In this document: in pieces, positions 1-64,000 of the stretch
How positions within the stretch are numbered: position 1 is the stretch's first letter
How the letters are laid out: every line of letters starts with the position of its first letter
Position numbers and translations under genes: made by a program
Assembly (NCBI GenBank): GCA_002721305.1
Contig: PBKA01000003.1
Coordinates: 1-64,000, forward strand
Direction: 5' to 3'
DNA from: Acidimicrobiaceae bacterium
GTDB taxonomy: Bacteria; Actinomycetota; Acidimicrobiia; Acidimicrobiales; Poriferisodalaceae
DNA: 64,000 nt
Notes under the pieces: generated by a model
The model's database searches: none
The model's input: the letters and a program-made list of their open reading frames with translations, nothing else
Told to the model about the DNA's origin: nothing

Positions 1-93
1 GCTACTGCCTTCTTCTTCGCAGGCGCCTTCTTCTTGGCTACTGCCTTCTTCTTCGCAGGCGCCTTCTTCTTGGCTACTGCCTTCTTCTTCGCC
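1..93. repeat. 36-bp tandem repeat inside the Lys/Ala-rich gene
   Basis: Positions 1-36 and 37-72 are identical, and 73-92 repeat the first 20 bases again. The unit is a multiple of three and encodes 12 residues on the minus strand (alternating KKKAPA and KKKAVA blocks), so copy number can change without a frameshift. It is a coding repeat with no spacers. Confidence 0.9.
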
Positions 94-95
94 AT
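1..95 (-). CDS. Lys/Ala-rich histone-H1-like protein, N-terminal part (runs off left edge)
   Basis: The reverse strand opens with an ATG at 95-93 and reads M-A-K-K-K-A-V-A-K-K-K-A-P-A, after which 12-residue units of Lys, Ala, Val and Pro repeat to the window edge. Only about 31 codons are visible. Such repeats are typical of histone H1-like or HU-tail DNA-binding proteins of Actinobacteria, which compact DNA through basic tails. That assignment is inference from composition, because no folded domain is visible. The gene is divergent from ileS. A basic ribosomal or RNA-associated protein tail cannot be excluded. Confidence 0.6.
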   Translation of the reverse strand, partial: MAKKKAVAKKKAPAKKKAVAKKKAPAKKKAV

Positions 96-247
96 AACTC
101 ACCCACCGAATGTTCGTGTTCGAAAAGGTGTCGCATCATAGCCCCACAACATCGCTTAACCGCGGACTGTCTTAAGAACCTTGAAATAACAGTCAAACAA
201 ATTCCAGGCGGTAGCTTGAATGGTTGCATGGCACATCAGGACGACCA

Positions 248-3200
248 ATGACCACCCCCGACAACACTCCCTATCCCAGAGTGCCCAACAGAGCAGATTT
301 TCCTGCAATAGAACGAGCAGTTCTCAACCGCTGGAACGAACAGAAGACTTTTCAACAATCCATCGACTCCCGACCGACAGACGCCGAGTACGTCTTTTAT
401 GACGGTCCACCCTTCGCCAACGGCCTTCCCCACCACGGGCACCTCCTGACCGGTTACGTCAAAGATGTGGTCCCGCGCTACCAAACGATGCGCGGCAAGC
501 GTGTGGATCGCCGCTTTGGTTGGGATTGTCACGGTCTCCCCGCCGAGATGGAAACAGAACAAGAGCTCGGCGTCAGCGGGAGAGCAGCGATCACCGAATA
601 CGGAATTGAGACCTTCAATGCAAGCTGCAGGCAATCAGTGCTCAAGTACACCTCTGAGTGGCAAGAGACCGTAACTCGACAAGCTCGCTGGGTCGATTTC
701 GAAAACGATTACAAAACGATGGATCTCACCTACATGGAATCAGTCATGTGGGCTTTCAAACAGCTGTGGGATAAGGGATTGATCTATAAGGCATTCCGGG
801 TCATGCCCTATTCCTGGGGTGCGGAAACCCCATTGTCCAACTTCGAAATCCGCTTAGATGACGCGACGCGTCCCCGACAGGACCCTGCCATCACCGTCTG
901 GTTCGAGTTAGCGGGAGACGACATCGCTGAATTTTCCGGTGAACGACCGGTCAGGCTTCTCGCCTGGACCACGACCCCGTGGACCCTGCCTTCCAATCTT
1001 GCTCTCGCTGTCGGTCCCAACATCGAATACGTACTGGTCGAAGCCCTCGATGAGCGATGGGTCTTAAGTTCGGATTGTTTAGAAAAGTACGCGGACCAAT
1101 TGCCCAGTTACCAGATAATTCGAACCTTCCCAGGCTCGTCCCTGGTCGGCCTCAGCTACAAACCAATCTTTGACTTCTTCGTCCACAGAGACGACGCCTT
1201 TCGCGTGTTGGCTGCCGATTTCGTCGACACCGCTGAAGGTACAGGGATTGTGCACATGGCCCCCGGCTTCGGCGAAGACGACCAAGTGGTATGTGAAGCC
1301 AACGAAATCGAAATTCGCGATGCGGTACCTGTAGACGACCAAGGACGGTTCACAGGAATTATCAGCGACTGGGCCGGGGACAACGTCTTCGACGCCAACC
1401 CCAAAATAATTCAGCTTTTGAAAGACTTCGGTAAGGTCCTCCATCACGACACCTACGAACACAATTATCCGCATTGCTGGCGAACAGACACGCCAATCAT
1501 CTACAAAGCAATCTCATCTTGGTACGTCGAAGTCACCAAAATTCGGTCCCAACTTCAAAAAATCAACCAAGAAATCAACTGGGTTCCTGAACATGTAAAG
1601 GACGGGCGATTCGGACAATGGTTGGCGGGTGCTCGAGACTGGTCCATTAGCCGTAACCGATTTTGGGGTTCCCCTATACCAGTTTGGATGAGCGACAACC
1701 CTGATTATCCCCGAACTGACGTATATGGAAGCCTTGACGAGTTGGAATCAGATTTTGGTGTCAGACCACACGACCTTCACCGTCCATTTATTGATGAATT
1801 GACTCGACCCAACCCCGATGATCCAACGGGCCAGAGCACAATGAGGCGAGTTCCAGAAGTGCTCGATTGCTGGTTCGAATCCGGTTCAATGCCTTTCGCT
1901 CAGGTCCACTATCCATTCGAGAATAAGCAATGGTTCGAGGAACACTTCCCGGCGGATTTCATCGTTGAGTACATCAATCAAACCCGGGGGTGGTTCTACA
2001 CGCTTCACGTTTTGGCCGGCGCACTGTTTGACCGCCCTGCCTTCCAGAACGTCATTTGCCACGGAATTCTGCTAGCAGAAGATGGCAACAAACTGTCCAA
2101 AAGGTTAAGAAATTACACCGAGCCAACTGAGATCTTTCACGCACAGGGTTCGGATGCCCTTCGGTGGTACCTAATGTCGACGAACATCGTTCGAGGTGGT
2201 GACACGCGAATATCAGATGCAGGCATTGACGACGTAACCCGGCAAGTTTTAATCCCGATATGGAACGCCTACTCCTTTTTCACCCTTTACGCCAACGTTG
2301 ATAGTCATCAAGCAGCACTGAGAACTGACTCTCAACATCTACTGGACCGTTATCTGTTGGCCAAGACGCGTTCGTTAGTGAATAACACCACCGTCGCTCT
2401 CGATGCCTACGATCTTCCCGGCGCCGCAAATGAAATTCAGTTGTTCATCGACGCGTTGAACAATTGGTATATCCGACGGTCGCGGGATCGCTTTTGGGGA
2501 CCCGAAGGCGGCGGGAAGGGAGACCCTGACGCCTACGACACCCTCTACACCGTACTAACGACATTTACGCGCGTCGCCGCTCCGTTTCTACCAATGATCA
2601 TGGAAGAGATCTACGGAGGTTTAACCCATGGAGACAGTGTTCACCTTGCGAGTTGGCCGAACTTGGACGAACTACCGGAAGATCCTGATCTGGTAAGCAG
2701 AATGGATCAAATCAGGGAAGCCGCCTCAACGGCACTTCATCTCAGAGAGGAGGCCGGACTCAGAGTGAGGCTTCCCCTGGGTTCAGTGACAGTTGCAGGA
2801 AAAAACGCATCCGACCTTAGTGAAGTTGCAGATCTCCTAGCCGAGGAAATCAACGTTCACGAAGTCATCTTGACTGAAGAGATAGGTGACTCCGCAACGT
2901 TAAACCTGAAACCTAATGGCAACATTCTTGGGCCTCGACTTGGATCGGAGGTCCAAAAAGTGTTTGCCGCAGCCAAACGGGGAGATTGGGTTTTTGCCGA
3001 AGAGGGCCGGACAGAGGTGGCCGGGCACCTTCTTGACCCTCAAGAGTACGACTTGGCACTCGAACCGGCCGACCCAACAACCACGGCATCTCTAAGATCC
3101 AACGACACTGTTGTAATTCTCGATACAAACGTGACCCCTGAACTCAAAGCTGAAGGTTCCGCTAGAGACCTGATCAGAACAATTCAACAGGCGAGAAAGG

Positions 3201-3370
3201 ATGCAGACCTAGAGGTAACTGAACGAATCGCCGTTGAGGTCAGTTGGTCCCCTGACGACATCGAAGCGATCAGAAAACATGAAGGCGCGATTATGGCAGC
3301 GGTGTTGGCGCATCAGATCTCGTGGCTGGCGGGTGGTAATGAACCGGCAGTAGAGGTGATTACCTCTTAA
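248..3370 (+). CDS. ileS: Isoleucyl-tRNA synthetase
   Basis: Charges tRNA-Ile with isoleucine in the cytoplasm. The 1040-residue class I synthetase has the HIGH-type motif as HHGH (residues 62-65, preceded by PFANGLP) and the KMSKS-type loop as KLSKR near 614-618. An editing (CP1) region lies between them and an anticodon-binding domain follows. The length and the long C-terminal part match the actinobacterial/eukaryote-like IleRS group. I chose the ATG at 248 because an AGGA lies six bases upstream; an in-frame ATG at 224 has no such site. The stop codon overlaps that of the convergent divIVA-like gene. No T-box leader is visible upstream, although many actinobacterial ileS genes have one. 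Confidence 0.96.
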   Translation: MTTPDNTPYPRVPNRADFPAIERAVLNRWNEQKTFQQSIDSRPTDAEYVFYDGPPFANGLPHHGHLLTGYVKDVVPRYQTMRGKRVDRRFGWDCHGLPAEMETEQELGVSGRAAITEYGIETFNASCRQSVLKYTSEWQETVTRQARWVDFENDYKTMDLTYMESVMWAFKQLWDKGLIYKAFRVMPYSWGAETPLSNFEIRLDDATRPRQDPAITVWFELAGDDIAEFSGERPVRLLAWTTTPWTLPSNLALAVGPNIEYVLVEALDERWVLSSDCLEKYADQLPSYQIIRTFPGSSLVGLSYKPIFDFFVHRDDAFRVLAADFVDTAEGTGIVHMAPGFGEDDQVVCEANEIEIRDAVPVDDQGRFTGIISDWAGDNVFDANPKIIQLLKDFGKVLHHDTYEHNYPHCWRTDTPIIYKAISSWYVEVTKIRSQLQKINQEINWVPEHVKDGRFGQWLAGARDWSISRNRFWGSPIPVWMSDNPDYPRTDVYGSLDELESDFGVRPHDLHRPFIDELTRPNPDDPTGQSTMRRVPEVLDCWFESGSMPFAQVHYPFENKQWFEEHFPADFIVEYINQTRGWFYTLHVLAGALFDRPAFQNVICHGILLAEDGNKLSKRLRNYTEPTEIFHAQGSDALRWYLMSTNIVRGGDTRISDAGIDDVTRQVLIPIWNAYSFFTLYANVDSHQAALRTDSQHLLDRYLLAKTRSLVNNTTVALDAYDLPGAANEIQLFIDALNNWYIRRSRDRFWGPEGGGKGDPDAYDTLYTVLTTFTRVAAPFLPMIMEEIYGGLTHGDSVHLASWPNLDELPEDPDLVSRMDQIREAASTALHLREEAGLRVRLPLGSVTVAGKNASDLSEVADLLAEEINVHEVILTEEIGDSATLNLKPNGNILGPRLGSEVQKVFAAAKRGDWVFAEEGRTEVAGHLLDPQEYDLALEPADPTTTASLRSNDTVVILDTNVTPELKAEGSARDLIRTIQQARKDADLEVTERIAVEVSWSPDDIEAIRKHEGAIMAAVLAHQISWLAGGNEPAVEVITS

Positions 3371-4197
3371 GTCCCAGATTGTTCACCCTCTAAGGGCTCT
3401 CGGCGGTGCAACGCCGAGAAAAAGGGATCATCGATCTCTTCCCCTGAGCGAATTTGTCGCGTCCGACGCGCAGGAGCCTCTCGGGCCATCTCGGTACTAG
3501 GGAAATCGTCAATAACTGCAACGCCTTCCACTGAAGCTGTTGCAGGATGATCCCCGGGTGGGCCGTCTGGTCGACCACTTAGATCTCGTGCAATTTCACC
3601 CAACGCTCGCCGCCGCGTTTCAATCAAATTCGCTAATTGGTCTGCGTCATTGCGCCGCGCTGAAATTCGCGCTTCGAGCTCTAACAATTCCGCTTCTAAT
3701 TCAGCCTTGCGAGCCAAAGCTTCAGTCGCTGCTAATTCAGATGATGAAACAACGAGCACATCCGCTAATAGGTCACCTATTTGTTCTCTCGTAGCGGAGA
3801 TAGCGTCTTCAACGACGTCCTCGGCGGTTTCTTTTGCCAGAGCAATCAATTGGGAGATCCGGTCAATCTCAATTTTTGTCGCACCTACGGCAACCGAAAT
3901 GCTCTCCCGCTCATCAGCAACATCCATCCCGACTCTTGGGGCAGTCGCCAGTGCCTCTCTGATGCTCTCGATTGGACCTGGCCGACCATCCTCAACTTGG
4001 ATACCTTCTTGTTCCCCATTGGGAACTATTCGTGCTTCAGCGGCTATCAACCGATCAGCTACTTCATCTAGGCGGGCTTGCATTTCACCGAGACCATTAG
4101 CCACGCGCTCAAGAAAGTCGTCGACGGCATCAGGGTCATAGCCCCTGAATCGCTCGGGGAAATGCTGGGTTTCGAGCAACTGCGGCGTCAACTCCAT
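3367..4197 (-). CDS. DivIVA/Wag31-like coiled-coil protein
   Basis: A 276-residue protein beginning MELTPQLLETQHFPERFRGYD, close to the DivIVA N-terminal membrane-binding signature, followed by a heptad-rich stretch (about 25-55) and a long Ala/Glu/Arg coiled coil (about 110-190). The C-terminal 90 residues look disordered. DivIVA proteins sit at poles or septa and recruit cell-wall machinery. The position as last gene of the ftsZ-pgeF-yggS-sepF-yggT-divIVA string is the classic Gram-positive arrangement. It starts with ATG 56 bp after yggT. Its stop shares the palindrome TTAA with the ileS stop. The N-terminal domain supports the family firmly; polar function is inferred. Confidence 0.87.
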   Translation of the reverse strand: MELTPQLLETQHFPERFRGYDPDAVDDFLERVANGLGEMQARLDEVADRLIAAEARIVPNGEQEGIQVEDGRPGPIESIREALATAPRVGMDVADERESISVAVGATKIEIDRISQLIALAKETAEDVVEDAISATREQIGDLLADVLVVSSSELAATEALARKAELEAELLELEARISARRNDADQLANLIETRRRALGEIARDLSGRPDGPPGDHPATASVEGVAVIDDFPSTEMAREAPARRTRQIRSGEEIDDPFFSALHRREPLEGEQSGT

Positions 4198-4253
4198 ACG
4201 GTGACCCTAACAATAAGGCGGCTGTACCGAAACCGAGATGAGTCGAACCTATT

Positions 4254-4520
4254 TCAACTGCAGTTCAAAATAACGCCACCCAGAACCCACTGGACGAGGA
4301 TCAAAACAAGAATCGGGGAGAGATCAAGGCCGAAACCGCCTAACCGGAGGGGTGGGAGTGCTCTCCTCAACGGGCCCATCAGTGGTTCGGTAATGCGCAC
4401 TAAGAAAGTTCGGACAATAGCCACAGGGCTGTCATGAGCTATCGGAATCCAACTGAAAATGATGCGCCCAAATATAGCCAAAACATAAATGTCGCAGAGT
4501 GTGCACAAGACCTGGGTCAC
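4254..4520 (-). CDS. yggT: YggT family membrane protein
   Basis: An 88-residue protein with two hydrophobic segments (about 4-24 and 65-85) flanking an amphipathic linker carrying the family pattern R-I-I-x-S-W-I-P and T-E-P-L-M-G-P-L-R. YggT proteins are small inner-membrane proteins of unclear biochemical role, often next to sepF and divIVA in Gram-positives. One TM pair is present, as in short actinobacterial homologues. It begins with GTG, 15 bp after sepF, so the two are probably co-transcribed. Confidence 0.88.
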   Translation of the reverse strand: MTQVLCTLCDIYVLAIFGRIIFSWIPIAHDSPVAIVRTFLVRITEPLMGPLRRALPPLRLGGFGLDLSPILVLILVQWVLGGVILNCS

Positions 4521-4535
4521 AGCGGAAACCTTTGG

Positions 4536-5039
4536 TTAATAGTGCAAACCTCGCTCTTGGAGGCGCTGTCGCTCCTCCTCAGCAAGATTCACGTGCGACG
4601 GGGCCAAGAGATAGACTTGGTCGGCTACTTTTTCCATTTTGCCACCAAGCGCATAACAGAGACCGCTAACGAAATCGATGATTCTTCGTGCAAGATCTCG
4701 GTTTGCGGTCTGTAAGTTCACTATGACCGGTTGGTCGGCCTTGAAGCGGTCAGCAAGTTGTTGGGCATCGTTGAAGGTTCTTGGTGCCACCACATGAGGC
4801 TTCGCGCTTGTTATTGGGATCGTTCTCACTGAGCCCGAGGGTGCTTCCCCCGTACTCGCTGGGGACGCACTCTCAGAACGATCCGGCATGGTTAGCGTCC
4901 CAGTGGGACTCGTAACCACCGTCACTTGTTCTTCGCCAGAGACCCCTTCGCCAGAACGCTGTAGGCCATCCAACTCGTCATACTGTTCATCGGGTCCCAA
5001 CCCGAGGTAGAGCATTGCCTGCCGCCACATCGAAGCCAT
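4536..5039 (-). CDS. sepF: Cell division protein SepF
   Basis: A 167-residue SepF. It has an N-terminal amphipathic membrane-binding helix (MASMWRQAMLYLGLG), a variable acidic linker, and the conserved core (about 80-150) with the pattern PRTFNDAQ, VIVNL and IDFVSGLCYALGG. SepF anchors FtsZ to the membrane and is the main Z-ring anchor in Actinobacteria, which lack FtsA; no ftsA is seen in this cluster. I chose the ATG at 5039 because a perfect AGGAGG lies six bases upstream. The open frame extends to 5111, but that would overlap yggS without a better ribosome site. Confidence 0.94.
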   Translation of the reverse strand: MASMWRQAMLYLGLGPDEQYDELDGLQRSGEGVSGEEQVTVVTSPTGTLTMPDRSESASPASTGEAPSGSVRTIPITSAKPHVVAPRTFNDAQQLADRFKADQPVIVNLQTANRDLARRIIDFVSGLCYALGGKMEKVADQVYLLAPSHVNLAEEERQRLQERGLHY

Positions 5040-5073
5040 TCGCTTCCTCCTAGTCGCCGAGAGTACCGCGGTC

Positions 5074-5745
5074 TCACCGCGATGGGCGATCACCGAATAA
5101 AGCAGTTCCAATTCTTACCATGGTGCTACCGGATTCAATAGCGACTTCTAGATCGTTGGTCATGCCTATAGATCGATGCTCAAGTCCATACTCGTCGGCA
5201 AAAGAGACGAGTCTCGTATACGCGGCGCGTATGGACTCGATATCTCCTTGTGGACCGATGCCCATCGCCCCAGTTACCTCTAGACCGAGCGAAGTAGCTG
5301 CGGATACCAGCTCTCCCGCCTGGGCGACATCGCAGCCACCTTGTAATTCATTTTGGGTCAACTTGAGTTGGATCATGACTGAACATCCAGGACATCGCTT
5401 TGCCAACTCCTCCACCAAGGAACGACGATCGACGGTTTGCCAAATGCTGACAACGTCTGCAACTTTCCGAACCTTGTTGGTCTGCATGCCGCCGATGAAA
5501 TGCACCTGAAGTGAATCACGTTCTTCTTGGGTGATCTCTGACCATTTCGCGGCCAACTCTTGAGCGTAATTTTCTCCGACCATTTCAAATCCGCACTCTG
5601 CGGCGAGGCGTAGCGCCCGGGGTCCGAAGCCTTTAGTGACAGCCACTATGTCAATCTCGCTACCCCCCAAAACCGAGATGCGCTCCCTCAAACTTCCAGC
5701 CCGATCAAGTAGTTCTTCTTTTGAAGGGCCATTCGCAGCGCTCAC
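5074..5745 (-). CDS. yggS: PLP homeostasis protein (YggS/PipY family)
   Basis: A 223-residue alanine-racemase-fold protein of the YggS/PLPBP family, which binds pyridoxal 5'-phosphate and buffers its pool. The PLP lysine is visible in DIVAVTKGFG (Lys38), followed by GENYAQEL, HFIGGMQTNK (family pattern HFIGxLQxNK) and a C-terminal SIGMTNDLEVAIESGSTMVRIG. The typical MSxDxxxAI phrase is thus MTNDLEVAI. It starts with GTG overlapping the pgeF stop by four bases (GTGA), indicating translational coupling. Confidence 0.94.
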   Translation of the reverse strand: MSAANGPSKEELLDRAGSLRERISVLGGSEIDIVAVTKGFGPRALRLAAECGFEMVGENYAQELAAKWSEITQEERDSLQVHFIGGMQTNKVRKVADVVSIWQTVDRRSLVEELAKRCPGCSVMIQLKLTQNELQGGCDVAQAGELVSAATSLGLEVTGAMGIGPQGDIESIRAAYTRLVSFADEYGLEHRSIGMTNDLEVAIESGSTMVRIGTALFGDRPSR

Positions 5746-6413
5746 GAAAGGCTCCCTATTTCAGCCAATAAAGCGAAGCGCTCGATGTCTCGGTTACCAC
5801 GATGGGACCAGTAACGAGGGTCTTTGGCGGTGCATCGACGGACGCGGTAATCGATAACCACAGAACGCTTTAGGAGCATCGCTTCAACCGCCGCTCCGAG
5901 GTCCAACGCTGGTGACCCGTCCTTTGTTTGACCGACGACGTTTTCGTCGGTGATCGTCACCATCGTAGCTAGATCACTGATCCCAAATTCATATTCTTCC
6001 GCGGAGATGTGGGGGCCGATGATCGCACGCAAAGGTCCGCTCCCCAACTCCACAAGGTTTTTCACTGCCTCATCAATAACTCCGGCGCGAATCCCCCGCC
6101 ATCCCGCATGAACCACACCTATCAGAGGGTTCGATGAGGTGCCGCTATAGAGCGCCACAGGGACGCAATCTGCACTTCGGACCCCAATGACTGCTCCGGG
6201 GGTTGAAGTGATAAGTCCGTCACATTCAATGCCGTGACCTTCGCCCGGCTCAGTGATCACTAGAATTTTTGATCCATGTATCTGATGGGGAAGGGTGAGA
6301 TCCTCACGCTCCCCAGCCAGGAAGGAGTCCGACCGGGCATCACCGTCACTGCGCTCTGAAATTCGAATTCGCGCTGAATGCAAGTTGCCAACGCGGCGGT
6401 GAATAGTCAACAT
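5742..6413 (-). CDS. pgeF: Multicopper oxidase-like purine nucleoside phosphorylase/PgeF family (DUF152, YfiH)
   Basis: A 223-residue YfiH/PgeF protein. The conserved metal and catalytic residues are visible in QIHG (His46), SADCVPVAL (Cys83) and VVHAGWRG (His102). Family members edit peptidoglycan precursors by removing wrongly incorporated serine, or act on purine nucleosides; the sequence alone does not decide between these. The place between ftsZ and yggS is conserved in actinobacterial dcw clusters and fits the precursor-editing role. It lies 35 bp after ftsZ. Confidence 0.9.
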   Translation of the reverse strand: MLTIHRRVGNLHSARIRISERSDGDARSDSFLAGEREDLTLPHQIHGSKILVITEPGEGHGIECDGLITSTPGAVIGVRSADCVPVALYSGTSSNPLIGVVHAGWRGIRAGVIDEAVKNLVELGSGPLRAIIGPHISAEEYEFGISDLATMVTITDENVVGQTKDGSPALDLGAAVEAMLLKRSVVIDYRVRRCTAKDPRYWSHRGNRDIERFALLAEIGSLS

Positions 6414-6448
6414 GTTTCAGGCTCCCCGAACTATATGGGGGCTAGGCG

Positions 6449-7543
6449 TCACTTGAGAAAAGAAGGTACGTCAAACTCATCATCGTCATCGTCGTCGTCA
6501 CTTCGAATGTCACCGCTCTCCTCAACGTCGAAGATGTCCGTGATTTCCTCCAGCGGACTTGAGGTCGCGGACCTGGTGGAGCCCACTGCACCGTCATCCC
6601 AACGGTCGAAGCCCGCGGCGATAACTGTGATGCGGATTTCTTCGCCCATGGCGTCATCGATAACGGTCCCAAAGATGATGTTGGCGTCAGGGTGAGCAAC
6701 GTCGTGGATCACATCCGCAGCGTCGCGGACTTCGTGCAAACCTAGATTTTCTGACGCAGTGACGTTCAGTAAGATTCCTCGTGCTCCTTCGATAGACGCT
6801 TCCAATAGCGGGCTCGAGACGGCCTGCCTGGCTGCGTTTTCAGCCCGATTGTCGCCGTGGGCTCGACCTATCCCCATCAACGCAGAGCCAGCATTGGACA
6901 TGATCATCTTTACATCGGCGAAGTCGGTGTTGATGAGCCCCGGGGTGGTGATAAGCGTCGTGATGCCTTGGACGCCTTCTCTGAGGACGTCATCTGCCAT
7001 TTGGAACGCATCAATCATCGTCGTGTTCTCGTTGGTTACGCTCAGCAAGCGGTCATTAGGCACCACAATTTGCGTATCTACTTTTTCTCTTAACTCTTGA
7101 ATTCCAGCATCAGCCTGCACAGCGCGGCGGCGTCCCTCAAACATGAATGGTCTGGTGACAACACCGATTGTTAGTGCTCCCACTTCCCGTGCTATGTCTG
7201 CTATTACTGGCGCTGCTCCGGTGCCTGTACCACCGCCTTCGCCAGCAGTAATAAAGACCATGTCGGAGCCGGCAAGCGTCTGTTGAATCTCTTCTGCATG
7301 TTCAACCGCTGCTTGGCGACCGATATCTGGGTCGCTTCCCGCTCCTAAACCACGCGTTAATTCGCGGCCGATGTCGAGCTTGATGTCGGCATCACTCATG
7401 AGCAGGGCTTGGGCATCTGTGTTAACCGCAACGAACTCAACACCGGACAATCCTGACTCAATCATCCTGTTTACGGCGTTACAGCCACCCCCGCCGACGC
7501 CGACCACCTTGATCACCGCCTGATAGTTCTGAGGACTGGCCAC
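6449..7543 (-). CDS. ftsZ: Cell division GTPase FtsZ
   Basis: A 364-residue tubulin homologue that forms the Z-ring at the division site. The glycine-rich N-terminus ([10 protein letters not shown], 15-24), the tubulin signature GGGTGTG (103-109) and the T7 loop region are intact. The tail ends with a run of seven or so aspartates and then EFDVPSFLK, the actinobacterial C-terminal peptide bound by SepF and FtsW. The linker is short, which fits a total length below that of mycobacterial FtsZ. It starts with GTG after GGGAGG four bases upstream. It is set apart from ftsQ by a 133-bp gap with an inverted repeat, so it may have its own promoter. Confidence 0.97.
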
Positions 7544-7643
7544 TGGGCCTCCCGGTGTCTCGTAAACATCTGATCGCTACGAACAGAGCATGCAACCCTG
7601 AAGGTAGCGCAAGTTTGGTGTCATGAAGGTCCGCCCCTGCATT

Positions 7644-7672
7644 AGGTCATTCAATTCGCAATTGGGTGACCT
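7644..7672. promoter_or_regulatory. Inverted repeat between ftsQ and ftsZ
   Basis: Arms AGGTCATTCAATT (7644-7656) and AATTGGGTGACCT (7660-7672) around a 3-base centre CGC match at 11 of 13 positions. It lies right after the ftsQ stop and about 100 bp before ftsZ. In the ftsQ-ftsZ transcript it would form a stem with a 2x2 internal bulge but no U-run follows. It could be an operator, a processing site or a weak attenuator; the role is inference. Confidence 0.45.
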
Positions 7673-7676
7673 GAGT

Positions 7677-8426
7677 TCAGTCGTCGTTGCCCTTCATAAT
7701 TGGCCTTTCGGGCACTGAAACATTGAGAGGTTCAGCGGTTCGCATCTGCTCCTTTGCATGGCGCAGCAGCGCTGATAAAGCGACCACCTTCGCGGGGAGC
7801 CGTTGTGTATCACCGAAAATGACCTCTTGAGAATTATTCAGTGTGCCTGAAAGTTCTCCCCTTGTTCTATCCAACCGTAAACTTGAAAAACTTTCTGCCA
7901 AGGCTCTCGGCATTATCCCAAGAAGGGATAACAACACGCCGCTGTCACTGCCCAAGTAGGAACCTGGAACTCCTGCAGCGTGCACCCCACTTATTCGAGG
8001 TAGTTCGGGCGGTAAAGCCAAGCCCTCGCTAAGTACCCTTCCGTCCGAAGCGACGAGCGCCCACTTGTCCTGTTCGCTCATGACTAAGGCCACCGGCCGG
8101 TGTTCCGAAATTTCAACTGTCACGACACCGTTCCAGGAGCGACTGATGGAGACCGATTCAACTCTAGGAAGAGCCTCGATCCTTGCCTGAGCTTCCGACG
8201 GGTCTACCGAACGCAATGGGTCACCTTGTTTGAAGCCCAAGCGTTGCTCTATTTCTGTGAGGGTGACGTGATGTAGTCCATGCACTTCTACCCGTTCAAT
8301 GTCCAGCAGCGCCGATCTGCCCACGACGATGAATAGCGCAACGAAAACGATGAATACAACTGTGATCCACGTTGAAACCTTGCGCACTGTGGTTGAAAAT
8401 CGAGCAGCTTCGAAACCGGGTCGCAC
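7677..8426 (-). CDS. ftsQ: Division protein FtsQ/DivIB
   Basis: A 249-residue bitopic membrane protein of the divisome. A short cytoplasmic basic head is followed by one TM segment (about 19-38), the POTRA domain (about 43-112, with pattern IERVEVHGLHHVTLTEIEQRLG) and the beta-rich FtsQ domain. It links FtsL/FtsB-type proteins to FtsWI. It starts two bases after the murB stop. The position between murB and ftsZ is canonical. Confidence 0.92.
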   Translation of the reverse strand: MRPGFEAARFSTTVRKVSTWITVVFIVFVALFIVVGRSALLDIERVEVHGLHHVTLTEIEQRLGFKQGDPLRSVDPSEAQARIEALPRVESVSISRSWNGVVTVEISEHRPVALVMSEQDKWALVASDGRVLSEGLALPPELPRISGVHAAGVPGSYLGSDSGVLLSLLGIMPRALAESFSSLRLDRTRGELSGTLNNSQEVIFGDTQRLPAKVVALSALLRHAKEQMRTAEPLNVSVPERPIMKGNDD

Positions 8427-8428
8427 TG

Positions 8429-9361
8429 TTAGACCTCAAATCCCACTCGATGGATCTCTGTCCTAAGTGCGATACCCGTTTCGGAGTGGACCCGTTCTGC
8501 GACAGCTCTGATTACCGCGTCGACATCGTCTGCCGAGCCATGCACGTCTGCTTGCACGAAGTTGGCGTGTTTGGGTGAAACTTGGGCTGATCCAATCCGA
8601 AAACCTTTGAGACCAAGACGGTCCAATAGCTCTCCCGAAGTCTCGTTAGTTGGATTGACGAACACCGATCCGGCGTTTTGACCGCCAGGTTGATTGTCGC
8701 GACGCCACTGGACGATCTCATCCAACAATGCCTGTCTCGTTTCTTTATCGCCATGTCCAAGTCGAATGGATGCTTCCAAAACGAATTGTTCTGGTTTGAT
8801 AGCGCTTTGGCGGTAACCAAAATCTAATTGTTGGTTTGTCAGCGTCTTACACTCCGAGGTTTCAAGATCAAAGGTCTTGACCTTCTCCACGCATTCCTGC
8901 ATGTCGCCACCGTGTCCGCCGGCGTTCATTCTGACCGCTCCGCCGATTGATCCTGGGATGCCTACAGCCCATTCAAAGCCGCTGAGCCCTGCAGCTACAC
9001 ATCTACGAGCTAGTGCTGGCAAAGCGACCGTTCCACCTACTCGAACCATGCCGGAAGCTGCATGAATTTCCTCAAACTCGAAATCTCGTCCTAGGGCTAC
9101 TGCGATACCTGGGAATCCGCTATCAGATACCAACAAATTGGATCCTTTTCCAACGGCCAAAATGGGTAACTCGCTCTCTCGCCACGCCCTACTGGTTACG
9201 TGGAGGTCTTCTTCCGTGTGTGCCTTGACATACAGCGCCGCTTCGCCACCAACTCGGTAGGTGGTCATCACTCCCAAGTTGACATTGACCTGGGCTAACG
9301 ATCCCAAGATTTGTTTTGCCTTCTCAATCTGATCCCAACCTTGGTGGCCCACACTGATCAC
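8429..9361 (-). CDS. murB: UDP-N-acetylenolpyruvoylglucosamine reductase
   Basis: A 310-residue FAD enzyme that makes UDP-MurNAc in the cytoplasm. It shows TTYRVGGEA, GSNLLVSDSGFPGI (FAD binding), GIPGSIGGAVRMNAGG, the proton-donor serine in NAGSVFVNP (Ser232) and SPKHANFV near the end. The region between the third domain motifs matches type II MurB, which lacks the extra loop of the E. coli enzyme. It overlaps murC by four bases (9358-9361). Confidence 0.96.
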   Translation of the reverse strand: MISVGHQGWDQIEKAKQILGSLAQVNVNLGVMTTYRVGGEAALYVKAHTEEDLHVTSRAWRESELPILAVGKGSNLLVSDSGFPGIAVALGRDFEFEEIHAASGMVRVGGTVALPALARRCVAAGLSGFEWAVGIPGSIGGAVRMNAGGHGGDMQECVEKVKTFDLETSECKTLTNQQLDFGYRQSAIKPEQFVLEASIRLGHGDKETRQALLDEIVQWRRDNQPGGQNAGSVFVNPTNETSGELLDRLGLKGFRIGSAQVSPKHANFVQADVHGSADDVDAVIRAVAERVHSETGIALRTEIHRVGFEV

Positions 9362-10758
9362 CTTGAAGTCCTACGGCGACTCTGAACTTCGTCGGCAATC
9401 GACGTCAGGTCACCTGCTCCCATTGTCAGACACAGGTCGCCCGGCCGAAGAATCGAATCTAGATAGGCGGCTACTTGATCTCGACCCGGGAGGTAGGTGA
9501 CCGACGATTGGGGATGCGTATCAAGAACCGAACGAACCAGCAAGTCACCGGTTATCCCCGGTCGCGGGGATTCTCCGGCGCCGTAGATTCCGGTTAGAAC
9601 TATGTGGTCTGCGTCGACAAAAGAGTCCCCGAAATCTCTCCAAAGGTCAGCTGTTCTGCTGTATCGGTGGGGTTGAAAAACAGCGATGATTCTGTCCCAA
9701 TCACCCGCTTTGGCCGCCGCTAAAACCGCTGACACTTCTGTGGGCAGGTGCGCATAATCATCGACATACACGACGCCATCATGTTCTCCTCTGAATTCGA
9801 ACCTTCGAGCCACTCCTGCGAATCTGCCCAGGGTTGCTGAAGCTACGTCGGGTGGTGCGCCGAGTTCGACAGCCGCGGCGAAGGCTGCGGTGGCATTCAA
9901 TACGTTGTGATTCCCGGGAATTGGTAGGTCACATCGAGCGAATGCTTCTTGACCTCGGAAGATTGAAAAATTCGATGAATAGCGGCGGTTCTTGACGTCT
10001 TCGATTCTGTAATCCGCACCCTTTGCGGTGCCATAGGTGATACAGCCGCCCACTTGGTTTGCGATTTCCAGTGCTCCTGGATCGTCTGCACACAGAACTC
10101 GGGGTCCGTTGGCCGAATCAACGAAACTCCTAAATGCGTTCATTAGCGCGTCATGAGTGCCAAAAAAGTCAAGGTGATCGATTTCTACGTTGGTCACTAT
10201 CGCGGCTTCAGCTCCAACTCTGAGGAATGTTCCGTCTGACTCGTCAGCTTCCACTACGAAGAGGTCCCCTTCGTTAGTCCAAACAGCGCCTGATCCGATG
10301 TCGTTTAGGTCTCCGCCAACGATGAAGGAGGGGTTCAGATTCGATGCAGTTAGCGCCAACGCCAACATGGATGACGTGGTCGTCTTGCCATGAGTGCCGG
10401 CCACGGCGACTGTGCGTTTGTTTACACAAATAGCTTCGAGTATTTCCGCTCGACTCAGCACAGGACGGCCCGCTTTTCGTGCCGCGAGAATCTCTATGTT
10501 GGAGTCAGGTACTGCAGTAGATCTGCAAATGACGGCAGCATTTCCAATGTTCTCCGCTCGGTGACCGACCTCGACTCGGGCTCCCATGGTGCGAAGTCTG
10601 TTGACGCCGACTGATTCACGAAGGTCACTTCCGCTCACTGAATGTCCCATCGACAGCAGGACCGCTGCAATGGCGTTCATCCCGGCGCCACCGGCGCCCA
10701 CCACATGGATAGAAGTGTGATCAGCTAACGAAATTCGGGATTGGTCAGGCGAGTTCAA
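9358..10758 (-). CDS. murC: UDP-N-acetylmuramate--L-alanine ligase
   Basis: A 466-residue Mur ligase adding L-alanine to UDP-MurNAc. A Rossmann-type N-terminus (GAGGAGMNAIA, about 21-31) is followed by the ATP loop GTHGKTTT (121-128), the central EADESDGTF and HLDFF motifs, and the C-terminal VYVDDYAHLPTEV. The sequence order and length are normal. Starts and stops overlap murG and murB by four bases each, so the cluster is read as one unit. Confidence 0.97.
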   Translation of the reverse strand: MNSPDQSRISLADHTSIHVVGAGGAGMNAIAAVLLSMGHSVSGSDLRESVGVNRLRTMGARVEVGHRAENIGNAAVICRSTAVPDSNIEILAARKAGRPVLSRAEILEAICVNKRTVAVAGTHGKTTTSSMLALALTASNLNPSFIVGGDLNDIGSGAVWTNEGDLFVVEADESDGTFLRVGAEAAIVTNVEIDHLDFFGTHDALMNAFRSFVDSANGPRVLCADDPGALEIANQVGGCITYGTAKGADYRIEDVKNRRYSSNFSIFRGQEAFARCDLPIPGNHNVLNATAAFAAAVELGAPPDVASATLGRFAGVARRFEFRGEHDGVVYVDDYAHLPTEVSAVLAAAKAGDWDRIIAVFQPHRYSRTADLWRDFGDSFVDADHIVLTGIYGAGESPRPGITGDLLVRSVLDTHPQSSVTYLPGRDQVAAYLDSILRPGDLCLTMGAGDLTSIADEVQSRRRTSR

Positions 10759-11909
10759 TGTTCCTCGTCTTTGGGGTCGGCGATCGGTGGCTCCTTGGAT
10801 GAATGCTTTAACACAAGGTCGACCACTTTCTGTGTCGCGTCGGGGCGCCCGACGCTTCGTCGGCGTCGTTCCAAATCCGGGTCTACTGACCCTTTGAATC
10901 TTTCCAGCATCTGGTTCATCTCTTTGTTGAATCTCGCCCCATCGAATTCAGCGTCTTCCACGATTGTTGCGAGTCCAGCATCAACGAGGTGTTCTGCATT
11001 TCGAAGCTGATGGTTATTTGGCGCGTTTGGAAGGGGAACCAGAACGGCTGGCACACCAAGCAGAGCTAATTCGGCGGTGGTGGAACCTCCTGGGCGACAC
11101 ACCACTAAGTCCGCAGCCGCGATGGCTTTGGGGAGCTCGTCATCGTATTCAAGGACCTTGATCGTGTCCGGCAGGCCTTCTGGTACCTGATTCCAATCCC
11201 GGTGGCCGACGACATGGTGAATGAGGGGCAATTCTGAAGTGTGCGCTGCCTGCCACAAGGCTTGATTGATCCGGAGCGATCCCAAAGATCCGCCGAAGAC
11301 GACCACTACCGGGTCATGCAACGGCCACCCAAGGTCCCCTCTGCTTTGTCTGCCCAATTCGTGGGCTCTAATAACTGACTCTCGAACTGGATTCCCGGTC
11401 ACAATTTCGTTTCGTAGTCCAGTTCCTCTGCTTGGAACCGCCGCCGCCTCGGCAAATCTTGTTAGCAGGCGATTTACTGTTGAAGCAGCCGCGTTCTGTT
11501 CCGCTAGTACTAGGGGAATTCTGAGCAGCACTGCTCCAGTCGCCCCAGGTAAAGCGGCATATCCTCCGAGCGACAGCACGATGCTTGGTCGGAGCCGTGC
11601 CGTCAGGTAGACCCCTCGCAACATGCCCCAGCAAATGGTCACTAAATTCCAGAGGTTTGGGAGGGAAAGGCGGCGTCCGTTGAGTCCACGGCCCGCTAGA
11701 GCCCACAGGGCATAGCCCGCTGCAGGAATCATTTCTTTTTCAATGCCGCGAGCGCTTCCGATAAAGGTGATTTCGTCTTTGTCCCAGCCGCGTTTTGAGA
11801 GTTCATTGGCGACCGCGAGCCCCGGCAGTACGTGTCCCGCCGTCCCACCGCCTGCGATAACTACCCCGCCCCGTACATAGCGGGGCGCACTCGGGCCTCG
11901 GGTCCTCAT
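10755..11909 (-). CDS. murG: Lipid II synthase (UDP-GlcNAc transferase)
   Basis: A 384-residue GT-B glycosyltransferase that adds GlcNAc to lipid I on the inner membrane face. Diagnostic are the N-terminal GGGTAGHVLPG loop (20-30), the second loop GGSLGSLRIN, and the donor site VCRPGGSTTAELALLG with PNAPNNHQ. The C-terminal 40 residues are charged and probably disordered. It overlaps ftsW and murC by four bases each. Confidence 0.96.
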   Translation of the reverse strand: MRTRGPSAPRYVRGGVVIAGGGTAGHVLPGLAVANELSKRGWDKDEITFIGSARGIEKEMIPAAGYALWALAGRGLNGRRLSLPNLWNLVTICWGMLRGVYLTARLRPSIVLSLGGYAALPGATGAVLLRIPLVLAEQNAAASTVNRLLTRFAEAAAVPSRGTGLRNEIVTGNPVRESVIRAHELGRQSRGDLGWPLHDPVVVVFGGSLGSLRINQALWQAAHTSELPLIHHVVGHRDWNQVPEGLPDTIKVLEYDDELPKAIAAADLVVCRPGGSTTAELALLGVPAVLVPLPNAPNNHQLRNAEHLVDAGLATIVEDAEFDGARFNKEMNQMLERFKGSVDPDLERRRRSVGRPDATQKVVDLVLKHSSKEPPIADPKDEEH

Positions 11910-13045
11910 TCTGTTTGCCGCGCGATGTTGAGTAAGAGACCCGCGGCGACCGCATTGAGGATTAAAGATGTGCCCCCATAGGAGATGAACGGCAGTGTCA
12001 CCCCAGTGATTGGGGCAATTCTCAATACACCGAAGAGGTTCACGATCACCTGGATGAGAAACCAGATCGAAATCCCACTGGCCAATAAGGACCCGAAAAC
12101 GTCGGGGGCAGCTTGAGCGGTACGAAGTCCCAACACGATGACTGTTCCGAGGAGGACGACGACGGACATCGCCCCGAGCAAACCAAGTTGTTCACCCATC
12201 ACCGCGAAGACAAAGTCAGTGTCGGGAGCCGCAACCCAGCCCCATTCGGCATGGCCGCCTCCAAGCCCGGTGCCTCTCAACCCTCCTCGAGCCAAACTGA
12301 GTAAGCCTTGACTGGCTTGCCAACCAGCACCTTCGATGTTCTCCGAAGGGTTGAAGAACCCTGTGAGTCTGTCTCTGTGATACGGCGTAGAAAACGCAAG
12401 AAGCGCCCCTAGGAGAAGGCCTCCCCCTGTCAGGGGTGCTAGGTGCTTAACCGGAACGCCCGCGGCCCACATCATGCCTAGGGCAATGCATGCGAGTATG
12501 ACTGCGGTACCTAAGTCAGGTTGTCGATAGATGAGGTAGCAAACCACGGCTAGCCAAATTGTGATCGGCAACGTGACCCTGTCCACGCGGTCGAGGAAAT
12601 AACGCCGCTGGTCGAGGAAGGATGCGATCCCGAGAACTAATGCGAACTTCACTATCTCGGACGGCTGGACATTGAACGGTCCGAAGTCGAGCCAGCGTCT
12701 GCTACCGCCGCCTACTCGCCCTGACACTTTCACCCACACCAACCCCAACGTTGCCACTACCACAAGGGTCGGCGCCCAGCGCCTCCAGCTTCGATAATCC
12801 CTATTCAAGGTGAACAGCAAAGCGAGGACGGCGATGGTCACCCACGTGGCATGCCGACCGAAGGTCGCGAAGGCATCGCCTTGTTGGACGATGGCCGTCG
12901 GTGTTGACGCAAGAAGGACCGCAACAGTGCCGGTAAGCATAAGTAGGAGGACTGAAGCAAGCATCGCCACGTATCGCCATGAAGGACCTGTCAGTCTTCG
13001 GTCAGGAGGTTCGTTTGCCGGTACCGGGTGCACAACGGTCTTCAC
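11906..13045 (-). CDS. ftsW: Lipid II glycosyltransferase FtsW (SEDS family)
   Basis: A 379-residue polytopic membrane protein with about ten TM segments. SEDS signatures include GGGSRRWLDFGPFNVQPSE, QPDLGTAVI, and LPFISYGGTS near the C-terminus. The family polymerises glycan strands at the septum together with its partner FtsI, which lies four genes upstream. RodA is the alternative, but the position between murD and murG is that of FtsW. Confidence 0.94.
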   Translation of the reverse strand: MKTVVHPVPANEPPDRRLTGPSWRYVAMLASVLLLMLTGTVAVLLASTPTAIVQQGDAFATFGRHATWVTIAVLALLFTLNRDYRSWRRWAPTLVVVATLGLVWVKVSGRVGGGSRRWLDFGPFNVQPSEIVKFALVLGIASFLDQRRYFLDRVDRVTLPITIWLAVVCYLIYRQPDLGTAVILACIALGMMWAAGVPVKHLAPLTGGGLLLGALLAFSTPYHRDRLTGFFNPSENIEGAGWQASQGLLSLARGGLRGTGLGGGHAEWGWVAAPDTDFVFAVMGEQLGLLGAMSVVVLLGTVIVLGLRTAQAAPDVFGSLLASGISIWFLIQVIVNLFGVLRIAPITGVTLPFISYGGTSLILNAVAAGLLLNIARQTE

Positions 13046-14403
13046 TTCGTAACCTGCCTTGGATCTAGCCGGTGAACGATTTGCTTGAAATCATCTCCCC
13101 GTTCGCTGTAACTGCCGTACCAATCAAACGATGCACACGCTGGGGAAAGCACAACATCTGCTTTGGTCTGTTCAGCAAGTCTGAAAGCTTGAGCTACGGC
13201 ATCTCCCATGGAGTCTGACACGACCACGGGGAGAGCTCCCGCAAAGATTTCGGCCACAGTGTCGCTAGATTCCCCGATCGCCACGACTGCTCGCAGTAGA
13301 GGCTTGGCGGCCGCGAGGCCCGTCAAATCGAGACCTTTGTTTCTTCCTCCTGCGATGAGTACAACTGCATTGAATCCCTCAACTCCGGCGATAGTTGCGT
13401 GGGGTGTCGTAGCTTTGCTGTCGTTGAAGAAACGCACCCCCTTCACGCTTTTCACGAATTCCATCCGATGAGCCAAGCCTGCGAATTCGGATAGAACTTC
13501 TCGACCTCCTTGAAGCGACGCACCCATCGATAAGCTCAACGCGACGGCCGCGCACGCGTTGAGGCAATCGTGCGGACGGGACAGCCGCAGATCCGCAAGA
13601 TCGATCACCCTTTCCCCGTGGGCTATGAGTTCATGTTCGGTGCAGTGGATGTCGCCAGTTGAGAGGCCGAAGGTAACTGTCTGAGACTGAACCGGTCCGA
13701 GCCACGGAGCGATGGTGTCCCGTTGGTGCGGAATTATGGCGAAGTCGCTTGGTTGTTGACCTTGGAAAATCTTGGACTTTGCTGTCGCATAGGACTCAAA
13801 ATCGCCGTGCCAGTCAAGATGGTCAGGTGAAAGATTCAGCCAGGCTGCTGCATGGCTTTGAAAATATCTTGAGCGGTGCAAAGCAAACGAAGATGCCTCT
13901 ACGACGAAGACCTGGCTCTCGTTCGATTCGTCAGCGATAGCTCCCACGAAGGGCGTGCTGGTGTTCCCGACTGCAGCAGCCTTGATTCCCGAACGTTCTA
14001 GGATTCGGCTGGTTAATTCAGTAACCGTTGTTTTCCCGTTGGTCCCTGTGACGGCAGCGCGAGGACGCTCGTCCCAAAGAGCACCTACATCCAACTCACT
14101 TAAGACGGGAACGCCTTGCTCATCCGCTATGCGCTGTAAAGGGTGGTGCGGCGGAATTCCGGGACTGGCAACAACAGCAGTCGCGTCGCTCACGACTTTT
14201 TCAAGTTCTGTCAAAGATTTTGAATCAACTAACTCGATTCCTAGAGCATCCGCCAGCGCCGTCACAGACTTCGGACGATCATCCACTACGGTCACCCGGT
14301 GCTCTCGGAAAATGAGTGCTTCCGTTAACGCTCTTCCAGTGATCCCCAGACCACCTACTACCACTCGGGATAAGTCAGGCCGTGTCACGATAGTTGCGCC
14401 CAA
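13042..14403 (-). CDS. murD: UDP-N-acetylmuramoyl-L-alanine--D-glutamate ligase
   Basis: A 453-residue Mur ligase that adds D-glutamate. It has an N-terminal Rossmann fold (VVVGGLGITGRA), ATP loop TGTNGKTT (119-126), the LSPDHLDWH metal/substrate motif and FNDSKATTPHAT of the central domain, and SPACASFDWYGSYSERGDDF near the C-terminus, diagnostic of MurD. Its 5' end overlaps mraY by 19 bp, longer than the usual four-base overlaps of this cluster. An internal later start cannot be ruled out. Confidence 0.96.
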   Translation of the reverse strand: MGATIVTRPDLSRVVVGGLGITGRALTEALIFREHRVTVVDDRPKSVTALADALGIELVDSKSLTELEKVVSDATAVVASPGIPPHHPLQRIADEQGVPVLSELDVGALWDERPRAAVTGTNGKTTVTELTSRILERSGIKAAAVGNTSTPFVGAIADESNESQVFVVEASSFALHRSRYFQSHAAAWLNLSPDHLDWHGDFESYATAKSKIFQGQQPSDFAIIPHQRDTIAPWLGPVQSQTVTFGLSTGDIHCTEHELIAHGERVIDLADLRLSRPHDCLNACAAVALSLSMGASLQGGREVLSEFAGLAHRMEFVKSVKGVRFFNDSKATTPHATIAGVEGFNAVVLIAGGRNKGLDLTGLAAAKPLLRAVVAIGESSDTVAEIFAGALPVVVSDSMGDAVAQAFRLAEQTKADVVLSPACASFDWYGSYSERGDDFKQIVHRLDPRQVTK

Positions 14404-15443
14404 AGTGACAGACCCGTTGAGTCAAGTCCGATGAAGTCGGCATAAAAAGCGCCCAAGGCAAACGCCACACAAATCCCGTTAATTATCCACATACGAATCA
14501 AAACTGTGGTTTCAGGCCAGCCTGCTAATTCGAAGTGATGATGTATGGGCGCCATTCTGAATATGCGACGCCCAAACAAACGGTAACTGGTGACCTGAAC
14601 TATGACCGAAAGAGTTTCTAGGACATAGAGGGCGCCGATGATCGGAAGCAGAAGGTGGGTTTCGAGCAGCAGGGCAAGGCCCGCGAATGCCGTGCCGATC
14701 GCAAGGGAGCCAGTATCTCCCATAAAGATTCGTGCAGGCGGAGCGTTCCACCACAAAAAACCAATGCATGCTCCGGTCATTGCCGCGGCGACAATCGCTA
14801 GATCCAGAGCATGGCTGACGTCGTAACTCTCCGGATGCCTGAAAAGCCAATAACCGATAATGACGAATGCGGAGAACCCGATCGCTGATGACCCCCCGGC
14901 AAGTCCATCGAGTCCATCCGTCAAATTGACGGCGTTCGCTGTCGCAATAACTAAGACAGATGCCCAAAGGACCCACAGAAGTTTGCTCAAAGTAATGCCT
15001 GGCAGATCAGCGCGGGTAAGCGCTATCACTGGGCTAGTTTGCGCCCAATACATCGCCAACACGGAGAAACCGACAGCAACTACAAGCAGTCCGATTATTT
15101 TTGCGGACTTGTTGAGCCCCAAGTTTCGTTCGCGGCTTACTTTGATCCAATCATCGATCAGACCTACTCCGCTAGCTGCCACAATCGCTGCGATAAGTGT
15201 CAGCCCCGAGCGTGTGAAAATTGTCTCCGAGCGCAAGTGACTGATCAAGTACCCGGTCACCGCTCCGACGACTATTGCAACGCCGCCCATGGTCGGGGTT
15301 CCTGCTTTGGTCAGGTGACCTTGGGGTCCATCTAACCGGATAGGTTGTCCTACCCCTCGAGATCGCAACCATGGAACCAAAACACGGGTACCGATGAGGC
15401 TAACCCCCATGGAAACTCCCGCGGCAATGAGCAGCGCTATCAT
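14385..15443 (-). CDS. mraY: Phospho-MurNAc-pentapeptide transferase
   Basis: A 352-residue polytopic enzyme that forms lipid I from undecaprenyl phosphate. Recognisable motifs include KAGTPTMGG, the catalytic aspartates in LIDDWIK, NAVNLTDGLDGLAGG, FMGDTGSLAIG and the histidine motif MAPIHHHFELAGWPE. Its start overlaps the murE stop by four bases. The murF gene that normally separates murE from mraY is absent. Confidence 0.97.
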   Translation of the reverse strand: MIALLIAAGVSMGVSLIGTRVLVPWLRSRGVGQPIRLDGPQGHLTKAGTPTMGGVAIVVGAVTGYLISHLRSETIFTRSGLTLIAAIVAASGVGLIDDWIKVSRERNLGLNKSAKIIGLLVVAVGFSVLAMYWAQTSPVIALTRADLPGITLSKLLWVLWASVLVIATANAVNLTDGLDGLAGGSSAIGFSAFVIIGYWLFRHPESYDVSHALDLAIVAAAMTGACIGFLWWNAPPARIFMGDTGSLAIGTAFAGLALLLETHLLLPIIGALYVLETLSVIVQVTSYRLFGRRIFRMAPIHHHFELAGWPETTVLIRMWIINGICVAFALGAFYADFIGLDSTGLSLWAQLS

Positions 15444-16885
15444 CCGGCGCCACTCCCGATGCGACTCAACAGCGCTTCGTTGCTGACAGATACGTCATCA
15501 AAGGGCCGCCGTTGCTCACCGATTATTTGTTGCGTCTCGTGCCCTTTCCCGGCGATCAAAACCACGTCGCCTATTTTGGCGTCGCTAATTGCCAGATGAA
15601 TCGCCTCGGCGCGGTCAAGCACCACGCGACAGTGGGCTCCTTGACTTCCGATGCCGGAGACGATGTCATTTGCAATCGCTTCGGCACTCTCAGATCTCGG
15701 GTTGTCAGAGGTGACGACAACTTCGTCGGCGAGTGTTCCGGCGATTTCACCCATAAGTGGTCGCTTAGCAGCATCTCGTTCGCCGCCGGCTCCGAACACA
15801 ACCCAAACACGACCATCAGAGAGATGACGGACAGCCTTTAAGGCCTCTGCGAGTGCCTGAGGTTTATGCGAGTAGTCAACGACTACCGCTACACCTGAAT
15901 CGGGTACTACGACGGGTTCCATTCTTCCCTTGACCGGCGAGACTCTTTGAAGGCCGTCAGCTATCGCGTCTTCGTCCCACCCGAAGGCTCTGAGGGTTTC
16001 GCCCGCGACAAGGAGGTTCAACAAATTAAATTTCCCCAGGAGGGCAGATGTGATCTGTTGTCCACGCCAGACAAAAGTCGAGCCATCTGCTCCAAGCTTG
16101 GGACTCTGAACCATCTCTGGATCCACGACAACTAGGCCCTCATGACCAAGGTCTCTGAGTTCTGTGACAAGACGCTTACCCCAGTCATCAATGATCGAAA
16201 CGATCGCATATTGGCTTTCTTTGTCGAACAACCGTCGTTTCGCTTGGTAATAGGCCTCCATGTCCTTGTGGAAGTCGAGATGTTCCGCACTGAGGTTCGT
16301 GAAGACTGTCGCAGCAAACTGGACTCCTTCGACTCGCCCGAAGTCAAGGCCGTGAGAGGAAACCTCAACACAGACCCATTCCTTGGCGCTATCGCGCATT
16401 GATGCCAAAGCTCTCTGCATCTCGGGGGCTTCGGGCGTCGTGTGACCGCCATCAAGAGTTCCAATCACCCCTGCTTGAGCGCCACAAGCCTCCAATGCTT
16501 GCGCTAGAGCATGAACGGTGGTCGTTTTGCCAGCTGTCCCTGTTACACCAACAACCGTCATGCTGTTTGACGGGTTGCCGTAAACAGTTGCTGCGACGTG
16601 GCCGATGACCTTTCGTACGTCGGATACCAAGATCTGCGGAACCGCGTAGTCCAACCTGCGTTCTACCAGCAAGGCCGCTGCCCCACTCGCAAGTGCCTCG
16701 GCTGCATGGGTATGGCCGTCGGTTTGTGTCCCAGGGATGCACGCGAATAGGTCTCCTTGAGTGACGAAACGGCTGTCGTGACTGATTCCGGCGATTCGCA
16801 GTTCGCTCGAAGAGGCTTCAGTGTTAACTAAGAACGCCTCATCGCATGCTTGAGTGATTTCTTCCAACGAAATTCCAGCCATCAT
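15440..16885 (-). CDS. murE: UDP-MurNAc-tripeptide synthetase (meso-DAP type)
   Basis: A 481-residue Mur ligase adding the third stem residue. The ATP loop is GTAGKTTT (about 112-119), followed by TNLSAEHLDFH and DYSHKP. The DNPR motif in VVTSDNPRSE (near 399) is the recognised signature for meso-diaminopimelate rather than lysine. It begins three bases after ftsI. The length is that of MurE alone, so it is not a MurE-MurF fusion. Confidence 0.95.
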   Translation of the reverse strand: MMAGISLEEITQACDEAFLVNTEASSSELRIAGISHDSRFVTQGDLFACIPGTQTDGHTHAAEALASGAAALLVERRLDYAVPQILVSDVRKVIGHVAATVYGNPSNSMTVVGVTGTAGKTTTVHALAQALEACGAQAGVIGTLDGGHTTPEAPEMQRALASMRDSAKEWVCVEVSSHGLDFGRVEGVQFAATVFTNLSAEHLDFHKDMEAYYQAKRRLFDKESQYAIVSIIDDWGKRLVTELRDLGHEGLVVVDPEMVQSPKLGADGSTFVWRGQQITSALLGKFNLLNLLVAGETLRAFGWDEDAIADGLQRVSPVKGRMEPVVVPDSGVAVVVDYSHKPQALAEALKAVRHLSDGRVWVVFGAGGERDAAKRPLMGEIAGTLADEVVVTSDNPRSESAEAIANDIVSGIGSQGAHCRVVLDRAEAIHLAISDAKIGDVVLIAGKGHETQQIIGEQRRPFDDVSVSNEALLSRIGSGAG

Positions 16886-16888
16886 TGG

Positions 16889-18673
16889 CTACCTCGTCTT
16901 CGGCACACCGAGAATGCCCAAGGCTTTGGTGGCTATTTCACTAAATAGTGGAGCCGCAATTAGCCCGGCTCCGACTTGGTCTTCCGGTTCGTCGAGGACA
17001 ACAACGACGGTGATTCGTGGATCTGCCACCGGAGCGAAACCGGCAAAGATCGTCGTGTAGCAGTCGCAGTACGCTCCATCCTTCGGCTTTTCTGCTGTGC
17101 CTGTTTTGCCCGCGACCCCATAGCCGTTGACCGCTGCTCGTGTGCCCGTCCCGTTCATCACAACACCTTCAAGCATGTCGCGCATTTGCTTGGCAGTGGT
17201 CGCGCTCAGAACCGTGTGGCTTGTTAGGACTTCAAGTCGGCGAAAGGAACCGTCGGGAGTTTCGAACCCTTGGACCAGTGAAGCCGGTGTGTATCTGCCA
17301 TCGTTCGCGATGACGTTGTACGCAGCTGCAAGTTGAATTGCTGTTACGGAAACGCCTTGACCAAAGGCAATTGTGGCTGGAACCGTGCCTTCCCAATCCT
17401 GAGGCCGTTTCAGTTTGCCCCGTGTTTCCCCGGGGAGCCCTTGCATCTCGTCGCTGCCTGTCGAGTATCGCCCGAGTCCGAACCTGTGCAAATAGAAATA
17501 CAACTGATCGGGACCCACTCGTTCGCCTATCTGGATCGTCCCAATGTTCGATGACTTCGACAAGATCTCAGAGACAGTTAGTTGCCGGTCCTGTGACACG
17601 TAGGGTTCGTCAAACTCTTTGTCTGCGTACTGGTATTTGTGAGGAACTTCGAACACTTCTTCGGGGTGGATGTAGCCCAAGTCCAAAGCTGTCGCAATAG
17701 TGAAGGTCTTAACCACAGAGCCGGGTTCAAACGCCTTGATGTAGGCATGGCTTTTGCCAGGAACCCAAGGCTCACCGCTCTCCTTGTCAATAGAGATATC
17801 GGTCAACGCTAAGACTTCGGCTGTTGCAACGTCTAGGACTATTGCGGTGCCCCAATTGGCGCCACTCTCCAACACCGACTTCTTTAAGGCCTCCTCGGCT
17901 GAACGTTGAATCGGGATGTGAATGGTGGTGCGTACATCGGAGCCACGCCTCGGTGCTTCATAGTTCAAGTCGCCGCCGCGCAGTTTCACCGGCTGGTCCG
18001 AAAGCGACACGTAGTCAACGCGACTACCTGGTTGCCCCGCCAGTTGTTGGTTGAATTGCTTTTCGATTCCGTTCAGCGGGGTCTCGTCAACGTCTACTTG
18101 TCCCAGAAGGTTTCGCGCAAAACCATCCCCGTTGGGGTAGGCACGATCCGGCTCCTCTCGGAATGCAATGCCGTCAAGATTTAGTTTGCGGATGTTATCG
18201 ACGATGTCGGGGGCCACTTCTCTCTTTAAATGAACATAATTCCGATCCTCCCTGGAGAGGAGTTCATAGATTTTTTGTTCGGACATATTGAGTTCGGCGG
18301 CAATTAGCAAAGCTGTTGGGTAGGCATTGGTAATGAGCTGTGGGTTAGCGCCGATGGTCGTGGACGAGTCGGTAGTCACGAGGAACGAACCATCTCTGGA
18401 GAGGATGTTGCCTCGATCGCCTGCGATTAACGATGTTGTGATGTGTCGAGAAATTTCGCTGAGATATTGCTCTCGGTCGATTACTTGCACCTGAACAAGC
18501 CTCATTGCGATGACCCCAAGTACCCCAACGGCAAGGAGCATAAGCCACCCGACTCGCTTACTTCGGTAGCCGACCCTGCCGTAAGGCTTAGAAAACCACT
18601 GGGATTTCTTGGACGAATTTCTAGGCTGCGTTTGAGTCTGGTTTGATTCCCGGGTTTCAATAAAGACGTTCAC
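16889..18673 (-). CDS. ftsI: Septal class B penicillin-binding protein FtsI
   Basis: A 594-residue transpeptidase that cross-links septal peptidoglycan. A basic cytoplasmic head of about 40 residues and one TM (about 43-62) precede the pedestal domain and transpeptidase. The active-site triad is visible: EPGSVVK (Ser near 317), SKSSNIG, and GKTGTAEKP (near 523). The C-terminus lacks PASTA domains. It starts with GTG, 18 bp after the ftsL-like gene. It is the natural partner of FtsW. Confidence 0.95.
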   Translation of the reverse strand: MNVFIETRESNQTQTQPRNSSKKSQWFSKPYGRVGYRSKRVGWLMLLAVGVLGVIAMRLVQVQVIDREQYLSEISRHITTSLIAGDRGNILSRDGSFLVTTDSSTTIGANPQLITNAYPTALLIAAELNMSEQKIYELLSREDRNYVHLKREVAPDIVDNIRKLNLDGIAFREEPDRAYPNGDGFARNLLGQVDVDETPLNGIEKQFNQQLAGQPGSRVDYVSLSDQPVKLRGGDLNYEAPRRGSDVRTTIHIPIQRSAEEALKKSVLESGANWGTAIVLDVATAEVLALTDISIDKESGEPWVPGKSHAYIKAFEPGSVVKTFTIATALDLGYIHPEEVFEVPHKYQYADKEFDEPYVSQDRQLTVSEILSKSSNIGTIQIGERVGPDQLYFYLHRFGLGRYSTGSDEMQGLPGETRGKLKRPQDWEGTVPATIAFGQGVSVTAIQLAAAYNVIANDGRYTPASLVQGFETPDGSFRRLEVLTSHTVLSATTAKQMRDMLEGVVMNGTGTRAAVNGYGVAGKTGTAEKPKDGAYCDCYTTIFAGFAPVADPRITVVVVLDEPEDQVGAGLIAAPLFSEIATKALGILGVPKTR

Positions 18674-18691
18674 TGAGTAGCCGGGCCCTGT

Positions 18692-19183
18692 CTATCTTCC
18701 GCTTTTTGGAGATTCGAATGTCACCGTCTCTGCTAGTAGGTGATCCACCGAAAATCGTTCGACGCCCGTTGGTTCCTGAGATGGAACGTCACTGCGGGTG
18801 TTGCGCAAAGCTATGTCTTCTGGTCGGACTCTTATCTGCGTTACCGATTCCGCCTGCCGCAAGGTCGATTCTTCGTCGACCCATTGTGCGACCTTGTTCG
18901 GGGCTACCGCGTTCTCATACCGGAGGCGAAGTTCTCGAACATCACTTTCGCTGGCACTTATTTGCTCCTCCAGCTGGTTGATTCTCACATGCCTATCGCT
19001 AATCACGGCCTCGAACATTGCATGGCCAAGAAGAATCACTAAAGCGATAACGCCAAGAATGGTTGTAACGCCTACGACTCGGTTACCTAATGAACTACGA
19101 CGCGAAGAACTTTCAACACGAGCGCCATCGCCAATTTCGATGACATCGGGCTTCACCGGTCGTTCGGTTAGGACGGCGGCCAC
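18692..19183 (-). CDS. FtsL-like septum-formation protein
   Basis: A 163-residue bitopic protein. A cytoplasmic head of about 35 residues is followed by a TM segment (about 36-56) and a predicted coiled coil (about 62-95, rich in Glu, Gln, Leu), then a tail without known motifs. FtsL diverges so fast that length, topology and position between rsmH and ftsI are the main evidence. It would stabilise the FtsQ-FtsB-FtsL trimer that activates FtsWI. It lies five bases from rsmH. Confidence 0.78.
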   Translation of the reverse strand: MAAVLTERPVKPDVIEIGDGARVESSSRRSSLGNRVVGVTTILGVIALVILLGHAMFEAVISDRHVRINQLEEQISASESDVRELRLRYENAVAPNKVAQWVDEESTLRQAESVTQIRVRPEDIALRNTRSDVPSQEPTGVERFSVDHLLAETVTFESPKSGR

Positions 19184-19188
19184 GAGAC

Positions 19189-20181
19189 TTATGCCTCACC
19201 CACCGGAAGGCGTTCTGCCGCCCTGAAACGGGCGCTGGCCGCTCTCGGGTTCGCCTCTATCTCTTCCACAGTGGGGCGGACCACTTTTCTGCGTAAAAGC
19301 CTGACATTTGGTTCGGAGTTGCATACACACGGAAGGGTGGATGGGCATACACAAATCCCGTCCGCCGCGTCACGGAACACTTGTTTCACAATTCTGTCCT
19401 CTCCAGAGTGGTATGAAAGAACGACGATTCGACCTCCTGGTCTCAGCCGTTCGATTGTTTGATTCAACGCCGGTTCGATGAGCCTGAGCTCGTCATTGAC
19501 GGCGATGCGAATCGCTTGAAAAGTCCTCATGGCCGGATGACGTCCGGATCTTCGGGCTGGTGCGGGCACCGCCTCGCGAACCAGTTCTGCAAGTTCCTGC
19601 GTCGACTCCACGGGACGCTGAGCAACTATTGATTTCGCGATTCGACGAGCGAACCGCTCATCAGCGTTGGCTCGCAGCAGTGAAGTCAGTTCATCTTCGT
19701 TGCAGGTGTTTACGATGGTGGCCGCGTCGAGGGGCTCATTGGGGTCCATCCGCATATCTAGCGAACCATCAAAACGGTACGAAAAGCCCCGTTGGGGTGT
19801 ATCGAGCTGATGGCTACTAACCCCTAGGTCGAAAATTGCTCCGCTCAAGTCCCGGCCATCAGCATCAACTATCTTGCCGATGTCATCGAATCTGGCGTGA
19901 AGCACCCTGGCTCTGGTTCCGAAACTTTGCAGACGTTGGGCAGCAACCGCTGCGGCATGAGGATCGCGGTCAAGTCCGAGGAGAAACGCTTCGGCGTTTT
20001 GTTCCAATATCGCTTGTGCGTGGCCACCGCCCCCAACCGTGGCATCCACGAAAAGCCCGTCATTTATGGGCCTAAACGCTTCCAGAACTTCCCTGAGCAT
20101 CACCGGCTCATGCCCGAAAGATGCCGGTGTCCCGGAACAAACAACTGGAGAAGACCCAAGGTGCTTCGCGTCCTTGGTCAT
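19189..20181 (-). CDS. rsmH: 16S rRNA (cytosine(1402)-N4)-methyltransferase
   Basis: A 330-residue SAM-dependent methyltransferase that modifies C1402 of 16S rRNA in the decoding centre. Motifs: HEPVMLREVLEAF, the SAM loop DATVGGGGHA, FDLGVSSHQLD, RGFSYRFDGSLDMRMD and LSYHSGEDRIVK, all typical. Its ATG overlaps the mraZ stop (ATGA), the usual coupling at the head of a dcw cluster. Confidence 0.97.
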   Translation of the reverse strand: MTKDAKHLGSSPVVCSGTPASFGHEPVMLREVLEAFRPINDGLFVDATVGGGGHAQAILEQNAEAFLLGLDRDPHAAAVAAQRLQSFGTRARVLHARFDDIGKIVDADGRDLSGAIFDLGVSSHQLDTPQRGFSYRFDGSLDMRMDPNEPLDAATIVNTCNEDELTSLLRANADERFARRIAKSIVAQRPVESTQELAELVREAVPAPARRSGRHPAMRTFQAIRIAVNDELRLIEPALNQTIERLRPGGRIVVLSYHSGEDRIVKQVFRDAADGICVCPSTLPCVCNSEPNVRLLRRKVVRPTVEEIEANPRAASARFRAAERLPVGEA

Positions 20182-20621
20182 GTTTGATCGCTATCAGAGA
20201 ATTCGTCTGGGGACTCCAGCAATGAATCCCCGACTTCTGTGACTTCTTGCCAACGAGATCTATCCCAAATCTCTACCTCATCTATGGCCCCAACAATCAC
20301 GCACTCGCGTTCTAAACGGGCGAATAACCGCAAGTCTTCAGGAACCGCTATTCGTCCTTGTTTGTCGGGGAGGACACGAGCGGCCCCAGCGCCGAAGGAT
20401 CTCTTGGCGGAGCGGTGACGCACGTCTCCTTCTTCGGAACGCGAGGCCATAGCTTGCGCAATGTCATGGAATCGCGTCGGAGTGAGCAGCGCCAAACAGC
20501 CTTCCGAGCCCTTGATTAAGAAACCACTTTGGTCAAAAGATGCACGAAAAGAAGCAGGTAAGACAATTCGCCCTTTGGCGTCTAGCGCATGTTCAAACTG
20601 GCCTACGAAAAGTTCATCCAC
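20178..20621 (-). CDS. mraZ: Transcriptional regulator MraZ
   Basis: A 147-residue double SpoVT/AbrB-fold DNA-binding protein that controls its own dcw operon. The N-terminal half carries FVGQFEHALDAKGRIVLPASFR-type sequence and the second half repeats the pattern as VLPDKQGRIAVPEDLR. I place the start at GTG 20621, which puts the FVGQ motif at residue 5 and has an AGG six to eight bases upstream. The open frame continues to GTG 20645, giving a longer head without family precedent. Four direct boxes lie 71-104 bp upstream and should be its operator. Confidence 0.92.
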   Translation of the reverse strand: MDELFVGQFEHALDAKGRIVLPASFRASFDQSGFLIKGSEGCLALLTPTRFHDIAQAMASRSEEGDVRHRSAKRSFGAGAARVLPDKQGRIAVPEDLRLFARLERECVIVGAIDEVEIWDRSRWQEVTEVGDSLLESPDEFSDSDQT

Positions 20622-20691
20622 GTCTGACCTAACCAATCCCCCCACTGGTGATGCGGAGAGTCGAGGTAACGCAGGAATAAAAGAGGCTTAA

Positions 20692-20725
20692 CCACTTTGC
20701 TCCCTATCGCGCCACATTGTGCCAC
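20692..20725 (-). promoter_or_regulatory. MraZ operator: four GTGG-type boxes with 10-nt period
   Basis: Read on the minus strand towards mraZ, GTGG occurs at 20725-20722 and 20715-20712, AGGG at 20705-20702 and GTGG at 20695-20692, each start exactly 10 bases from the next. MraZ is known to bind TGGG- or AAAGTG-type direct repeats at this spacing in E. coli and Mycoplasma. The spacing and position are seen; binding is inferred. Confidence 0.75.
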
Positions 20726-20874
20726 TTTATGGTCTTTTGGGTCCTTAGTCCAGCCATTTGGGAACACTTTCACCACTATGCGTCGTTGTAATCGAATCAC
20801 ATTGGTGTAATTAACCACATTAAGTGGCCTGAAACGGCACTCTGAGTGTTTGATTCTCACTTAAAGCATTATTC

Positions 20875-20904
20875 GGAAGGCCTAGCCGACTGGTGCGGCC
20901 TTCC
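20875..20904 (-). terminator. Possible hairpin terminator downstream of the HNH gene
   Basis: GGAAGGCC (20875-20882) and GGCCTTCC (20897-20904) form a perfect 8-bp stem with a 14-base loop, about 90 bp beyond the HNH stop. No clear U-run follows on the minus strand, so intrinsic termination is uncertain. It may instead be a processing or protein-binding site. Confidence 0.35.
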
Positions 20905-20990
20905 TGGAGTTCTTGCGACAATTTTGAACTCGCCGTCTTGCGGTGAGTGGGGACCTAGCCGTTAGCAAGAACAGACCGTTTGAATTCTTG

Positions 20991-21527
20991 CTACGCGCTC
21001 AATGACAGCAGGGTCGGAATGTATGTCTCCCATTCTGCTGGAACGCCCTGACGGAGGGCCGCTGCTACTGCGATTGGTTCCGGAGCGTGAGGAACCTTTC
21101 GTAGCTTGTATCTCGAATGTTCCGGAAGCGTGTCGCCCTTAGCTACGTTGCATGATCGGCAGCACGCAACCACATTTTCCCATTCATGCTCGCCGCCTTT
21201 GCTGCGCGGATACACGTGGTCTATGCATTCCGCTCTGCCTCCACAGTATTGACACTGGTAGGCATCACGCGCAAAGAGTGCTTTGCGGTGGAGCGGAGCG
21301 CGTCGTCTGTACGGAGCTGCGACTTGGTAGCGGAGTCGGACGATTGATGGAACGAACACGTCAAGTCGTTCGGAATGGATAATTTGATCGCGTTCGTGGA
21401 CCGTCTCGACCTTTTCAGCTATCAGAAGTAGCAACGCCCTCCTGACAGAAACTATCGAAAGAGGTCGGAATCCAACATCTAGCAGCAAGGTCCGCTCCGA
21501 GAGGACTGAACTACCCCCACCGCTCAT
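20991..21527 (-). CDS. HNH endonuclease family protein
   Basis: A 178-residue protein ending in an HNH nuclease domain. Zinc-binding CQYC (92-95), the catalytic IDHV (102-105, core DH), ENVVACCRSCN (117-127) and K130 form a complete HNH-4 type motif. The N-terminal 80 residues carry the actinobacterial pattern LLLDVGFRPLSIVSVRRAL. Single-copy chromosomal members are widespread in Actinobacteria, where they are not attached to mobile elements; the substrate is unknown. I chose the ATG at 21527 because it overlaps the upstream gene's stop by four bases (ATGA). The open frame reaches a TTG at 21566. Confidence 0.88.
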   Translation of the reverse strand: MSGGGSSVLSERTLLLDVGFRPLSIVSVRRALLLLIAEKVETVHERDQIIHSERLDVFVPSIVRLRYQVAAPYRRRAPLHRKALFARDAYQCQYCGGRAECIDHVYPRSKGGEHEWENVVACCRSCNVAKGDTLPEHSRYKLRKVPHAPEPIAVAAALRQGVPAEWETYIPTLLSLSA

Positions 21528-21805
21528 ACAGTTTCTGACTTCCACTTCTTGCACCAATCTAACCAAGCCACAATGTCGGCCCCATGCAGGCTGGGGTCAG
21601 CTGCACCCTTGCCTCCATACATGGTCACTAAGCGAAATTCGAGAAAGCTATTAGCCGGCACCGGCAAGAATGGGGCCTTGCTCCACCAGCGGGCGGGGAC
21701 CATGCGAAACCAAGTGACGATGGCCACCGGCCAAAGTCGTGGGCGCACAAGGACCGCACCCGCTGCGGCTATGAGTAATCGCGTAGCACTTGATGGAGTA
21801 GCCAC
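21524..21805 (-). CDS. Conserved hypothetical small protein (actinobacterial)
   Basis: About 93 residues from GTG 21805. It has a hydrophobic N-terminal helix followed by a proline/tryptophan-rich stretch (RPRLWPVAIVTW, ARWWSKAPFLP), a YGGKG motif and DIVAWLDWCKKWK at the end. I recognise this pattern in uncharacterised actinobacterial proteins but know no function. The GTG start lies 10 bases after the ROK stop; a longer frame to ATG 21877 would overlap the kinase by 62 bp. Its stop couples to the HNH gene. Confidence 0.7.
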   Translation of the reverse strand: MATPSSATRLLIAAAGAVLVRPRLWPVAIVTWFRMVPARWWSKAPFLPVPANSFLEFRLVTMYGGKGAADPSLHGADIVAWLDWCKKWKSETV

Positions 21806-21815
21806 GCCACAGATT

Positions 21816-22718
21816 CTAATCTGATCTACTGCCCCGAACGGCTTTCTCCGTACTTCTGAATCCGATTGCGGCTGCACCCACTATCGGCGCGTTATGACCG
21901 AGTTCGACTGTTGAAATTCTGACACCCTGGGAGAATTCCAATTGGCAGCGTCGAGCCAATTCCCGGTTCGCAGCATCTAAGAAGGGCTCTCCAAATCCAA
22001 GAGCAACAGACCCTCCGATCAGTACTTGTTCAAGATCCAAGAGGTTCACGACAGAGGCGACCGCTCTTCCAACCATTGTGCCTGCCCGGACTTTTTCATT
22101 TGTATCGGCCTTGGATGGCTTTGTTCCGATACGTCGCTCTATTGCTGGCCCTGAAGCTTCGGCCTCGAGGCACCCTTGGGCACCGCACCCGCATCGGGCG
22201 CCTTCGGGTTCCACTATCACATGTCCAATGTGTCCTGCATTGCCGCTGGCACCGTCTAAGAGCATCCCGTCGACGACAAGTCCGCCACCCACTCCTGTCG
22301 ATACCACCATTGCCAAGAAGTTCTTGAACCTTCTTCCTGCGCCATACCAAGCTTCGCCTAGCGCCAAAGCCTTCGCGTCGTTATCTATTGCAACCGAGAC
22401 TCCTAAAGTGTCTTCAAGCTTGCTCGAGAGCGGAAATGCGCGCCAAGCAGGAATATTCAGGGGAGAAACCAAAACCCCGTTCAGCGTCATAGGTCCACCA
22501 CATCCAACCCCACAGACGTCATAAGAAGCGCAATCTTGGGTGACGGTTCCGATGAGATCGACTAGTGCTTCGAAGAGGACATCTTCGCTAGTGGTCGACG
22601 GAGTCGGAACTTCGTCTCGGGCAAGCACACGACCGTCACTGCCCACCAACCCCGCCGCTAACTTCGTGCCCCCGATGTCGATAGCCAGGGCGATCTGGGT
22701 TGGCGCGTTGTGACTCAG
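21816..22718 (-). CDS. ROK family sugar kinase (glucokinase-like), probable CTG start
   Basis: A 300-residue ROK kinase, probably phosphorylating glucose or a related sugar with ATP. The phosphate-binding DIGGTK (14-19), the catalytic Asp in AIDNDAKALALGEAW (near 109) and the ROK zinc motif CGCGAQGC (near 175-186, following GHIGH) are all present. The conserved N-terminus lies in frame upstream of every ATG, GTG or TTG start; the first TTG/GTG pair (22652-22649) falls after DIGGTK. The frame is closed upstream by a TAG. The best start is CTG at 22718, overlapping the DUF3040 stop as CTGA with GGGA six bases upstream. A sequencing error is the alternative. Confidence 0.85.
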   Translation of the reverse strand: MSHNAPTQIALAIDIGGTKLAAGLVGSDGRVLARDEVPTPSTTSEDVLFEALVDLIGTVTQDCASYDVCGVGCGGPMTLNGVLVSPLNIPAWRAFPLSSKLEDTLGVSVAIDNDAKALALGEAWYGAGRRFKNFLAMVVSTGVGGGLVVDGMLLDGASGNAGHIGHVIVEPEGARCGCGAQGCLEAEASGPAIERRIGTKPSKADTNEKVRAGTMVGRAVASVVNLLDLEQVLIGGSVALGFGEPFLDAANRELARRCQLEFSQGVRISTVELGHNAPIVGAAAIGFRSTEKAVRGSRSD

Positions 22719-23092
22719 AGGTCGTCCCGGCGGAGCCGATTGCGCATCCGTTCGGACAAGCCCCCCATGTTTGCGCGCATCTGGCCACTACGAACTTGGC
22801 CGGTCACCTTTTGGAATCCTGCCTTACCCATTTTCCTGAGGTTTCGCTCGATAATGATGGCGCAGACAAACATTGTGAGGAATGCAACGAACGCTAGGCC
22901 GAAATGGATTTGAAGGGCGGCGATGATGCCGACTAGCCCGACGATCCCAACAATGGCAGCCCACTTGATGTTTCGAAGGGCGTGTCGATAGAGGGTGGTC
23001 TCTCCGACTTCGCGCGCGAATTCGGGGTCGGAGTCGTAGAACTCCTTTTCGATCTCATGGAGTATGCGCTGTTCGTCGTCAGAGAGCGGCAA
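22715..23092 (-). CDS. DUF3040 membrane protein
   Basis: A 125-residue protein with the DUF3040 start PLSDDEQRILHEIEKEFYDSDPEFA, split by a short helix from two TM segments (about 44-62 and 66-84), and a basic tail. The family is confined to Actinobacteria and has no established function. The start is TTG with GGAAG upstream. Its TGA overlaps the probable CTG start of the ROK kinase. Confidence 0.86.
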   Translation of the reverse strand: MPLSDDEQRILHEIEKEFYDSDPEFAREVGETTLYRHALRNIKWAAIVGIVGLVGIIAALQIHFGLAFVAFLTMFVCAIIIERNLRKMGKAGFQKVTGQVRSGQMRANMGGLSERMRNRLRRDDL

Positions 23093-23130
23093 TGGATCTT
23101 CCGTTCGTCGGTTCTACCAGTGTAGGACCA

Positions 23131-24372
23131 CTACTGCTCGAGATCGACATCACCAGCCTCATCAATCCTGCTTGGGGGTCTTCTTTTCGTAAATCCCGGC
23201 CCGATAGCAGAGTCACCGTACTGCTCTCTTATACGATCTATAGCGCTCGAAAGCCGCCTCCAACCTGAATTTTGGGGCTCGGTGTCTACCAGAGTTAGCT
23301 GACGAGGCCCTGCCGGTCCCAAGCGACTTAGGCCAACTCCGAGCAGTCTCACACCCTGATCGAGGTCGAGTTGAGCAAGCAATTCGGTGGCCTTTTCAGC
23401 TATTTCGGGCAAGGTGTCTACAGGTTCTTCGACAGTTATCGATCTGGTTACATAGGACATGTCGGGACGTCGCACCTTTAGCTGGATAGTTCGGCCGGCG
23501 GTCCCTTGAGTTCGAGCACGCGCGGAAACAGCATCAGAAAGCCTGATAATTTCGCTTTCCAACACGTCCCTGGCATAAACGTCCGCGGGGAAAGTTTCCT
23601 CATGACTTATTGACTTTCGTTGTCGGTCAGAATCAACCCGGCGAACATCAATGCCTTTGCTGAGTTGGGAAAGATGAGCCCCATGCGAGACTCCGAGTGC
23701 GTCAATCAGCGCTTCCTCTGGGATCGCTGCCAACTCCCCCACGGTGGAAATTCCCATTGACCGTAACTTCTGAAGGGTGACCGTCCCTACACCCCATAAC
23801 GCTTCCACCGGGTGGGCCTCCAAGAAACTCTTCTGACTTTCCTGATGGACGACATATATACCAACTCCTGGCCGAACTCCTTCAGGGGTCAATTGAGGTT
23901 TTGCCGCCACTGAAGCCAATTTGGCAAGCAACTTTGAATTAGCGACCCCTACTGAACAATCGAGCCCAACGCTTTCATAGACATCGCTTCGCAGCTGCCA
24001 AGCAATCTCTTCGGAGCTTCCGAACAGCCTGTGGGCCCCTCCGACATCAAGAAATGCTTCGTCCAATGCAATGGGCTCTACGGCTGGTGTCACCGAGTGG
24101 AAGATCTGGTGAACCTGTCGAGAGACTTCTCTGTAACGAGAAAAATCTGATCGCACGAAAACGGCGTCGGGACATAGTTTTCTAGCGACGACACTGGACA
24201 TCGCTGATTTCACACCCATGGCGCGCGCCTCGTAGCTGGCGGAAGCAATCACACCCCGCTCAGAGTCGCCACCAACAACTACGGGTTTCCCGATGAGCGA
24301 GGGATCATTTTGCCGTTCAACCTCGACATAAAAAGCGTCCATGTCGACATGGAGAATTGATAGCTCACCCAT
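23131..24372 (-). CDS. dinB: DNA polymerase IV (Y-family)
   Basis: A 413-residue translesion polymerase. The palm motifs HVDMDAFYVEVE (with catalytic Asp and the FY steric gate) and ALDEAFLDVGG are intact, as are SYEARAMGVKSAM of the fingers and VGVANSKLLAKLAS. The thumb helix-hairpin-helix follows (ALWGVGTVTLQKLRSMGI), then the little-finger domain. No SOS-type palindrome GAAC-N4-GTTC is seen in the 56 bp upstream, so LexA control is not evident here. The tail has no clear clamp-binding peptide. Confidence 0.94.
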   Translation of the reverse strand: MGELSILHVDMDAFYVEVERQNDPSLIGKPVVVGGDSERGVIASASYEARAMGVKSAMSSVVARKLCPDAVFVRSDFSRYREVSRQVHQIFHSVTPAVEPIALDEAFLDVGGAHRLFGSSEEIAWQLRSDVYESVGLDCSVGVANSKLLAKLASVAAKPQLTPEGVRPGVGIYVVHQESQKSFLEAHPVEALWGVGTVTLQKLRSMGISTVGELAAIPEEALIDALGVSHGAHLSQLSKGIDVRRVDSDRQRKSISHEETFPADVYARDVLESEIIRLSDAVSARARTQGTAGRTIQLKVRRPDMSYVTRSITVEEPVDTLPEIAEKATELLAQLDLDQGVRLLGVGLSRLGPAGPRQLTLVDTEPQNSGWRRLSSAIDRIREQYGDSAIGPGFTKRRPPSRIDEAGDVDLEQ

Positions 24373-24428
24373 CGAATCACCAGAGCCAATTGGGGTTAGT
24401 GCGGAAATTCCATCGATCTGGGTCCAAT

Positions 24429-24938
24429 TTATGTCCGCTCTACATGGAGGTCACTGATGTTGGTGCCGAGTATGCGATACCGAAACTCTCCATCCTTTGG
24501 AACTTCATCGTTCAAATACCCGAGTAGTGGCTCGCGCAGCCACAACTGTTGGCCATCGAGCAGGTCCGCTAAATCCTCTTTGGGGATCCAATCTGCTGCT
24601 TGGACTATGCCGTCGGGATCATCAATATGCAGCTGGCCGTGGTAACTCGTCGCTAGGTGAACCTCGACTCGCAAAGTCCAGTCCATATCTGGGGCTATCG
24701 CGGCGACCGTGTAGACCGGTCCAATCCAGTCCTTTATTGATAGCCCGGTTTCCTCTGCGACTTCACGGGTCAAGCCCTGTAGAACAGTTTCGCCTTCGTC
24801 GATGACTCCCCCCGGTGTGCTCCAGTCGGTACGCCCACCCTTCCGGTGATTGTGCACCATAAGAACGCGACCTGCATCAAGGATGACCCCACCTCCTACC
24901 GTCCATCTGCGCACGTCTAGAGTTTGCCATCCGTGCAT
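24429..24938 (-). CDS. NUDIX hydrolase
   Basis: A 169-residue NUDIX protein. The complete box GX5EX7REUXEEXGU is present from GGVIDEGE to REVAEETGL (about 43-66), so magnesium-dependent pyrophosphohydrolase activity is expected; the substrate is unknown. I place the start at ATG 24938, which has GGAG four to five bases upstream. The ATG at 24953 has no ribosome site and would overlap the divergent gene. Only eight bases then separate the two divergent start codons. Confidence 0.88.
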   Translation of the reverse strand: MHGWQTLDVRRWTVGGGVILDAGRVLMVHNHRKGGRTDWSTPGGVIDEGETVLQGLTREVAEETGLSIKDWIGPVYTVAAIAPDMDWTLRVEVHLATSYHGQLHIDDPDGIVQAADWIPKEDLADLLDGQQLWLREPLLGYLNDEVPKDGEFRYRILGTNISDLHVERT

Positions 24939-24946
24939 GCTTCTCC

Positions 24947-25288
24947 GTGACATCCGAATACGATGCTGAGGTGCAAGATCCGCCGAAACAAGCTCCTAAT
25001 CGGGACTCACTTCCGCAAAGTTTTGAGATACCCAGTGCTTTGCCATCGGTAACTGCGAGGGCGTTGGCGTTTGCGGCCATTATCACTGCGAGTGTTTGTG
25101 GTGGCTTGATGGGCTTTGCTTTGGGTCGCCTTCAGTGGGGCACTACTGACGGTGCCTGGGTGTTTATGACCGCCTGCCTGGGGTCCTTCATCGCTTCGAC
25201 GGGCGTGGGTATCGTCTCTGTTCTCGTTCTTAGAGCGATGGCGGAATGGAGTGACGTCGCTTCAATTAGAGCGCGGCGAAACAAATGA
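24947..25288 (+). CDS. Small two-TM membrane protein
   Basis: A 113-residue protein of unknown function. A hydrophilic N-terminus of about 35 residues, rich in Pro, Glu and Asp, is followed by two TM segments (about 39-62 and 68-95) and a basic end. It starts with GTG. The stop overlaps the start of the inositol-phosphatase gene by four bases (ATGA), so the pair is translationally coupled and heads the mtrA-mtrB-type operon. Confidence 0.72.
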   Translation: MTSEYDAEVQDPPKQAPNRDSLPQSFEIPSALPSVTARALAFAAIITASVCGGLMGFALGRLQWGTTDGAWVFMTACLGSFIASTGVGIVSVLVLRAMAEWSDVASIRARRNK

Positions 25289-26106
25289 CTTTGGCTCTTA
25301 GCTGTGACGAGTTGGAACACTTGCTGGATCTTGCGGTGAGCTTGGCGCGCCAGGCCGGTGAAGTCCATCTTCAACGAGATACCGGGGGTATCGACACTAA
25401 GTCGACGGCCACCGATCCAGTAAGTGAAGTCGACCACAAAGCTGAAACTCTTATTGTTGAGGCGATCAGGCAAGCACGGCCGGACGACGCAATCCTGGGA
25501 GAAGAAGCCACGCAAATACGAGGTACTTCGGGTCTTCGTTGGGTAATTGATCCTCTCGATGGAACAGTTAACTATCTCTATCAGTTCTCGCCCTACGGAG
25601 TCTCCATCGGCATCGAAGCAAACGGTGAGCCCGTAGTAGGGGTCGTGTTCGATACAGCCACGGACCAACTTTTTACGGCGCGAAACAACGCACGCTCAAG
25701 GAAGAACGGGTCGTTGATTGAGGTCACCTCTTGCTCCGATTTGTCGCTTGCCCTCCTCGGAACTGGCTTTGCCTATGAAGCATCAGTCCGTGAGGAGCAG
25801 GCCAACATAGTCAGCAAACTCTTGCCCAAGGTTCGAGATATTCGTCGCTCTGGGTCATGTGCTGTTGATCTTTGTTCCGTGGCAGCCGGACGACTCGACG
25901 CGTTTTATGAGACGGGTGTCAACTGGTGGGATGTAGCTGCCGGGATCCGAATCGTCAGAAGCGCAGGGGGTGTCGCCACATACGAACCGGACTTAAAGCG
26001 CATATTTGCTTCAGGCCCGGCCCTCTGGGAACAGCTAATTAGCGCCGTAAATCAGGCTGAAGTCGAGTCTGGCTCCCAATCCTCTCCCCCATCGGCCAAT
26101 ATTTAG
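25285..26106 (+). CDS. Inositol monophosphatase family protein
   Basis: A 273-residue Mg-dependent phosphatase of the FIG superfamily. Metal-binding motifs are GEEAT, DPLDGTVNY (89-97) and WWDVAAG (214-220), all complete. Actinobacterial members hydrolyse inositol-1-phosphate (SuhB/ImpA) or histidinol phosphate (HisN); the sequence alone does not decide. Inositol use would fit the PimB-like glycosyltransferase elsewhere in the window. It is followed after three bases by the response regulator. Confidence 0.9.
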   Translation: MTLALSCDELEHLLDLAVSLARQAGEVHLQRDTGGIDTKSTATDPVSEVDHKAETLIVEAIRQARPDDAILGEEATQIRGTSGLRWVIDPLDGTVNYLYQFSPYGVSIGIEANGEPVVGVVFDTATDQLFTARNNARSRKNGSLIEVTSCSDLSLALLGTGFAYEASVREEQANIVSKLLPKVRDIRRSGSCAVDLCSVAAGRLDAFYETGVNWWDVAAGIRIVRSAGGVATYEPDLKRIFASGPALWEQLISAVNQAEVESGSQSSPPSANI

Positions 26107-26109
26107 GTT

Positions 26110-26790
26110 GTGAGCATCCGAATCCTAACCATTGAGGACGATGAGCGAATCCGCACCGCGGTGCGCTTTGCTCTTGAGGACGAGGGCTGGAACGTCCTGG
26201 AGGCCGAGACAGGCGAACAGGCCCTTGAAGAGTTCGACTCGATGAATCCCGACGTGGTCCTTGTGGACATCGGACTACCCGGTATCGATGGCTTCGAGGT
26301 CTGTCGAGCTTTACGACGTGCTAGTGACGTCCCCATCATCATGGTGACAGCGAGAGACGATACCCACGATGTTGTCGCTGGGCTAGAGGCCGGCTCCGAT
26401 GACTACCTCACCAAGCCCATTGCCCCTAAGGAGTTGTCTGCGCGAATTCGAGCTCTCTTACGAAGAGTGAAATCCGAGAACACGGGTTCATCGCCTAGAA
26501 CGGTAGGCGATCTGGATATAGTCCCCGACGAAGGCGTGGTGCGAAAAAGCGGAACTGAGATTCACCTGACAAAGACAGAATTTCATCTCTTGTGTGAGCT
26601 ATCAGACCAGCTAGGCAAGGTGCTGAGCCGCGAACATCTCCTTGAAGAGGTATGGGGGTACGACTATTTCGGAGACGGGCGACTCGTGGACGTTCATGTC
26701 CGTCGCCTGCGAACCAAGATCGAGACCGACCCTGCTCATCCGCGTCATGTTGTAACCGTGCGCGGTATGGGCTACAAACTTCAACCATAA
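26110..26790 (+). CDS. MtrA-like response regulator (OmpR family)
   Basis: A 226-residue regulator. The receiver has the acidic pair at 10-11, the phospho-acceptor Asp53 in VVLVDIGLPG and the conserved Lys in DYLTKP (near 102). The C-terminal winged helix ends with DGRLVDVHVRRLRTKIE and VVTVRGMGYKL, very like MtrA. MtrA of Mycobacterium controls cell-wall and division genes. The order regulator, kinase, lipoprotein parallels mtrA-mtrB-lpqB. It starts with GTG. Confidence 0.9.
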   Translation: MSIRILTIEDDERIRTAVRFALEDEGWNVLEAETGEQALEEFDSMNPDVVLVDIGLPGIDGFEVCRALRRASDVPIIMVTARDDTHDVVAGLEAGSDDYLTKPIAPKELSARIRALLRRVKSENTGSSPRTVGDLDIVPDEGVVRKSGTEIHLTKTEFHLLCELSDQLGKVLSREHLLEEVWGYDYFGDGRLVDVHVRRLRTKIETDPAHPRHVVTVRGMGYKLQP

Positions 26791-26792
26791 CC

Positions 26793-28199
26793 ATGAGTTC
26801 GCGCGGCCTTCCCTGGCGCCGCCTCCCGCTAAGAACCCGAGTCATAGGCGCGTTCACTCTCGGAGCAGCCATTGCTGCCCTCGTCCTAGTTGTGATTACT
26901 TACGGTCTCTCGCGACAAAGCATGCTCCAACAGAGGGAAGAATCGTCAGAACGTCAATTCTTCGCTAACGCGCGCCAAGTTCAAAGTTCGCTTAGAGCCG
27001 AGGACCCTGACTTCACTCAATTGTTGGAATCGTTGCCCAGCCTTAGCGGAAGTCGCTCCATTGTTCGAACCGGTGACGAAACTTGGACCTCGTTGTCGTT
27101 AACCCCCAACGATCTACCACCTCCCCTGGTCTCCTCGGTACTTGAGTCATCTCAAGCAAAAACAATGAGGTACCGGTTAGACGATCAACCTGTCTTGGCC
27201 TTTGGGCTTCAGCTACGCCCAAGCAACGCGTCGGCCCTACAAGGGGTCGCATATTTTGAATTGGTGCCGCTCGCTGAGGTGGAAAGCACTTTAGAAAGCC
27301 TGGCTTTGATTTTGCTAGTGGGTGGAGCTCTGACCGTTTTGGTGGGTGTCGGTATAGGTCTTTGGGCAAGCGGTGGCCTTTTGCGACCTTTAACGGACAT
27401 TTCTGATGCCGCAACCTCCATAGCTCACGGACGTTTCGACACCCGGCTCGAAGAAGTCAGTGATCCGGACCTCGATGCTCTTGTCAGTTCATTTAACGAG
27501 ATGGCAGCAGCCATGGAAACTCGAATCACCCGGGACGCACGCTTCTCTTCGGATGTGAGTCACGAATTGAGATCTCCGTTAATGACGCTTCGCGCCTCGA
27601 TAGATGTCATGCAGCACCGCCGTGAGGAACTTCCAGAGCGGACCCAACAAGCACTTGATCTACTCAATGATGAGGTGGTCAGGTTTGAACATCTCGTCCA
27701 AGATTTACTCGACCTCTCACGGTCGGACTCGGGACCGATGGAAATTGACCTAGTCAACATCGAAGAACTGGTTAAGGCAACCTTGGCATCATCGGAGGGG
27801 GTCGTTCCTTTGGAAGTCTCAGGGAACGCAGAAGGTGCACTGGTAATGGGCGACAAGAGACGTTTGGCCCAGGTGCTGGACAACTTGTTGAGAAACGCAG
27901 AAAAATATGGTGATGGACCGACGCGACTAACCATTTCATCCTCCGGAAGGAACATTGAGATAGCTGTCGAAGATTCGGGACCTGGCGTGGCTCCATCCGA
28001 ACGGGAGCTGATATTCGAACGTTTCACCCGAGGCGCGGCCGCCCGAAAACGCGGCACCGGAGATGGTGCCGGGTTGGGTTTGGCGCTCGTTGACGAACAT
28101 GCCCGACGGCACGGAGGCACAGCACGAGTCGAAGGTAAACCCAATGGTGATAGCGGAGCTCGCTTTGTCGTGACACTCCCCAAAGCAGGTCGCCGATGA
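26793..28199 (+). CDS. MtrB-like sensor histidine kinase
   Basis: A 468-residue membrane kinase. Two TM segments (about 18-40 and 165-188) enclose an extracytoplasmic sensor domain of about 125 residues. HAMP follows, then the H-box SSDVSHELRSPL (His near 257), N-box DNLLRNAEKYG (near 363), and the G-box GAGLGLALVDEHARRHGG. The start is ATG 26793, two bases after the regulator stop; a longer overlapping frame upstream is an artefact. The arrangement matches MtrB, although the sensor domain is too variable to be sure. Confidence 0.9.
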   Translation: MSSRGLPWRRLPLRTRVIGAFTLGAAIAALVLVVITYGLSRQSMLQQREESSERQFFANARQVQSSLRAEDPDFTQLLESLPSLSGSRSIVRTGDETWTSLSLTPNDLPPPLVSSVLESSQAKTMRYRLDDQPVLAFGLQLRPSNASALQGVAYFELVPLAEVESTLESLALILLVGGALTVLVGVGIGLWASGGLLRPLTDISDAATSIAHGRFDTRLEEVSDPDLDALVSSFNEMAAAMETRITRDARFSSDVSHELRSPLMTLRASIDVMQHRREELPERTQQALDLLNDEVVRFEHLVQDLLDLSRSDSGPMEIDLVNIEELVKATLASSEGVVPLEVSGNAEGALVMGDKRRLAQVLDNLLRNAEKYGDGPTRLTISSSGRNIEIAVEDSGPGVAPSERELIFERFTRGAAARKRGTGDGAGLGLALVDEHARRHGGTARVEGKPNGDSGARFVVTLPKAGRR

Positions 28200-28813
28200 A
28201 AACTTCATTCGCGAACTGCTTTAGCGCCGCAATTTTGGTACTTCTCGTACTTTCGGCCTGTGGCCTCGGCACAGATGCCGAACCGGCATCACTCTCCGTG
28301 CCTGAGGACGTGTTCCCATCTGAGACCGCTGACAATAGCGAACTTGAATCCTCGGAAGACACGACTTTTCACCCTGTTTACCATTTTAAGGACGAGTTAC
28401 TAGTTGAGATCCAGCGCCCTTTGCCGGTGCCCGTTTTCCTTGATGCGCCGCTGAACAATCTCCTTAGCGGACCGACGGAATCGGAGGCGGCGGCGGGGTT
28501 CGCCTCTGCGATTCCCGCAGGGACAGAGATTGTCGATGTCGCTTTATTGAGGGACAACACAATTTCGATTCACCTAAACCAAACCTTTTTTGAAATCGAA
28601 GGAGAACAGCGAATTAGAGCTTCAGCACAACTCGTCCTTACGGCATCAGCATTGATCGGCGACACTCAAGGAGTGGTTTTCTTCCTTGAAGGGAAACCCG
28701 TACAACTGCCCGACGGTGAAGGACTCATTGAAGAAGTACCTGAAGGACGTTTGCCGTCGCCCCTAACGGTCAAGGACTATGCAGCACTGACTGAATCAAC
28801 TTCCGCCAGCTGA
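28196..28813 (+). CDS. GerMN-domain lipoprotein, LpqB-like but without propeller
   Basis: A 205-residue exported lipoprotein. The signal peptide ends in the lipobox LSAC (Cys22). After an acidic linker comes a GerMN/sporulation-lipoprotein domain (about 75-175) with NNLLSGPTESEAAAGFASAIP, a DNTISIHL strand and AQLVLTASAL. LpqB, the usual third gene after mtrAB, has such a domain followed by a large beta-propeller; here the protein stops after GerMN. Its ATG overlaps the kinase stop by four bases. Regulation of MtrB is inferred from context. It ends three bases before the convergent trkH. Confidence 0.82.
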   Translation: MKTSFANCFSAAILVLLVLSACGLGTDAEPASLSVPEDVFPSETADNSELESSEDTTFHPVYHFKDELLVEIQRPLPVPVFLDAPLNNLLSGPTESEAAAGFASAIPAGTEIVDVALLRDNTISIHLNQTFFEIEGEQRIRASAQLVLTASALIGDTQGVVFFLEGKPVQLPDGEGLIEEVPEGRLPSPLTVKDYAALTESTSAS

Positions 28814-28816
28814 TCG

Positions 28817-30304
28817 TCATCGAAGTTGACCGACTTCTCGCTGACGACGCATTTGGCTGAGACCTCGAAGACTGGCTACGAGCATAAGCATCGCGGGGAA
28901 CAACTCCAGCCGGCCTAGCGCCATCATCATCATCAATACGACGCGTCCAGATCTCGGAAACACGAGGAAATTGCTTGTGGGGCCGGCCTCTCCGAGCGCG
29001 GGCCCAACATTTCCCAGTGCAGACACTGATCCGCTAAACGCTGTGACTGGGTCAACACCCATGCCTGATAGGACAACACCGCCAACGACAATAAGACCCA
29101 GATAAAGCAAAACGAAGCCAACGACTTTCGCTGCAATCTGTTCTTCAATTGTGGTTCTACCCAGTCGAATAGGGATAACCGCGTTCGGATGACGAGCTCG
29201 CATCAGTTCCCTAAATGAGTACCGAAAGATCACTTGTAAACGCAGTACCTTCATCCCACCTGCTGTGGAACCGCTCATACCTCCGACCAGCATCAAAACC
29301 AAGAGGGTCAAGTGAGCCGCTGGCATCCAGAGAACGAAATCCGAGTTTCCGAAACCTGTGTTCGAACCTAACGAAACGGCGTAGAAGACTGACTCTCTTA
29401 AGCTTTGAAGCCATTCAAGTTCTCCGTGATTTACCCATACGAGCATTCCGAAAGCGCCGGCGATCAGCAACAAGTACCAACGGATCTCAGAAACGCGGGT
29501 GTACGCGCCTATCCCCTGTCTCAACGCGTGCCAATGAATGGAAAAACTGGCTCCGCTGTAGACCATCCCAATCATGAGGACCATCTCAATCGGAAACGAG
29601 TCGAAGTACGCAATGGAATCCGCATGAGGCGAGAAGCCGCCGGTGGACACGGTCGTGAAGGCATGGGTAACCGCATCGAAGACGGACATACCAACCAAAA
29701 ACAAAGCCAACCCAACAGCGCACGTGATGGCTCCATACAGCAGCCACAGCTGCCGGGCCGTGTCTCGCACGCGCAGCGTCAGCCGGTCAGCCGTGGGGCC
29801 CGGAGCCTCGCTGGCGATGAGGTCTAAGCCGCCGATGCCCAGGGCAGGAAGCACTGCGACAGCCAGCACCACCAGTCCCATTCCTCCAAGCCATTGGGTC
29901 ATGCTGCGGTAGAAAAGGACACCTTGAGGCACAGAGCCGAAGTCGGACAAAATTGTAGAACCGCTACAGGTGAAGCCAGAAATTGACTCAAATATTGCGT
30001 CATCAAAGTGCTCCCACGAAATAACGCCCGTGAGTAGAAACGGCAGCGCACCCGCCAATGAAACCGCTACCCAACTCCAGGCCACAGCAGCAAAGGCGAG
30101 CGCCGAATCAGCGGTGGGAGAAACCTGCGAGCCAAGGAACAGAGCAAGCCCTACCGATCCTGTCAGGACAGCTGACACAATCAGACCAGCAGCGCCTCCC
30201 CCTCCATCAACTACGGCAACAACAGCTGAGAAAATCATTGCAAAGGCGACAGCCAGAAGCCCCGCGCCAGCCACGCGTACCGGTGTTACAGATAACCGCC
30301 TCAA
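28817..30304 (-). CDS. trkH: Potassium uptake protein TrkH, first paralogue
   Basis: A 495-residue TrkH/KtrB-type channel subunit with four M1-P-M2 units. The selectivity loops read SGFTCSGST, TTVSTGGFS, SLGSNTGFGN and SALGNVGPAL, each with the filter glycine. The third-repeat sequence GGMSGSTAGGMKVLR carries the intramembrane-loop region. K+ (or Na+) import is gated by TrkA. It overlaps the upstream trkH paralogue by four bases. Confidence 0.93.
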   Translation of the reverse strand: MRRLSVTPVRVAGAGLLAVAFAMIFSAVVAVVDGGGGAAGLIVSAVLTGSVGLALFLGSQVSPTADSALAFAAVAWSWVAVSLAGALPFLLTGVISWEHFDDAIFESISGFTCSGSTILSDFGSVPQGVLFYRSMTQWLGGMGLVVLAVAVLPALGIGGLDLIASEAPGPTADRLTLRVRDTARQLWLLYGAITCAVGLALFLVGMSVFDAVTHAFTTVSTGGFSPHADSIAYFDSFPIEMVLMIGMVYSGASFSIHWHALRQGIGAYTRVSEIRWYLLLIAGAFGMLVWVNHGELEWLQSLRESVFYAVSLGSNTGFGNSDFVLWMPAAHLTLLVLMLVGGMSGSTAGGMKVLRLQVIFRYSFRELMRARHPNAVIPIRLGRTTIEEQIAAKVVGFVLLYLGLIVVGGVVLSGMGVDPVTAFSGSVSALGNVGPALGEAGPTSNFLVFPRSGRVVLMMMMALGRLELFPAMLMLVASLRGLSQMRRQREVGQLR

Positions 30305-31890
30305 CGAATGACCTTCTCGTGTCGAGTTCGACGCCAGCGGCGAATTTCTCGCTGCGTGGGCTCCCCAATTCCTCCCAAAGAGACCAGAATTGGTGTTATA
30401 GACACCCTGCCGACCAGCATCAACACAGCTCCGGCTAGGTGACCAATTGTCCCCAATGCTCCAAGATGGTCATGAGGCCCATCGAGACCGAACGCAAATC
30501 CGACATTGGAGAGCGCTGAAACGGCGAAGGAGAACGCCGCTTCGAAATTTAAACCGTCAGCCGTAAATACCAGCACTAAAGGAAGCAAGACCATGGTCGA
30601 CAGGAAGAGTTCTCCGATTATTCTCGCGAGAGCAACTTCACCGATGGAGGATCGACCTAGGTGAATTTTTTCTACTGCCGTTGGATGAATGCTTCTGCGC
30701 AGTTCACGACCTATATAACGCCCTATCACCATGAATCTCATAACTTTGAATCCGCCAGCGACTGAAGCAGACATGCCGCCTACCACCATCAAGACAAGAA
30801 ACAATGCTTCTGCGCCGTACGAAACCGAAGCCAGATCGCCAGCAACATACCCTGTTGTGGAAATTGCCGAAGCCACCGAAAAAACCGATTCGCGAACATC
30901 ATTCATTGTCGGCCATTCTTCGGACCAGGCAAGAACAACGACGACCGCGGCGATGATCAACCCGATGTAACTACGAAACTCAACACTTCGTGCAAATCGA
31001 TGCAGGTCCGCTCGACGTAGGGCCCTGAACATCAGAGGCAGGCTTGTCCCGGCGGTCACCATGCCCACAATGGCTACCCATTCGATAGCCGCCGAATCAA
31101 ACGCACCGATTGAACCTGAACGGCTGGAAAATCCTCCGGATGAAATCGTTGTCGTTGAGTGGACCAGACTGTCGATCAATGACATCCCCGCCAAGAAATA
31201 CGCGATTAACAACAAAAAGGTTAGGAGGCTATAAAGAGCCAACAACCGAACCATTGTTGAGCCACTTCTGGGAGCCAAACGCCTCGCCGACCGCGTTGCC
31301 ACTCCTCCATCGGCATCGAGTCCACCGACACCCAGATGGGGCAGGATACGCACAAGAACGACGATGAGCGCGGCAGCCGCCAGCCACTGCCCGATCGATC
31401 GAAACAGCATCATTCCAAGAGATAGTGTTTCTGGATCAATGGTGGATGCGTTAGTTCCGCTAATGGTGGCGGAAGCTTCAGCTAAAGCGGCATCAACTGT
31501 TGAGGCTGCGCCCGTTACAAAGTGAGCGGCAGTAACCGCTACCAACGCTGCTAGGGCACCACACACAAGGGCCGAGAACAGCCGCGCTATCGGCAGCTCT
31601 GATGGGAATCTCGACAGCCGCAGAACGAACAGCCCCGCTACTGCGGTGACCAGACCCGAAACGAGTAATGCGTCGGCATCTGGCCCTCCATCGACCAAGT
31701 CGACAGCTGCACATAGAAAAAAGAGGGGTGTAGTCGACAGCCAGACTGCCCCGACTGTTACCCCTATGGCTGATTCAATTCGACCCGCTGCAACACCACG
31801 GAGAAGCGCCGCCGATCGGTTAGGTATCCAGGAAGTTACCCGCTGAGTAAGAGCGGGTCCAACGACCCGTGCGGGAGACCTTGGTGTCAC
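30301..31890 (-). CDS. TrkH family protein, second and more divergent paralogue
   Basis: A 529-residue TrkH homologue. It keeps filter-like loops SATISGTNAS, TTISSGGFSS, AISTTGYVAG and SALSNVGFAF, and GGMSASVAGGFKVMR. Its first 110 residues carry a basic 40-residue head and extra hydrophobic helices not seen in the neighbour. Being directly downstream of trkA with four-base overlaps on both sides, it is likely made in equal amounts with the other TrkH. It may form its own dimer or a mixed one. Confidence 0.88.
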   Translation of the reverse strand: MTPRSPARVVGPALTQRVTSWIPNRSAALLRGVAAGRIESAIGVTVGAVWLSTTPLFFLCAAVDLVDGGPDADALLVSGLVTAVAGLFVLRLSRFPSELPIARLFSALVCGALAALVAVTAAHFVTGAASTVDAALAEASATISGTNASTIDPETLSLGMMLFRSIGQWLAAAALIVVLVRILPHLGVGGLDADGGVATRSARRLAPRSGSTMVRLLALYSLLTFLLLIAYFLAGMSLIDSLVHSTTTISSGGFSSRSGSIGAFDSAAIEWVAIVGMVTAGTSLPLMFRALRRADLHRFARSVEFRSYIGLIIAAVVVVLAWSEEWPTMNDVRESVFSVASAISTTGYVAGDLASVSYGAEALFLVLMVVGGMSASVAGGFKVMRFMVIGRYIGRELRRSIHPTAVEKIHLGRSSIGEVALARIIGELFLSTMVLLPLVLVFTADGLNFEAAFSFAVSALSNVGFAFGLDGPHDHLGALGTIGHLAGAVLMLVGRVSITPILVSLGGIGEPTQREIRRWRRTRHEKVIR

Positions 31891-33239
31891 CCGAAGGCCT
31901 GTTTCACCGCATCAACTAGATTCGGCTTTGCGAAGACAATTACGTGGTCCCGGGCCCTCAAGACGCTTCGACCCCGAGCTATTTGAGCGTTACCATCACG
32001 GACGATCGCAGCAAGGAGAACGCTCCCAGACAAACCGAGATCTTTGATAGCGGTGCCATCAGCTGGCGCACCGGGGGCAACCTCGAATTCAACCACCTCA
32101 ACATCACCCTCTAAGAAGGTGGTAACAGCCGCGACATCGCCCCGAACGTATCTCAATACGCTATTAGCGCTGGCGGTACGGGGTGACAAAGCAGCATCAA
32201 TTCCCACTTGACCCAACAGCGGGAGCAAGCTCAAACGATGAACAACAGCAATAGTTTCGGGAGCCCCCATCGACTTCGCGTACAAGCAAGCGAGCACGTT
32301 GGCATCGTCTTGTCCCGTTGATGCAACCACTGCGTCGAAGTCCCCCGCCCGCTCCGACGACAACAGGTCAGTATCGGTTATGTCACCATGAAAGACCATG
32401 GAACCGGGCAACTTCTCAGCTAAGGCGTCGCAGCGTTCTTGTCGTACCTCGACAATCGCGACCTCTACCCCTCGTTCATTCAGCCGGGCAGCCAAAAGCT
32501 CAGCGGTTCTGCCCCCTCCAAGCAACATCACTCTCTTGACTTCGGTTCTGCTCAGGCCGAGTAACTTCATCAGCTCCCGCGCGCCTTCGCGACGACACAC
32601 CACTCGAAGCAAATCTTGGGGCCGCAACACAGTGTCTTGACGCACCACCTGACTCGTTCCGTCCCGCACAATTTCACCAAAAATAAAGTCCCATTCAGGT
32701 TCATAAGATTCACCAATCTCCCTTACCGAACGGCCCACTATCGGAGCCTCTTCGGTAAGTCGCGCACCGACCAGCAAAATTTCCCCGCCGGCCATTTCAT
32801 ACAAATTACGGGCACCTCGATAAAGCAGCAGTTCCTGAATCGCTCCCGCAGTTTGTTCATCTGGGTCCAGAACTAGGTCAACTCCCATCGCTTCGCGGAG
32901 CTTGCGGCCGGCTGGCCCTCTTAATTCGGGATCATCAATTCGAGCAATTGTGGACAAGGACTCCGCGCCTCGCGCCTGTCGGACCTGCAGGCACACAAGC
33001 AAATTCGTCTTATAGCTCTGAGTTACTGCGACCAGGACCTCGGCCTTATCCGCCTCGGCTTCAAGCAGAGTGCTCGGATTCGTCGCGTCACCAACGACAG
33101 TGAGAACGTCATTATCTCTTTCGACTTTGCTCAACGGATCGCGTCGTTCGTCGACGACCACCACATCGTTTCCTTCGCCTGACAGCCGAGCTGCTACGTA
33201 GCTTCCGACCTCTCCGGCTCCAACCACGAGGATTCTCAC
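31887..33239 (-). CDS. trkA: Trk system regulatory subunit TrkA
   Basis: A 450-residue peripheral protein with two RCK units. The first Rossmann domain starts MRILVVGAGEVGSYVA with VVVDERRD; the second has MLLGGGRTAELLA and VEVRQERC. Each is followed by a TrkA-C domain. It binds NAD(H)/ATP and gates TrkH. It is the first gene of the operon, divergent from glpK. Confidence 0.94.
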   Translation of the reverse strand: MRILVVGAGEVGSYVAARLSGEGNDVVVVDERRDPLSKVERDNDVLTVVGDATNPSTLLEAEADKAEVLVAVTQSYKTNLLVCLQVRQARGAESLSTIARIDDPELRGPAGRKLREAMGVDLVLDPDEQTAGAIQELLLYRGARNLYEMAGGEILLVGARLTEEAPIVGRSVREIGESYEPEWDFIFGEIVRDGTSQVVRQDTVLRPQDLLRVVCRREGARELMKLLGLSRTEVKRVMLLGGGRTAELLAARLNERGVEVAIVEVRQERCDALAEKLPGSMVFHGDITDTDLLSSERAGDFDAVVASTGQDDANVLACLYAKSMGAPETIAVVHRLSLLPLLGQVGIDAALSPRTASANSVLRYVRGDVAAVTTFLEGDVEVVEFEVAPGAPADGTAIKDLGLSGSVLLAAIVRDGNAQIARGRSVLRARDHVIVFAKPNLVDAVKQAFG

Positions 33240-33325
33240 ACCATCAACGGTACCGCCGAACTCGAAGACTCAGAACCTGGCGGCCAAGCTAATTGAGAAC
33301 CTCAACCGGGCGATAGCGTGTGTTT

Positions 33326-34795
33326 ATGGCAGTCGTGGTGTCAATCGATGCTGGAACAACTGGAGTTCGCTCCTTCGCTCTCAACGAAAAGGGTGAGCAA
33401 CTTGCGATTTCGTATCGGGAATTCACCCAGCAGTACCCCCATCCAGGTTGGGTTGAACATGACCCGAATGAGATTTGGAACTCTGTCCAGTTCACTTTGT
33501 CGGAACTGAACAACACTATTGAAGAACCTATTGCAGCTATCGGCATTACGAACCAAAGAGAGACAGCGGTCGCCTGGAGTCGTATCTCTGGCGAACCTCT
33601 TTGCAACGCGATCGTATGGCAGGACTTGCGAACTTCTGCACGCTGCGAGCAGCTTCTGGAACTCGGCTACCTTGATCAAGTTCGTCGGACGACCGGCCTT
33701 TTGGTTAACCCTTACTTCACCGCGACAAAGATCGAGTGGCTACTAGACAACAAAGTTGTTGAAAAGAACTCTGACCTGGCCTTTGGCACCATTGACAGTT
33801 GGCTGCTTTGGAAGTTAACCGACGGTTCGACTCATGCAACTGACGTCACTAACGCTTCTAGAACACTGCTTTACGACATCCGAGAAAACCGCTGGTCATC
33901 TGAGTTGTGTGAGCTTTTCGGCGTACCCGAGTCGAGCCTTCCCGAAGTCTTGCCTTCCTCCGGCCGATTCGGTTCCACCGCGGACACCTCCGCTATTGGG
34001 GCGGGCATCCCCATTAGCGGAATCGCTGGTGATCAGCAGTCTGCCTTGTTTGGTCAAGCATGCCTTGAGCCGGGGATGACAAAAAATACCTACGGGACTG
34101 GATCCTTCGTACTGATGAACGCCGGCACACACTGTCCAGAACCCGCAGAAGGTTTAGTAACCACTGTCGCATGGGATCTAGGCGACGGCCCCACCTACGC
34201 CCTAGAAGGGTCAGTTTTTGTCACCGGCGCTGCTATCCAGTGGCTCCGAGACGGGCTCGGGATCATCTCTCATGCATCAGAGATAGGCGATCTAGCCTTG
34301 TCAGTCCCCGACAATGGAGGCGTCTTTTTTGTGCCTGCGTTCGCTGGCTTGGGCAGCCCCTGGTGGGACCCTCGAGCTCGCGGGACGATCATTGGACTCA
34401 CTGGCGGTACCGGCCGTGGCCATCTAGCGCGAGCAGTAATCGAGGCAATAGCGTTTCAAACCCGCGACGTCGTTGAAGCAATGTCTCAGGCCGCTGGTAC
34501 ACCCATCAAGGAAATGCGAGTGGACGGAGGTGCCTCGGTCATGGATCTACTACTGCAAATTCAAGCCGACCAATTGGGAGTACGGGTGGCGCGGCCAGTG
34601 GTCACTGAAACGACCGCTCAAGGGGCTGCCATGCTTGCAGGTTTAGCTGAGGGATTCTGGAGTCAGACCGAAGAGATTAAGTCCGCGTGGCGTCTAGAAA
34701 AGGCCTTCGATCCCCAAGACGACCGAAGCGCATGGGACGAACAACATCTGAATTGGCTTCGAGCCGTTCAACGGTCCAAGAAATGGGTCGACTAA
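33326..34795 (+). CDS. glpK: Glycerol kinase
   Basis: A 489-residue FGGY kinase forming glycerol-3-phosphate. Visible are SIDAGTTGVRS, GWVEHDP, GITNQRET and IVWQDLRT, and the second FGGY region GIAGDQQSALFGQACLEPG with NTYGTGSF. These fit glycerol rather than pentulose or rhamnulose kinases. No facilitator (glpF) or glpD is adjacent. I use the ATG at 33326; a GTG two codons upstream is possible, and neither has a strong ribosome site. Confidence 0.95.
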   Translation: MAVVVSIDAGTTGVRSFALNEKGEQLAISYREFTQQYPHPGWVEHDPNEIWNSVQFTLSELNNTIEEPIAAIGITNQRETAVAWSRISGEPLCNAIVWQDLRTSARCEQLLELGYLDQVRRTTGLLVNPYFTATKIEWLLDNKVVEKNSDLAFGTIDSWLLWKLTDGSTHATDVTNASRTLLYDIRENRWSSELCELFGVPESSLPEVLPSSGRFGSTADTSAIGAGIPISGIAGDQQSALFGQACLEPGMTKNTYGTGSFVLMNAGTHCPEPAEGLVTTVAWDLGDGPTYALEGSVFVTGAAIQWLRDGLGIISHASEIGDLALSVPDNGGVFFVPAFAGLGSPWWDPRARGTIIGLTGGTGRGHLARAVIEAIAFQTRDVVEAMSQAAGTPIKEMRVDGGASVMDLLLQIQADQLGVRVARPVVTETTAQGAAMLAGLAEGFWSQTEEIKSAWRLEKAFDPQDDRSAWDEQHLNWLRAVQRSKKWVD

Positions 34796-34802
34796 GCCCC
34801 GG

Positions 34803-35978
34803 TCACGAAAGCCGCTCTAGGCCGCTACCCAGCTGAGTGATCGCCTGTCGAATCCGGTGCTCATTTTCAACTAGAGCGAACCGGACATGTCCTTCACCTC
34901 CTGGACCAAACCCAACTCCCGGAGACAGGGCGACGTTCGAAGACTCAACAAGGTGCTTACAAAACCCGACCGATCCCATTTCACGGTATGGGTCAGGAAT
35001 GGGGGCCCAAACAAACATGGTGCCTTTAGGAGGTTCGACTTGCCAACCAATGCGATCGAGGCCTCGGATCAGGCTGTCACGTCGAGATTGGTAGATCTCA
35101 TTGACTTCGCGCGGATAGTCGCTCTCTTCGTTCATCACCACTGTGGCCGCGATTTGAATGGGTTGAAACGTCCCATAATCCAAGTAGCTCTTTAGTTTTG
35201 CCAAAGCTCCTACGACCTCATGGTTACCGACACAAAAGGCCACTCTCCAACCAGCCATGGAGAATGACTTGGTGAGGCTGTAGAACTCAACGGCGACTTC
35301 TTTAGCCCCTTTAGCTTGCATGATTGACGGTGGTCGGTAACCGTCGAAGCCAAGGTCCGCATAAGCGAAATCATGGACCAAAACAACTTCCCGCTCGCGG
35401 GCAAAATCGACAAGGCGTTGCATGAAAGACAGGTCAACACATGTCGTGGTTGGATTGTGAGGGAAGGACAAGACGATGGCTCGGGGTCGAGGCCACGAGT
35501 ATTCGAAGCGTTCTACCAGCGAATCAAAAAAGTCTTCTCCTGTGGTCAAGGGAACTTCGCGCACATTGGCCCCGGTAAACAAGGGTCCGAAAATGTGTAT
35601 CGGATATGACGGCGCAGGCACTAAACAAGCATCGCCGGGAGCGAGAAGCGCCCACATCAAATGCGAGAACCCTTCTTTTGCTCCGATGGTGTTGATTATT
35701 TCGGTCTCCGGGTCCAATTCAACGTCCCACTGACGCTTGTACAGCGCAGCAACAGCTTCTCGAAGCTTGGGAATTCCCCGACTCGCCGAATAGCGGTGAT
35801 TGCGGTCGTTTCCTGCCGCTTCGCTCAGTTTCTCAACCGCCGTGACAGGTGACGGAATGTCAGGGTTTCCAAAGCCGAGATCAATGACATCGGCACCAGC
35901 GCGTCTGCGTTCTATTTTCAACGAGTCAATGATCGTAAAAACATACGGCGGCAAATTGCTTATTCGACGAAACTCCAC
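34803..35978 (-). CDS. alaC: Alanine-synthesising aminotransferase AlaC-like
   Basis: A 391-residue fold-type I PLP enzyme. It begins with FRRISNLPPYVFTIIDSLK and has GFGNPDIPSP, YSASRGIPKLR, PSYPIHI and the PLP lysine in SLTKSFSMAGWR (near 237). This run is very close to AlaC (YfdZ), which makes alanine from pyruvate and glutamate. LL-diaminopimelate aminotransferase is the alternative within this group. It is convergent with glpK with seven bases between stops. Confidence 0.9.
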   Translation of the reverse strand: MEFRRISNLPPYVFTIIDSLKIERRRAGADVIDLGFGNPDIPSPVTAVEKLSEAAGNDRNHRYSASRGIPKLREAVAALYKRQWDVELDPETEIINTIGAKEGFSHLMWALLAPGDACLVPAPSYPIHIFGPLFTGANVREVPLTTGEDFFDSLVERFEYSWPRPRAIVLSFPHNPTTTCVDLSFMQRLVDFAREREVVLVHDFAYADLGFDGYRPPSIMQAKGAKEVAVEFYSLTKSFSMAGWRVAFCVGNHEVVGALAKLKSYLDYGTFQPIQIAATVVMNEESDYPREVNEIYQSRRDSLIRGLDRIGWQVEPPKGTMFVWAPIPDPYREMGSVGFCKHLVESSNVALSPGVGFGPGGEGHVRFALVENEHRIRQAITQLGSGLERLS

Positions 35979-36041
35979 GAAACATGAGGGTACCGATCCG
36001 ATGGCCGATATTCGAAACAGCTAACCCGAGAAGCTGCGTCC

Positions 36042-36485
36042 CTATTGTTCTACCTTGGCCTGAAAATCATCGAGTGCCGCATGCGCAATTCTTCCTTCGG
36101 CGCGACGTTTGACGAACCCCGGCAGGGGAATAGCCAGTTCGATGGCCAACTCGTAGGTCACTTCTGTCTGTTTTGGTTCTCCGACCACACTGTCGAATCG
36201 ATAGCTACCATCCAGACGTTTGATGATATCGCCACTAGCTAGCTCCCATTTGATTAGGGCTGGTGACTCCGAATAGTCATATAGCAGCGAATAAGTCGCG
36301 CTTCGCCCCATGGCCGCAACTCTAAAAGTTGCCTCTGTAACTCGACCCTGGGCGTCTCGATCCCCGACCGACACCTCTCTTAGATCGCTAACCCAAGACC
36401 CGTAGCTTTCTACGTTGGCTACTAAGGCGTGGCACTGCTGCAGTTCAGCATTGACGACACGAGAGACCTTTAATCTGTCGATCAT
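36042..36485 (-). CDS. SRPBCC (START/polyketide cyclase-like) domain protein
   Basis: A 147-residue single-domain protein with the SRPBCC pattern: an N-terminal strand, two short helices (CHALVANVESYGSWVSDLREV), then alternating strands and a long C-terminal helix. Such domains bind hydrophobic ligands. Homologues in Actinobacteria sit near lipid and glycosyltransferase genes, as here, but no ligand can be named. It lies 48 bp after the membrane-protein gene. Confidence 0.8.
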   Translation of the reverse strand: MIDRLKVSRVVNAELQQCHALVANVESYGSWVSDLREVSVGDRDAQGRVTEATFRVAAMGRSATYSLLYDYSESPALIKWELASGDIIKRLDGSYRFDSVVGEPKQTEVTYELAIELAIPLPGFVKRRAEGRIAHAALDDFQAKVEQ

Positions 36486-36533
36486 CAGTTCTTCCTATCA
36501 TGGGACCTAACTCATTCTGCCACGCCCTGACCT

Positions 36534-36989
36534 CTAGGCGGGGTCGCAACCGCGGCCTGAGAAAATTCCATATTGCGCTGACCACAAGGCCGCAGACCCA
36601 AAGACGAACATTGGCGCCAAAATGACAAACGCTATCTGGGTGTAGGGCCTAAGTCCCGCAGCGACAAATGCCAAAGACAATTGGATCATCAAGCACCACA
36701 GGAAGAGCCTTCGAATCGCTCGAGGCGCTGTGTCGTGAAGTAAGAACAGCCCAGTGACGGTGATTTCCTCAACACGACTTCGTCGCAATCCGCCAAGTAG
36801 CGCGAGCAAGAGAAACACGAGGCCCAGAACGAACATGGCCGAAGAAAGCACCGCTAGAACAATGCCAAAGGAACCGGGAGCGGTGACGCCCGCAACGGCA
36901 GCAAGTGCAAGCAGAGTTGTCGATTGCCAAGCAAGTCGGACCAAGTAGGTCCCGGGACTTCGAAGTGGTTCAGGCCCCATAACGCTCAC
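36534..36989 (-). CDS. Four-TM membrane protein of unknown function
   Basis: A 151-residue protein with four hydrophobic segments (about 22-40, 43-68, 92-113, 118-140), little soluble sequence and a Cys near the C-terminus. No family recognised. It overlaps the glycosyltransferase gene by four bases (36986-36989), which suggests a membrane partner for that enzyme. Confidence 0.7.
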   Translation of the reverse strand: MSVMGPEPLRSPGTYLVRLAWQSTTLLALAAVAGVTAPGSFGIVLAVLSSAMFVLGLVFLLLALLGGLRRSRVEEITVTGLFLLHDTAPRAIRRLFLWCLMIQLSLAFVAAGLRPYTQIAFVILAPMFVFGSAALWSAQYGIFSGRGCDPA

Positions 36990-38098
36990 GAAAGCGCTTT
37001 CTCGAGTTGCAGGGCCAAAACATCATACGAAAGCTCATTCTTGACACGATCGCTTCCCCTTTTCGCCATCTCGGACTGGAGAGAGGGCGACTTGAGAATT
37101 GAACGGATCGCGTTGGCAACAGCGGCCGAATTTCTTGGGTGATCCACCACGTGACCAGTTACGCCATCCAGCACAGCTTCGTGAGCGCCACCTGAACGTC
37201 CGGCCACTTGCGGCACTCCAGAAGCTGCTGCCTCCAGAAATACGATTCCGAACCCTTCTTGCTCTAAGCCTGCCCATCGATTCCTACAGGGCATAGCGAA
37301 GACGTCTGCGATTCCGTATATGAGCGGGACTTCAGATTCCTCTACCCGACCCAAGAACCGGACAGATACGTCAAGCCTGCGGGCTATCCGTTCTAGCCGC
37401 CTTCGATCTCGACCTTTGCCGCCGATCACAAGCTGAATGTCAGGAAACTCGTCGCGTAGAGCAGCCACAGCAGCGATGGTCCGATCGAATCCTTTGCGAG
37501 GGACCAAGCGACTCAGCCCTACTACAAGGGGACCACAACTCAGTCCCAGTTTCTCTCGTTGCTGTTTCTTGTCACGAGGACGAAGTGGAACAAAACGAGA
37601 TCCATCGACACCGGGTGGTATCTCTACCGTGCTTATGGGCGTACCAGCTGCACGTGCAGCTTCCGACGCTGGGTATCCGCCTGCTGCGATAACACACTCC
37701 GCTCCTCGCAAAACCCGCCTGAGGAGTTGCTTTGTTATCGGTAGTCGACCCGGCAGCGCTACTTCGGCTCCATGAACAACGAGCGCATACGGGAGTTTTA
37801 AGGCTGGTGCCAAGTGCCCCAAAGGCAAAGCAGGGTCAAGAATGACTAGTTCGGCATCGACTTGTTTCGCAAGGCTTCTAATATCTCTAGCAAGTGATCT
37901 GGTTGGGAGAAACACTTTGCGTCTGTCGCGCACAATCGAATGTTCTTGCATCACATCGAACCTGTCGGCACCCAGGCGGTCGGGAGTAAGGACTGTGACT
38001 TGTTCACTTGGTAACCGCCTCCATAGCTCCCAGAGGTAATTTTGAATTCCTCCCAGCTTGGGTGGGTAATCGTTAGTGACCAGGAGATGCCGCTTCAT
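36986..38098 (-). CDS. GT4 glycosyltransferase, PimB-like
   Basis: A 370-residue GT-B enzyme of family GT4. The N-terminus LLVTNDYPPKLGGIQNYLWEL and HGAEV resemble PimB', which adds the second mannose to phosphatidylinositol mannoside. The nucleotide-sugar site appears as GLSRLVPRKGFD and the E-x7-E motif as EQEGFGIVFLE. The acceptor is inferred; another lipid or polysaccharide mannosylation is possible. The start ATG shares one base with the queG stop (TAATG). Confidence 0.82.
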   Translation of the reverse strand: MKRHLLVTNDYPPKLGGIQNYLWELWRRLPSEQVTVLTPDRLGADRFDVMQEHSIVRDRRKVFLPTRSLARDIRSLAKQVDAELVILDPALPLGHLAPALKLPYALVVHGAEVALPGRLPITKQLLRRVLRGAECVIAAGGYPASEAARAAGTPISTVEIPPGVDGSRFVPLRPRDKKQQREKLGLSCGPLVVGLSRLVPRKGFDRTIAAVAALRDEFPDIQLVIGGKGRDRRRLERIARRLDVSVRFLGRVEESEVPLIYGIADVFAMPCRNRWAGLEQEGFGIVFLEAAASGVPQVAGRSGGAHEAVLDGVTGHVVDHPRNSAAVANAIRSILKSPSLQSEMAKRGSDRVKNELSYDVLALQLEKALS

Positions 38099-39249
38099 TA
38101 GGCGTTAGTGTCCATCGTGATCCCCCACTCGTCCAGTTCGGCTTTGACCATTCCGTCGGGGTCGCCTTGGAGCAAAGACGCAGTTGTCTGTCGAGTGACG
38201 AGATACCTCTTCTTTAACCGCATCGCTGCCCACACTGCGTGACTTCGAACTAGGGCGTCGTCGGAGGTCAGGCAGGCACTCAGGATTCGATCAATTTCGG
38301 GATCGTCGGAGCTTCCAGTGTTTCCCAAGACTACGAGGGCGTTTCGTCGCAGATAAGCGGGTTGACGTCGCGGAATATACCAATGCCCGAAATTTTCCAT
38401 TAGCTCCTCGTCAGAACTATCGAGAAGCGCCAAGATGTCGACTTTGGGTTCTCTAGTCAACGGAACGTCTCGGGTATTTAACCCATCGTCGTTGATCGGG
38501 CAAAGTAGTTGACAGTCATCACATCCATAAAGTCGATCACCCAATACAGATCGATATTCGCGTGGAAAGATTCCCTTCGCTTGAAGCAGCCAAGCCAAAC
38601 ACTTGTTTGCGTCGAGCACCCCGAATGTGTTGAGTGCCCCTGTAGGACAATCGTCGCTACATCGCCGACAGCTCCCGCACCCGTCATCCAACCTGTCGGA
38701 CTCGGCTTCAATCAAAAGATCCGTGACAACCGATCCAATGGTGGTCCATGAACCGAACTCGGGGTGCAGCAGCATGGTGTTTCGTCCCAACCAACCCAGG
38801 CCGGCACGAGCCGCTACCGCCCTATCTGCAAGCCGATTGTCGTCCATCACAATCTCGGTTCGCGCCCCAAAGGCGTTCAAATACTCGGCTATGGCCTCTA
38901 GCCCTCTTCGGAGTGAACCATATTCGTCGGAACGAACATAAGCCGCCACGATTCCCTTGGGGGAAACATATCTATGGTCAGGGGTTTCAGGAGCGTCCCA
39001 AGTAGGGGGCTTGTATCGACGCAGTGCGACAATAACGCTTTGGGCTCCTTCGAACATGAGTGAGGGATCCGTAGCGCGTTGGGGATTTCCGAAGGTAAAC
39101 GTCATTCCTGCGTGCAGCCCCGAAGCTTTTCGTTCTTCGATCGCTTGGCGAGCTTCGAGAATTGGCTCGACGCCGGTAACAGCGACATCGTCCAAGCCGG
39201 CTTTCCGGCCAATCTGCTTTAACTCTTCGAGATTGGGAACCCTGGCCAC
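38098..39249 (-). CDS. queG: Epoxyqueuosine reductase
   Basis: A 383-residue cobalamin-dependent Fe-S enzyme that finishes queuosine in tRNA. The catalytic domain contains VMDDNRLADRAVAARAGLGW, then two [4Fe-4S] motifs, CGSCRRCSDDCPTGAL (near 190-205) and CDDCQLLCP (near 245). A C-terminal HEAT-like part (near 290-370) is present, as in longer QueG. The start is GTG. No other queuosine genes are in the window, so salvage or distant genes must supply the substrate. Confidence 0.93.
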   Translation of the reverse strand: MARVPNLEELKQIGRKAGLDDVAVTGVEPILEARQAIEERKASGLHAGMTFTFGNPQRATDPSLMFEGAQSVIVALRRYKPPTWDAPETPDHRYVSPKGIVAAYVRSDEYGSLRRGLEAIAEYLNAFGARTEIVMDDNRLADRAVAARAGLGWLGRNTMLLHPEFGSWTTIGSVVTDLLIEAESDRLDDGCGSCRRCSDDCPTGALNTFGVLDANKCLAWLLQAKGIFPREYRSVLGDRLYGCDDCQLLCPINDDGLNTRDVPLTREPKVDILALLDSSDEELMENFGHWYIPRRQPAYLRRNALVVLGNTGSSDDPEIDRILSACLTSDDALVRSHAVWAAMRLKKRYLVTRQTTASLLQGDPDGMVKAELDEWGITMDTNA

Positions 39250-39319
39250 AACACATCCATAACTCTCTCAAGCAAGACAGTAAGCGCCCAAAGTGCGCAG
39301 AGGCCTACTTGGTTAGAAG

Positions 39320-39577
39320 TTATCGGCCAGAGGTAGATCCAGCGGGTTTTCGCAACTTCAATTCAGGCACTAGGCCTCCCTGGCTGAGCGTTCGCAGCGC
39401 TCTGATTTCCGATAGCTCTATGACGACCGAATTGCGATCAGGTCTGCACAAGTAGGTGACCAGGCAATCCCCGCAGGTTTCCGAGTCCAGATGTTCACAG
39501 TAATCACAGTCGATTTGAAGCGAACTCTCTGGGATAAGGGTTTCGTCTGAATGGCCGGTCGATTCATTAGTTGACAC
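39320..39577 (-). CDS. Small Cys-rich (zinc-ribbon-like) protein
   Basis: An 85-residue protein with cysteines at 24, 27, 35, 38 and 44 (C-x2-C-x7-C-x2-C-x5-C), suggesting a zinc-binding knuckle followed by a short strand-helix part. Starts with GTG after a GAAGGG. It is divergent from the Ser/Thr kinase and lies downstream of nothing closely coupled. No function known; the metal site is inferred from spacing. Confidence 0.68.
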   Translation of the reverse strand: MSTNESTGHSDETLIPESSLQIDCDYCEHLDSETCGDCLVTYLCRPDRNSVVIELSEIRALRTLSQGGLVPELKLRKPAGSTSGR

Positions 39578-39681
39578 TCTGTTCTGCCCTTCTCATGAAC
39601 ACTGAGGCAAGGTAACGGAGAGGTGGGACACCGGCTCTTTATCGCGATGTCATCTGAGTCGGCCGGATACTCTTTGGGGGG

Positions 39682-40566
39682 ATGGGGATGTTCGGCGACG
39701 AAGCAGATATTTGGGTAGGTCGCCAATACGGCCCGTACAGCATCACAGAGCTTTTAGGCCGTGGAACGGTAGCGCATGTCTATAAAGCGCTCTTACGAGA
39801 CGGAAGTGAAGTCGCGCTCAAGGTTTTGACGCCATTTGCTGAAGCCCGGCAGGAGATCCGTTCACTATTCGAACAAGAGTTCGAGCTCATGGTGCGGGTG
39901 AACCATCCCAACGTCCTTAAAGCGATGCAAGCCGGCGTAATTGCTGGGACTCATTACATCGAGATTGAGCCCATCATCGGAGAAACTCTTTGGGACAATG
40001 TGCAGTCCACCAAACAGATTGAGCTCGATGAAGTGATCGCTGTGATCCAACAAATGTGTTCCGCTCTAGATCACATCCACGAACACCAAATCGTGCATCG
40101 GGATGTCAAGCCATCGAACATCATGTTGGACGAGCCGGGAGAACGGGCCGTCCTCTTCGATTTCGGTTTGGCGCATAATCTCGATGGTCCACCCCCACCC
40201 GAAGGTCGGGTTTTCGGTTCTCCCATGTTCCTCGCGCCCGAACAAGCGGTCGGGGGTTATGTGGATGCAAGAACAGACCTTTACAGCTTGGGAGTCACCT
40301 TGTACCGCGTGGCCACGGGTGCTTCGCCTTTTTACGGTGAACGAAATGAACTTCTCCACGCACATTTGAAGCTGCCTCCGCCTGATCCGCGTGGCGCTGG
40401 TGTCGCTGAAGACCTGAGCGAGGTGATTCTCCGCTCTATGGCCAAAGAACCATCGGAGAGATTCCAAAGTGGCGCCGACTTCGCCGCAGCGTTGGCTACC
40501 GTCGAGATTCCCCGAGCTACGCCGCGTAAGCGTAGTTTTCTTAGTCGCATAGCTGGTCGTTCCTAG
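39682..40566 (+). CDS. Soluble serine/threonine protein kinase
   Basis: A 294-residue Hanks-type kinase without TM segment or PASTA domains. The Gly-rich loop GRGTVAHVYKA (26-36), ATP-binding Lys47 in VALKV, the catalytic HRDVKPSN (139-146), DFGLA (160-164) and APEQ are all present, so it should be active. The C-terminal 25 residues are basic. Substrates are unknown. The start may be ATG 39682 or 39688. Confidence 0.93.
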   Translation: MGMFGDEADIWVGRQYGPYSITELLGRGTVAHVYKALLRDGSEVALKVLTPFAEARQEIRSLFEQEFELMVRVNHPNVLKAMQAGVIAGTHYIEIEPIIGETLWDNVQSTKQIELDEVIAVIQQMCSALDHIHEHQIVHRDVKPSNIMLDEPGERAVLFDFGLAHNLDGPPPPEGRVFGSPMFLAPEQAVGGYVDARTDLYSLGVTLYRVATGASPFYGERNELLHAHLKLPPPDPRGAGVAEDLSEVILRSMAKEPSERFQSGADFAAALATVEIPRATPRKRSFLSRIAGRS

Positions 40567-40596
40567 ATACACCCTCTTTCCTCCATTTACCCGCAC

Positions 40597-40617
40597 CGAA
40601 CACTTGTTCGCTATATT
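40597..40617 (+). promoter_or_regulatory. LexA-type SOS box overlapping a -10 element
   Basis: CGAACACTTGTTCG (40597-40610) is a palindrome matching the Gram-positive SOS box GAAC-N4-GTTC. TATATT (40612-40617) follows directly and fits a -10 box. Transcription would start at about 40624-40625, on the first base of the GTG start codon, so the message should be leaderless and LexA-repressed. Confidence 0.8.
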
Positions 40618-40624
40618 CGTCTAA

Positions 40625-42268
40625 GTGTTCCAACAATCACTTGACGACCTGGGGACCCCTTTACATGAGGTGACTTTTTGCGCGCTTGACTTTGAAACTA
40701 CGGGTGGGCGTCGCGACAGCGACAGGATCACCGAGATTGGCGCTATCAAATACCGGGCTGGCGAACAAATCGGGACCTTTCAGACTCTCATAGACCCGGG
40801 TCGAGCTATTCCTCCGGAAATTACTGTTCTGACAGGAATCACAGCTTCAATGGTTTCCAGAGCGCCAAGAATTGAGCACGTTCTTCCCACTCTTTTGGAA
40901 TTTGTTGGAGATGCGGTCATCGTCGGACACAACGTCGGCTTTGACCTCGCCTTTCTTAATGCCGCCCTGCAGCGCTCCGGGAGAGATGTCTGGCAAGGAG
41001 CCAAGGTCGACACTCTCGCGGTAGCTCGCCGCCTTGTTCGCGATGACGTCCCGAACCACAAGCTGTCGACACTAGCCAAATATCTGCGCTTGCCTAATCA
41101 ACCGAGCCATCGAGCGTTGGATGACGCCAAAGCAACTGCTGACTTGCTTCACCGATTACTTGAACAGGCATCCGCTTTGGGCGTTTTGGGTTTGGATGAT
41201 TTGCAGCAACTTCCAAAAATGCAGCGACACCCTCAGGCGGTCAAGCTTCGGCTTACCGAGAACCTCCCGCGCTCAACTGGGGTTTACCGTTTCGTCGACG
41301 GGAGAGGGGAAGTCCTGTATGTCGGCAAAGCGGTCAACATAAGGTCGCGTGTGCGGTCATATTTTTCGAGTGATCGTCGGCGAAAAGTTGATCAACTGCT
41401 CCGAGAAACGCAGAGAATCGAACATACGGTTTGCGTCGGTCCGCTCCACGCAGAAGTCCTTGAATTGCGTCTGATTCAAGAACTCCGTCCTCGGTTTAAC
41501 CGGCGATCCAAGAACTGGTCGAAATATTCTTATGTGAAGCTCACTTTGCCTGATCGCTTTCCCCGATTGTCGATCGTAAGCGAACCCAAAGAGGACGGCG
41601 CCTTCTACCTTGGTCCGATTTCCTCTCGGAGAGCTGCCAGAGACATAGTGGACGCTATCGAAACCGTTGTACCGCTTCGTCGTTGCACTCAAAGGGTTCC
41701 GCGTAAAGCGCGAAGTGGGCCGTGTACCGCGGCCCAAATAGGTGTCAGTGTCTGTCCGTGTTCCGGTGGGATCAGCGAACACGCCTACGCCGCGATAGTG
41801 GATGAGGCAGTCTCCGCTCTAGAGAGCCATCCGGAACGTTTGCTGGGATCCTTGCGCGAGCGGATGCTCGACCTCGCAGGTCAACAACGTTTCGAAGAAG
41901 CGGCTGAAGTCCGTCGCCGCGCTGCTGCCTTGTCGGGGGCATTGCGACGTCACCGCCAAGTGGAGTCGCTTCGTTCCGCTGGTCGAATAGCTGTCGAAGC
42001 AGCTGGGCAAGGCGTCACCACGCTTGACCGCGGCCGCCTAGTCGAGGAACACGAAACGAAGGCCTTTAGTGCACCTCAGCGAAAACACGGTCTCGCCGTG
42101 GCAAGTAAAGAGGAAATCGATGAATTGTGGTGTGTTGCTAGCTGGCTTGAAAGCGAGGCGCACACATTACGACTCGTTCATTGTGATCACCCTCTATCAT
42201 CCCCCTACCCTTGCTTGGATGACTTTCGCGCGCGTAAAGGAGTGGTTCTGCAAAACAGCGGTAACTAG
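40625..42268 (+). CDS. DnaQ-like exonuclease fused to UvrC-type GIY-YIG nuclease
   Basis: A 547-residue DNA repair enzyme. An N-terminal DEDDh 3'-5' exonuclease (catalytic residues in ALDFETTG, VGHNVGFDLAFL and HRALDDAKA) is joined to a GIY-YIG domain (from GVYRF near 219, with LYVGKA). A UvrB-binding-like helix pair (LAGQQRFEEAAEVRRRAA, near 417-434) follows. The UvrC C-terminal RNase H-like nuclease and HhH are missing, so it resembles Cho plus an exonuclease. Such fusions occur in Actinobacteria. An SOS box sits just upstream. The start is GTG. Its stop overlaps that of the convergent gene within CTAG. Confidence 0.93.
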   Translation: MFQQSLDDLGTPLHEVTFCALDFETTGGRRDSDRITEIGAIKYRAGEQIGTFQTLIDPGRAIPPEITVLTGITASMVSRAPRIEHVLPTLLEFVGDAVIVGHNVGFDLAFLNAALQRSGRDVWQGAKVDTLAVARRLVRDDVPNHKLSTLAKYLRLPNQPSHRALDDAKATADLLHRLLEQASALGVLGLDDLQQLPKMQRHPQAVKLRLTENLPRSTGVYRFVDGRGEVLYVGKAVNIRSRVRSYFSSDRRRKVDQLLRETQRIEHTVCVGPLHAEVLELRLIQELRPRFNRRSKNWSKYSYVKLTLPDRFPRLSIVSEPKEDGAFYLGPISSRRAARDIVDAIETVVPLRRCTQRVPRKARSGPCTAAQIGVSVCPCSGGISEHAYAAIVDEAVSALESHPERLLGSLRERMLDLAGQQRFEEAAEVRRRAAALSGALRRHRQVESLRSAGRIAVEAAGQGVTTLDRGRLVEEHETKAFSAPQRKHGLAVASKEEIDELWCVASWLESEAHTLRLVHCDHPLSSPYPCLDDFRARKGVVLQNSGN

Positions 42269-42528
42269 TCGTTTCGCTGCCGTCTCCCCAAGAAACTGAC
42301 GCCGTGCCCATACCGTTCGACTAATTCCAGTTCGTCGACCTCATAGACCATGGTCCATCTCCGTTCGCTCTCTTCGAACTTCACTGCAGCCATGACAAAC
42401 CGGTTGCCTGGTTGGATAGCGACCACAGTTCCTTGTCGGCCCACCAGATGCTGTCGGCTCTCATCTGAGGTCCCTGTTAAACGGACAACATCTCCAACTC
42501 CGTACGGGAGGGCTTGCCCAATAACCAT
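42265..42528 (-). CDS. 87-residue protein of unknown function coupled to trpD
   Basis: An 87-residue, mostly beta protein (VGDVVRLTG, GRQGTVVAIQPGNRFVMAAVKF, YEVDELELVER) resembling an SH3-like or KOW-type barrel. The ATG lies two bases after the trpD stop (TAA-TC-ATG), so it is translationally coupled. No known function. A nucleic-acid or protein-interaction role is conceivable but unproven. Confidence 0.72.
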   Translation of the reverse strand: MVIGQALPYGVGDVVRLTGTSDESRQHLVGRQGTVVAIQPGNRFVMAAVKFEESERRWTMVYEVDELELVERYGHGVSFLGRRQRND

Positions 42529-42530
42529 GA

Positions 42531-43616
42531 TTAGCTAGCGATCTCATTGCTCAGTTCGAGCACGTCGTCGAGTTTCGTTGCGGCATGACCGTTAAACATT
42601 GCGTCTTTGGCTGCGTCGACCCCGGATGCAAGATCCTTGACTACTCCAGCGACGACAAGGCCCGCTGCTGCATTGATAGCAACAATGTCGGCTCGTGGAC
42701 CCTTGTCGGTTGCCGAAAACAGATCTCGCATGATTTGCGCGTTCTCTTCCGCTGTTCCACCTTGGATTTCTGCTCGGTTTACTCGAGGGATTCCGATGGA
42801 TTCCGGATCGAATTCTGTGTCACCAACGACTTCTCCGTCTCGAACCTCATAGATACGGGTCAAGTCCGTCGTCGTGATCTCATCAAGGCGATCGCCTCCA
42901 TGAACAACCAAGGCATGTTCGCTACCTCTGGCTGCCAACACACCGGCCACTCTCGGTGCCATAGTCGGGTCGCTTACTCCAACTACTTGGCGCCGCACTC
43001 CCCCAGGGTGCGATAAAGGACCTAGGAAGTTGAATGTCGTCGGAACCCCAAGTTCCGATCGAACCGGTCCAACAAACCTCATCGCTGGATGGAAGTTTTT
43101 GGCAAAAGCAAAGCCGAGACCTACTTCTGTCACGCATCGTTCTACCTGTTCGCCATTGAGGTCAATTGCCATCCCCAGCGCGTCAAGAGTGTCAAAAGAT
43201 CCGCTGCTTGAGGAGGCTGCGACAGAGCCATGCTTGCAAACCTGAGCACCCGCTGCTGAAGCGACAACGGCGGCCATCGTCGAGATACTCAACGCGTGGC
43301 GTCGCCGTGCAGGAGCTCCGCCACTTCCGACAATGTCGATCGTTCCTGCTGGGACATTTAAGGGAGCCGCGGCATCCATCATTGCTTCCACGAGTCCCGT
43401 GAGCTCTAGAACAGAGCCGCCTTTCATTCCTAAGGCGATGATGAAGCCAGCAACCTGAGCATCACTTGCTTCACCGTTAAGAATGGCTCCAAGAGCCGCT
43501 CGAGCCGCAGCCGGAGTTAAATCGACTCCTTTTACTAGGTCGCTGAGAACGCCCGACCAGCCACCAAAAGCATCAAGGGGGGCGTTTCCAACTGTGGAGT
43601 TCTTCTGGTCATTCAC
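42531..43616 (-). CDS. trpD: Anthranilate phosphoribosyltransferase family protein (altered motifs)
   Basis: A 361-residue TrpD-family protein. The helical N-terminus, FHPAMRFVGPVRSELG, FNFLGPLSHP and the metal-binding LDEIT are conserved. However, the PRPP loop GTGGD reads GSGGA with about three extra residues, and the anthranilate-contacting HGNR reads HGSV. Classical anthranilate transfer is therefore doubtful, though lineage variation is possible. It follows whiB by 10 bp and precedes the coupled 87-residue gene. The start is GTG. No other trp genes are nearby. Confidence 0.85.
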   Translation of the reverse strand: MNDQKNSTVGNAPLDAFGGWSGVLSDLVKGVDLTPAAARAALGAILNGEASDAQVAGFIIALGMKGGSVLELTGLVEAMMDAAAPLNVPAGTIDIVGSGGAPARRRHALSISTMAAVVASAAGAQVCKHGSVAASSSSGSFDTLDALGMAIDLNGEQVERCVTEVGLGFAFAKNFHPAMRFVGPVRSELGVPTTFNFLGPLSHPGGVRRQVVGVSDPTMAPRVAGVLAARGSEHALVVHGGDRLDEITTTDLTRIYEVRDGEVVGDTEFDPESIGIPRVNRAEIQGGTAEENAQIMRDLFSATDKGPRADIVAINAAAGLVVAGVVKDLASGVDAAKDAMFNGHAATKLDDVLELSNEIAS

Positions 43617-43626
43617 CTTTTGGACT

Positions 43627-44001
43627 CTACCGTCCGTTTGCCGACTCAGTTTCCACTAGGGACCGCTGTCGAGCGGCGGCCCTTCGTCTTTTGCGTATGA
43701 TGCTTCGGCGTTCTCGCTGGGTTGCTCCTCCCCAGACCCCTTCTTTCTCGCGTACGCTGATCGCATATTCAAGACATGGCGTCGCTACCGAGCAACCGGA
43801 GCAAATTTCCTTTGCCAGCTCCGCATTGTCATCCTCGTCATCGGGGAAAAATATGGACGCGTCAATACCTCGGCAAGCGGCTATTTGTTGCCAGCCCTTG
43901 AGTCCTGGCGCGAAAGGAAGCGAACTACCATAAACATCACCAACCGCGGCGTCGTAGCTGGAGTGTAAAACTGTGCTATGGACTGGATCGCTAACGCTCA
44001 T
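43627..44001 (-). CDS. WhiB family iron-sulfur regulator
   Basis: A 124-residue WhiB-like protein. The cluster ligands are Cys43, Cys67, Cys70 and Cys76, followed by the GVWGG turn (88-92) and a basic RRSIIRKRRRAAARQR helix. It binds a [4Fe-4S] cluster and sigma factor SigA region 4. The N-terminal 40 residues and FFPDDEDDNAELAK resemble WhiB2/WhmD, which controls septation, but subgroup placement is tentative. It heads an operon with trpD. Confidence 0.93.
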   Translation of the reverse strand: MSVSDPVHSTVLHSSYDAAVGDVYGSSLPFAPGLKGWQQIAACRGIDASIFFPDDEDDNAELAKEICSGCSVATPCLEYAISVREKEGVWGGATQRERRSIIRKRRRAAARQRSLVETESANGR

Positions 44002-44018
44002 CTGAATCAGGATTCTTT

Positions 44019-44033
44019 CCCATCGCTGATGGG
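44019..44033 (-). promoter_or_regulatory. Short palindrome upstream of whiB
   Basis: CCCATC-GCT-GATGGG, a perfect 6-bp inverted repeat with a 3-base centre, 18 bp upstream of the whiB ATG. It could be a leader hairpin or an operator for autoregulation. A 6-bp repeat can arise by chance. Confidence 0.3.
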
Positions 44034-44083
44034 GTTGTCCACACTAATTGAGCGTTCGGTTAATCTTTCGGGAGAAAAGCGCT

Positions 44084-44497
44084 TTGTCTAAAGAATTTCT
44101 GATCTTCGGCCAACGAATCGAACGCTCTTCGTGGTTGTATGGCTCATCCTTCTCTCTTTGTGTGGCAATCGTGGTGGGGCTAGTGATCGGGAATCTGGTC
44201 GACCAAGCTGGCACCAAGTCATTGGTTGTGACAGCAGTAATTTCTATCGGCATTGTCGCTGGCGGTTTTATCTCCGCGTGGAGGGCGCCGCGAGCTCACA
44301 TTATTCACGGCATGCTCACAGCCGTCCCCGTCGTGATTTTGGGATTCACTTTTCAATTTGTCAGATTGGCTCGCAACGTTCGGTCTGTTTCGTGGCTCAG
44401 CTTGATCTTTGTTTGTTGTCTAACTGTTTCTTTAGGGACCTTAGGTGGAGTGCTCGGTGGGCATTTCAGTCCTAATCAACGCTCGCTGTTTGAGTAA
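44084..44497 (+). CDS. Four-TM membrane protein of unknown function
   Basis: A 137-residue protein with four hydrophobic segments (about 18-38, 45-65, 75-97, 105-127). No family recognised. I start it at TTG 44084, eight or nine bases after GGGAG; an upstream in-frame TTG at 44048 lacks a ribosome site. It is divergent from whiB and ends 43 bp before rnpB. Confidence 0.65.
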   Translation: MSKEFLIFGQRIERSSWLYGSSFSLCVAIVVGLVIGNLVDQAGTKSLVVTAVISIGIVAGGFISAWRAPRAHIIHGMLTAVPVVILGFTFQFVRLARNVRSVSWLSLIFVCCLTVSLGTLGGVLGGHFSPNQRSLFE

Positions 44498-44540
44498 AAT
44501 TTCACTTCTCGTATGACATGATCGGCCTAGCGATACAGTG

Positions 44541-44915
44541 ATGGTGGCGGTGAGTCGGCTGGGTGACCGCAGTTGGCCTCACCTTTAGAGACGAGGCAAA
44601 TTGAGGAAGGTCGGGACTCCACAGGGCAGGGTGCTGGGAGAAAACCAGGCGTCGTGAGACGACGGAAAGTGCAACAGAGAATAAACCGCCGATGGTTTAG
44701 CTCCGCTATTCACAGGTAAGGCTGAAACGGTGCGGTAAGAGCGCACCAGCGCGCAAGGTAACTTGCACGGCTTGCAAACCCCACTTGGAGCAAGGTCAAG
44801 CAGGAATCGGGCGGCCCGTCCAATGATTCCGGGTAGACCGCTGAGATGGATGGTCACCCACGTGATCGATATCACTGGACAGAATCCCGCCTACAGGCTG
44901 ACTCACCGCCACCAT
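44541..44915 (+). ncRNA. rnpB: RNase P RNA (bacterial class A)
   Basis: About 375 bases. The ends pair over at least 15 bp (44541-44555 with 44901-44915, P1). Conserved core elements are visible: GAGGAAGGTCGGGACTCC (CR-I, near 44600), the P-loop region ACAGGGCAGGGTGCTGG, AAACGGTGCGGTAAGAGCGCACC, and the 3' CR-V ACAGAATCCCGCCTACAGG. It removes tRNA 5' leaders together with RnpA protein. The ends are placed by P1 pairing. A reading frame crossing it is not a gene. Confidence 0.94.
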
Positions 44916-44963
44916 CTGGAGTTCCCGAGAGTATTACCGCAATGTCAACTAAATTTGGACAGT

Positions 44964-45878
44964 ATGAATCAGACTTCTGCGACGATCGATTGGCACGATG
45001 CGCTCGATTTGGGCCCGGCTACGGTTCTCACAGGTATCGAACGCGGTAAGTACCCGCACGGCAACTCGGTGTTAGTAACCGGCACCAACGAAAGGGTCTT
45101 GATTGATCCTTCCCTGACCGTCGCCGAGCTAGGACGGTCGTTTGAAGTGGATCGAATCTTTCTGTCCCACGTTCACGAGGACCATATTCCCGGGATGAGC
45201 CTCTTCCCAACAGTCCCTGTTTCTTGTCATGAGGCTGATGCCGTGGGGTTGACGTCTATAGACGGTTTGATGTCCATGTACGGGCTACCGAGCGAAATCG
45301 AAGAGGAATTTCGACAAGAAGTGTTAGACGACTTCAGTTACGCACCCCGACCGGACGTATCTACCTTCACAGATCGGGCGAGCTTCGACCTAGGAAAAGT
45401 CAGCATCGAGGTAGTGCACACGCCTGGGCACACGCGAGGTCACTGCGCGTTCGTAATCCCTGAAGCTCGTGCAGCTTTTCTGGGGGACATAGAGCTATCG
45501 GGTTTTGGTCCTTACTACTTCGACGCGTGCTCGTCATTGGAAAGTTTTGAACGATCAATCGAGATCTGCGGACAGATCGACGCGGACCATTTCGTGACTT
45601 TCCACCATAAGTGGGTGATATCCGGGCGAGAATTGTTTCTCGAAATGCTACGTGACTTTGCGAGGGTCATTACCGAACGAGAATCGGCCATGCTCCGCTT
45701 CATGTCTGAACCCAAGTCGATTGAGGAATGTGCTGCGCATCGGTTCGTATACCGACCGTCGGTTGATTTAAAATTCGTCCGTCACGTCGAAACTCGCTCT
45801 GCTCAGATCCACATAGATCGAATGCTAAAAGATGGCCGAATCCTGAAAGCAACCGAAAGCAGTTACCGCGCGGCTTGA
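44964..45878 (+). CDS. Metallo-beta-lactamase fold hydrolase
   Basis: A 304-residue MBL-fold protein. Metal ligands are in SHVHEDHIPG, TPGHTRGHCAF and LGDIE, so a di-zinc or iron centre is expected. A C-terminal helical region (about 225-300) with a His-rich FVTFHHKW follows. The substrate is unknown. The start is ATG 44964, chosen because upstream sequence is rnpB. Confidence 0.85.
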   Translation: MNQTSATIDWHDALDLGPATVLTGIERGKYPHGNSVLVTGTNERVLIDPSLTVAELGRSFEVDRIFLSHVHEDHIPGMSLFPTVPVSCHEADAVGLTSIDGLMSMYGLPSEIEEEFRQEVLDDFSYAPRPDVSTFTDRASFDLGKVSIEVVHTPGHTRGHCAFVIPEARAAFLGDIELSGFGPYYFDACSSLESFERSIEICGQIDADHFVTFHHKWVISGRELFLEMLRDFARVITERESAMLRFMSEPKSIEECAAHRFVYRPSVDLKFVRHVETRSAQIHIDRMLKDGRILKATESSYRAA

Positions 45879-45888
45879 ATTACGCAAG

Positions 45889-46464
45889 CTAAGGCCCATT
45901 GAGATGCCATGTCTCGTTGAACGAGTTCAGCACCGGACGTCCGTCCCTTATGAGAATCCGAGATATCTGTGCTTGTCCGACATGTAGTCGCCATGAAATT
46001 GGGTCGTTGACGCCCAAAGCCCACGAAATGGCAGATTTAATTGGCGACACGTGCGTGAAAACCGCCACGTTCAATTCCGTGGCTTCGCCAACCAAGTCGT
46101 CGCATGCTTCAACTACTCGGCGATCCAATTCCGCAAGAGATTCTCCACCTGGGGGCGCGAACATGGGGTCATTGCGCCATTGAGTCCATTGATCTGCACT
46201 TACATCGGTAATCGGGAGTTCGTCCCATTCGCCGTAGTCGAGTTCGATCCACCGTTCGTCGATTCGAACGGGCAACCCTAATGGTCCCGCTGTTTCTCGT
46301 GCTCGTTGCAACGGAGACGACACGACTACGTCGATCGGCCCCAAAGCCGCCGATATTTGCTTAGCTTGCTGTCTGCCGCGATCGTCGAGTGGGTTGTCGA
46401 CCCTGCCTTGAAGGAGGCCACCCGCATTCGCAACGGTTCGACCGTGCCGGACGATCAGCAACAT
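45889..46464 (-). CDS. Histidine phosphatase (phosphoglycerate mutase-like)
   Basis: A 191-residue branch-1 histidine phosphatase with the catalytic RHGRT near residue 7, SSPLQRARETA, GE in LDYGEWDELP, and FTHVSPIK bearing the second His. Substrate unknown; homologues include CobC, GpmB and phosphoserine phosphatases. The ATG at 46464 has GGAG six bases upstream and begins two bases after the stop of the upstream gene. It is convergent with the MBL gene (10 bp). Confidence 0.88.
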   Translation of the reverse strand: MLLIVRHGRTVANAGGLLQGRVDNPLDDRGRQQAKQISAALGPIDVVVSSPLQRARETAGPLGLPVRIDERWIELDYGEWDELPITDVSADQWTQWRNDPMFAPPGGESLAELDRRVVEACDDLVGEATELNVAVFTHVSPIKSAISWALGVNDPISWRLHVGQAQISRILIRDGRPVLNSFNETWHLNGP

Positions 46465-46466
46465 TG

Positions 46467-46970
46467 TCAACTCCGAGTTCGATTGTTCGTTATCGCGGGA
46501 TCAAGGTGACCGGTCCGCAGAAAAAGACTGCGGCGGTCAGGTTCACGTAATCCCATTAGGTACCAACTCCAGACAAACAATGCGAGCCCCATCACTTCCA
46601 TTGCTATGACCAATAAAGGCGGTCGGTCGTATAGCGCAATGGCCGTGTCGCCAATTGAAAGGCCTGCAAATGGCCACCAAAAGACTTCTGTATTCATCCA
46701 CGCTCCGTCGAACACCAAGTGCCAGAAGAGTCCGATAGGAACCGCTAGTCCTCGTCGTCTGACTCGACGTCTACCGATGGTGCAAATCATCAATGCCATC
46801 ATCAGCACAATTGGCGCCGCTAGCGTATGAAGAATCGGCGCTCCTCTTATCGAGCCGTCTATCGCGTCTGGGAGCAAGGCTCCGAGCACAACTAGTCGAT
46901 GATCAATCACCGGGTCCCGGAACGTAAACCACATCGCTGCGAGGGCCGTGCCAATGAACCACAACAACAT
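46467..46970 (-). CDS. Membrane-bound hydrolase-like protein
   Basis: A 167-residue protein with about four TM segments. It carries a DHRLVVLGALLPD motif, HTLAAP and GLFWHLVFDGAW, resembling the His/Asp metal ligands of membrane-bound metal-dependent hydrolases (DUF457/YdjM-like). Activity is unknown. It lies 9 bp after the zinc-ribbon gene and is coupled to the phosphatase. Confidence 0.72.
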   Translation of the reverse strand: MLLWFIGTALAAMWFTFRDPVIDHRLVVLGALLPDAIDGSIRGAPILHTLAAPIVLMMALMICTIGRRRVRRRGLAVPIGLFWHLVFDGAWMNTEVFWWPFAGLSIGDTAIALYDRPPLLVIAMEVMGLALFVWSWYLMGLREPDRRSLFLRTGHLDPAITNNRTRS

Positions 46971-46979
46971 TTGAACTGC

Positions 46980-47735
46980 CTATCGCACCAAAAGCGCGCC
47001 ACACTCCGGACATTCCGAAGGTTCATCACTCGGCAATCTTCGAATGCGGTCGATTTCGACAGCTGCTATTTCCAAGAAACATGCTCCACAGGAGGTACCG
47101 ACGAGTCGGCCGACCGCTATGTGGTCTCCCATCCGTTTCCGGTTCTCTGCGTAGAGTTCAATCAATTCGACCCCCGCCCGTTCCTCCACGTTTCGCTTTT
47201 CAATCACTACAGATTCACGTTCACTGTCTATCTCGTTTATGTGGGCTGCGATCTGTTCTTCCAAAGCGGTCATTTGGGATCGACAGTCATGTCGAGCTGA
47301 TTCAATGCGTGATTCTTCATTCGCGAAGGGTTCGATTTGTTCCATGATTTCAATTATTTGATCTTCGAGCAGCGATTGACGACCCGAGAGAGAGTCAATT
47401 TCGCTTTGCAACACAGTTGCGTCCTTGGGAGATGTCATGTCATCTCCATATAGGGAACTGGTAGCTCGAGCCACTTTGTCTTCCAGATGCTGGATTTCAA
47501 CCTCTCGGTCGTTTTGGCTCTGACGAAGAGCGTTTAATTCGTCCGCAATCTCATCAAGTTCGCTTTGAAGTTTGGAGTCCTGCTCACGAAGCGCCTCAAG
47601 TTGGTCGCGTTCAGGCAGGGTCAACGAACGGTGAGCCAGCTGTGAAAGCCGAATATCGAGCTCCTGAAGTTCAACCAAAACCTCAAGCTCGCTCAATGTG
47701 GTCTCCTCCTCGGCTTTCCGACTGCGGCTCGTCAC
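46980..47735 (-). CDS. Coiled-coil protein with C4 zinc ribbon (COG1579)
   Basis: A 251-residue protein. A long antiparallel coiled coil (about 15-190) with the conserved SLYGDDMTSPKDATVLQSEI bend is followed by a C-terminal zinc ribbon (CGACFLEI and CPECG). Members of this family are widespread in Actinobacteria; binding to RNA or a ring-shaped partner has been suggested, but no function is settled. Confidence 0.88.
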   Translation of the reverse strand: MTSRSRKAEEETTLSELEVLVELQELDIRLSQLAHRSLTLPERDQLEALREQDSKLQSELDEIADELNALRQSQNDREVEIQHLEDKVARATSSLYGDDMTSPKDATVLQSEIDSLSGRQSLLEDQIIEIMEQIEPFANEESRIESARHDCRSQMTALEEQIAAHINEIDSERESVVIEKRNVEERAGVELIELYAENRKRMGDHIAVGRLVGTSCGACFLEIAAVEIDRIRRLPSDEPSECPECGALLVR

Positions 47736-47761
47736 ACCGGTTCTATCACGCGACCGGCTGG

Positions 47762-49969
47762 TCAGGTTCCATTATCTTCTTCCAACAGAGGTTCCGTGGT
47801 GGTCGTCACGGGGCTTCTTGTCGGTACGAGTGCACAGTTGAGGTATTCGTCCCTGTGGATCCCCGTTACAGAAAGTTCTGTCATGCGACAGTTGGCTTCA
47901 GGGTGTGCCCTGAAAATGCCCGCGTCAAGATCGACCAAGGTCATCGCGCACGGCAAATCAAATTGCATGAAGCCGCGCACAACCCCTAGATCTACGTCAA
48001 CTGCGCAAGTGTCGTCGGCAAGATACAACAGCTGTGAATTTCGTTGTGGTGGAGGTGGTGTAGCTAACGGAATTATCTCCTGCCCCTGCAACACACGGGT
48101 CATGTAGGAGCCCCAAATTCGCGCCGGGATCCAACCGCCTGTTCCTTCTCGGCCCTGGATGTCGGTCATCGAAACTTTCTCTTCAGGGTGCCCCATCCAA
48201 ATTGATGTGCTCAGTTGGGGCGTGAATCCCACATACCACGCATCACTGAAGTCCTGCGCAGTTCCAGTCTTGCCAGCCGAAGGCTGGCCATTTTCGAGTT
48301 GTGCTCGTCTTCCCGTACCCGCTACCACGTTGTTTGCAAGTACTTCCGAGACCCATGCGGCCGTAGTTGCCTTGATTGCCCGGCGACCTCTAGGGACATG
48401 TTGATAAATGACTGACCCAGCGGCATCCTCGATTCTGGTAATGAAGTGAGGCTCCATTCGTATCCCGCTGTTGGCGATCGCGGCGTAAGCAACCGCTTGT
48501 TCGAGAGGAGTTACCTCCTGGGCTCCCAAAGACATCGACAGGTATGGACGAAACGAGTTTTCCCCGTCACGACCAAGTAAACGATTGGCCACCTCCACGA
48601 CATTTTCGAGTCCGGCACGTAGCCCTAGGCGAACAAACCCACAGTTGGAGCTTTTCAATACCGCGTATTGGACAGTCCCTACGACTCCTTCATTGTCGTT
48701 GAAGTTACTTACCTCATAGTCGACGTTGGGTGGGTTGGGGAAAGTGCAGGGCCCCCTTCCGCTGATCGTGTCGAACGGGAAAAGTCCAGCCTTTTCGATT
48801 GCCGCGGCGAGAACATAAGTTTTGAAAGAAGATCCTGGTTGTCTGCTTCCTTGCGTCACAAGGTTGAACTGAAAATCTGCGAACTCTGGCCCGCCAATGA
48901 ACGCTCGTACTGCTCCGGTTGCCGGATCTACTGACGCTACCGCCACTTCGAAGTCACCGGACCCTTCGGGAAGAACCTCCTGAACTGCTTCTTCCATGTA
49001 ACGCTGCAAGGTCCGGTCGAAAGTTGTCCACACTCGGAGGCCGCCGTTGTAAACCTTGGCAAAACGTTCCTGGTAGGTCTCTCCGAGAGCCGAATGCGCT
49101 AACAGGGCTTCGGTCACTTCGTCCAGGAAGTAATCCCTTCGCAGTGTTTCATCAGTTTTTTGTGGACTTCGGTTACGGTCGGGTAAGCCACGCTGTTCGA
49201 ATCGCTCTCGATCTTCAGAGTCGATAATCCCCGCATCTTGAGCGTTCTGTAAAGACATACTGCGTCGCTTACTCGCTATGTCCATGTCATCGAAACCGTC
49301 GTAAATCCCAGGACTTCGGATTAACCCCGCCAAAAATGCGGCATCGCCCACATCGAGTTCGCCAGTATTCTTGCCAAAGTAAGTTTCGGCGGCGGCCTGC
49401 AAACCGTATGCGCCGTTACCGAAATAGATTTCATTCAGGTAAAACTCAAGAATTTCCTCCTTCGAAAATTCTTCTTCTAGGCGCGCCGCTAGTACAGCCT
49501 CACGAATTTTCCTACTAAAGGAACTCTCGTCTCCAACGATTCGAAGCTTCACGATCTGTTGGGTGATTGTGGATCCGCCTTGGGTTATCGCGCCACTCGT
49601 TAGGTTCTGAATCATCGCTCGGGAAATCGCGCGTATGTCTACACCGTTGTGGAGCCAAAATTTGTTGTCTTCGACCGCTAGCAACGTCGCCAGAACGTCC
49701 TCCGGGACTTCATCTATCTTGACCAGTTGACGATCTATGTCGTAACGCAGTATGCCGATTTCATTTCCGGCGCTGTCATAAACCTCTGTCCTTTGCGCTC
49801 CTGGCGAAAGATCAAGAGCTACGTCCGTTCGTTCCCTATCGACTGCGAACAGTGCCTTCTTGCTGTGAGGACCAATGGCTAGTCCCACAGCTGTTATCAA
49901 AACGGCGCACGCGAGGACTGTTGCTGCCAAAACCGGTAAGCGAAGAAGTCGCCGGAAAGCTCTCACCAA
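47762..49969 (-). CDS. Bifunctional class A penicillin-binding protein
   Basis: A 735-residue PBP1a-type enzyme that polymerises and cross-links peptidoglycan. A TM near 15-35 precedes the GT51 domain with catalytic Glu in LLAVEDNKFW (near 98) and GGSTITQQ. The transpeptidase has GSSFK (near 380), SSNCGF and GKTGTAQDF (near 566). A short C-terminal tail (near 650-735) has several cysteines and ends in a Thr/Pro-rich stretch. The start is TTG or the adjacent GTG. It is divergent from thiN. Confidence 0.93.
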   Translation of the reverse strand: MVRAFRRLLRLPVLAATVLACAVLITAVGLAIGPHSKKALFAVDRERTDVALDLSPGAQRTEVYDSAGNEIGILRYDIDRQLVKIDEVPEDVLATLLAVEDNKFWLHNGVDIRAISRAMIQNLTSGAITQGGSTITQQIVKLRIVGDESSFSRKIREAVLAARLEEEFSKEEILEFYLNEIYFGNGAYGLQAAAETYFGKNTGELDVGDAAFLAGLIRSPGIYDGFDDMDIASKRRSMSLQNAQDAGIIDSEDRERFEQRGLPDRNRSPQKTDETLRRDYFLDEVTEALLAHSALGETYQERFAKVYNGGLRVWTTFDRTLQRYMEEAVQEVLPEGSGDFEVAVASVDPATGAVRAFIGGPEFADFQFNLVTQGSRQPGSSFKTYVLAAAIEKAGLFPFDTISGRGPCTFPNPPNVDYEVSNFNDNEGVVGTVQYAVLKSSNCGFVRLGLRAGLENVVEVANRLLGRDGENSFRPYLSMSLGAQEVTPLEQAVAYAAIANSGIRMEPHFITRIEDAAGSVIYQHVPRGRRAIKATTAAWVSEVLANNVVAGTGRRAQLENGQPSAGKTGTAQDFSDAWYVGFTPQLSTSIWMGHPEEKVSMTDIQGREGTGGWIPARIWGSYMTRVLQGQEIIPLATPPPPQRNSQLLYLADDTCAVDVDLGVVRGFMQFDLPCAMTLVDLDAGIFRAHPEANCRMTELSVTGIHRDEYLNCALVPTRSPVTTTTEPLLEEDNGT

Positions 49970-50060
49970 CCATTGAAGGTACCGGCCCTGAGAGCTTACG
50001 AAGGGTCGGTCAGCCTCTCCTCGGCATCATTTCGTCGCGTTTGTACGCAATCATGGTGCT

Positions 50061-50732
50061 GTGACTCAGTCAGTAGCCGATACGTCTTCTTTAGATCCAA
50101 CTCAAGTTTTGATCGTAGATGGAGGGCCACATCCCCCTTCTCTTGCGCGTATCCCTGAAGCAACTTTAGTTATCGCGGTTGATAGTGGTTATGAGCACGC
50201 CCAAAGCTTGGGAATCAAGGTTGATGTCGTTGTCGGTGACCTTGATTCTGTGACCGCTGAAACTCTGCAAACCCTTGATGCTCAAGTGGCTGTGGAAAAA
50301 CACGACACAGACAAAGATGAAAGCGACCTGGCTCTAGCACTGAAGTTTGCTCAAAGAGTCGGGGCCCAACATATCGATATCGTTACTGGAGGAAATGGCC
50401 GGCTTGATCATCTGCTAATCGGATCAATGCTGTTAGCCAACGAGGAGAACCTCAACCAATCGATCGTCACTCATTGCGGAACCAGTCGTATGGTTGCCTT
50501 AGGGCCAAGTAAACCGCTCGAACTCGACAACATCATTGGTTCATGGCTTAGCTTGATCGCCCTGGACGTCGGGGCAAGGGTCAGCACTACGGGTTTGCGA
50601 TGGAACCTCGCCCCAACTGATGTGTTCCCTCCCTTCAGCAGCCTCGGATTGAGCAACCAGATCCTCGACAAGCCGACCGTTAACGTAACGCAAGGAATTT
50701 TCCTCGCAATAGTTTCCTCTCCTGATGCCTAG
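50061..50732 (+). CDS. thiN: Thiamine pyrophosphokinase (ThiN/TPK)
   Basis: A 223-residue enzyme converting thiamine to thiamine diphosphate with ATP. Motifs: AVDSGYEHA, VVGDLDSV, DKDESDLALAL and GGNGRLDHLL, all typical of TPK, with a C-terminal beta domain. It starts with GTG and overlaps the binding-lipoprotein gene by eight bases. Confidence 0.93.
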   Translation: MTQSVADTSSLDPTQVLIVDGGPHPPSLARIPEATLVIAVDSGYEHAQSLGIKVDVVVGDLDSVTAETLQTLDAQVAVEKHDTDKDESDLALALKFAQRVGAQHIDIVTGGNGRLDHLLIGSMLLANEENLNQSIVTHCGTSRMVALGPSKPLELDNIIGSWLSLIALDVGARVSTTGLRWNLAPTDVFPPFSSLGLSNQILDKPTVNVTQGIFLAIVSSPDA

Positions 50733-51897
50733 AACCGCCGTGAAACTCAGCAAAATGGTGGCCGCACTATCTTGTATTTTTGTCCTTATAACGGCTTGTG
50801 CTTCCCCAAAAAAGACCCAGCAATCGATAAGGCTTCTCACCCACAAGGACTTCCACCTTCCCGAGGAAGCTCTCACTGATTTCACTAAGAACACAGGCAT
50901 AGAGGTCTTGGTGTTTGTGGAGGACGACGCAACCTCCATGGTGAACCTCCTTGAGCGGGCAGCAGACAATCCAGTTGCCGATGTCGTCCTCGGTATCGAC
51001 AGTCTTGAGCGGCGACGTGTAACAGAAAAAAAGCTGGTGGAGTCCTACCGGCCCATCGCAATCGACCGGCTCGACCCTTCGTTGGTGCTTCAAGATGCGA
51101 TGCTGACACCTATAAGTCAGTTGGCGGCTTGCCTGAACCATTCAAAGTCCAGATACGAGGTTCCCGAGCGTCGGTTGGATCAATTGCCTGACCCTGAGAA
51201 CATTCCGTTACAAGCTCCGACGAGAATCGATGACATCTTCGATCCGAGATACGCCGAGACAGCAGTCATCCCCGATCCGTTGTCGAGCCGACTAGGGGTC
51301 TATTTCTTGGTGGCCCTCGAACGTCTTTACCCTGAAGACATCGAGGGCGTCACTCCGTGGCCGAAACTGGTAGATGAAATGCTGCGTTGGGGGATGGAGG
51401 TCGCTCCAAGCTGGGAAGAAGCTTGGTTTAGTCGTTTTCAGCCTTCAGCTGGACCCGAAAACAGCGATACACGATCCCTTACCTGGGGATCTTCGGGGAT
51501 GCCGGCAGTAAGTGTTCGCTTCGTCCCTGAGTTACCAGATGAGGTAGACGTCGCCGTACTCGATAGCGGCTGTGTAAAGGTCGTCAACTATGCCGCCGTC
51601 ATCCGTAACACCCCAAACCGACGAGATGCAGGGCGACTAATTGACAGCTTCATCGAGCCCCTATTTCAATACGGAGTTCCGGACCGTTACGGAAGTCGCC
51701 CTGCTAGGACCGACATAGTACGCACCGAAGCCTGGCGACGGTTCGGTGTCAACGTGACTGCCATCCCAATCGACGAATGGCGAATCGGGCCGCTCTGGGA
51801 ACAATGGCTATTGACCTGGCAACAGATCGTGAAAGTCATCGCTAGCGGAGAGGAGCCATTGCCACCTGTAGTCGAGGTGACCTTGCCTTCGCAATAG
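50725..51897 (+). CDS. Thiamine-type ABC transporter substrate-binding lipoprotein
   Basis: A 390-residue exported lipoprotein with lipobox ITAC (Cys25). The mature part matches ThiB/TbpA: LLTHKDFHLPEEALTDF, NPVADVVLGID, LVESYRPIA. It should deliver thiamine or a precursor to an ABC permease. No permease or ATPase gene follows; the next gene is on the other strand. The eight-base overlap with thiN supports the thiamine link. The middle part is longer and more divergent than in E. coli ThiB. Confidence 0.86.
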   Translation: MPRTAVKLSKMVAALSCIFVLITACASPKKTQQSIRLLTHKDFHLPEEALTDFTKNTGIEVLVFVEDDATSMVNLLERAADNPVADVVLGIDSLERRRVTEKKLVESYRPIAIDRLDPSLVLQDAMLTPISQLAACLNHSKSRYEVPERRLDQLPDPENIPLQAPTRIDDIFDPRYAETAVIPDPLSSRLGVYFLVALERLYPEDIEGVTPWPKLVDEMLRWGMEVAPSWEEAWFSRFQPSAGPENSDTRSLTWGSSGMPAVSVRFVPELPDEVDVAVLDSGCVKVVNYAAVIRNTPNRRDAGRLIDSFIEPLFQYGVPDRYGSRPARTDIVRTEAWRRFGVNVTAIPIDEWRIGPLWEQWLLTWQQIVKVIASGEEPLPPVVEVTLPSQ

Positions 51898-51919
51898 TTC
51901 AACCTCAAAACCCAGACTT

Positions 51920-52756
51920 TCAGGACCGACCTTCTCCGTAGTCACCCCAGGGCCGGTCCCTCTCTCTGACGGCGTCACGCAACGAACCGTCAGTAATTCC
52001 AGCAGCCCATCGCTGAGCCTCTGGTGTGTGTCGGGCGATCCCATCGAACAATGTCCCTAGCATCTGAGAGGTACGAAGACCCATATTCTCGAAGGCCTGA
52101 TTTATCAAGAGTTTGTTTAGCGCCAGTTGGTTCGCCGGAATATTTGCGAATCTTCGAGCTTCGCTCTCCGCTGCGGAGGACAACTCTTCTGGATCACACA
52201 CCTGTGATACGAGACCGATGCGAAGAGCTGTCTCCGCGTCAATGGGCCGACCAGTCAACAAGAATTGTTTCGCGTGCTCCAAGCCGATCCGATAGACCCA
52301 CAGCATCGTGGTCGGTGTGCCATAGATTCGGCTAGGCGCATAGCCGAGTTGTGCGTCATCGGCCATAAACAAAAGATCAGCACACAGAAGCAAATCGGTG
52401 GCTCCGCCTATTGCCCAACCGGAAATTTCACCGATCACGGGTTTGGGACATTCCCAAATCTTCATGAAGTTACGCACATTGGTCGACATTGACTGATAAT
52501 CCCTCACGGGATCCCAGTTCTCGCCGTCGACAGCGTCATCGTTGTTCAAAAAATCGTCGAGGTCATAACCCGCTGAAACGTTCCGGCCTTCCCCTCTAAG
52601 AACTATTGCTGCGACACTCTCAGCCTGCGTTGCCCTATCTATCGACTCCGCAACCCCCTGAATGACTTCTTTCGTGAGGGTGTTTAACCGGTCAGGGCGA
52701 TTGATAGCGATAATCGCAACACCCTCTTGCTCTTCGTACAAAACTGGACCCGACAC
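51920..52756 (-). CDS. Enoyl-CoA hydratase/isomerase (crotonase) family protein
   Basis: A 278-residue crotonase-fold protein. The oxyanion-hole segments VSAGYDL and GWAIGGA are intact, so CoA-thioester binding is expected. The two catalytic glutamates of classical hydratase correspond to Asp in GGATDLLL and Ser in YAPSRIYG, so hydration is doubtful. AGGAGG lies eight bases before the GTG start. Neighbours are dehydrogenase-type enzymes on the other strand. Confidence 0.88.
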   Translation of the reverse strand: MSGPVLYEEQEGVAIIAINRPDRLNTLTKEVIQGVAESIDRATQAESVAAIVLRGEGRNVSAGYDLDDFLNNDDAVDGENWDPVRDYQSMSTNVRNFMKIWECPKPVIGEISGWAIGGATDLLLCADLLFMADDAQLGYAPSRIYGTPTTMLWVYRIGLEHAKQFLLTGRPIDAETALRIGLVSQVCDPEELSSAAESEARRFANIPANQLALNKLLINQAFENMGLRTSQMLGTLFDGIARHTPEAQRWAAGITDGSLRDAVRERDRPWGDYGEGRS

Positions 52757-52867
52757 GAGATCGACCTCCTACACCACGCTGCGGTTGCCGTAGAGTAGTC
52801 CGCGCCGTCACAAGGCGGGACTCCCTTGACCGCCCTAGCCCATCACAGAAGTGCGTAAGGATCGACA

Positions 52868-53899
52868 ATGTTGGAAACCACCACACTCGGCCACAAGACC
52901 GGCTTAAAGGTGCCGCGACTTTGCTTGGGAACAATGAACTTCGGTGAACCTGGGCGGGGACATCAAGGTGACTGGACACTGGGACTCAAAGATGCCCGCC
53001 CGATTTTTCAAGCGGCTATCGAGTCGGGACTGTTTTATTTCGACACAGCTGATATCTACGGCGTCGGTGCCTGCGAGGAGGTCGTTGGCCAATTGCTGCG
53101 CGAATTGCTCCCTAGAGACCAGTACGTCATTAACACAAAGATTTCGATGCCCATGGGTCGCGGCGCTAATCAGGGAGGTCTGTCCCGAAAACACATCTTC
53201 GAGGGTGTTGAGGACTCACTCCAACGTTTAGGCCTCGACTACGTCGATCAATTGATCATCCACCGTCACCCTCACGGCGTCAGAGGAGCAGCAGCCGTGC
53301 CCATAGAGGAGACTCTTGAAGCGTTGCACGACGTAGTCAAAGCAGGCAAGGCGCTCTACATTGGCGCATCATCAATGTTTGCGTGGCAATTCGCTGAACT
53401 GCAACTAACGGCCCGGCTCAACGGTTGGACAGAGTTTGTGAGCATGCAAAATCACTACAACCTCATCTATCGCGAAGAAGAACGCGAGATGAACCCATAT
53501 TGCTTGAGTAGCGGAGTAGCCCTTCAACCATGGTCTCCCTTAGCACGCGGAATTCTTGCTGGTGCCTACCGCGGGAGCTTGGAAGGCGGCACGACGGACC
53601 GCTCGACTGGTCAAGACCGAGCGCGAACTGAGTCTCTCTATCGAGGCGAAATGGACTTTGCGATCGCGGACCGGGTCATCAAGCTGGCCGAAGAACGCGA
53701 CTGTAGGCCTGCTCAAATAGCGATAGCGTGGCTACTTTCAAAACCTGGAGTGACAGCACCAGTGGTTGGCGTATCTAAGGTCCAGCAACTCCATCAGCTA
53801 GTCGAAGCCTGCTCTATCGAGTTATCCGTCGAAGAGACAACACATTTGGAAGAGCTCTATCGTCCGGTCGACAATCTGCTGTCTATAGGAACTTCCTAG
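52868..53899 (+). CDS. Aldo/keto reductase
   Basis: A 343-residue NADPH-dependent AKR with Asp59 and Tyr64 in DTADIYG, the catalytic Lys in INTKI and His in LIIHRHPHG. QPWSPLARGILAG and the C-terminal GVSKVQQL cofactor site are typical of the Kv-beta/YajO-like branch. The substrate is not clear. AGGA lies six bases before the ATG. It is divergent from the crotonase gene with 111 bp between. Confidence 0.92.
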   Translation: MLETTTLGHKTGLKVPRLCLGTMNFGEPGRGHQGDWTLGLKDARPIFQAAIESGLFYFDTADIYGVGACEEVVGQLLRELLPRDQYVINTKISMPMGRGANQGGLSRKHIFEGVEDSLQRLGLDYVDQLIIHRHPHGVRGAAAVPIEETLEALHDVVKAGKALYIGASSMFAWQFAELQLTARLNGWTEFVSMQNHYNLIYREEEREMNPYCLSSGVALQPWSPLARGILAGAYRGSLEGGTTDRSTGQDRARTESLYRGEMDFAIADRVIKLAEERDCRPAQIAIAWLLSKPGVTAPVVGVSKVQQLHQLVEACSIELSVEETTHLEELYRPVDNLLSIGTS

Positions 53900-53969
53900 A
53901 TTCCTCTATTTGAAGTTTCTTTTACTCACCCGCTCCAGGGGAGCTAGCCTCATCTCTCAGTTCAAGGTG

Positions 53970-53986
53970 AGACGTCATGAACGTCT
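53970..53986. promoter_or_regulatory. Perfect inverted repeat upstream of the alcohol dehydrogenase
   Basis: AGACGT-CATGA-ACGTCT, 6-bp perfect arms with a 5-base centre, ends 18 bp before the GTG start of the dehydrogenase. Its position fits an operator for a dimeric regulator such as TetR. No regulator gene is nearby. Confidence 0.4.
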
Positions 53987-54004
53987 AGGCCGAAAGGGTT
54001 TGAT

Positions 54005-55093
54005 GTGAAAGCGGCAGTACTAAACGAAATTCCAGGCGAACTTGAAATCGAAGATGTACAGATCGACAAACCTGGACCACGAGAAGTACTTATCCAGACT
54101 TCCGCTGCGGGGTTATGTCACAGTGACCTGCACTTCATGGAGGGGAAGTACCCATATATGACACCCGCTGTACTCGGTCATGAGTCAGCGGGAATTGTGG
54201 AGGCAGTTGGATCCGACGTCACCTATGTCAAGCCTGGCGATCACGTCATCACTTGCCTTTCGGTGTTCTGCGGTCATTGCTCTTACTGCATGGAGGGTCG
54301 CCCTTCTATTTGCTCGGGTAAAGATCTCGAATGCAACCGAGGACCTGATGAACCTTCACGTTTGACCATTGACGGTGCACCGGCTTGGCAATTTCTCAAT
54401 CTCTCTTCATTTGCCGAACAGATGCTGGTCCACGAACACGCAATTGTAAAAATCCGTGACGACATGCCCCTTGACCGTGCCTCACTCATCGGATGCGGCG
54501 TTATGACCGGTGTCGGGGCGGTCTTTCGTACCGCCCGCGTGGAACCAGGAGAGACCGTAGCCGTATTTGGAGCTGGAGGCATCGGTCTCGCCGCCGTTCA
54601 GGCAGCGCGAATCGCCGGCGCCGGCAGAATTATTGCTGTCGACATGATCGACACCAAGCTCGAAGTGGCTCGCCAAATGGGCGCTACGGACACGGTGAAC
54701 GCTGCGGACACTGATGCTGTGGGAAGCATCCACGAGATGACCGGTGGCGGAGTCCACAAGTCGTTTGAAGCTGTGGGCTTGAAACAAACCACTGAGCAGT
54801 CATTTCAGAGTCTCCGCAACGGCGGCACAGCAACTGTCATTGGCATGATCCCGATCGGAACAAACATCGAGATCCACGGCGTCGATTTCCTTTTCGAGAA
54901 GAAGATTCAAGGCTCAAATATGGGCTCGAACCAGTTCCGAACAGATATGCCGCGACTAGTGGATATGTACTTGGATGGTCGCTTGATGCTTGACGAAATG
55001 GTTTCTGCGCGAATCAGCCTAAACGAGATCAACCAAGGCTTCGAAGCTATGAAATCAGGTTCAGTGACAAGATCGGTTATAACTTTCAACTGA
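54005..55093 (+). CDS. Zinc-dependent alcohol dehydrogenase (class III-like)
   Basis: A 362-residue MDR enzyme. Catalytic zinc ligands are Cys38 and His59 (GHE). Structural zinc cysteines appear in CGHCSYCMEGRPSIC (89, 92, 95, 103). The cofactor loop is GAGGIGLAAVQ (near 190), with an acidic residue following (VDMID), so NAD(H) is likely. It resembles actinobacterial mycothiol/NDMA-linked or aldehyde-forming dehydrogenases. The start is GTG with a weak purine-rich site. Confidence 0.92.
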   Translation: MKAAVLNEIPGELEIEDVQIDKPGPREVLIQTSAAGLCHSDLHFMEGKYPYMTPAVLGHESAGIVEAVGSDVTYVKPGDHVITCLSVFCGHCSYCMEGRPSICSGKDLECNRGPDEPSRLTIDGAPAWQFLNLSSFAEQMLVHEHAIVKIRDDMPLDRASLIGCGVMTGVGAVFRTARVEPGETVAVFGAGGIGLAAVQAARIAGAGRIIAVDMIDTKLEVARQMGATDTVNAADTDAVGSIHEMTGGGVHKSFEAVGLKQTTEQSFQSLRNGGTATVIGMIPIGTNIEIHGVDFLFEKKIQGSNMGSNQFRTDMPRLVDMYLDGRLMLDEMVSARISLNEINQGFEAMKSGSVTRSVITFN

Positions 55094-55122
55094 TTTGTCG
55101 GCCGATTTGAGCGGTTTGGCCC

Positions 55123-56595
55123 TCACCAGTCATAGACGGTGTTGAAAACACCGCGGACCCTGCCCACTAGCGTGCACGCGTTAACTTTCTTAGCGCGTAA
55201 CACGTTGATCGCCGCGTCGTTGACTCGATCCACTGCTAGTTGACCTTCGTACACCGCCTCATCGATGCCAGCAAAGGCTGCTCCAACATCGGCCAGACTG
55301 CCGAGGACCATCAGATCAGCCCCAGCTCCCAACGCCATAACGACTGCTTCCTCTATCGGCCAGCGATCGGACACAGCTTTCATGTTGAGCGCATCTGTAA
55401 CTACCAACCCTTCGAAACCCAGGTCATCTCTCAAAAGGCCTTGGACGGCGGCGCTTGAAAGGGACGAGGGCAGCCCATTTGTCACTTCAGGAATCTCCGT
55501 ATGGCCGACCATAATGGCCGATTTGCCAGTGGCTATAGCGGCTTCGAACGGAACTAGGTCAGTCTTGATTAGCTCATGTAACGGCGGCCCGACAGATCTC
55601 CCGTCGTGTGAGTCGAAATCAGCAGACCCATGACCGGGGAAGTGTTTGGCAACTGTCAAAACACCACCGTCACTGAAGCCTTCGATGGTCGCCACGCCGT
55701 AGTCGACAACTAGCGCTGGGTCATTGGAAAAAGACCGATCCCCTATTCCCGGTCCGGCACCTACATCTAGGACGGGCGCGAAGTTGACGTCGAAACCAAA
55801 TTCAAGCATCCGAATTGCGTGACGTTCCGCCCGCTGGGCCACAATTTCGAGACGCTCATTTACTTGTCGAGCAGGGCTTGGTAGGTCGGGCAAGATGTGA
55901 TGTAGCCGCTGAACTCGGCCGCCTTCTTCGTCAGCTGCCATCAGCAGCGGGATCCTATTCGCAAATTCTTGTAGCTCGTCGACCCTTCTTCCGATCCACG
56001 GCGTTGCTCCCCCTGATAACAAAATTCCTGCGATCTGATGATCGCGCGCTTCTTCTACGGCGGCTCCAAACTGAGATTCTTCCATCGTTGGTAACAGCAG
56101 TTGACCGATTCGTACCGCTCGCGGCAGCTCGGCGACACACCCACGATCAATGGTGTCGATCCATCGGCCTCGCATGAGTTGCTTCACAGCCAATCCGGAC
56201 AACCATCCGGATGGGCGTTCATGCCCTGTAAAGATTCGTGGTCCCGGATCTCCAATCGCGACTTTCGTTCCGTTGACCAATTCAAGCCAAATTCCCAAGG
56301 CGCCCGGCGCTCCTTCGTAGGCGGTGCGAACTTTGTCCGTCAAAGGTTCGCTCTCACCGAGGGGCGGGATGATGTTCGTACCAACCACTTCTACGGTTCC
56401 GTCAGCGGAGACAATCCAGTATCCGATTCCACCCGGACCATCTAGGACTGCGACGACGGTGGAGTCCGGTGTTAACGGCTGAATTGACGTCTGAGCTGCC
56501 AGGTGCCCTGTTCCTTGAGGCGCCAAGAAAAAGATGATGGTGGAGGCCGCCAGAAAATGAGATGCCCGTGACCGCTGTCGAGTGCGTTTAGTCAC
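55123..56595 (-). CDS. Secreted GH3 beta-N-acetylhexosaminidase-like protein
   Basis: A 490-residue GH3 hydrolase with an N-terminal hydrophobic segment (about 14-30), likely exported. An 80-residue N-terminal part carries GYWIVSADGTVEVVG, like propeller repeats of Acidimicrobiia surface proteins. The GH3 domain has KHFPGHGSADFDSHDG (near 316, with the NagZ-type His/Asp pair) and the nucleophile Asp in VVTDALNM (near 398). It probably cleaves GlcNAc from peptidoglycan. The GTG start at 56595 has GGGAG five bases upstream and overlaps the upstream gene by eight bases. Confidence 0.87.
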   Translation of the reverse strand: MTKRTRQRSRASHFLAASTIIFFLAPQGTGHLAAQTSIQPLTPDSTVVAVLDGPGGIGYWIVSADGTVEVVGTNIIPPLGESEPLTDKVRTAYEGAPGALGIWLELVNGTKVAIGDPGPRIFTGHERPSGWLSGLAVKQLMRGRWIDTIDRGCVAELPRAVRIGQLLLPTMEESQFGAAVEEARDHQIAGILLSGGATPWIGRRVDELQEFANRIPLLMAADEEGGRVQRLHHILPDLPSPARQVNERLEIVAQRAERHAIRMLEFGFDVNFAPVLDVGAGPGIGDRSFSNDPALVVDYGVATIEGFSDGGVLTVAKHFPGHGSADFDSHDGRSVGPPLHELIKTDLVPFEAAIATGKSAIMVGHTEIPEVTNGLPSSLSSAAVQGLLRDDLGFEGLVVTDALNMKAVSDRWPIEEAVVMALGAGADLMVLGSLADVGAAFAGIDEAVYEGQLAVDRVNDAAINVLRAKKVNACTLVGRVRGVFNTVYDW

Positions 56596-58705
56596 GAATG
56601 CTCCCAATACTGATGTCAATTTCTTCAGCTGTTGGGAGCCGATAACTCAAAGAGATTTTCGTTGCCCCGAAATCTCTAACGAGGACGGGTACGTCTATTT
56701 GAACATGACGTAGTAAACAAAATGCTGCGTCCTCCGCTGGGCAGTAAAACACCGTCGCATCAGCCTGGATACGCATGTTTTCTTCTTCTTCGATGATTAG
56801 CGAGAATCCTTGGGGCATGTCTGGACCTTGAGCCCGGTAAGAATTCCTCCCAGCGATTCGTGAGTTCATTGCGTTGTCGATTCTTATGTCCAACACGAAT
56901 GTCCCATCGCTGTTGAATTCGTAGCCGTCGGGCACCACCAGATCTACAGTCACGTCGAGGACTCCCGGGGCGATAATTTTCTGAGGGAGAGTCACAATTT
57001 CATCTGCTGCTGTGCGATGAAGAAGCGCTGCTGCCTTCTGGTTGCTGAGTACGAACGTGTTGAGTTGCCCTGTGTTGGTATTAAGGGTACGAATCCTGTG
57101 ATTATTGGTGTCCGCTACAAACAAGATCTCGTCGGCCACGCTCAACCCACTTGGTTCAGCAAGCTGAGCGGCTTCGCCAACACCGTCCCTTGAGCCGGGT
57201 AGTCCACTTCCTGCAACCAGTCGTGAGTTTCCGGTGGCGAGGTCTATGACCTTTATACGGTGGTTATAGGTATCGGCGATGTATAGATCGTTACCAACCA
57301 TTTCAATGCCGACAGCGTGTTGAAGCATTGTCTCCTGTTGGGTACCTACTTCATCTCCCCAGGAAAATAGTCCTTTCCCGATGAGGGTGGTGAGTTGCCC
57401 ATCGTTACCCAGTTCAATCGAACGAATTGCGCTCGCTTCAGGGTCTGTAAACCAAAGAGTGGAACTGTCCGCTACCAGACCTGAAGGCTGAGAAAGAGTG
57501 GCTGAAAGGCGATGCCCGTCATCAAGTCCCTCGGCTCCAGTTCCAGCAAAAATATCGGTCCAGCTGGCAGTTCCACCTCCATCGGCTAGCTCGATGACCC
57601 AAATTTGATGACGCCCGGCACCAGCGACAAACAGCTGATCCCCTATTCGTTCCACATCCCATGGCGACGCGAGTGCAGTCGATAAAGGTGGGCCCGGGAC
57701 AACACGGTGCGTTGATCCGCCAGTTCCGGCCAGAGTCCCCACGGTGCGTCGTGACAGATCGACGACTCTTATCGCATGGTTCGCGCGGTCGGCAACATAG
57801 AGGTACCTTCCTGTTGACGAAAGCGCCATTCCTTGAGGCTGACTAAATCTGGCGTCGCCCCAAGAACCGTTGACCAGGCCCTCTGTTCCGCCACCAATCG
57901 TGTCCAGTATTCGTCCTGTGAGGTCCGTGACGATGATCCGATTATGACCGGAGTCGGCGATGAAGAGCTTGTTGCTAGCTTTATCGGCAAGTACCTTGCC
58001 CGGAAAACTCAGAACCGTGGGGATCGGTTTTTCGTCCGCTGTTATTGCTTCTAAGGGCCGGACATCGATGAGTCCTGCTGTGCCATATTCAAGGCTCATT
58101 CGGTCAATGACGGGCTGAAAGAGCGGATAGATGCCCTCTCCTGCATGACTCCCAACTACCCGGCCGAGAGGATCAATTAATACAAGGGTTGGCCATGCCC
58201 GGACTCGGTAAGCACGTCGCAAGTATTCGTAGGCATCGTTTACCACGGGATGCCGGACCTGTAACCGTTGCACTGCGTGCTTCACTGCGCCACTCGTTCG
58301 TTCATGGTCAAACTTCGCCCAGTGAACACCTACCACCACGAGCGAATCGGGGTACTCATCTTCCAGTCGATGTAAATCAGGTATGACGTGAAGGCAGTTG
58401 ATGCAACCTTGCGTCCAGAAGTCGAGGATGACGATTTTGCCTCGAAGATCGGACACTAATGACAGCGGCCGTTCCACATTGAACCAGTCGAGACCATGGG
58501 GAATCTCCGGTGCAGCAATCTCTCCTGCATAGGTGAAGTCAAGTTCAGCTTTCAGCGTTGTGGACGCAGGAGCGGGTTCAGATATCTCCGACCTTGGGGA
58601 AGGAACTGTTCCTTGGCTGTTAGGGCGGTCTGTCGTGTTCGACCCACAGGCCGCCAGGATGCTCAACATGAGCAGAGCGAGCACCAGGAGGGTTCGTCGG
58701 GACAT
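56588..58705 (-). CDS. Thioredoxin-NHL repeat lipoprotein (NHLRC2-like)
   Basis: A 705-residue exported lipoprotein (lipobox LAAC, Cys20). A TlpA/thioredoxin-like domain (about 60-205) has the redox pair CINC (101-104) in FWTQGCINC. It is followed by a six-bladed NHL propeller (about 235-545, repeated 'YVADRANHAIR' and 'ADTYNHRIK' type blades). A C-terminal beta domain (about 575-705) resembles the end of NHLRC2. The architecture matches NHLRC2 proteins of bacteria and animals, whose function is unsettled. It overlaps the GH3 gene by eight bases. Confidence 0.88.
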   Translation of the reverse strand: MSRRTLLVLALLMLSILAACGSNTTDRPNSQGTVPSPRSEISEPAPASTTLKAELDFTYAGEIAAPEIPHGLDWFNVERPLSLVSDLRGKIVILDFWTQGCINCLHVIPDLHRLEDEYPDSLVVVGVHWAKFDHERTSGAVKHAVQRLQVRHPVVNDAYEYLRRAYRVRAWPTLVLIDPLGRVVGSHAGEGIYPLFQPVIDRMSLEYGTAGLIDVRPLEAITADEKPIPTVLSFPGKVLADKASNKLFIADSGHNRIIVTDLTGRILDTIGGGTEGLVNGSWGDARFSQPQGMALSSTGRYLYVADRANHAIRVVDLSRRTVGTLAGTGGSTHRVVPGPPLSTALASPWDVERIGDQLFVAGAGRHQIWVIELADGGGTASWTDIFAGTGAEGLDDGHRLSATLSQPSGLVADSSTLWFTDPEASAIRSIELGNDGQLTTLIGKGLFSWGDEVGTQQETMLQHAVGIEMVGNDLYIADTYNHRIKVIDLATGNSRLVAGSGLPGSRDGVGEAAQLAEPSGLSVADEILFVADTNNHRIRTLNTNTGQLNTFVLSNQKAAALLHRTAADEIVTLPQKIIAPGVLDVTVDLVVPDGYEFNSDGTFVLDIRIDNAMNSRIAGRNSYRAQGPDMPQGFSLIIEEEENMRIQADATVFYCPAEDAAFCLLRHVQIDVPVLVRDFGATKISLSYRLPTAEEIDISIGSIRD

Positions 58706-58745
58706 TGGCTAGCTAATTCGCATGGTTGGTTTCTCGACCTCGGGC

Positions 58746-59246
58746 TCAGGTCTTCAACCGAGAATCAATGACACCGGTGTCGAAGCCCGCTAGATGGAGC
58801 CCACCGTGAAATCTCGCATGTTCAATCTTTAGACATCGGTCCATCACGACATCTAATCCCGCGTTGAGGGCCACCGTTGCTGCTTCAATGTTCCACAGTC
58901 CAAGTTGTGCCCAAAATGATTGAGAACCAATGGCGGCGGCTTCTTCTGCAACTTCCGGTAAGTCTTCGGAACGTCGGAAGACGTTCACCATGTCGGGAAC
59001 TTTCGGCAGTTCCGCCAGAGTGGGATAACAGGGTTGATCAAGTATTTCTTCGGCCATCGGATTCACAAAATACACTTCGAAATCCGCACTCGAACTGAGC
59101 AGGTAGGTGGCCACAAAATTGCTTGGTCGCGCGACACTGGCTGACACGCCGACCATTGCCACCGTCTTGGTCCGCTTAAGGAGCGCAAGGCGTTCTGTTG
59201 CGGATGGTTCACTCCAACCCGGGACAGGCTCGTGGGGCACGGTCAC
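58746..59246 (-). CDS. CoA-binding protein (YccU-like)
   Basis: A 166-residue single Rossmann-type CoA-binding domain. It shows TVAMVGVSASVARPS (nucleotide loop), YFVNPMAEEILDQPCYPTLAELP and VMDRCLKIEH. Its role is unknown; the conserved Cys in DRCLKIEH is typical. The GTG start overlaps the metY stop by four bases, so it belongs to that operon. Confidence 0.9.
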   Translation of the reverse strand: MTVPHEPVPGWSEPSATERLALLKRTKTVAMVGVSASVARPSNFVATYLLSSSADFEVYFVNPMAEEILDQPCYPTLAELPKVPDMVNVFRRSEDLPEVAEEAAAIGSQSFWAQLGLWNIEAATVALNAGLDVVMDRCLKIEHARFHGGLHLAGFDTGVIDSRLKT

Positions 59247-60532
59247 AATTCACTCGCTTTCGATAATGCCTGATCGAGATCCCAAACAATGTCGTCAAGG
59301 TCTTCGAGTCCCACGGAGATTCTGACCATGTCTTCACTGACCCCGCCAGTGGCCAAGGCCTCGTCTGAGAGCTGTTGGTGCGTTGTCGAGGCCGGGTGGA
59401 TCACCAACGTCCGCGCGTCACCGACGTTTGCGAGGTGACTAATAACTTGAAGTGACTCGATGAATCTAGCTCCAGCTGCTCGACCTCCTTTGACTCCAAA
59501 GGTGAAGATGGCCCCTGGTCCCTTGGGCATGTATTTCTGTGCCAGATCGAAATAGCGGGAGTCCGAAAGACCGGCGTAGTTGACCCAATTCACCATCGAG
59601 TGCTCATCAAGGTGTTCAGCGACGGCTTGCGCATTCGTTACATGCGCGTCCATTCGGAATGGCAATGTTTCTATTCCTTGAAGCAGAAGAAATGCATTGA
59701 TGGGCGACATCGAGGCTCCGATGTCTCTTAGCTGTTCTGCGCGCAGTTTGGTACAAAAAGCGTATTCTCCGAAGTTTTCCCAAAACTTCAGCCCGTTGTA
59801 GCTTTCGACCGGTTCCGTCATCTGCGGAAAGCGGCCACTTCCCCAGTCAAAACGACCTGACTCAGTCACCACACCCCCAATCGAATTTCCGTGGCCACCT
59901 ATGAATTTGGTTGCCGAGTGCAAGACAATGTCCGCTCCATGGTTAAGTGGTTGACAGAGATAGGGAGTGGCGAAGGTGCCATCGACGACGAGAGGCAAGT
60001 CTTCGGAATGAGCTATATCGGCGATGGCAGAGAGATCGGGAATGGACCCTGAAGGGTTGCCGACGATTTCGGTGTACAGAAACTTAGTGTTTTCGTCTAT
60101 AGCTTCGGCATATGCATCCGGGGCATCGCCATCGACAAATCGTGCTTCTATACCAAACCGGCCAAGTGTCACATCGAAAAGGGTGTGAGTTCCTCCGTAC
60201 AACGCCGAAGAAGTAACGAGATTGTCGCCATGATGCGTTAGAGCTGCTGCAGTCAAGAATTCGGCCGACATTCCTGATGCGGTCGCCACTGATCCGATTC
60301 CGCCTTCAAGGCTGGCCATTCTTTCTTCGAAAGCGTTGATCGTGGGATTGGAAATCCGGGTGTAGATGTTGCCGTACTTTTGGAGTGCAAATTTGTCTGC
60401 TGCGTCCGCTGTGTCTTCGAAAATGAAGCTGGTTGACTGATAAATAGGGACGGCACGCGAACCTGTGGTCGGATCGGGCCTGCCGCCTGCATGTAAGGCT
60501 CTGGTTCTGAATCCCCAATTACGGTCGTTCAC
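59243..60532 (-). CDS. metY: O-acetylhomoserine sulfhydrylase (MetY-type)
   Basis: A 429-residue Cys/Met-metabolism PLP enzyme. Motifs: PIYQSTSFIFEDT, RISNPTINAFEERMASLEGG, the PLP lysine in HSATKFIGGHG (near 208), and HPASTTHQQLS. It makes homocysteine from O-acetylhomoserine and sulfide. The length and the inserted region (near 225-265, FGEYAFCTKLRAEQLRD) fit MetY rather than MetB. The start is GTG, 22 bp after the DUF6457 gene. Confidence 0.93.
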   Translation of the reverse strand: MNDRNWGFRTRALHAGGRPDPTTGSRAVPIYQSTSFIFEDTADAADKFALQKYGNIYTRISNPTINAFEERMASLEGGIGSVATASGMSAEFLTAAALTHHGDNLVTSSALYGGTHTLFDVTLGRFGIEARFVDGDAPDAYAEAIDENTKFLYTEIVGNPSGSIPDLSAIADIAHSEDLPLVVDGTFATPYLCQPLNHGADIVLHSATKFIGGHGNSIGGVVTESGRFDWGSGRFPQMTEPVESYNGLKFWENFGEYAFCTKLRAEQLRDIGASMSPINAFLLLQGIETLPFRMDAHVTNAQAVAEHLDEHSMVNWVNYAGLSDSRYFDLAQKYMPKGPGAIFTFGVKGGRAAGARFIESLQVISHLANVGDARTLVIHPASTTHQQLSDEALATGGVSEDMVRISVGLEDLDDIVWDLDQALSKASEL

Positions 60533-60554
60533 AACATCGATTGTAGGTAATGCT

Positions 60555-60791
60555 TTAGCCGGCGCGTTCGCTCTCGTATTTTTGTACCAGTGACAAGGCT
60601 TCGGCTGGCTCTATTTTGGCCACACCGATCATCCAACAGGCGATCGGTGCGGCTATACGTTCAGAGCTGTGAGCCGCAACCCCAGCGAGATTCAGCAAGT
60701 TGTCAATCTCTCCAGGGCTAGGAGCGTCCAAGCCCAGTTCGTTAGCCAGACCTTCAATCCATTGTTGTGCTGAGGGGTTTTGATCCGACAT
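60555..60791 (-). CDS. DUF6457 small protein
   Basis: A 78-residue helical protein with QQWIEGLANELGLD, a linker and LLNLAGVAAHSSERIAAPI, then ACWMIG. This pattern is known from actinobacterial proteins near molybdopterin cofactor genes, but the function is unknown. Being encoded 10 bp after the molybdoenzyme supports such a link. I place the start at ATG 60791 after AAAGAGAAC; an upstream ATG would overlap the molybdoenzyme. Confidence 0.78.
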   Translation of the reverse strand: MSDQNPSAQQWIEGLANELGLDAPSPGEIDNLLNLAGVAAHSSERIAAPIACWMIGVAKIEPAEALSLVQKYESERAG

Positions 60792-60801
60792 GTTCTCTTT
60801 T

Positions 60802-63096
60802 CTATGTTTCGTTGGTGAATTGGGGTGGGTCATAGGATTCAACGCGTGGGGCGGGTCCCGGGAAGCGTTCGATATCCACTAGGCACGTATGTGCCGAAGG
60901 TCCTTGCGCCAATTTGGAGGTCCCTTTATCTCTCGTTAAGACGTTCGGGTTTCCGGCTCTGCACATGCCAGTGGAGTCCGGGTCATACCAAGCTCCCGTT
61001 GAAAGTTGCACGACCTCTGGCATCAACGAATCATCGATTATTGCCCCTGCCAGGCAACTGCCTCGGTCGTTGAAGACGCGCACCACCTCCCCTTCCGATA
61101 TGTCCCGCTCCTTCGCTACCTCGGGATGAATTCGAATGGGTTCTCGCCCCGCTACCTTCGATCCTTGGCTCGGTTCGGTGTGGTCATATTGGCTGTGCAG
61201 TCGCACCGCCGGTTGGTTGGAGACGAGATGGAGGGGAAATCGGTCCGACTCTGGTCCCCCTAGTCGTTCGTATGGTTCCATCCAAGCCGGGTGCGGTGGA
61301 CAATCTTCATATTCGAACACCGCGATGGTTTCGGACCACAATTCAATTCGTCCACTAGGTGTACCGAGGGGATGAGCGGCGGGGTCCGACCTGAATTCAC
61401 TGAGGAAGACCTGCTCATTTTCGCCCATTTCATTCATCTCGGGGTGCCGTAAGTAACCGGCGTCGCGGAATTCTTCATAGTCGGGTGCCCAATCGTTCTC
61501 CGCTCTAAATAATTCGTACAGCAGTTCAACCCATTCGTCTGCAGTTCTCCCTTCCGTGAACCTCTCTTGAAGGTCGAGTCTTTCCGCGACCATTTCGAGA
61601 ATTTGGTAGTCGTCGCGGGCGTCTCCCGGAGGATCGACTGCGCGGCCATGGGATATCAACATGTTTTCGGCTCCACCGATGTCGTTGCGTTCCAGCGGCG
61701 TCGATGATGGCAACACGATGTCTGCCCGTCGGGCGGTCGGCGTCCAGAAGGGTTCTTGGACCACGATGGTCTCCGGACGTTCCCAAGCCGCTACCAATTC
61801 GTTCAGATTCTGGTGATGGTGGAAGGGGTTGCCTCCTGCCCACCAGACCATTTTGATGTCGGGGTATGTGCCTGATCGTCCGTTGAAATCGTAGGGCTGC
61901 CCGGGATGGTCGAGCAGTTCGCGAAAACGCGACACCGAGATTACTGGCTGGGTGTCAGGCCTTGGGGGGATCGGGATCCCCGGGACCCGTTTACGGACTT
62001 GACCCGCTCCCACATTGCCTTGCGCCCCAAACGGGAACGCTATCCCGCCTCCCGGGAGGCCGATCTGACCTAGGGCACATGCCAGAGCGGTGGCTGCCCA
62101 GTAAGACTGCTCGCCGTGATCAGCTCGCTGAATAGACAAGCCCACATTGATCAAGGTGCGGCGAGTCGACATTTCTTCGGCCAAGTGTTCGATGGTTTTG
62201 GCGTCGATGCCTGTGATAGTTGATGCCCACGTCGCAGATTTTGGTTGCCCGTCAGAATCTCCCATGACGTACGCTGAGAAACGGTTCCAGCCGTGGACGT
62301 AGCGGTTGATGAACTCGTTATCGACTCGGTCCTCCACCAATAGTGTGTGGATACAGGCCAGCATCAAAGCTACGTCGGTGCCAGGTCGGATCGGTTGCCA
62401 GCGTGAGTTCATCTGGAGGTCGATGTCGTCTCGGATGGGTCCGATGTTCAGAAATTCAGTTCCGTTTTTGCGGGCTTTCTGCATCCAATCTTGTGTGTGG
62501 TGTGTGCCTTGACCGCCGTAGGTAACTTCTGTGTTGGAACGACGAAGTCCACCGAAGGTGACGAACAGGTCGGTGTGTTGGCTAATCACTGACCAACTGG
62601 TACCTCTGCCGATTGCCGCGTGGTATCTCATTCCGAGGAAATAAGGAACGATTGCCTCAGCTGCTGATGAGGAATATGTCCCCCATACATCGGTATAGCC
62701 GCCATACAGACGCAGAAGCCGGAACAGTAAAGCGCTTGGTGCGTGGACTCGGCCTGAGGATCCCCAGCCGTAGGAACCGGCGAATAGCGCTTCTGGGCCA
62801 TGTCTACTCCGGATACGTTTCAATTCGTCTGAGGCAAGGTCAATAGCGCGATCCCATTCAACTTCTACGAACGGTTCTTTCCCTCTTTGTTCCGGATGTG
62901 CTCCTGGGCCGTCCTTGAGCCATGATTGCCTCACCGCTGGGCGAAGAACTCGTAGTTCGGATCTATGAAGGTAGGCCTGACCGATGTCTGAGGGGTGAGG
63001 GTCTAGTTCGTGGCCATGCACGGCGACGATTTCGTCTCCATCGCTTTCTATTCGATACGACCCGAAGTGGGTTCCAAGTGTGGTGAGTTTGTTCAT
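60802..63096 (-). CDS. Molybdopterin oxidoreductase, BisC/TMAO reductase type
   Basis: A 764-residue enzyme of the DMSO reductase family, type III. The N-terminus has GSYGWGSSGRVH (Trp111) and GTYSSSAAEA, where Ser142 should ligate molybdenum, as in BisC, DorA and TorA. The bis-MGD binding regions follow. There is no N-terminal Fe-S cluster and no Tat signal, so it is likely cytoplasmic, like BisC, which reduces biotin and methionine sulfoxides. The ATG at 63096 lies two bases after the LLM stop. Confidence 0.9.
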   Translation of the reverse strand: MNKLTTLGTHFGSYRIESDGDEIVAVHGHELDPHPSDIGQAYLHRSELRVLRPAVRQSWLKDGPGAHPEQRGKEPFVEVEWDRAIDLASDELKRIRSRHGPEALFAGSYGWGSSGRVHAPSALLFRLLRLYGGYTDVWGTYSSSAAEAIVPYFLGMRYHAAIGRGTSWSVISQHTDLFVTFGGLRRSNTEVTYGGQGTHHTQDWMQKARKNGTEFLNIGPIRDDIDLQMNSRWQPIRPGTDVALMLACIHTLLVEDRVDNEFINRYVHGWNRFSAYVMGDSDGQPKSATWASTITGIDAKTIEHLAEEMSTRRTLINVGLSIQRADHGEQSYWAATALACALGQIGLPGGGIAFPFGAQGNVGAGQVRKRVPGIPIPPRPDTQPVISVSRFRELLDHPGQPYDFNGRSGTYPDIKMVWWAGGNPFHHHQNLNELVAAWERPETIVVQEPFWTPTARRADIVLPSSTPLERNDIGGAENMLISHGRAVDPPGDARDDYQILEMVAERLDLQERFTEGRTADEWVELLYELFRAENDWAPDYEEFRDAGYLRHPEMNEMGENEQVFLSEFRSDPAAHPLGTPSGRIELWSETIAVFEYEDCPPHPAWMEPYERLGGPESDRFPLHLVSNQPAVRLHSQYDHTEPSQGSKVAGREPIRIHPEVAKERDISEGEVVRVFNDRGSCLAGAIIDDSLMPEVVQLSTGAWYDPDSTGMCRAGNPNVLTRDKGTSKLAQGPSAHTCLVDIERFPGPAPRVESYDPPQFTNET

Positions 63097-63098
63097 AA

Positions 63099-64000
63099 CT
63101 ATTGAAGAACAGGGTTGGTGTCGAGATTGCGGTGTGGTTCCAAACTCCATGACTCGGCGATGAGTTCAAGACTTGTGATTCTCTCGTCGATGGCGTAGCT
63201 GGAGCAATGCAGAAACAATTCGTTGGCCTCGGTTTGTGCCGCTAAATCTTGTAAGCCTGTCACGACTTCATCAGATGTCCCGCTGATCGCGTTGCTGGGC
63301 ATAGCCTCCGCCCGGTCCCATTCGGGGTGAGATAGTGCTTCGTCGGGAGGCACCAGTGGCCAAAAGCGTCCGGTTCGCATGCCGTATTTTCTGAGTTTGC
63401 TCGGCGCGGCGAGCATTTGTGCTTCGTCGGTTGTGGTTGCCGCCATAACTGATGCCGAAACGATGGTGTACGGCTCGCTGAGCACGGGCGACGGACGAAA
63501 AGCTTCGCGATACAACTCCACTGCTTCGAGAGTTCCGCCCGTGTCGAAATGGTTAGCGAACGTGAATGGAAGGCCTAGAACACCTGCGAGTTGCGCACTA
63601 AATCCACTTGACCCAAGAAGAACTACTGCCGGGGAGGTTGTCGCGACCGGGGTGGCTGAAAACTTGTTCCACAATCCATGATCGGTTCTGACGTCACCGA
63701 GAAGTCCCATGACGTCGATTAGGTCGCGTGGGAAATCTTCAACGGTTAAAGCCGATGCGGATCCTCGTATCACAGCCATTGTCTGTCGGTCGCTTCCTGG
63801 TGCTCGACCAATCCCTAGATCGATGCGACCCGGGTGGAGGGCTTCTAACAGCGCGAATTGTTCCGCAATCACCAGTGGCGCATGGTTCGGAAGCATGACT
63901 CCACCCGAACCCACCTTTATCCGCTTGGTAGAGGCAGCAACATGGGCTATGAGGACGGCCGGTGAGGTGCTCGCGACCGTGTTCATGTTGTGGTGTTCGG
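63099..64000 (-). CDS. LLM-class flavin-dependent oxidoreductase (cut by right edge)
   Basis: A luciferase-like monooxygenase family protein. The visible part reads through the window edge: upstream of the first Met the frame continues as E-H-H-N, matching the family pattern AEHHN, so the N-terminus lies beyond 64000. Features seen are [35 protein letters not shown] and ELFLHCSSY. The family oxidises or reduces substrates with FMN/F420; the branch resembles YhbW. It is coupled to the molybdoenzyme gene. Confidence 0.88.

Follow-up and report, generated by a model that had tools for sequence, protein, structure and literature searches.

How is the gene for a fused exonuclease/GIY-YIG nuclease controlled in an uncultured actinobacterial lineage, and where does its message begin? 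The gene occupies positions 40625-42268, on the forward strand, of the 64,000-nucleotide stretch analysed here (the window), and the sequence directly before it is unusually compact. Read directly, positions 40597-40627 consist of CGAACACTTGTTCG, then CTATATTCGTCTAA, then GTG. The original prediction placed a LexA box beside a -10 element and a leaderless start at this site. As a sequence element it is confirmed as first described, and the interpretation given to it is supported overall. We put at about 85% the probability that 40597-40627 is a LexA-repressed promoter from which a leaderless mRNA for a Cho-like+Exo repair nuclease is made.

The element before the nuclease gene

The predicted LexA operator (SOS box), CGAACACTTGTTCG at 40597-40610 (forward strand), is an exact match to the palindrome CGAAC-N4-GTTCG. 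One base past it lies the -10 element TATATT (40612-40617), and 7 nt beyond this the GTG start codon (40625-40627), which doubles as the predicted transcription start. The box thus has the properties expected of an actinobacterial LexA-regulon member, being palindromic, abutting a promoter and being conserved there. No -35 element is visible at this promoter, and no Shine-Dalgarno word was found before GTG 40625. The codon immediately before the GTG, at 40622-40624, is an in-frame TAA, so that GTG 40625 is the earliest possible start in this frame. A -10 element 6-8 nt before the start, no Shine-Dalgarno word and no earlier in-frame start are the marks of a leaderless gene, and together they support a transcript that would begin on the G of GTG 40625.

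A palindrome of this kind might arise by chance, and the window itself offers a reason to ask, as it holds a second exact box (39870-39883) that looks accidental, 727 nt upstream of the first and within the ORF of the adjoining kinase. Counts over the whole 1.94-Mb assembly (89% complete) gave 12 exact matches, and the reversed pattern matched once; with one mismatch allowed there were 148 against 71, and since that control is half as frequent as the signal, only the exact class is informative and we rely on exact matches together with conservation. Damage genes account for six of the 12, which stand at the promoter or start of lexA (two), imuA, dnaE2, ruvC and the Cho-like+Exo nuclease gene; the other six, including 39870, are by our reading inside ORFs.

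Conservation settles the matter. Nuclease orthologues were sought in 39 genomes of the family, and 24 of these have a near-full-length copy, two have fragments (G001 and G038) and the other 13 yielded UvrC-type or other exonuclease matches only. The box, a TA-N3-T element and the GTG stand in register in 18 of the 24, and the layout is also present at the start of the G038 fragment. Among the other orthologues, one has its upstream region masked (L031), two have an exact box further upstream, at 132 nt (L034) and 126 nt (L039) from the aligned start, and three have no exact box within 400 nt upstream (L036-L038). A footprint was computed over 17 of the 18 in-register sequences; L035, whose gap is shorter by one base, was not included. 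The box arms reach a mean of 2.00 bits of information per column, the N4 spacer 1.53 and the -10 element 1.89, compared with 0.40 between -70 and -30, 0.97 for the gap and 1.52 for the codons that follow the start; the 17 sequences are mutually related, though their upstream DNA has diverged. All 17 keep the 40597 box and none keeps the one at 39870, which is therefore rejected as a second operator. With the layout held in register in 18 of 24 orthologues, a chance palindrome at 40597 is refuted, and we give it a negligible probability.

The operator and the LexA regulon

A conserved palindrome need not be LexA's. Several dimeric repressors suit palindromes of this length, and the 40597 site could be bound by one other than LexA that has the same half-site. 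The company that the box keeps makes this very improbable. In this genome, lexA was identified by TIGR00498 (E 1.2e-67) and has four boxes or near-boxes upstream, together with a leader containing a Shine-Dalgarno-like stretch; the same exact box stands before lexA, imuA, dnaE2 and ruvC. No recA was found in this genome's incomplete assembly. Across the family recA is over the cut-off in 35 of 39 genomes, and the exact box was present upstream of it in all 30 family loci read, 128-254 nt before the profile start as measured from profile-match coordinates. A search for the same box near recA and lexA was the check proposed with the original prediction, and it succeeded for lexA in this genome and for recA in all 30 of those loci. 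These genes carry an identical sequence and are the set expected of LexA. The box also agrees with the Streptomyces venezuelae LexA motif, tCGAAC-N4-GNNCGa, in the part of the report available to us (PMC9380542).

From its occurrence at lexA, imuA, dnaE2 and ruvC, and at the recA of relatives, CGAAC-N4-GTTCG is the predicted LexA operator of the clade. By extension from sequence, we infer that LexA binds the 40597 box and that the nuclease gene is induced by damage. The window contains one more gene of interest in this respect, dinB (a Y-family polymerase; 23131-24372, minus strand), with its PF00817 match at 23911-24348 (E 6.7e-53). It had been described as lacking the box, and indeed no LexA box with two or fewer mismatches occurs between 23107 and 26152. 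Unlike dinB, the translesion genes imuA and dnaE2, located elsewhere in the genome, do carry it.

The start of the message and its counterparts elsewhere

If LexA controls the gene, does its message really begin at the GTG? A Ser/Thr protein kinase gene lies directly upstream on the same strand (39682-40566) and stops 58 nt before the GTG, and in most orthologues the C-terminal end of this kinase can be recognised upstream of the nuclease gene. The operator could therefore be a working one while the main transcript comes from upstream, for example together with the kinase gene, with the LexA-controlled start being secondary or not leaderless. The arrangement of the clade's own lexA and recA genes, which have leaders, speaks for such a leadered message. 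It is nevertheless unlikely, as the -10 element and its 7-nt distance to the GTG are conserved while the surrounding DNA is not, the Shine-Dalgarno word is absent, and imuA and dnaE2 share this layout, as do more distant lineages, where in-frame starts follow. A start at the GTG is thus the reading we retain.

Leaderless starts as such are hardly exceptional in this genome. In the window, 9 of 55 ORFs have a TA-N3-T positioned 5-8 nt ahead of their first start, compared with 46 of 3682 background RTG triplets, and leaderless genes therefore seem common here and not special to SOS. The full layout, taken as GAACN4GTTC-N{1,5}-TANNNT-N{5,8}-RTG and scanned in the 39 family genomes, gave 89 matches against 11 for the reversed pattern (summed rows), with 19 of the 89 in a single genome, G005. 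Thirty pattern loci were read, and they comprise 12 imuA, 6 dnaE2, 5 Cho-like+Exo nuclease genes, 2 genes that look by eye like DUF222/HNH and 5 that are unexplained; gene names in relatives rest on likeness to profile-tested proteins of this genome. The dnaE2 of this genome has the box and a TTGACA, and its -10 is unclear. As a separate observation, G005 has about ten copies of a gene start (L050 and others) with a LexA-like box and a GTAGTGT element ahead of it, and the products look by eye like DUF222/HNH (13E12-type) proteins.

At ruvC the three parts are fused still further. In 24 of the 30 family loci shown (L186-L215), the predicted operator of ruvC encloses the start codon and follows immediately on a TA-N3-T, reading CGAACCTGTGTTCG or similar with GTG or ATG as codon 1. 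The other six loci, all from genus g7, read CGTACTGATGTTCG, with one mismatch. This genome's own ruvC operator is found at positions 64237-64250 of contig C19 (L205). Within the class, 59 of 296 genomes have the strict form of the pattern, spread over 34 of 149 genera, with no reversed matches. In a draw of 246 genomes from the phylum it appeared in 6, all among the 22 belonging to the same class, and in none of the 224 drawn from outside that class.

How far the arrangement extends beyond the family was examined for the nuclease gene in named relatives, represented by the best 80 of 580 confirmed loci and scored for an exact box within 200 nt. It was present in 10 of 14 Acidimicrobiia, 0 of 56 Actinomycetes, 1 of 2 Nitriliruptoria and 4 of 8 loci without a class, counts that include one Acidimicrobiia locus (L091) and one Actinomycetes locus (L143) with less than 200 nt of upstream sequence. 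Allowing one mismatch brings in 5 of the 56 Actinomycetes among the same best 80 of 580. At 10 of these 15 exact-box loci, a -10-like hexamer is followed by an in-frame start at 6-9 nt, in a test that allowed C as the first base of the -10 and is thus laxer than TA-N3-T. In 7 of the 15 (again among the best 80 of 580) the box is bordered upstream by a TTGAC and takes up the whole interval from -35 to -10; this suggests how LexA would keep polymerase out. A quick tree with 92 rows groups 58 of them, 55 from Actinomycetes, in a clade without the box (SH-aLRT 99), and box presence needs 7 changes, as opposed to 21.3 for shuffled labels. A gain in Acidimicrobiia and a loss in Actinomycetes are not distinguished by this tree. 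Two assemblies in the set, titled 'Bifidobacterium breve' (L079) and 'Acidobacteria bacterium' (L092), carry gene copies of the Acidimicrobiia or a related type, and their titles are probably wrong.

A broader proposal can be built on these genes, for which we would offer even odds. The SOS effectors of the Acidimicrobiia (Cho-like+Exo, imuA, ruvC and probably dnaE2) would be leaderless genes under LexA control, each with its operator, -10 and start codon merged into one short unit, while the regulators lexA and recA keep their leaders; at ruvC, where the operator contains the start codon, it would also constrain the first codons of the gene. If this is true, the SOS effector proteins depend on leaderless translation, and their kinetics could differ from those of LexA and RecA.

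The nuclease, its proposed role and known systems

The gene product had been called a Cho-like exonuclease/GIY-YIG fusion, and the profile matches agree. The 547-residue protein scores 544.5 bits against NF005907 (NCBIfam PRK07883), above the curated cut-off of 454, and so belongs to that family. A DEDDh exonuclease domain spans residues 20-175 (40682-41149; PF00929, E 1.3e-32) and a GIY-YIG nuclease domain residues 219-290 (41279-41494; PF01541, E 5.4e-6), the latter also matching UvrC N-terminal structures. A possible UVR motif of the UvrB-binding type, at residues 404-437 (41834-41935), scored 19.1 bits with PF02151, below the cut-off of 21.5. Among 10 aligned relatives, D22, E24, D107, H162 and D167 of the exonuclease domain are invariant, and we take these to be the catalytic residues of the DEDDh domain; the residues taken to be catalytic in the GIY-YIG domain are invariant as well. 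Four cysteines (C354, C367, C377 and C379) are likewise invariant in this alignment. The profile matches of the nuclease include no UvrC C-terminal domain, and at another genomic location (C6:278470-279225) there is a distinct UvrC-type match. Exonuclease and GIY-YIG domains, four cysteines and neither a UvrC C-terminal nuclease nor an HhH together make up the Cho-like+Exo architecture. The exonuclease domain rules out an orthodox Cho of the Escherichia coli type, though the nuclease may work like Cho.

RecA-triggered self-cleavage is established for LexA in general, and with it the following sequence of events can be proposed. In undamaged cells, a LexA dimer would sit on the box, covering the stretch just upstream of the -10, and RNA polymerase would be excluded. 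Upon damage, RecA on single-stranded DNA would trigger the self-cleavage of LexA. Polymerase would then start on or beside the G of GTG 40625, and translation would proceed without a leader, a step for which conservation provides support. The nuclease itself would use its GIY-YIG half to nick at the lesion and its DEDDh half to resect from there, as a back-up to UvrABC during SOS. Such a division of labour has been proposed for the mycobacterial relative, in which the exonuclease would digest the damaged strand from the GIY-YIG nick (cited in the consulted part of a GIY-YIG survey, PMC1564403).

The findings give the DEDD/GIY-YIG fusion nuclease a regulatory context, as a predicted damage gene in Acidimicrobiia and, by the box test, not in Actinomycetes. 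For an uncultured lineage they also supply a short list of predicted leaderless SOS genes that can be put to the test, along with a ruvC that has its start codon within the predicted LexA operator. In the open-licence literature we found no report of SOS control of the Cho-like+Exo nuclease, nor of a LexA operator around the ruvC start codon.

Set against known systems, the protein itself brings nothing unfamiliar. E. coli Cho (YdjQ), which is under SOS control, is likewise a GIY-YIG nuclease related to the N-terminal half of UvrC. It differs in having no exonuclease domain and in its Cho-specific C-terminus (PMC1564403, in part), and a LexA box is recorded for Salmonella ydjQ (PMC8072944, in part). 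Closer is the Cho-like+Exo subfamily of Mycobacterium and other Actinobacteria, described in the same part of PMC1564403, which shares the exonuclease N-terminal to a UvrC-type GIY-YIG domain and the cysteine-rich part; the subfamily also has a UVR motif, for which residues 404-437 are the candidate here. We see no difference in the protein, and what is new here is the predicted SOS control in Acidimicrobiia.

LexA control and leaderless genes are both already known in actinobacteria. What we take to be the Mycobacterium tuberculosis relative of the nuclease is Rv2191. This name, Rv2191, does not occur in PMC8151990, and the Cho-like+Exo gene is not named as a regulon member for M. tuberculosis or S. 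venezuelae in the sections to hand of PMC9380542 and PMC8151990, a difference from the present case. Actinomycetes differ too in that their copies of the nuclease gene are without the exact box (0/56 among the best 80 of 580 loci). Shared with the M. tuberculosis and S. venezuelae regulons are the type of operator and the members lexA, recA, dnaE2 and ruvC, and imuA is a member in M. tuberculosis (PMC9380542 and PMC8151990, same sections); lexA of M. tuberculosis is itself leaderless, according to an excerpt of PMC2897130. The DdrO/RDRM system of Deinococcus differs in its repressor, motif and mode of inactivation. As described in part of PMC5552922, it nevertheless resembles the present arrangement in that its damage genes carry the repressor's sites within their promoters or very close to them, and the genus abounds in leaderless mRNAs.
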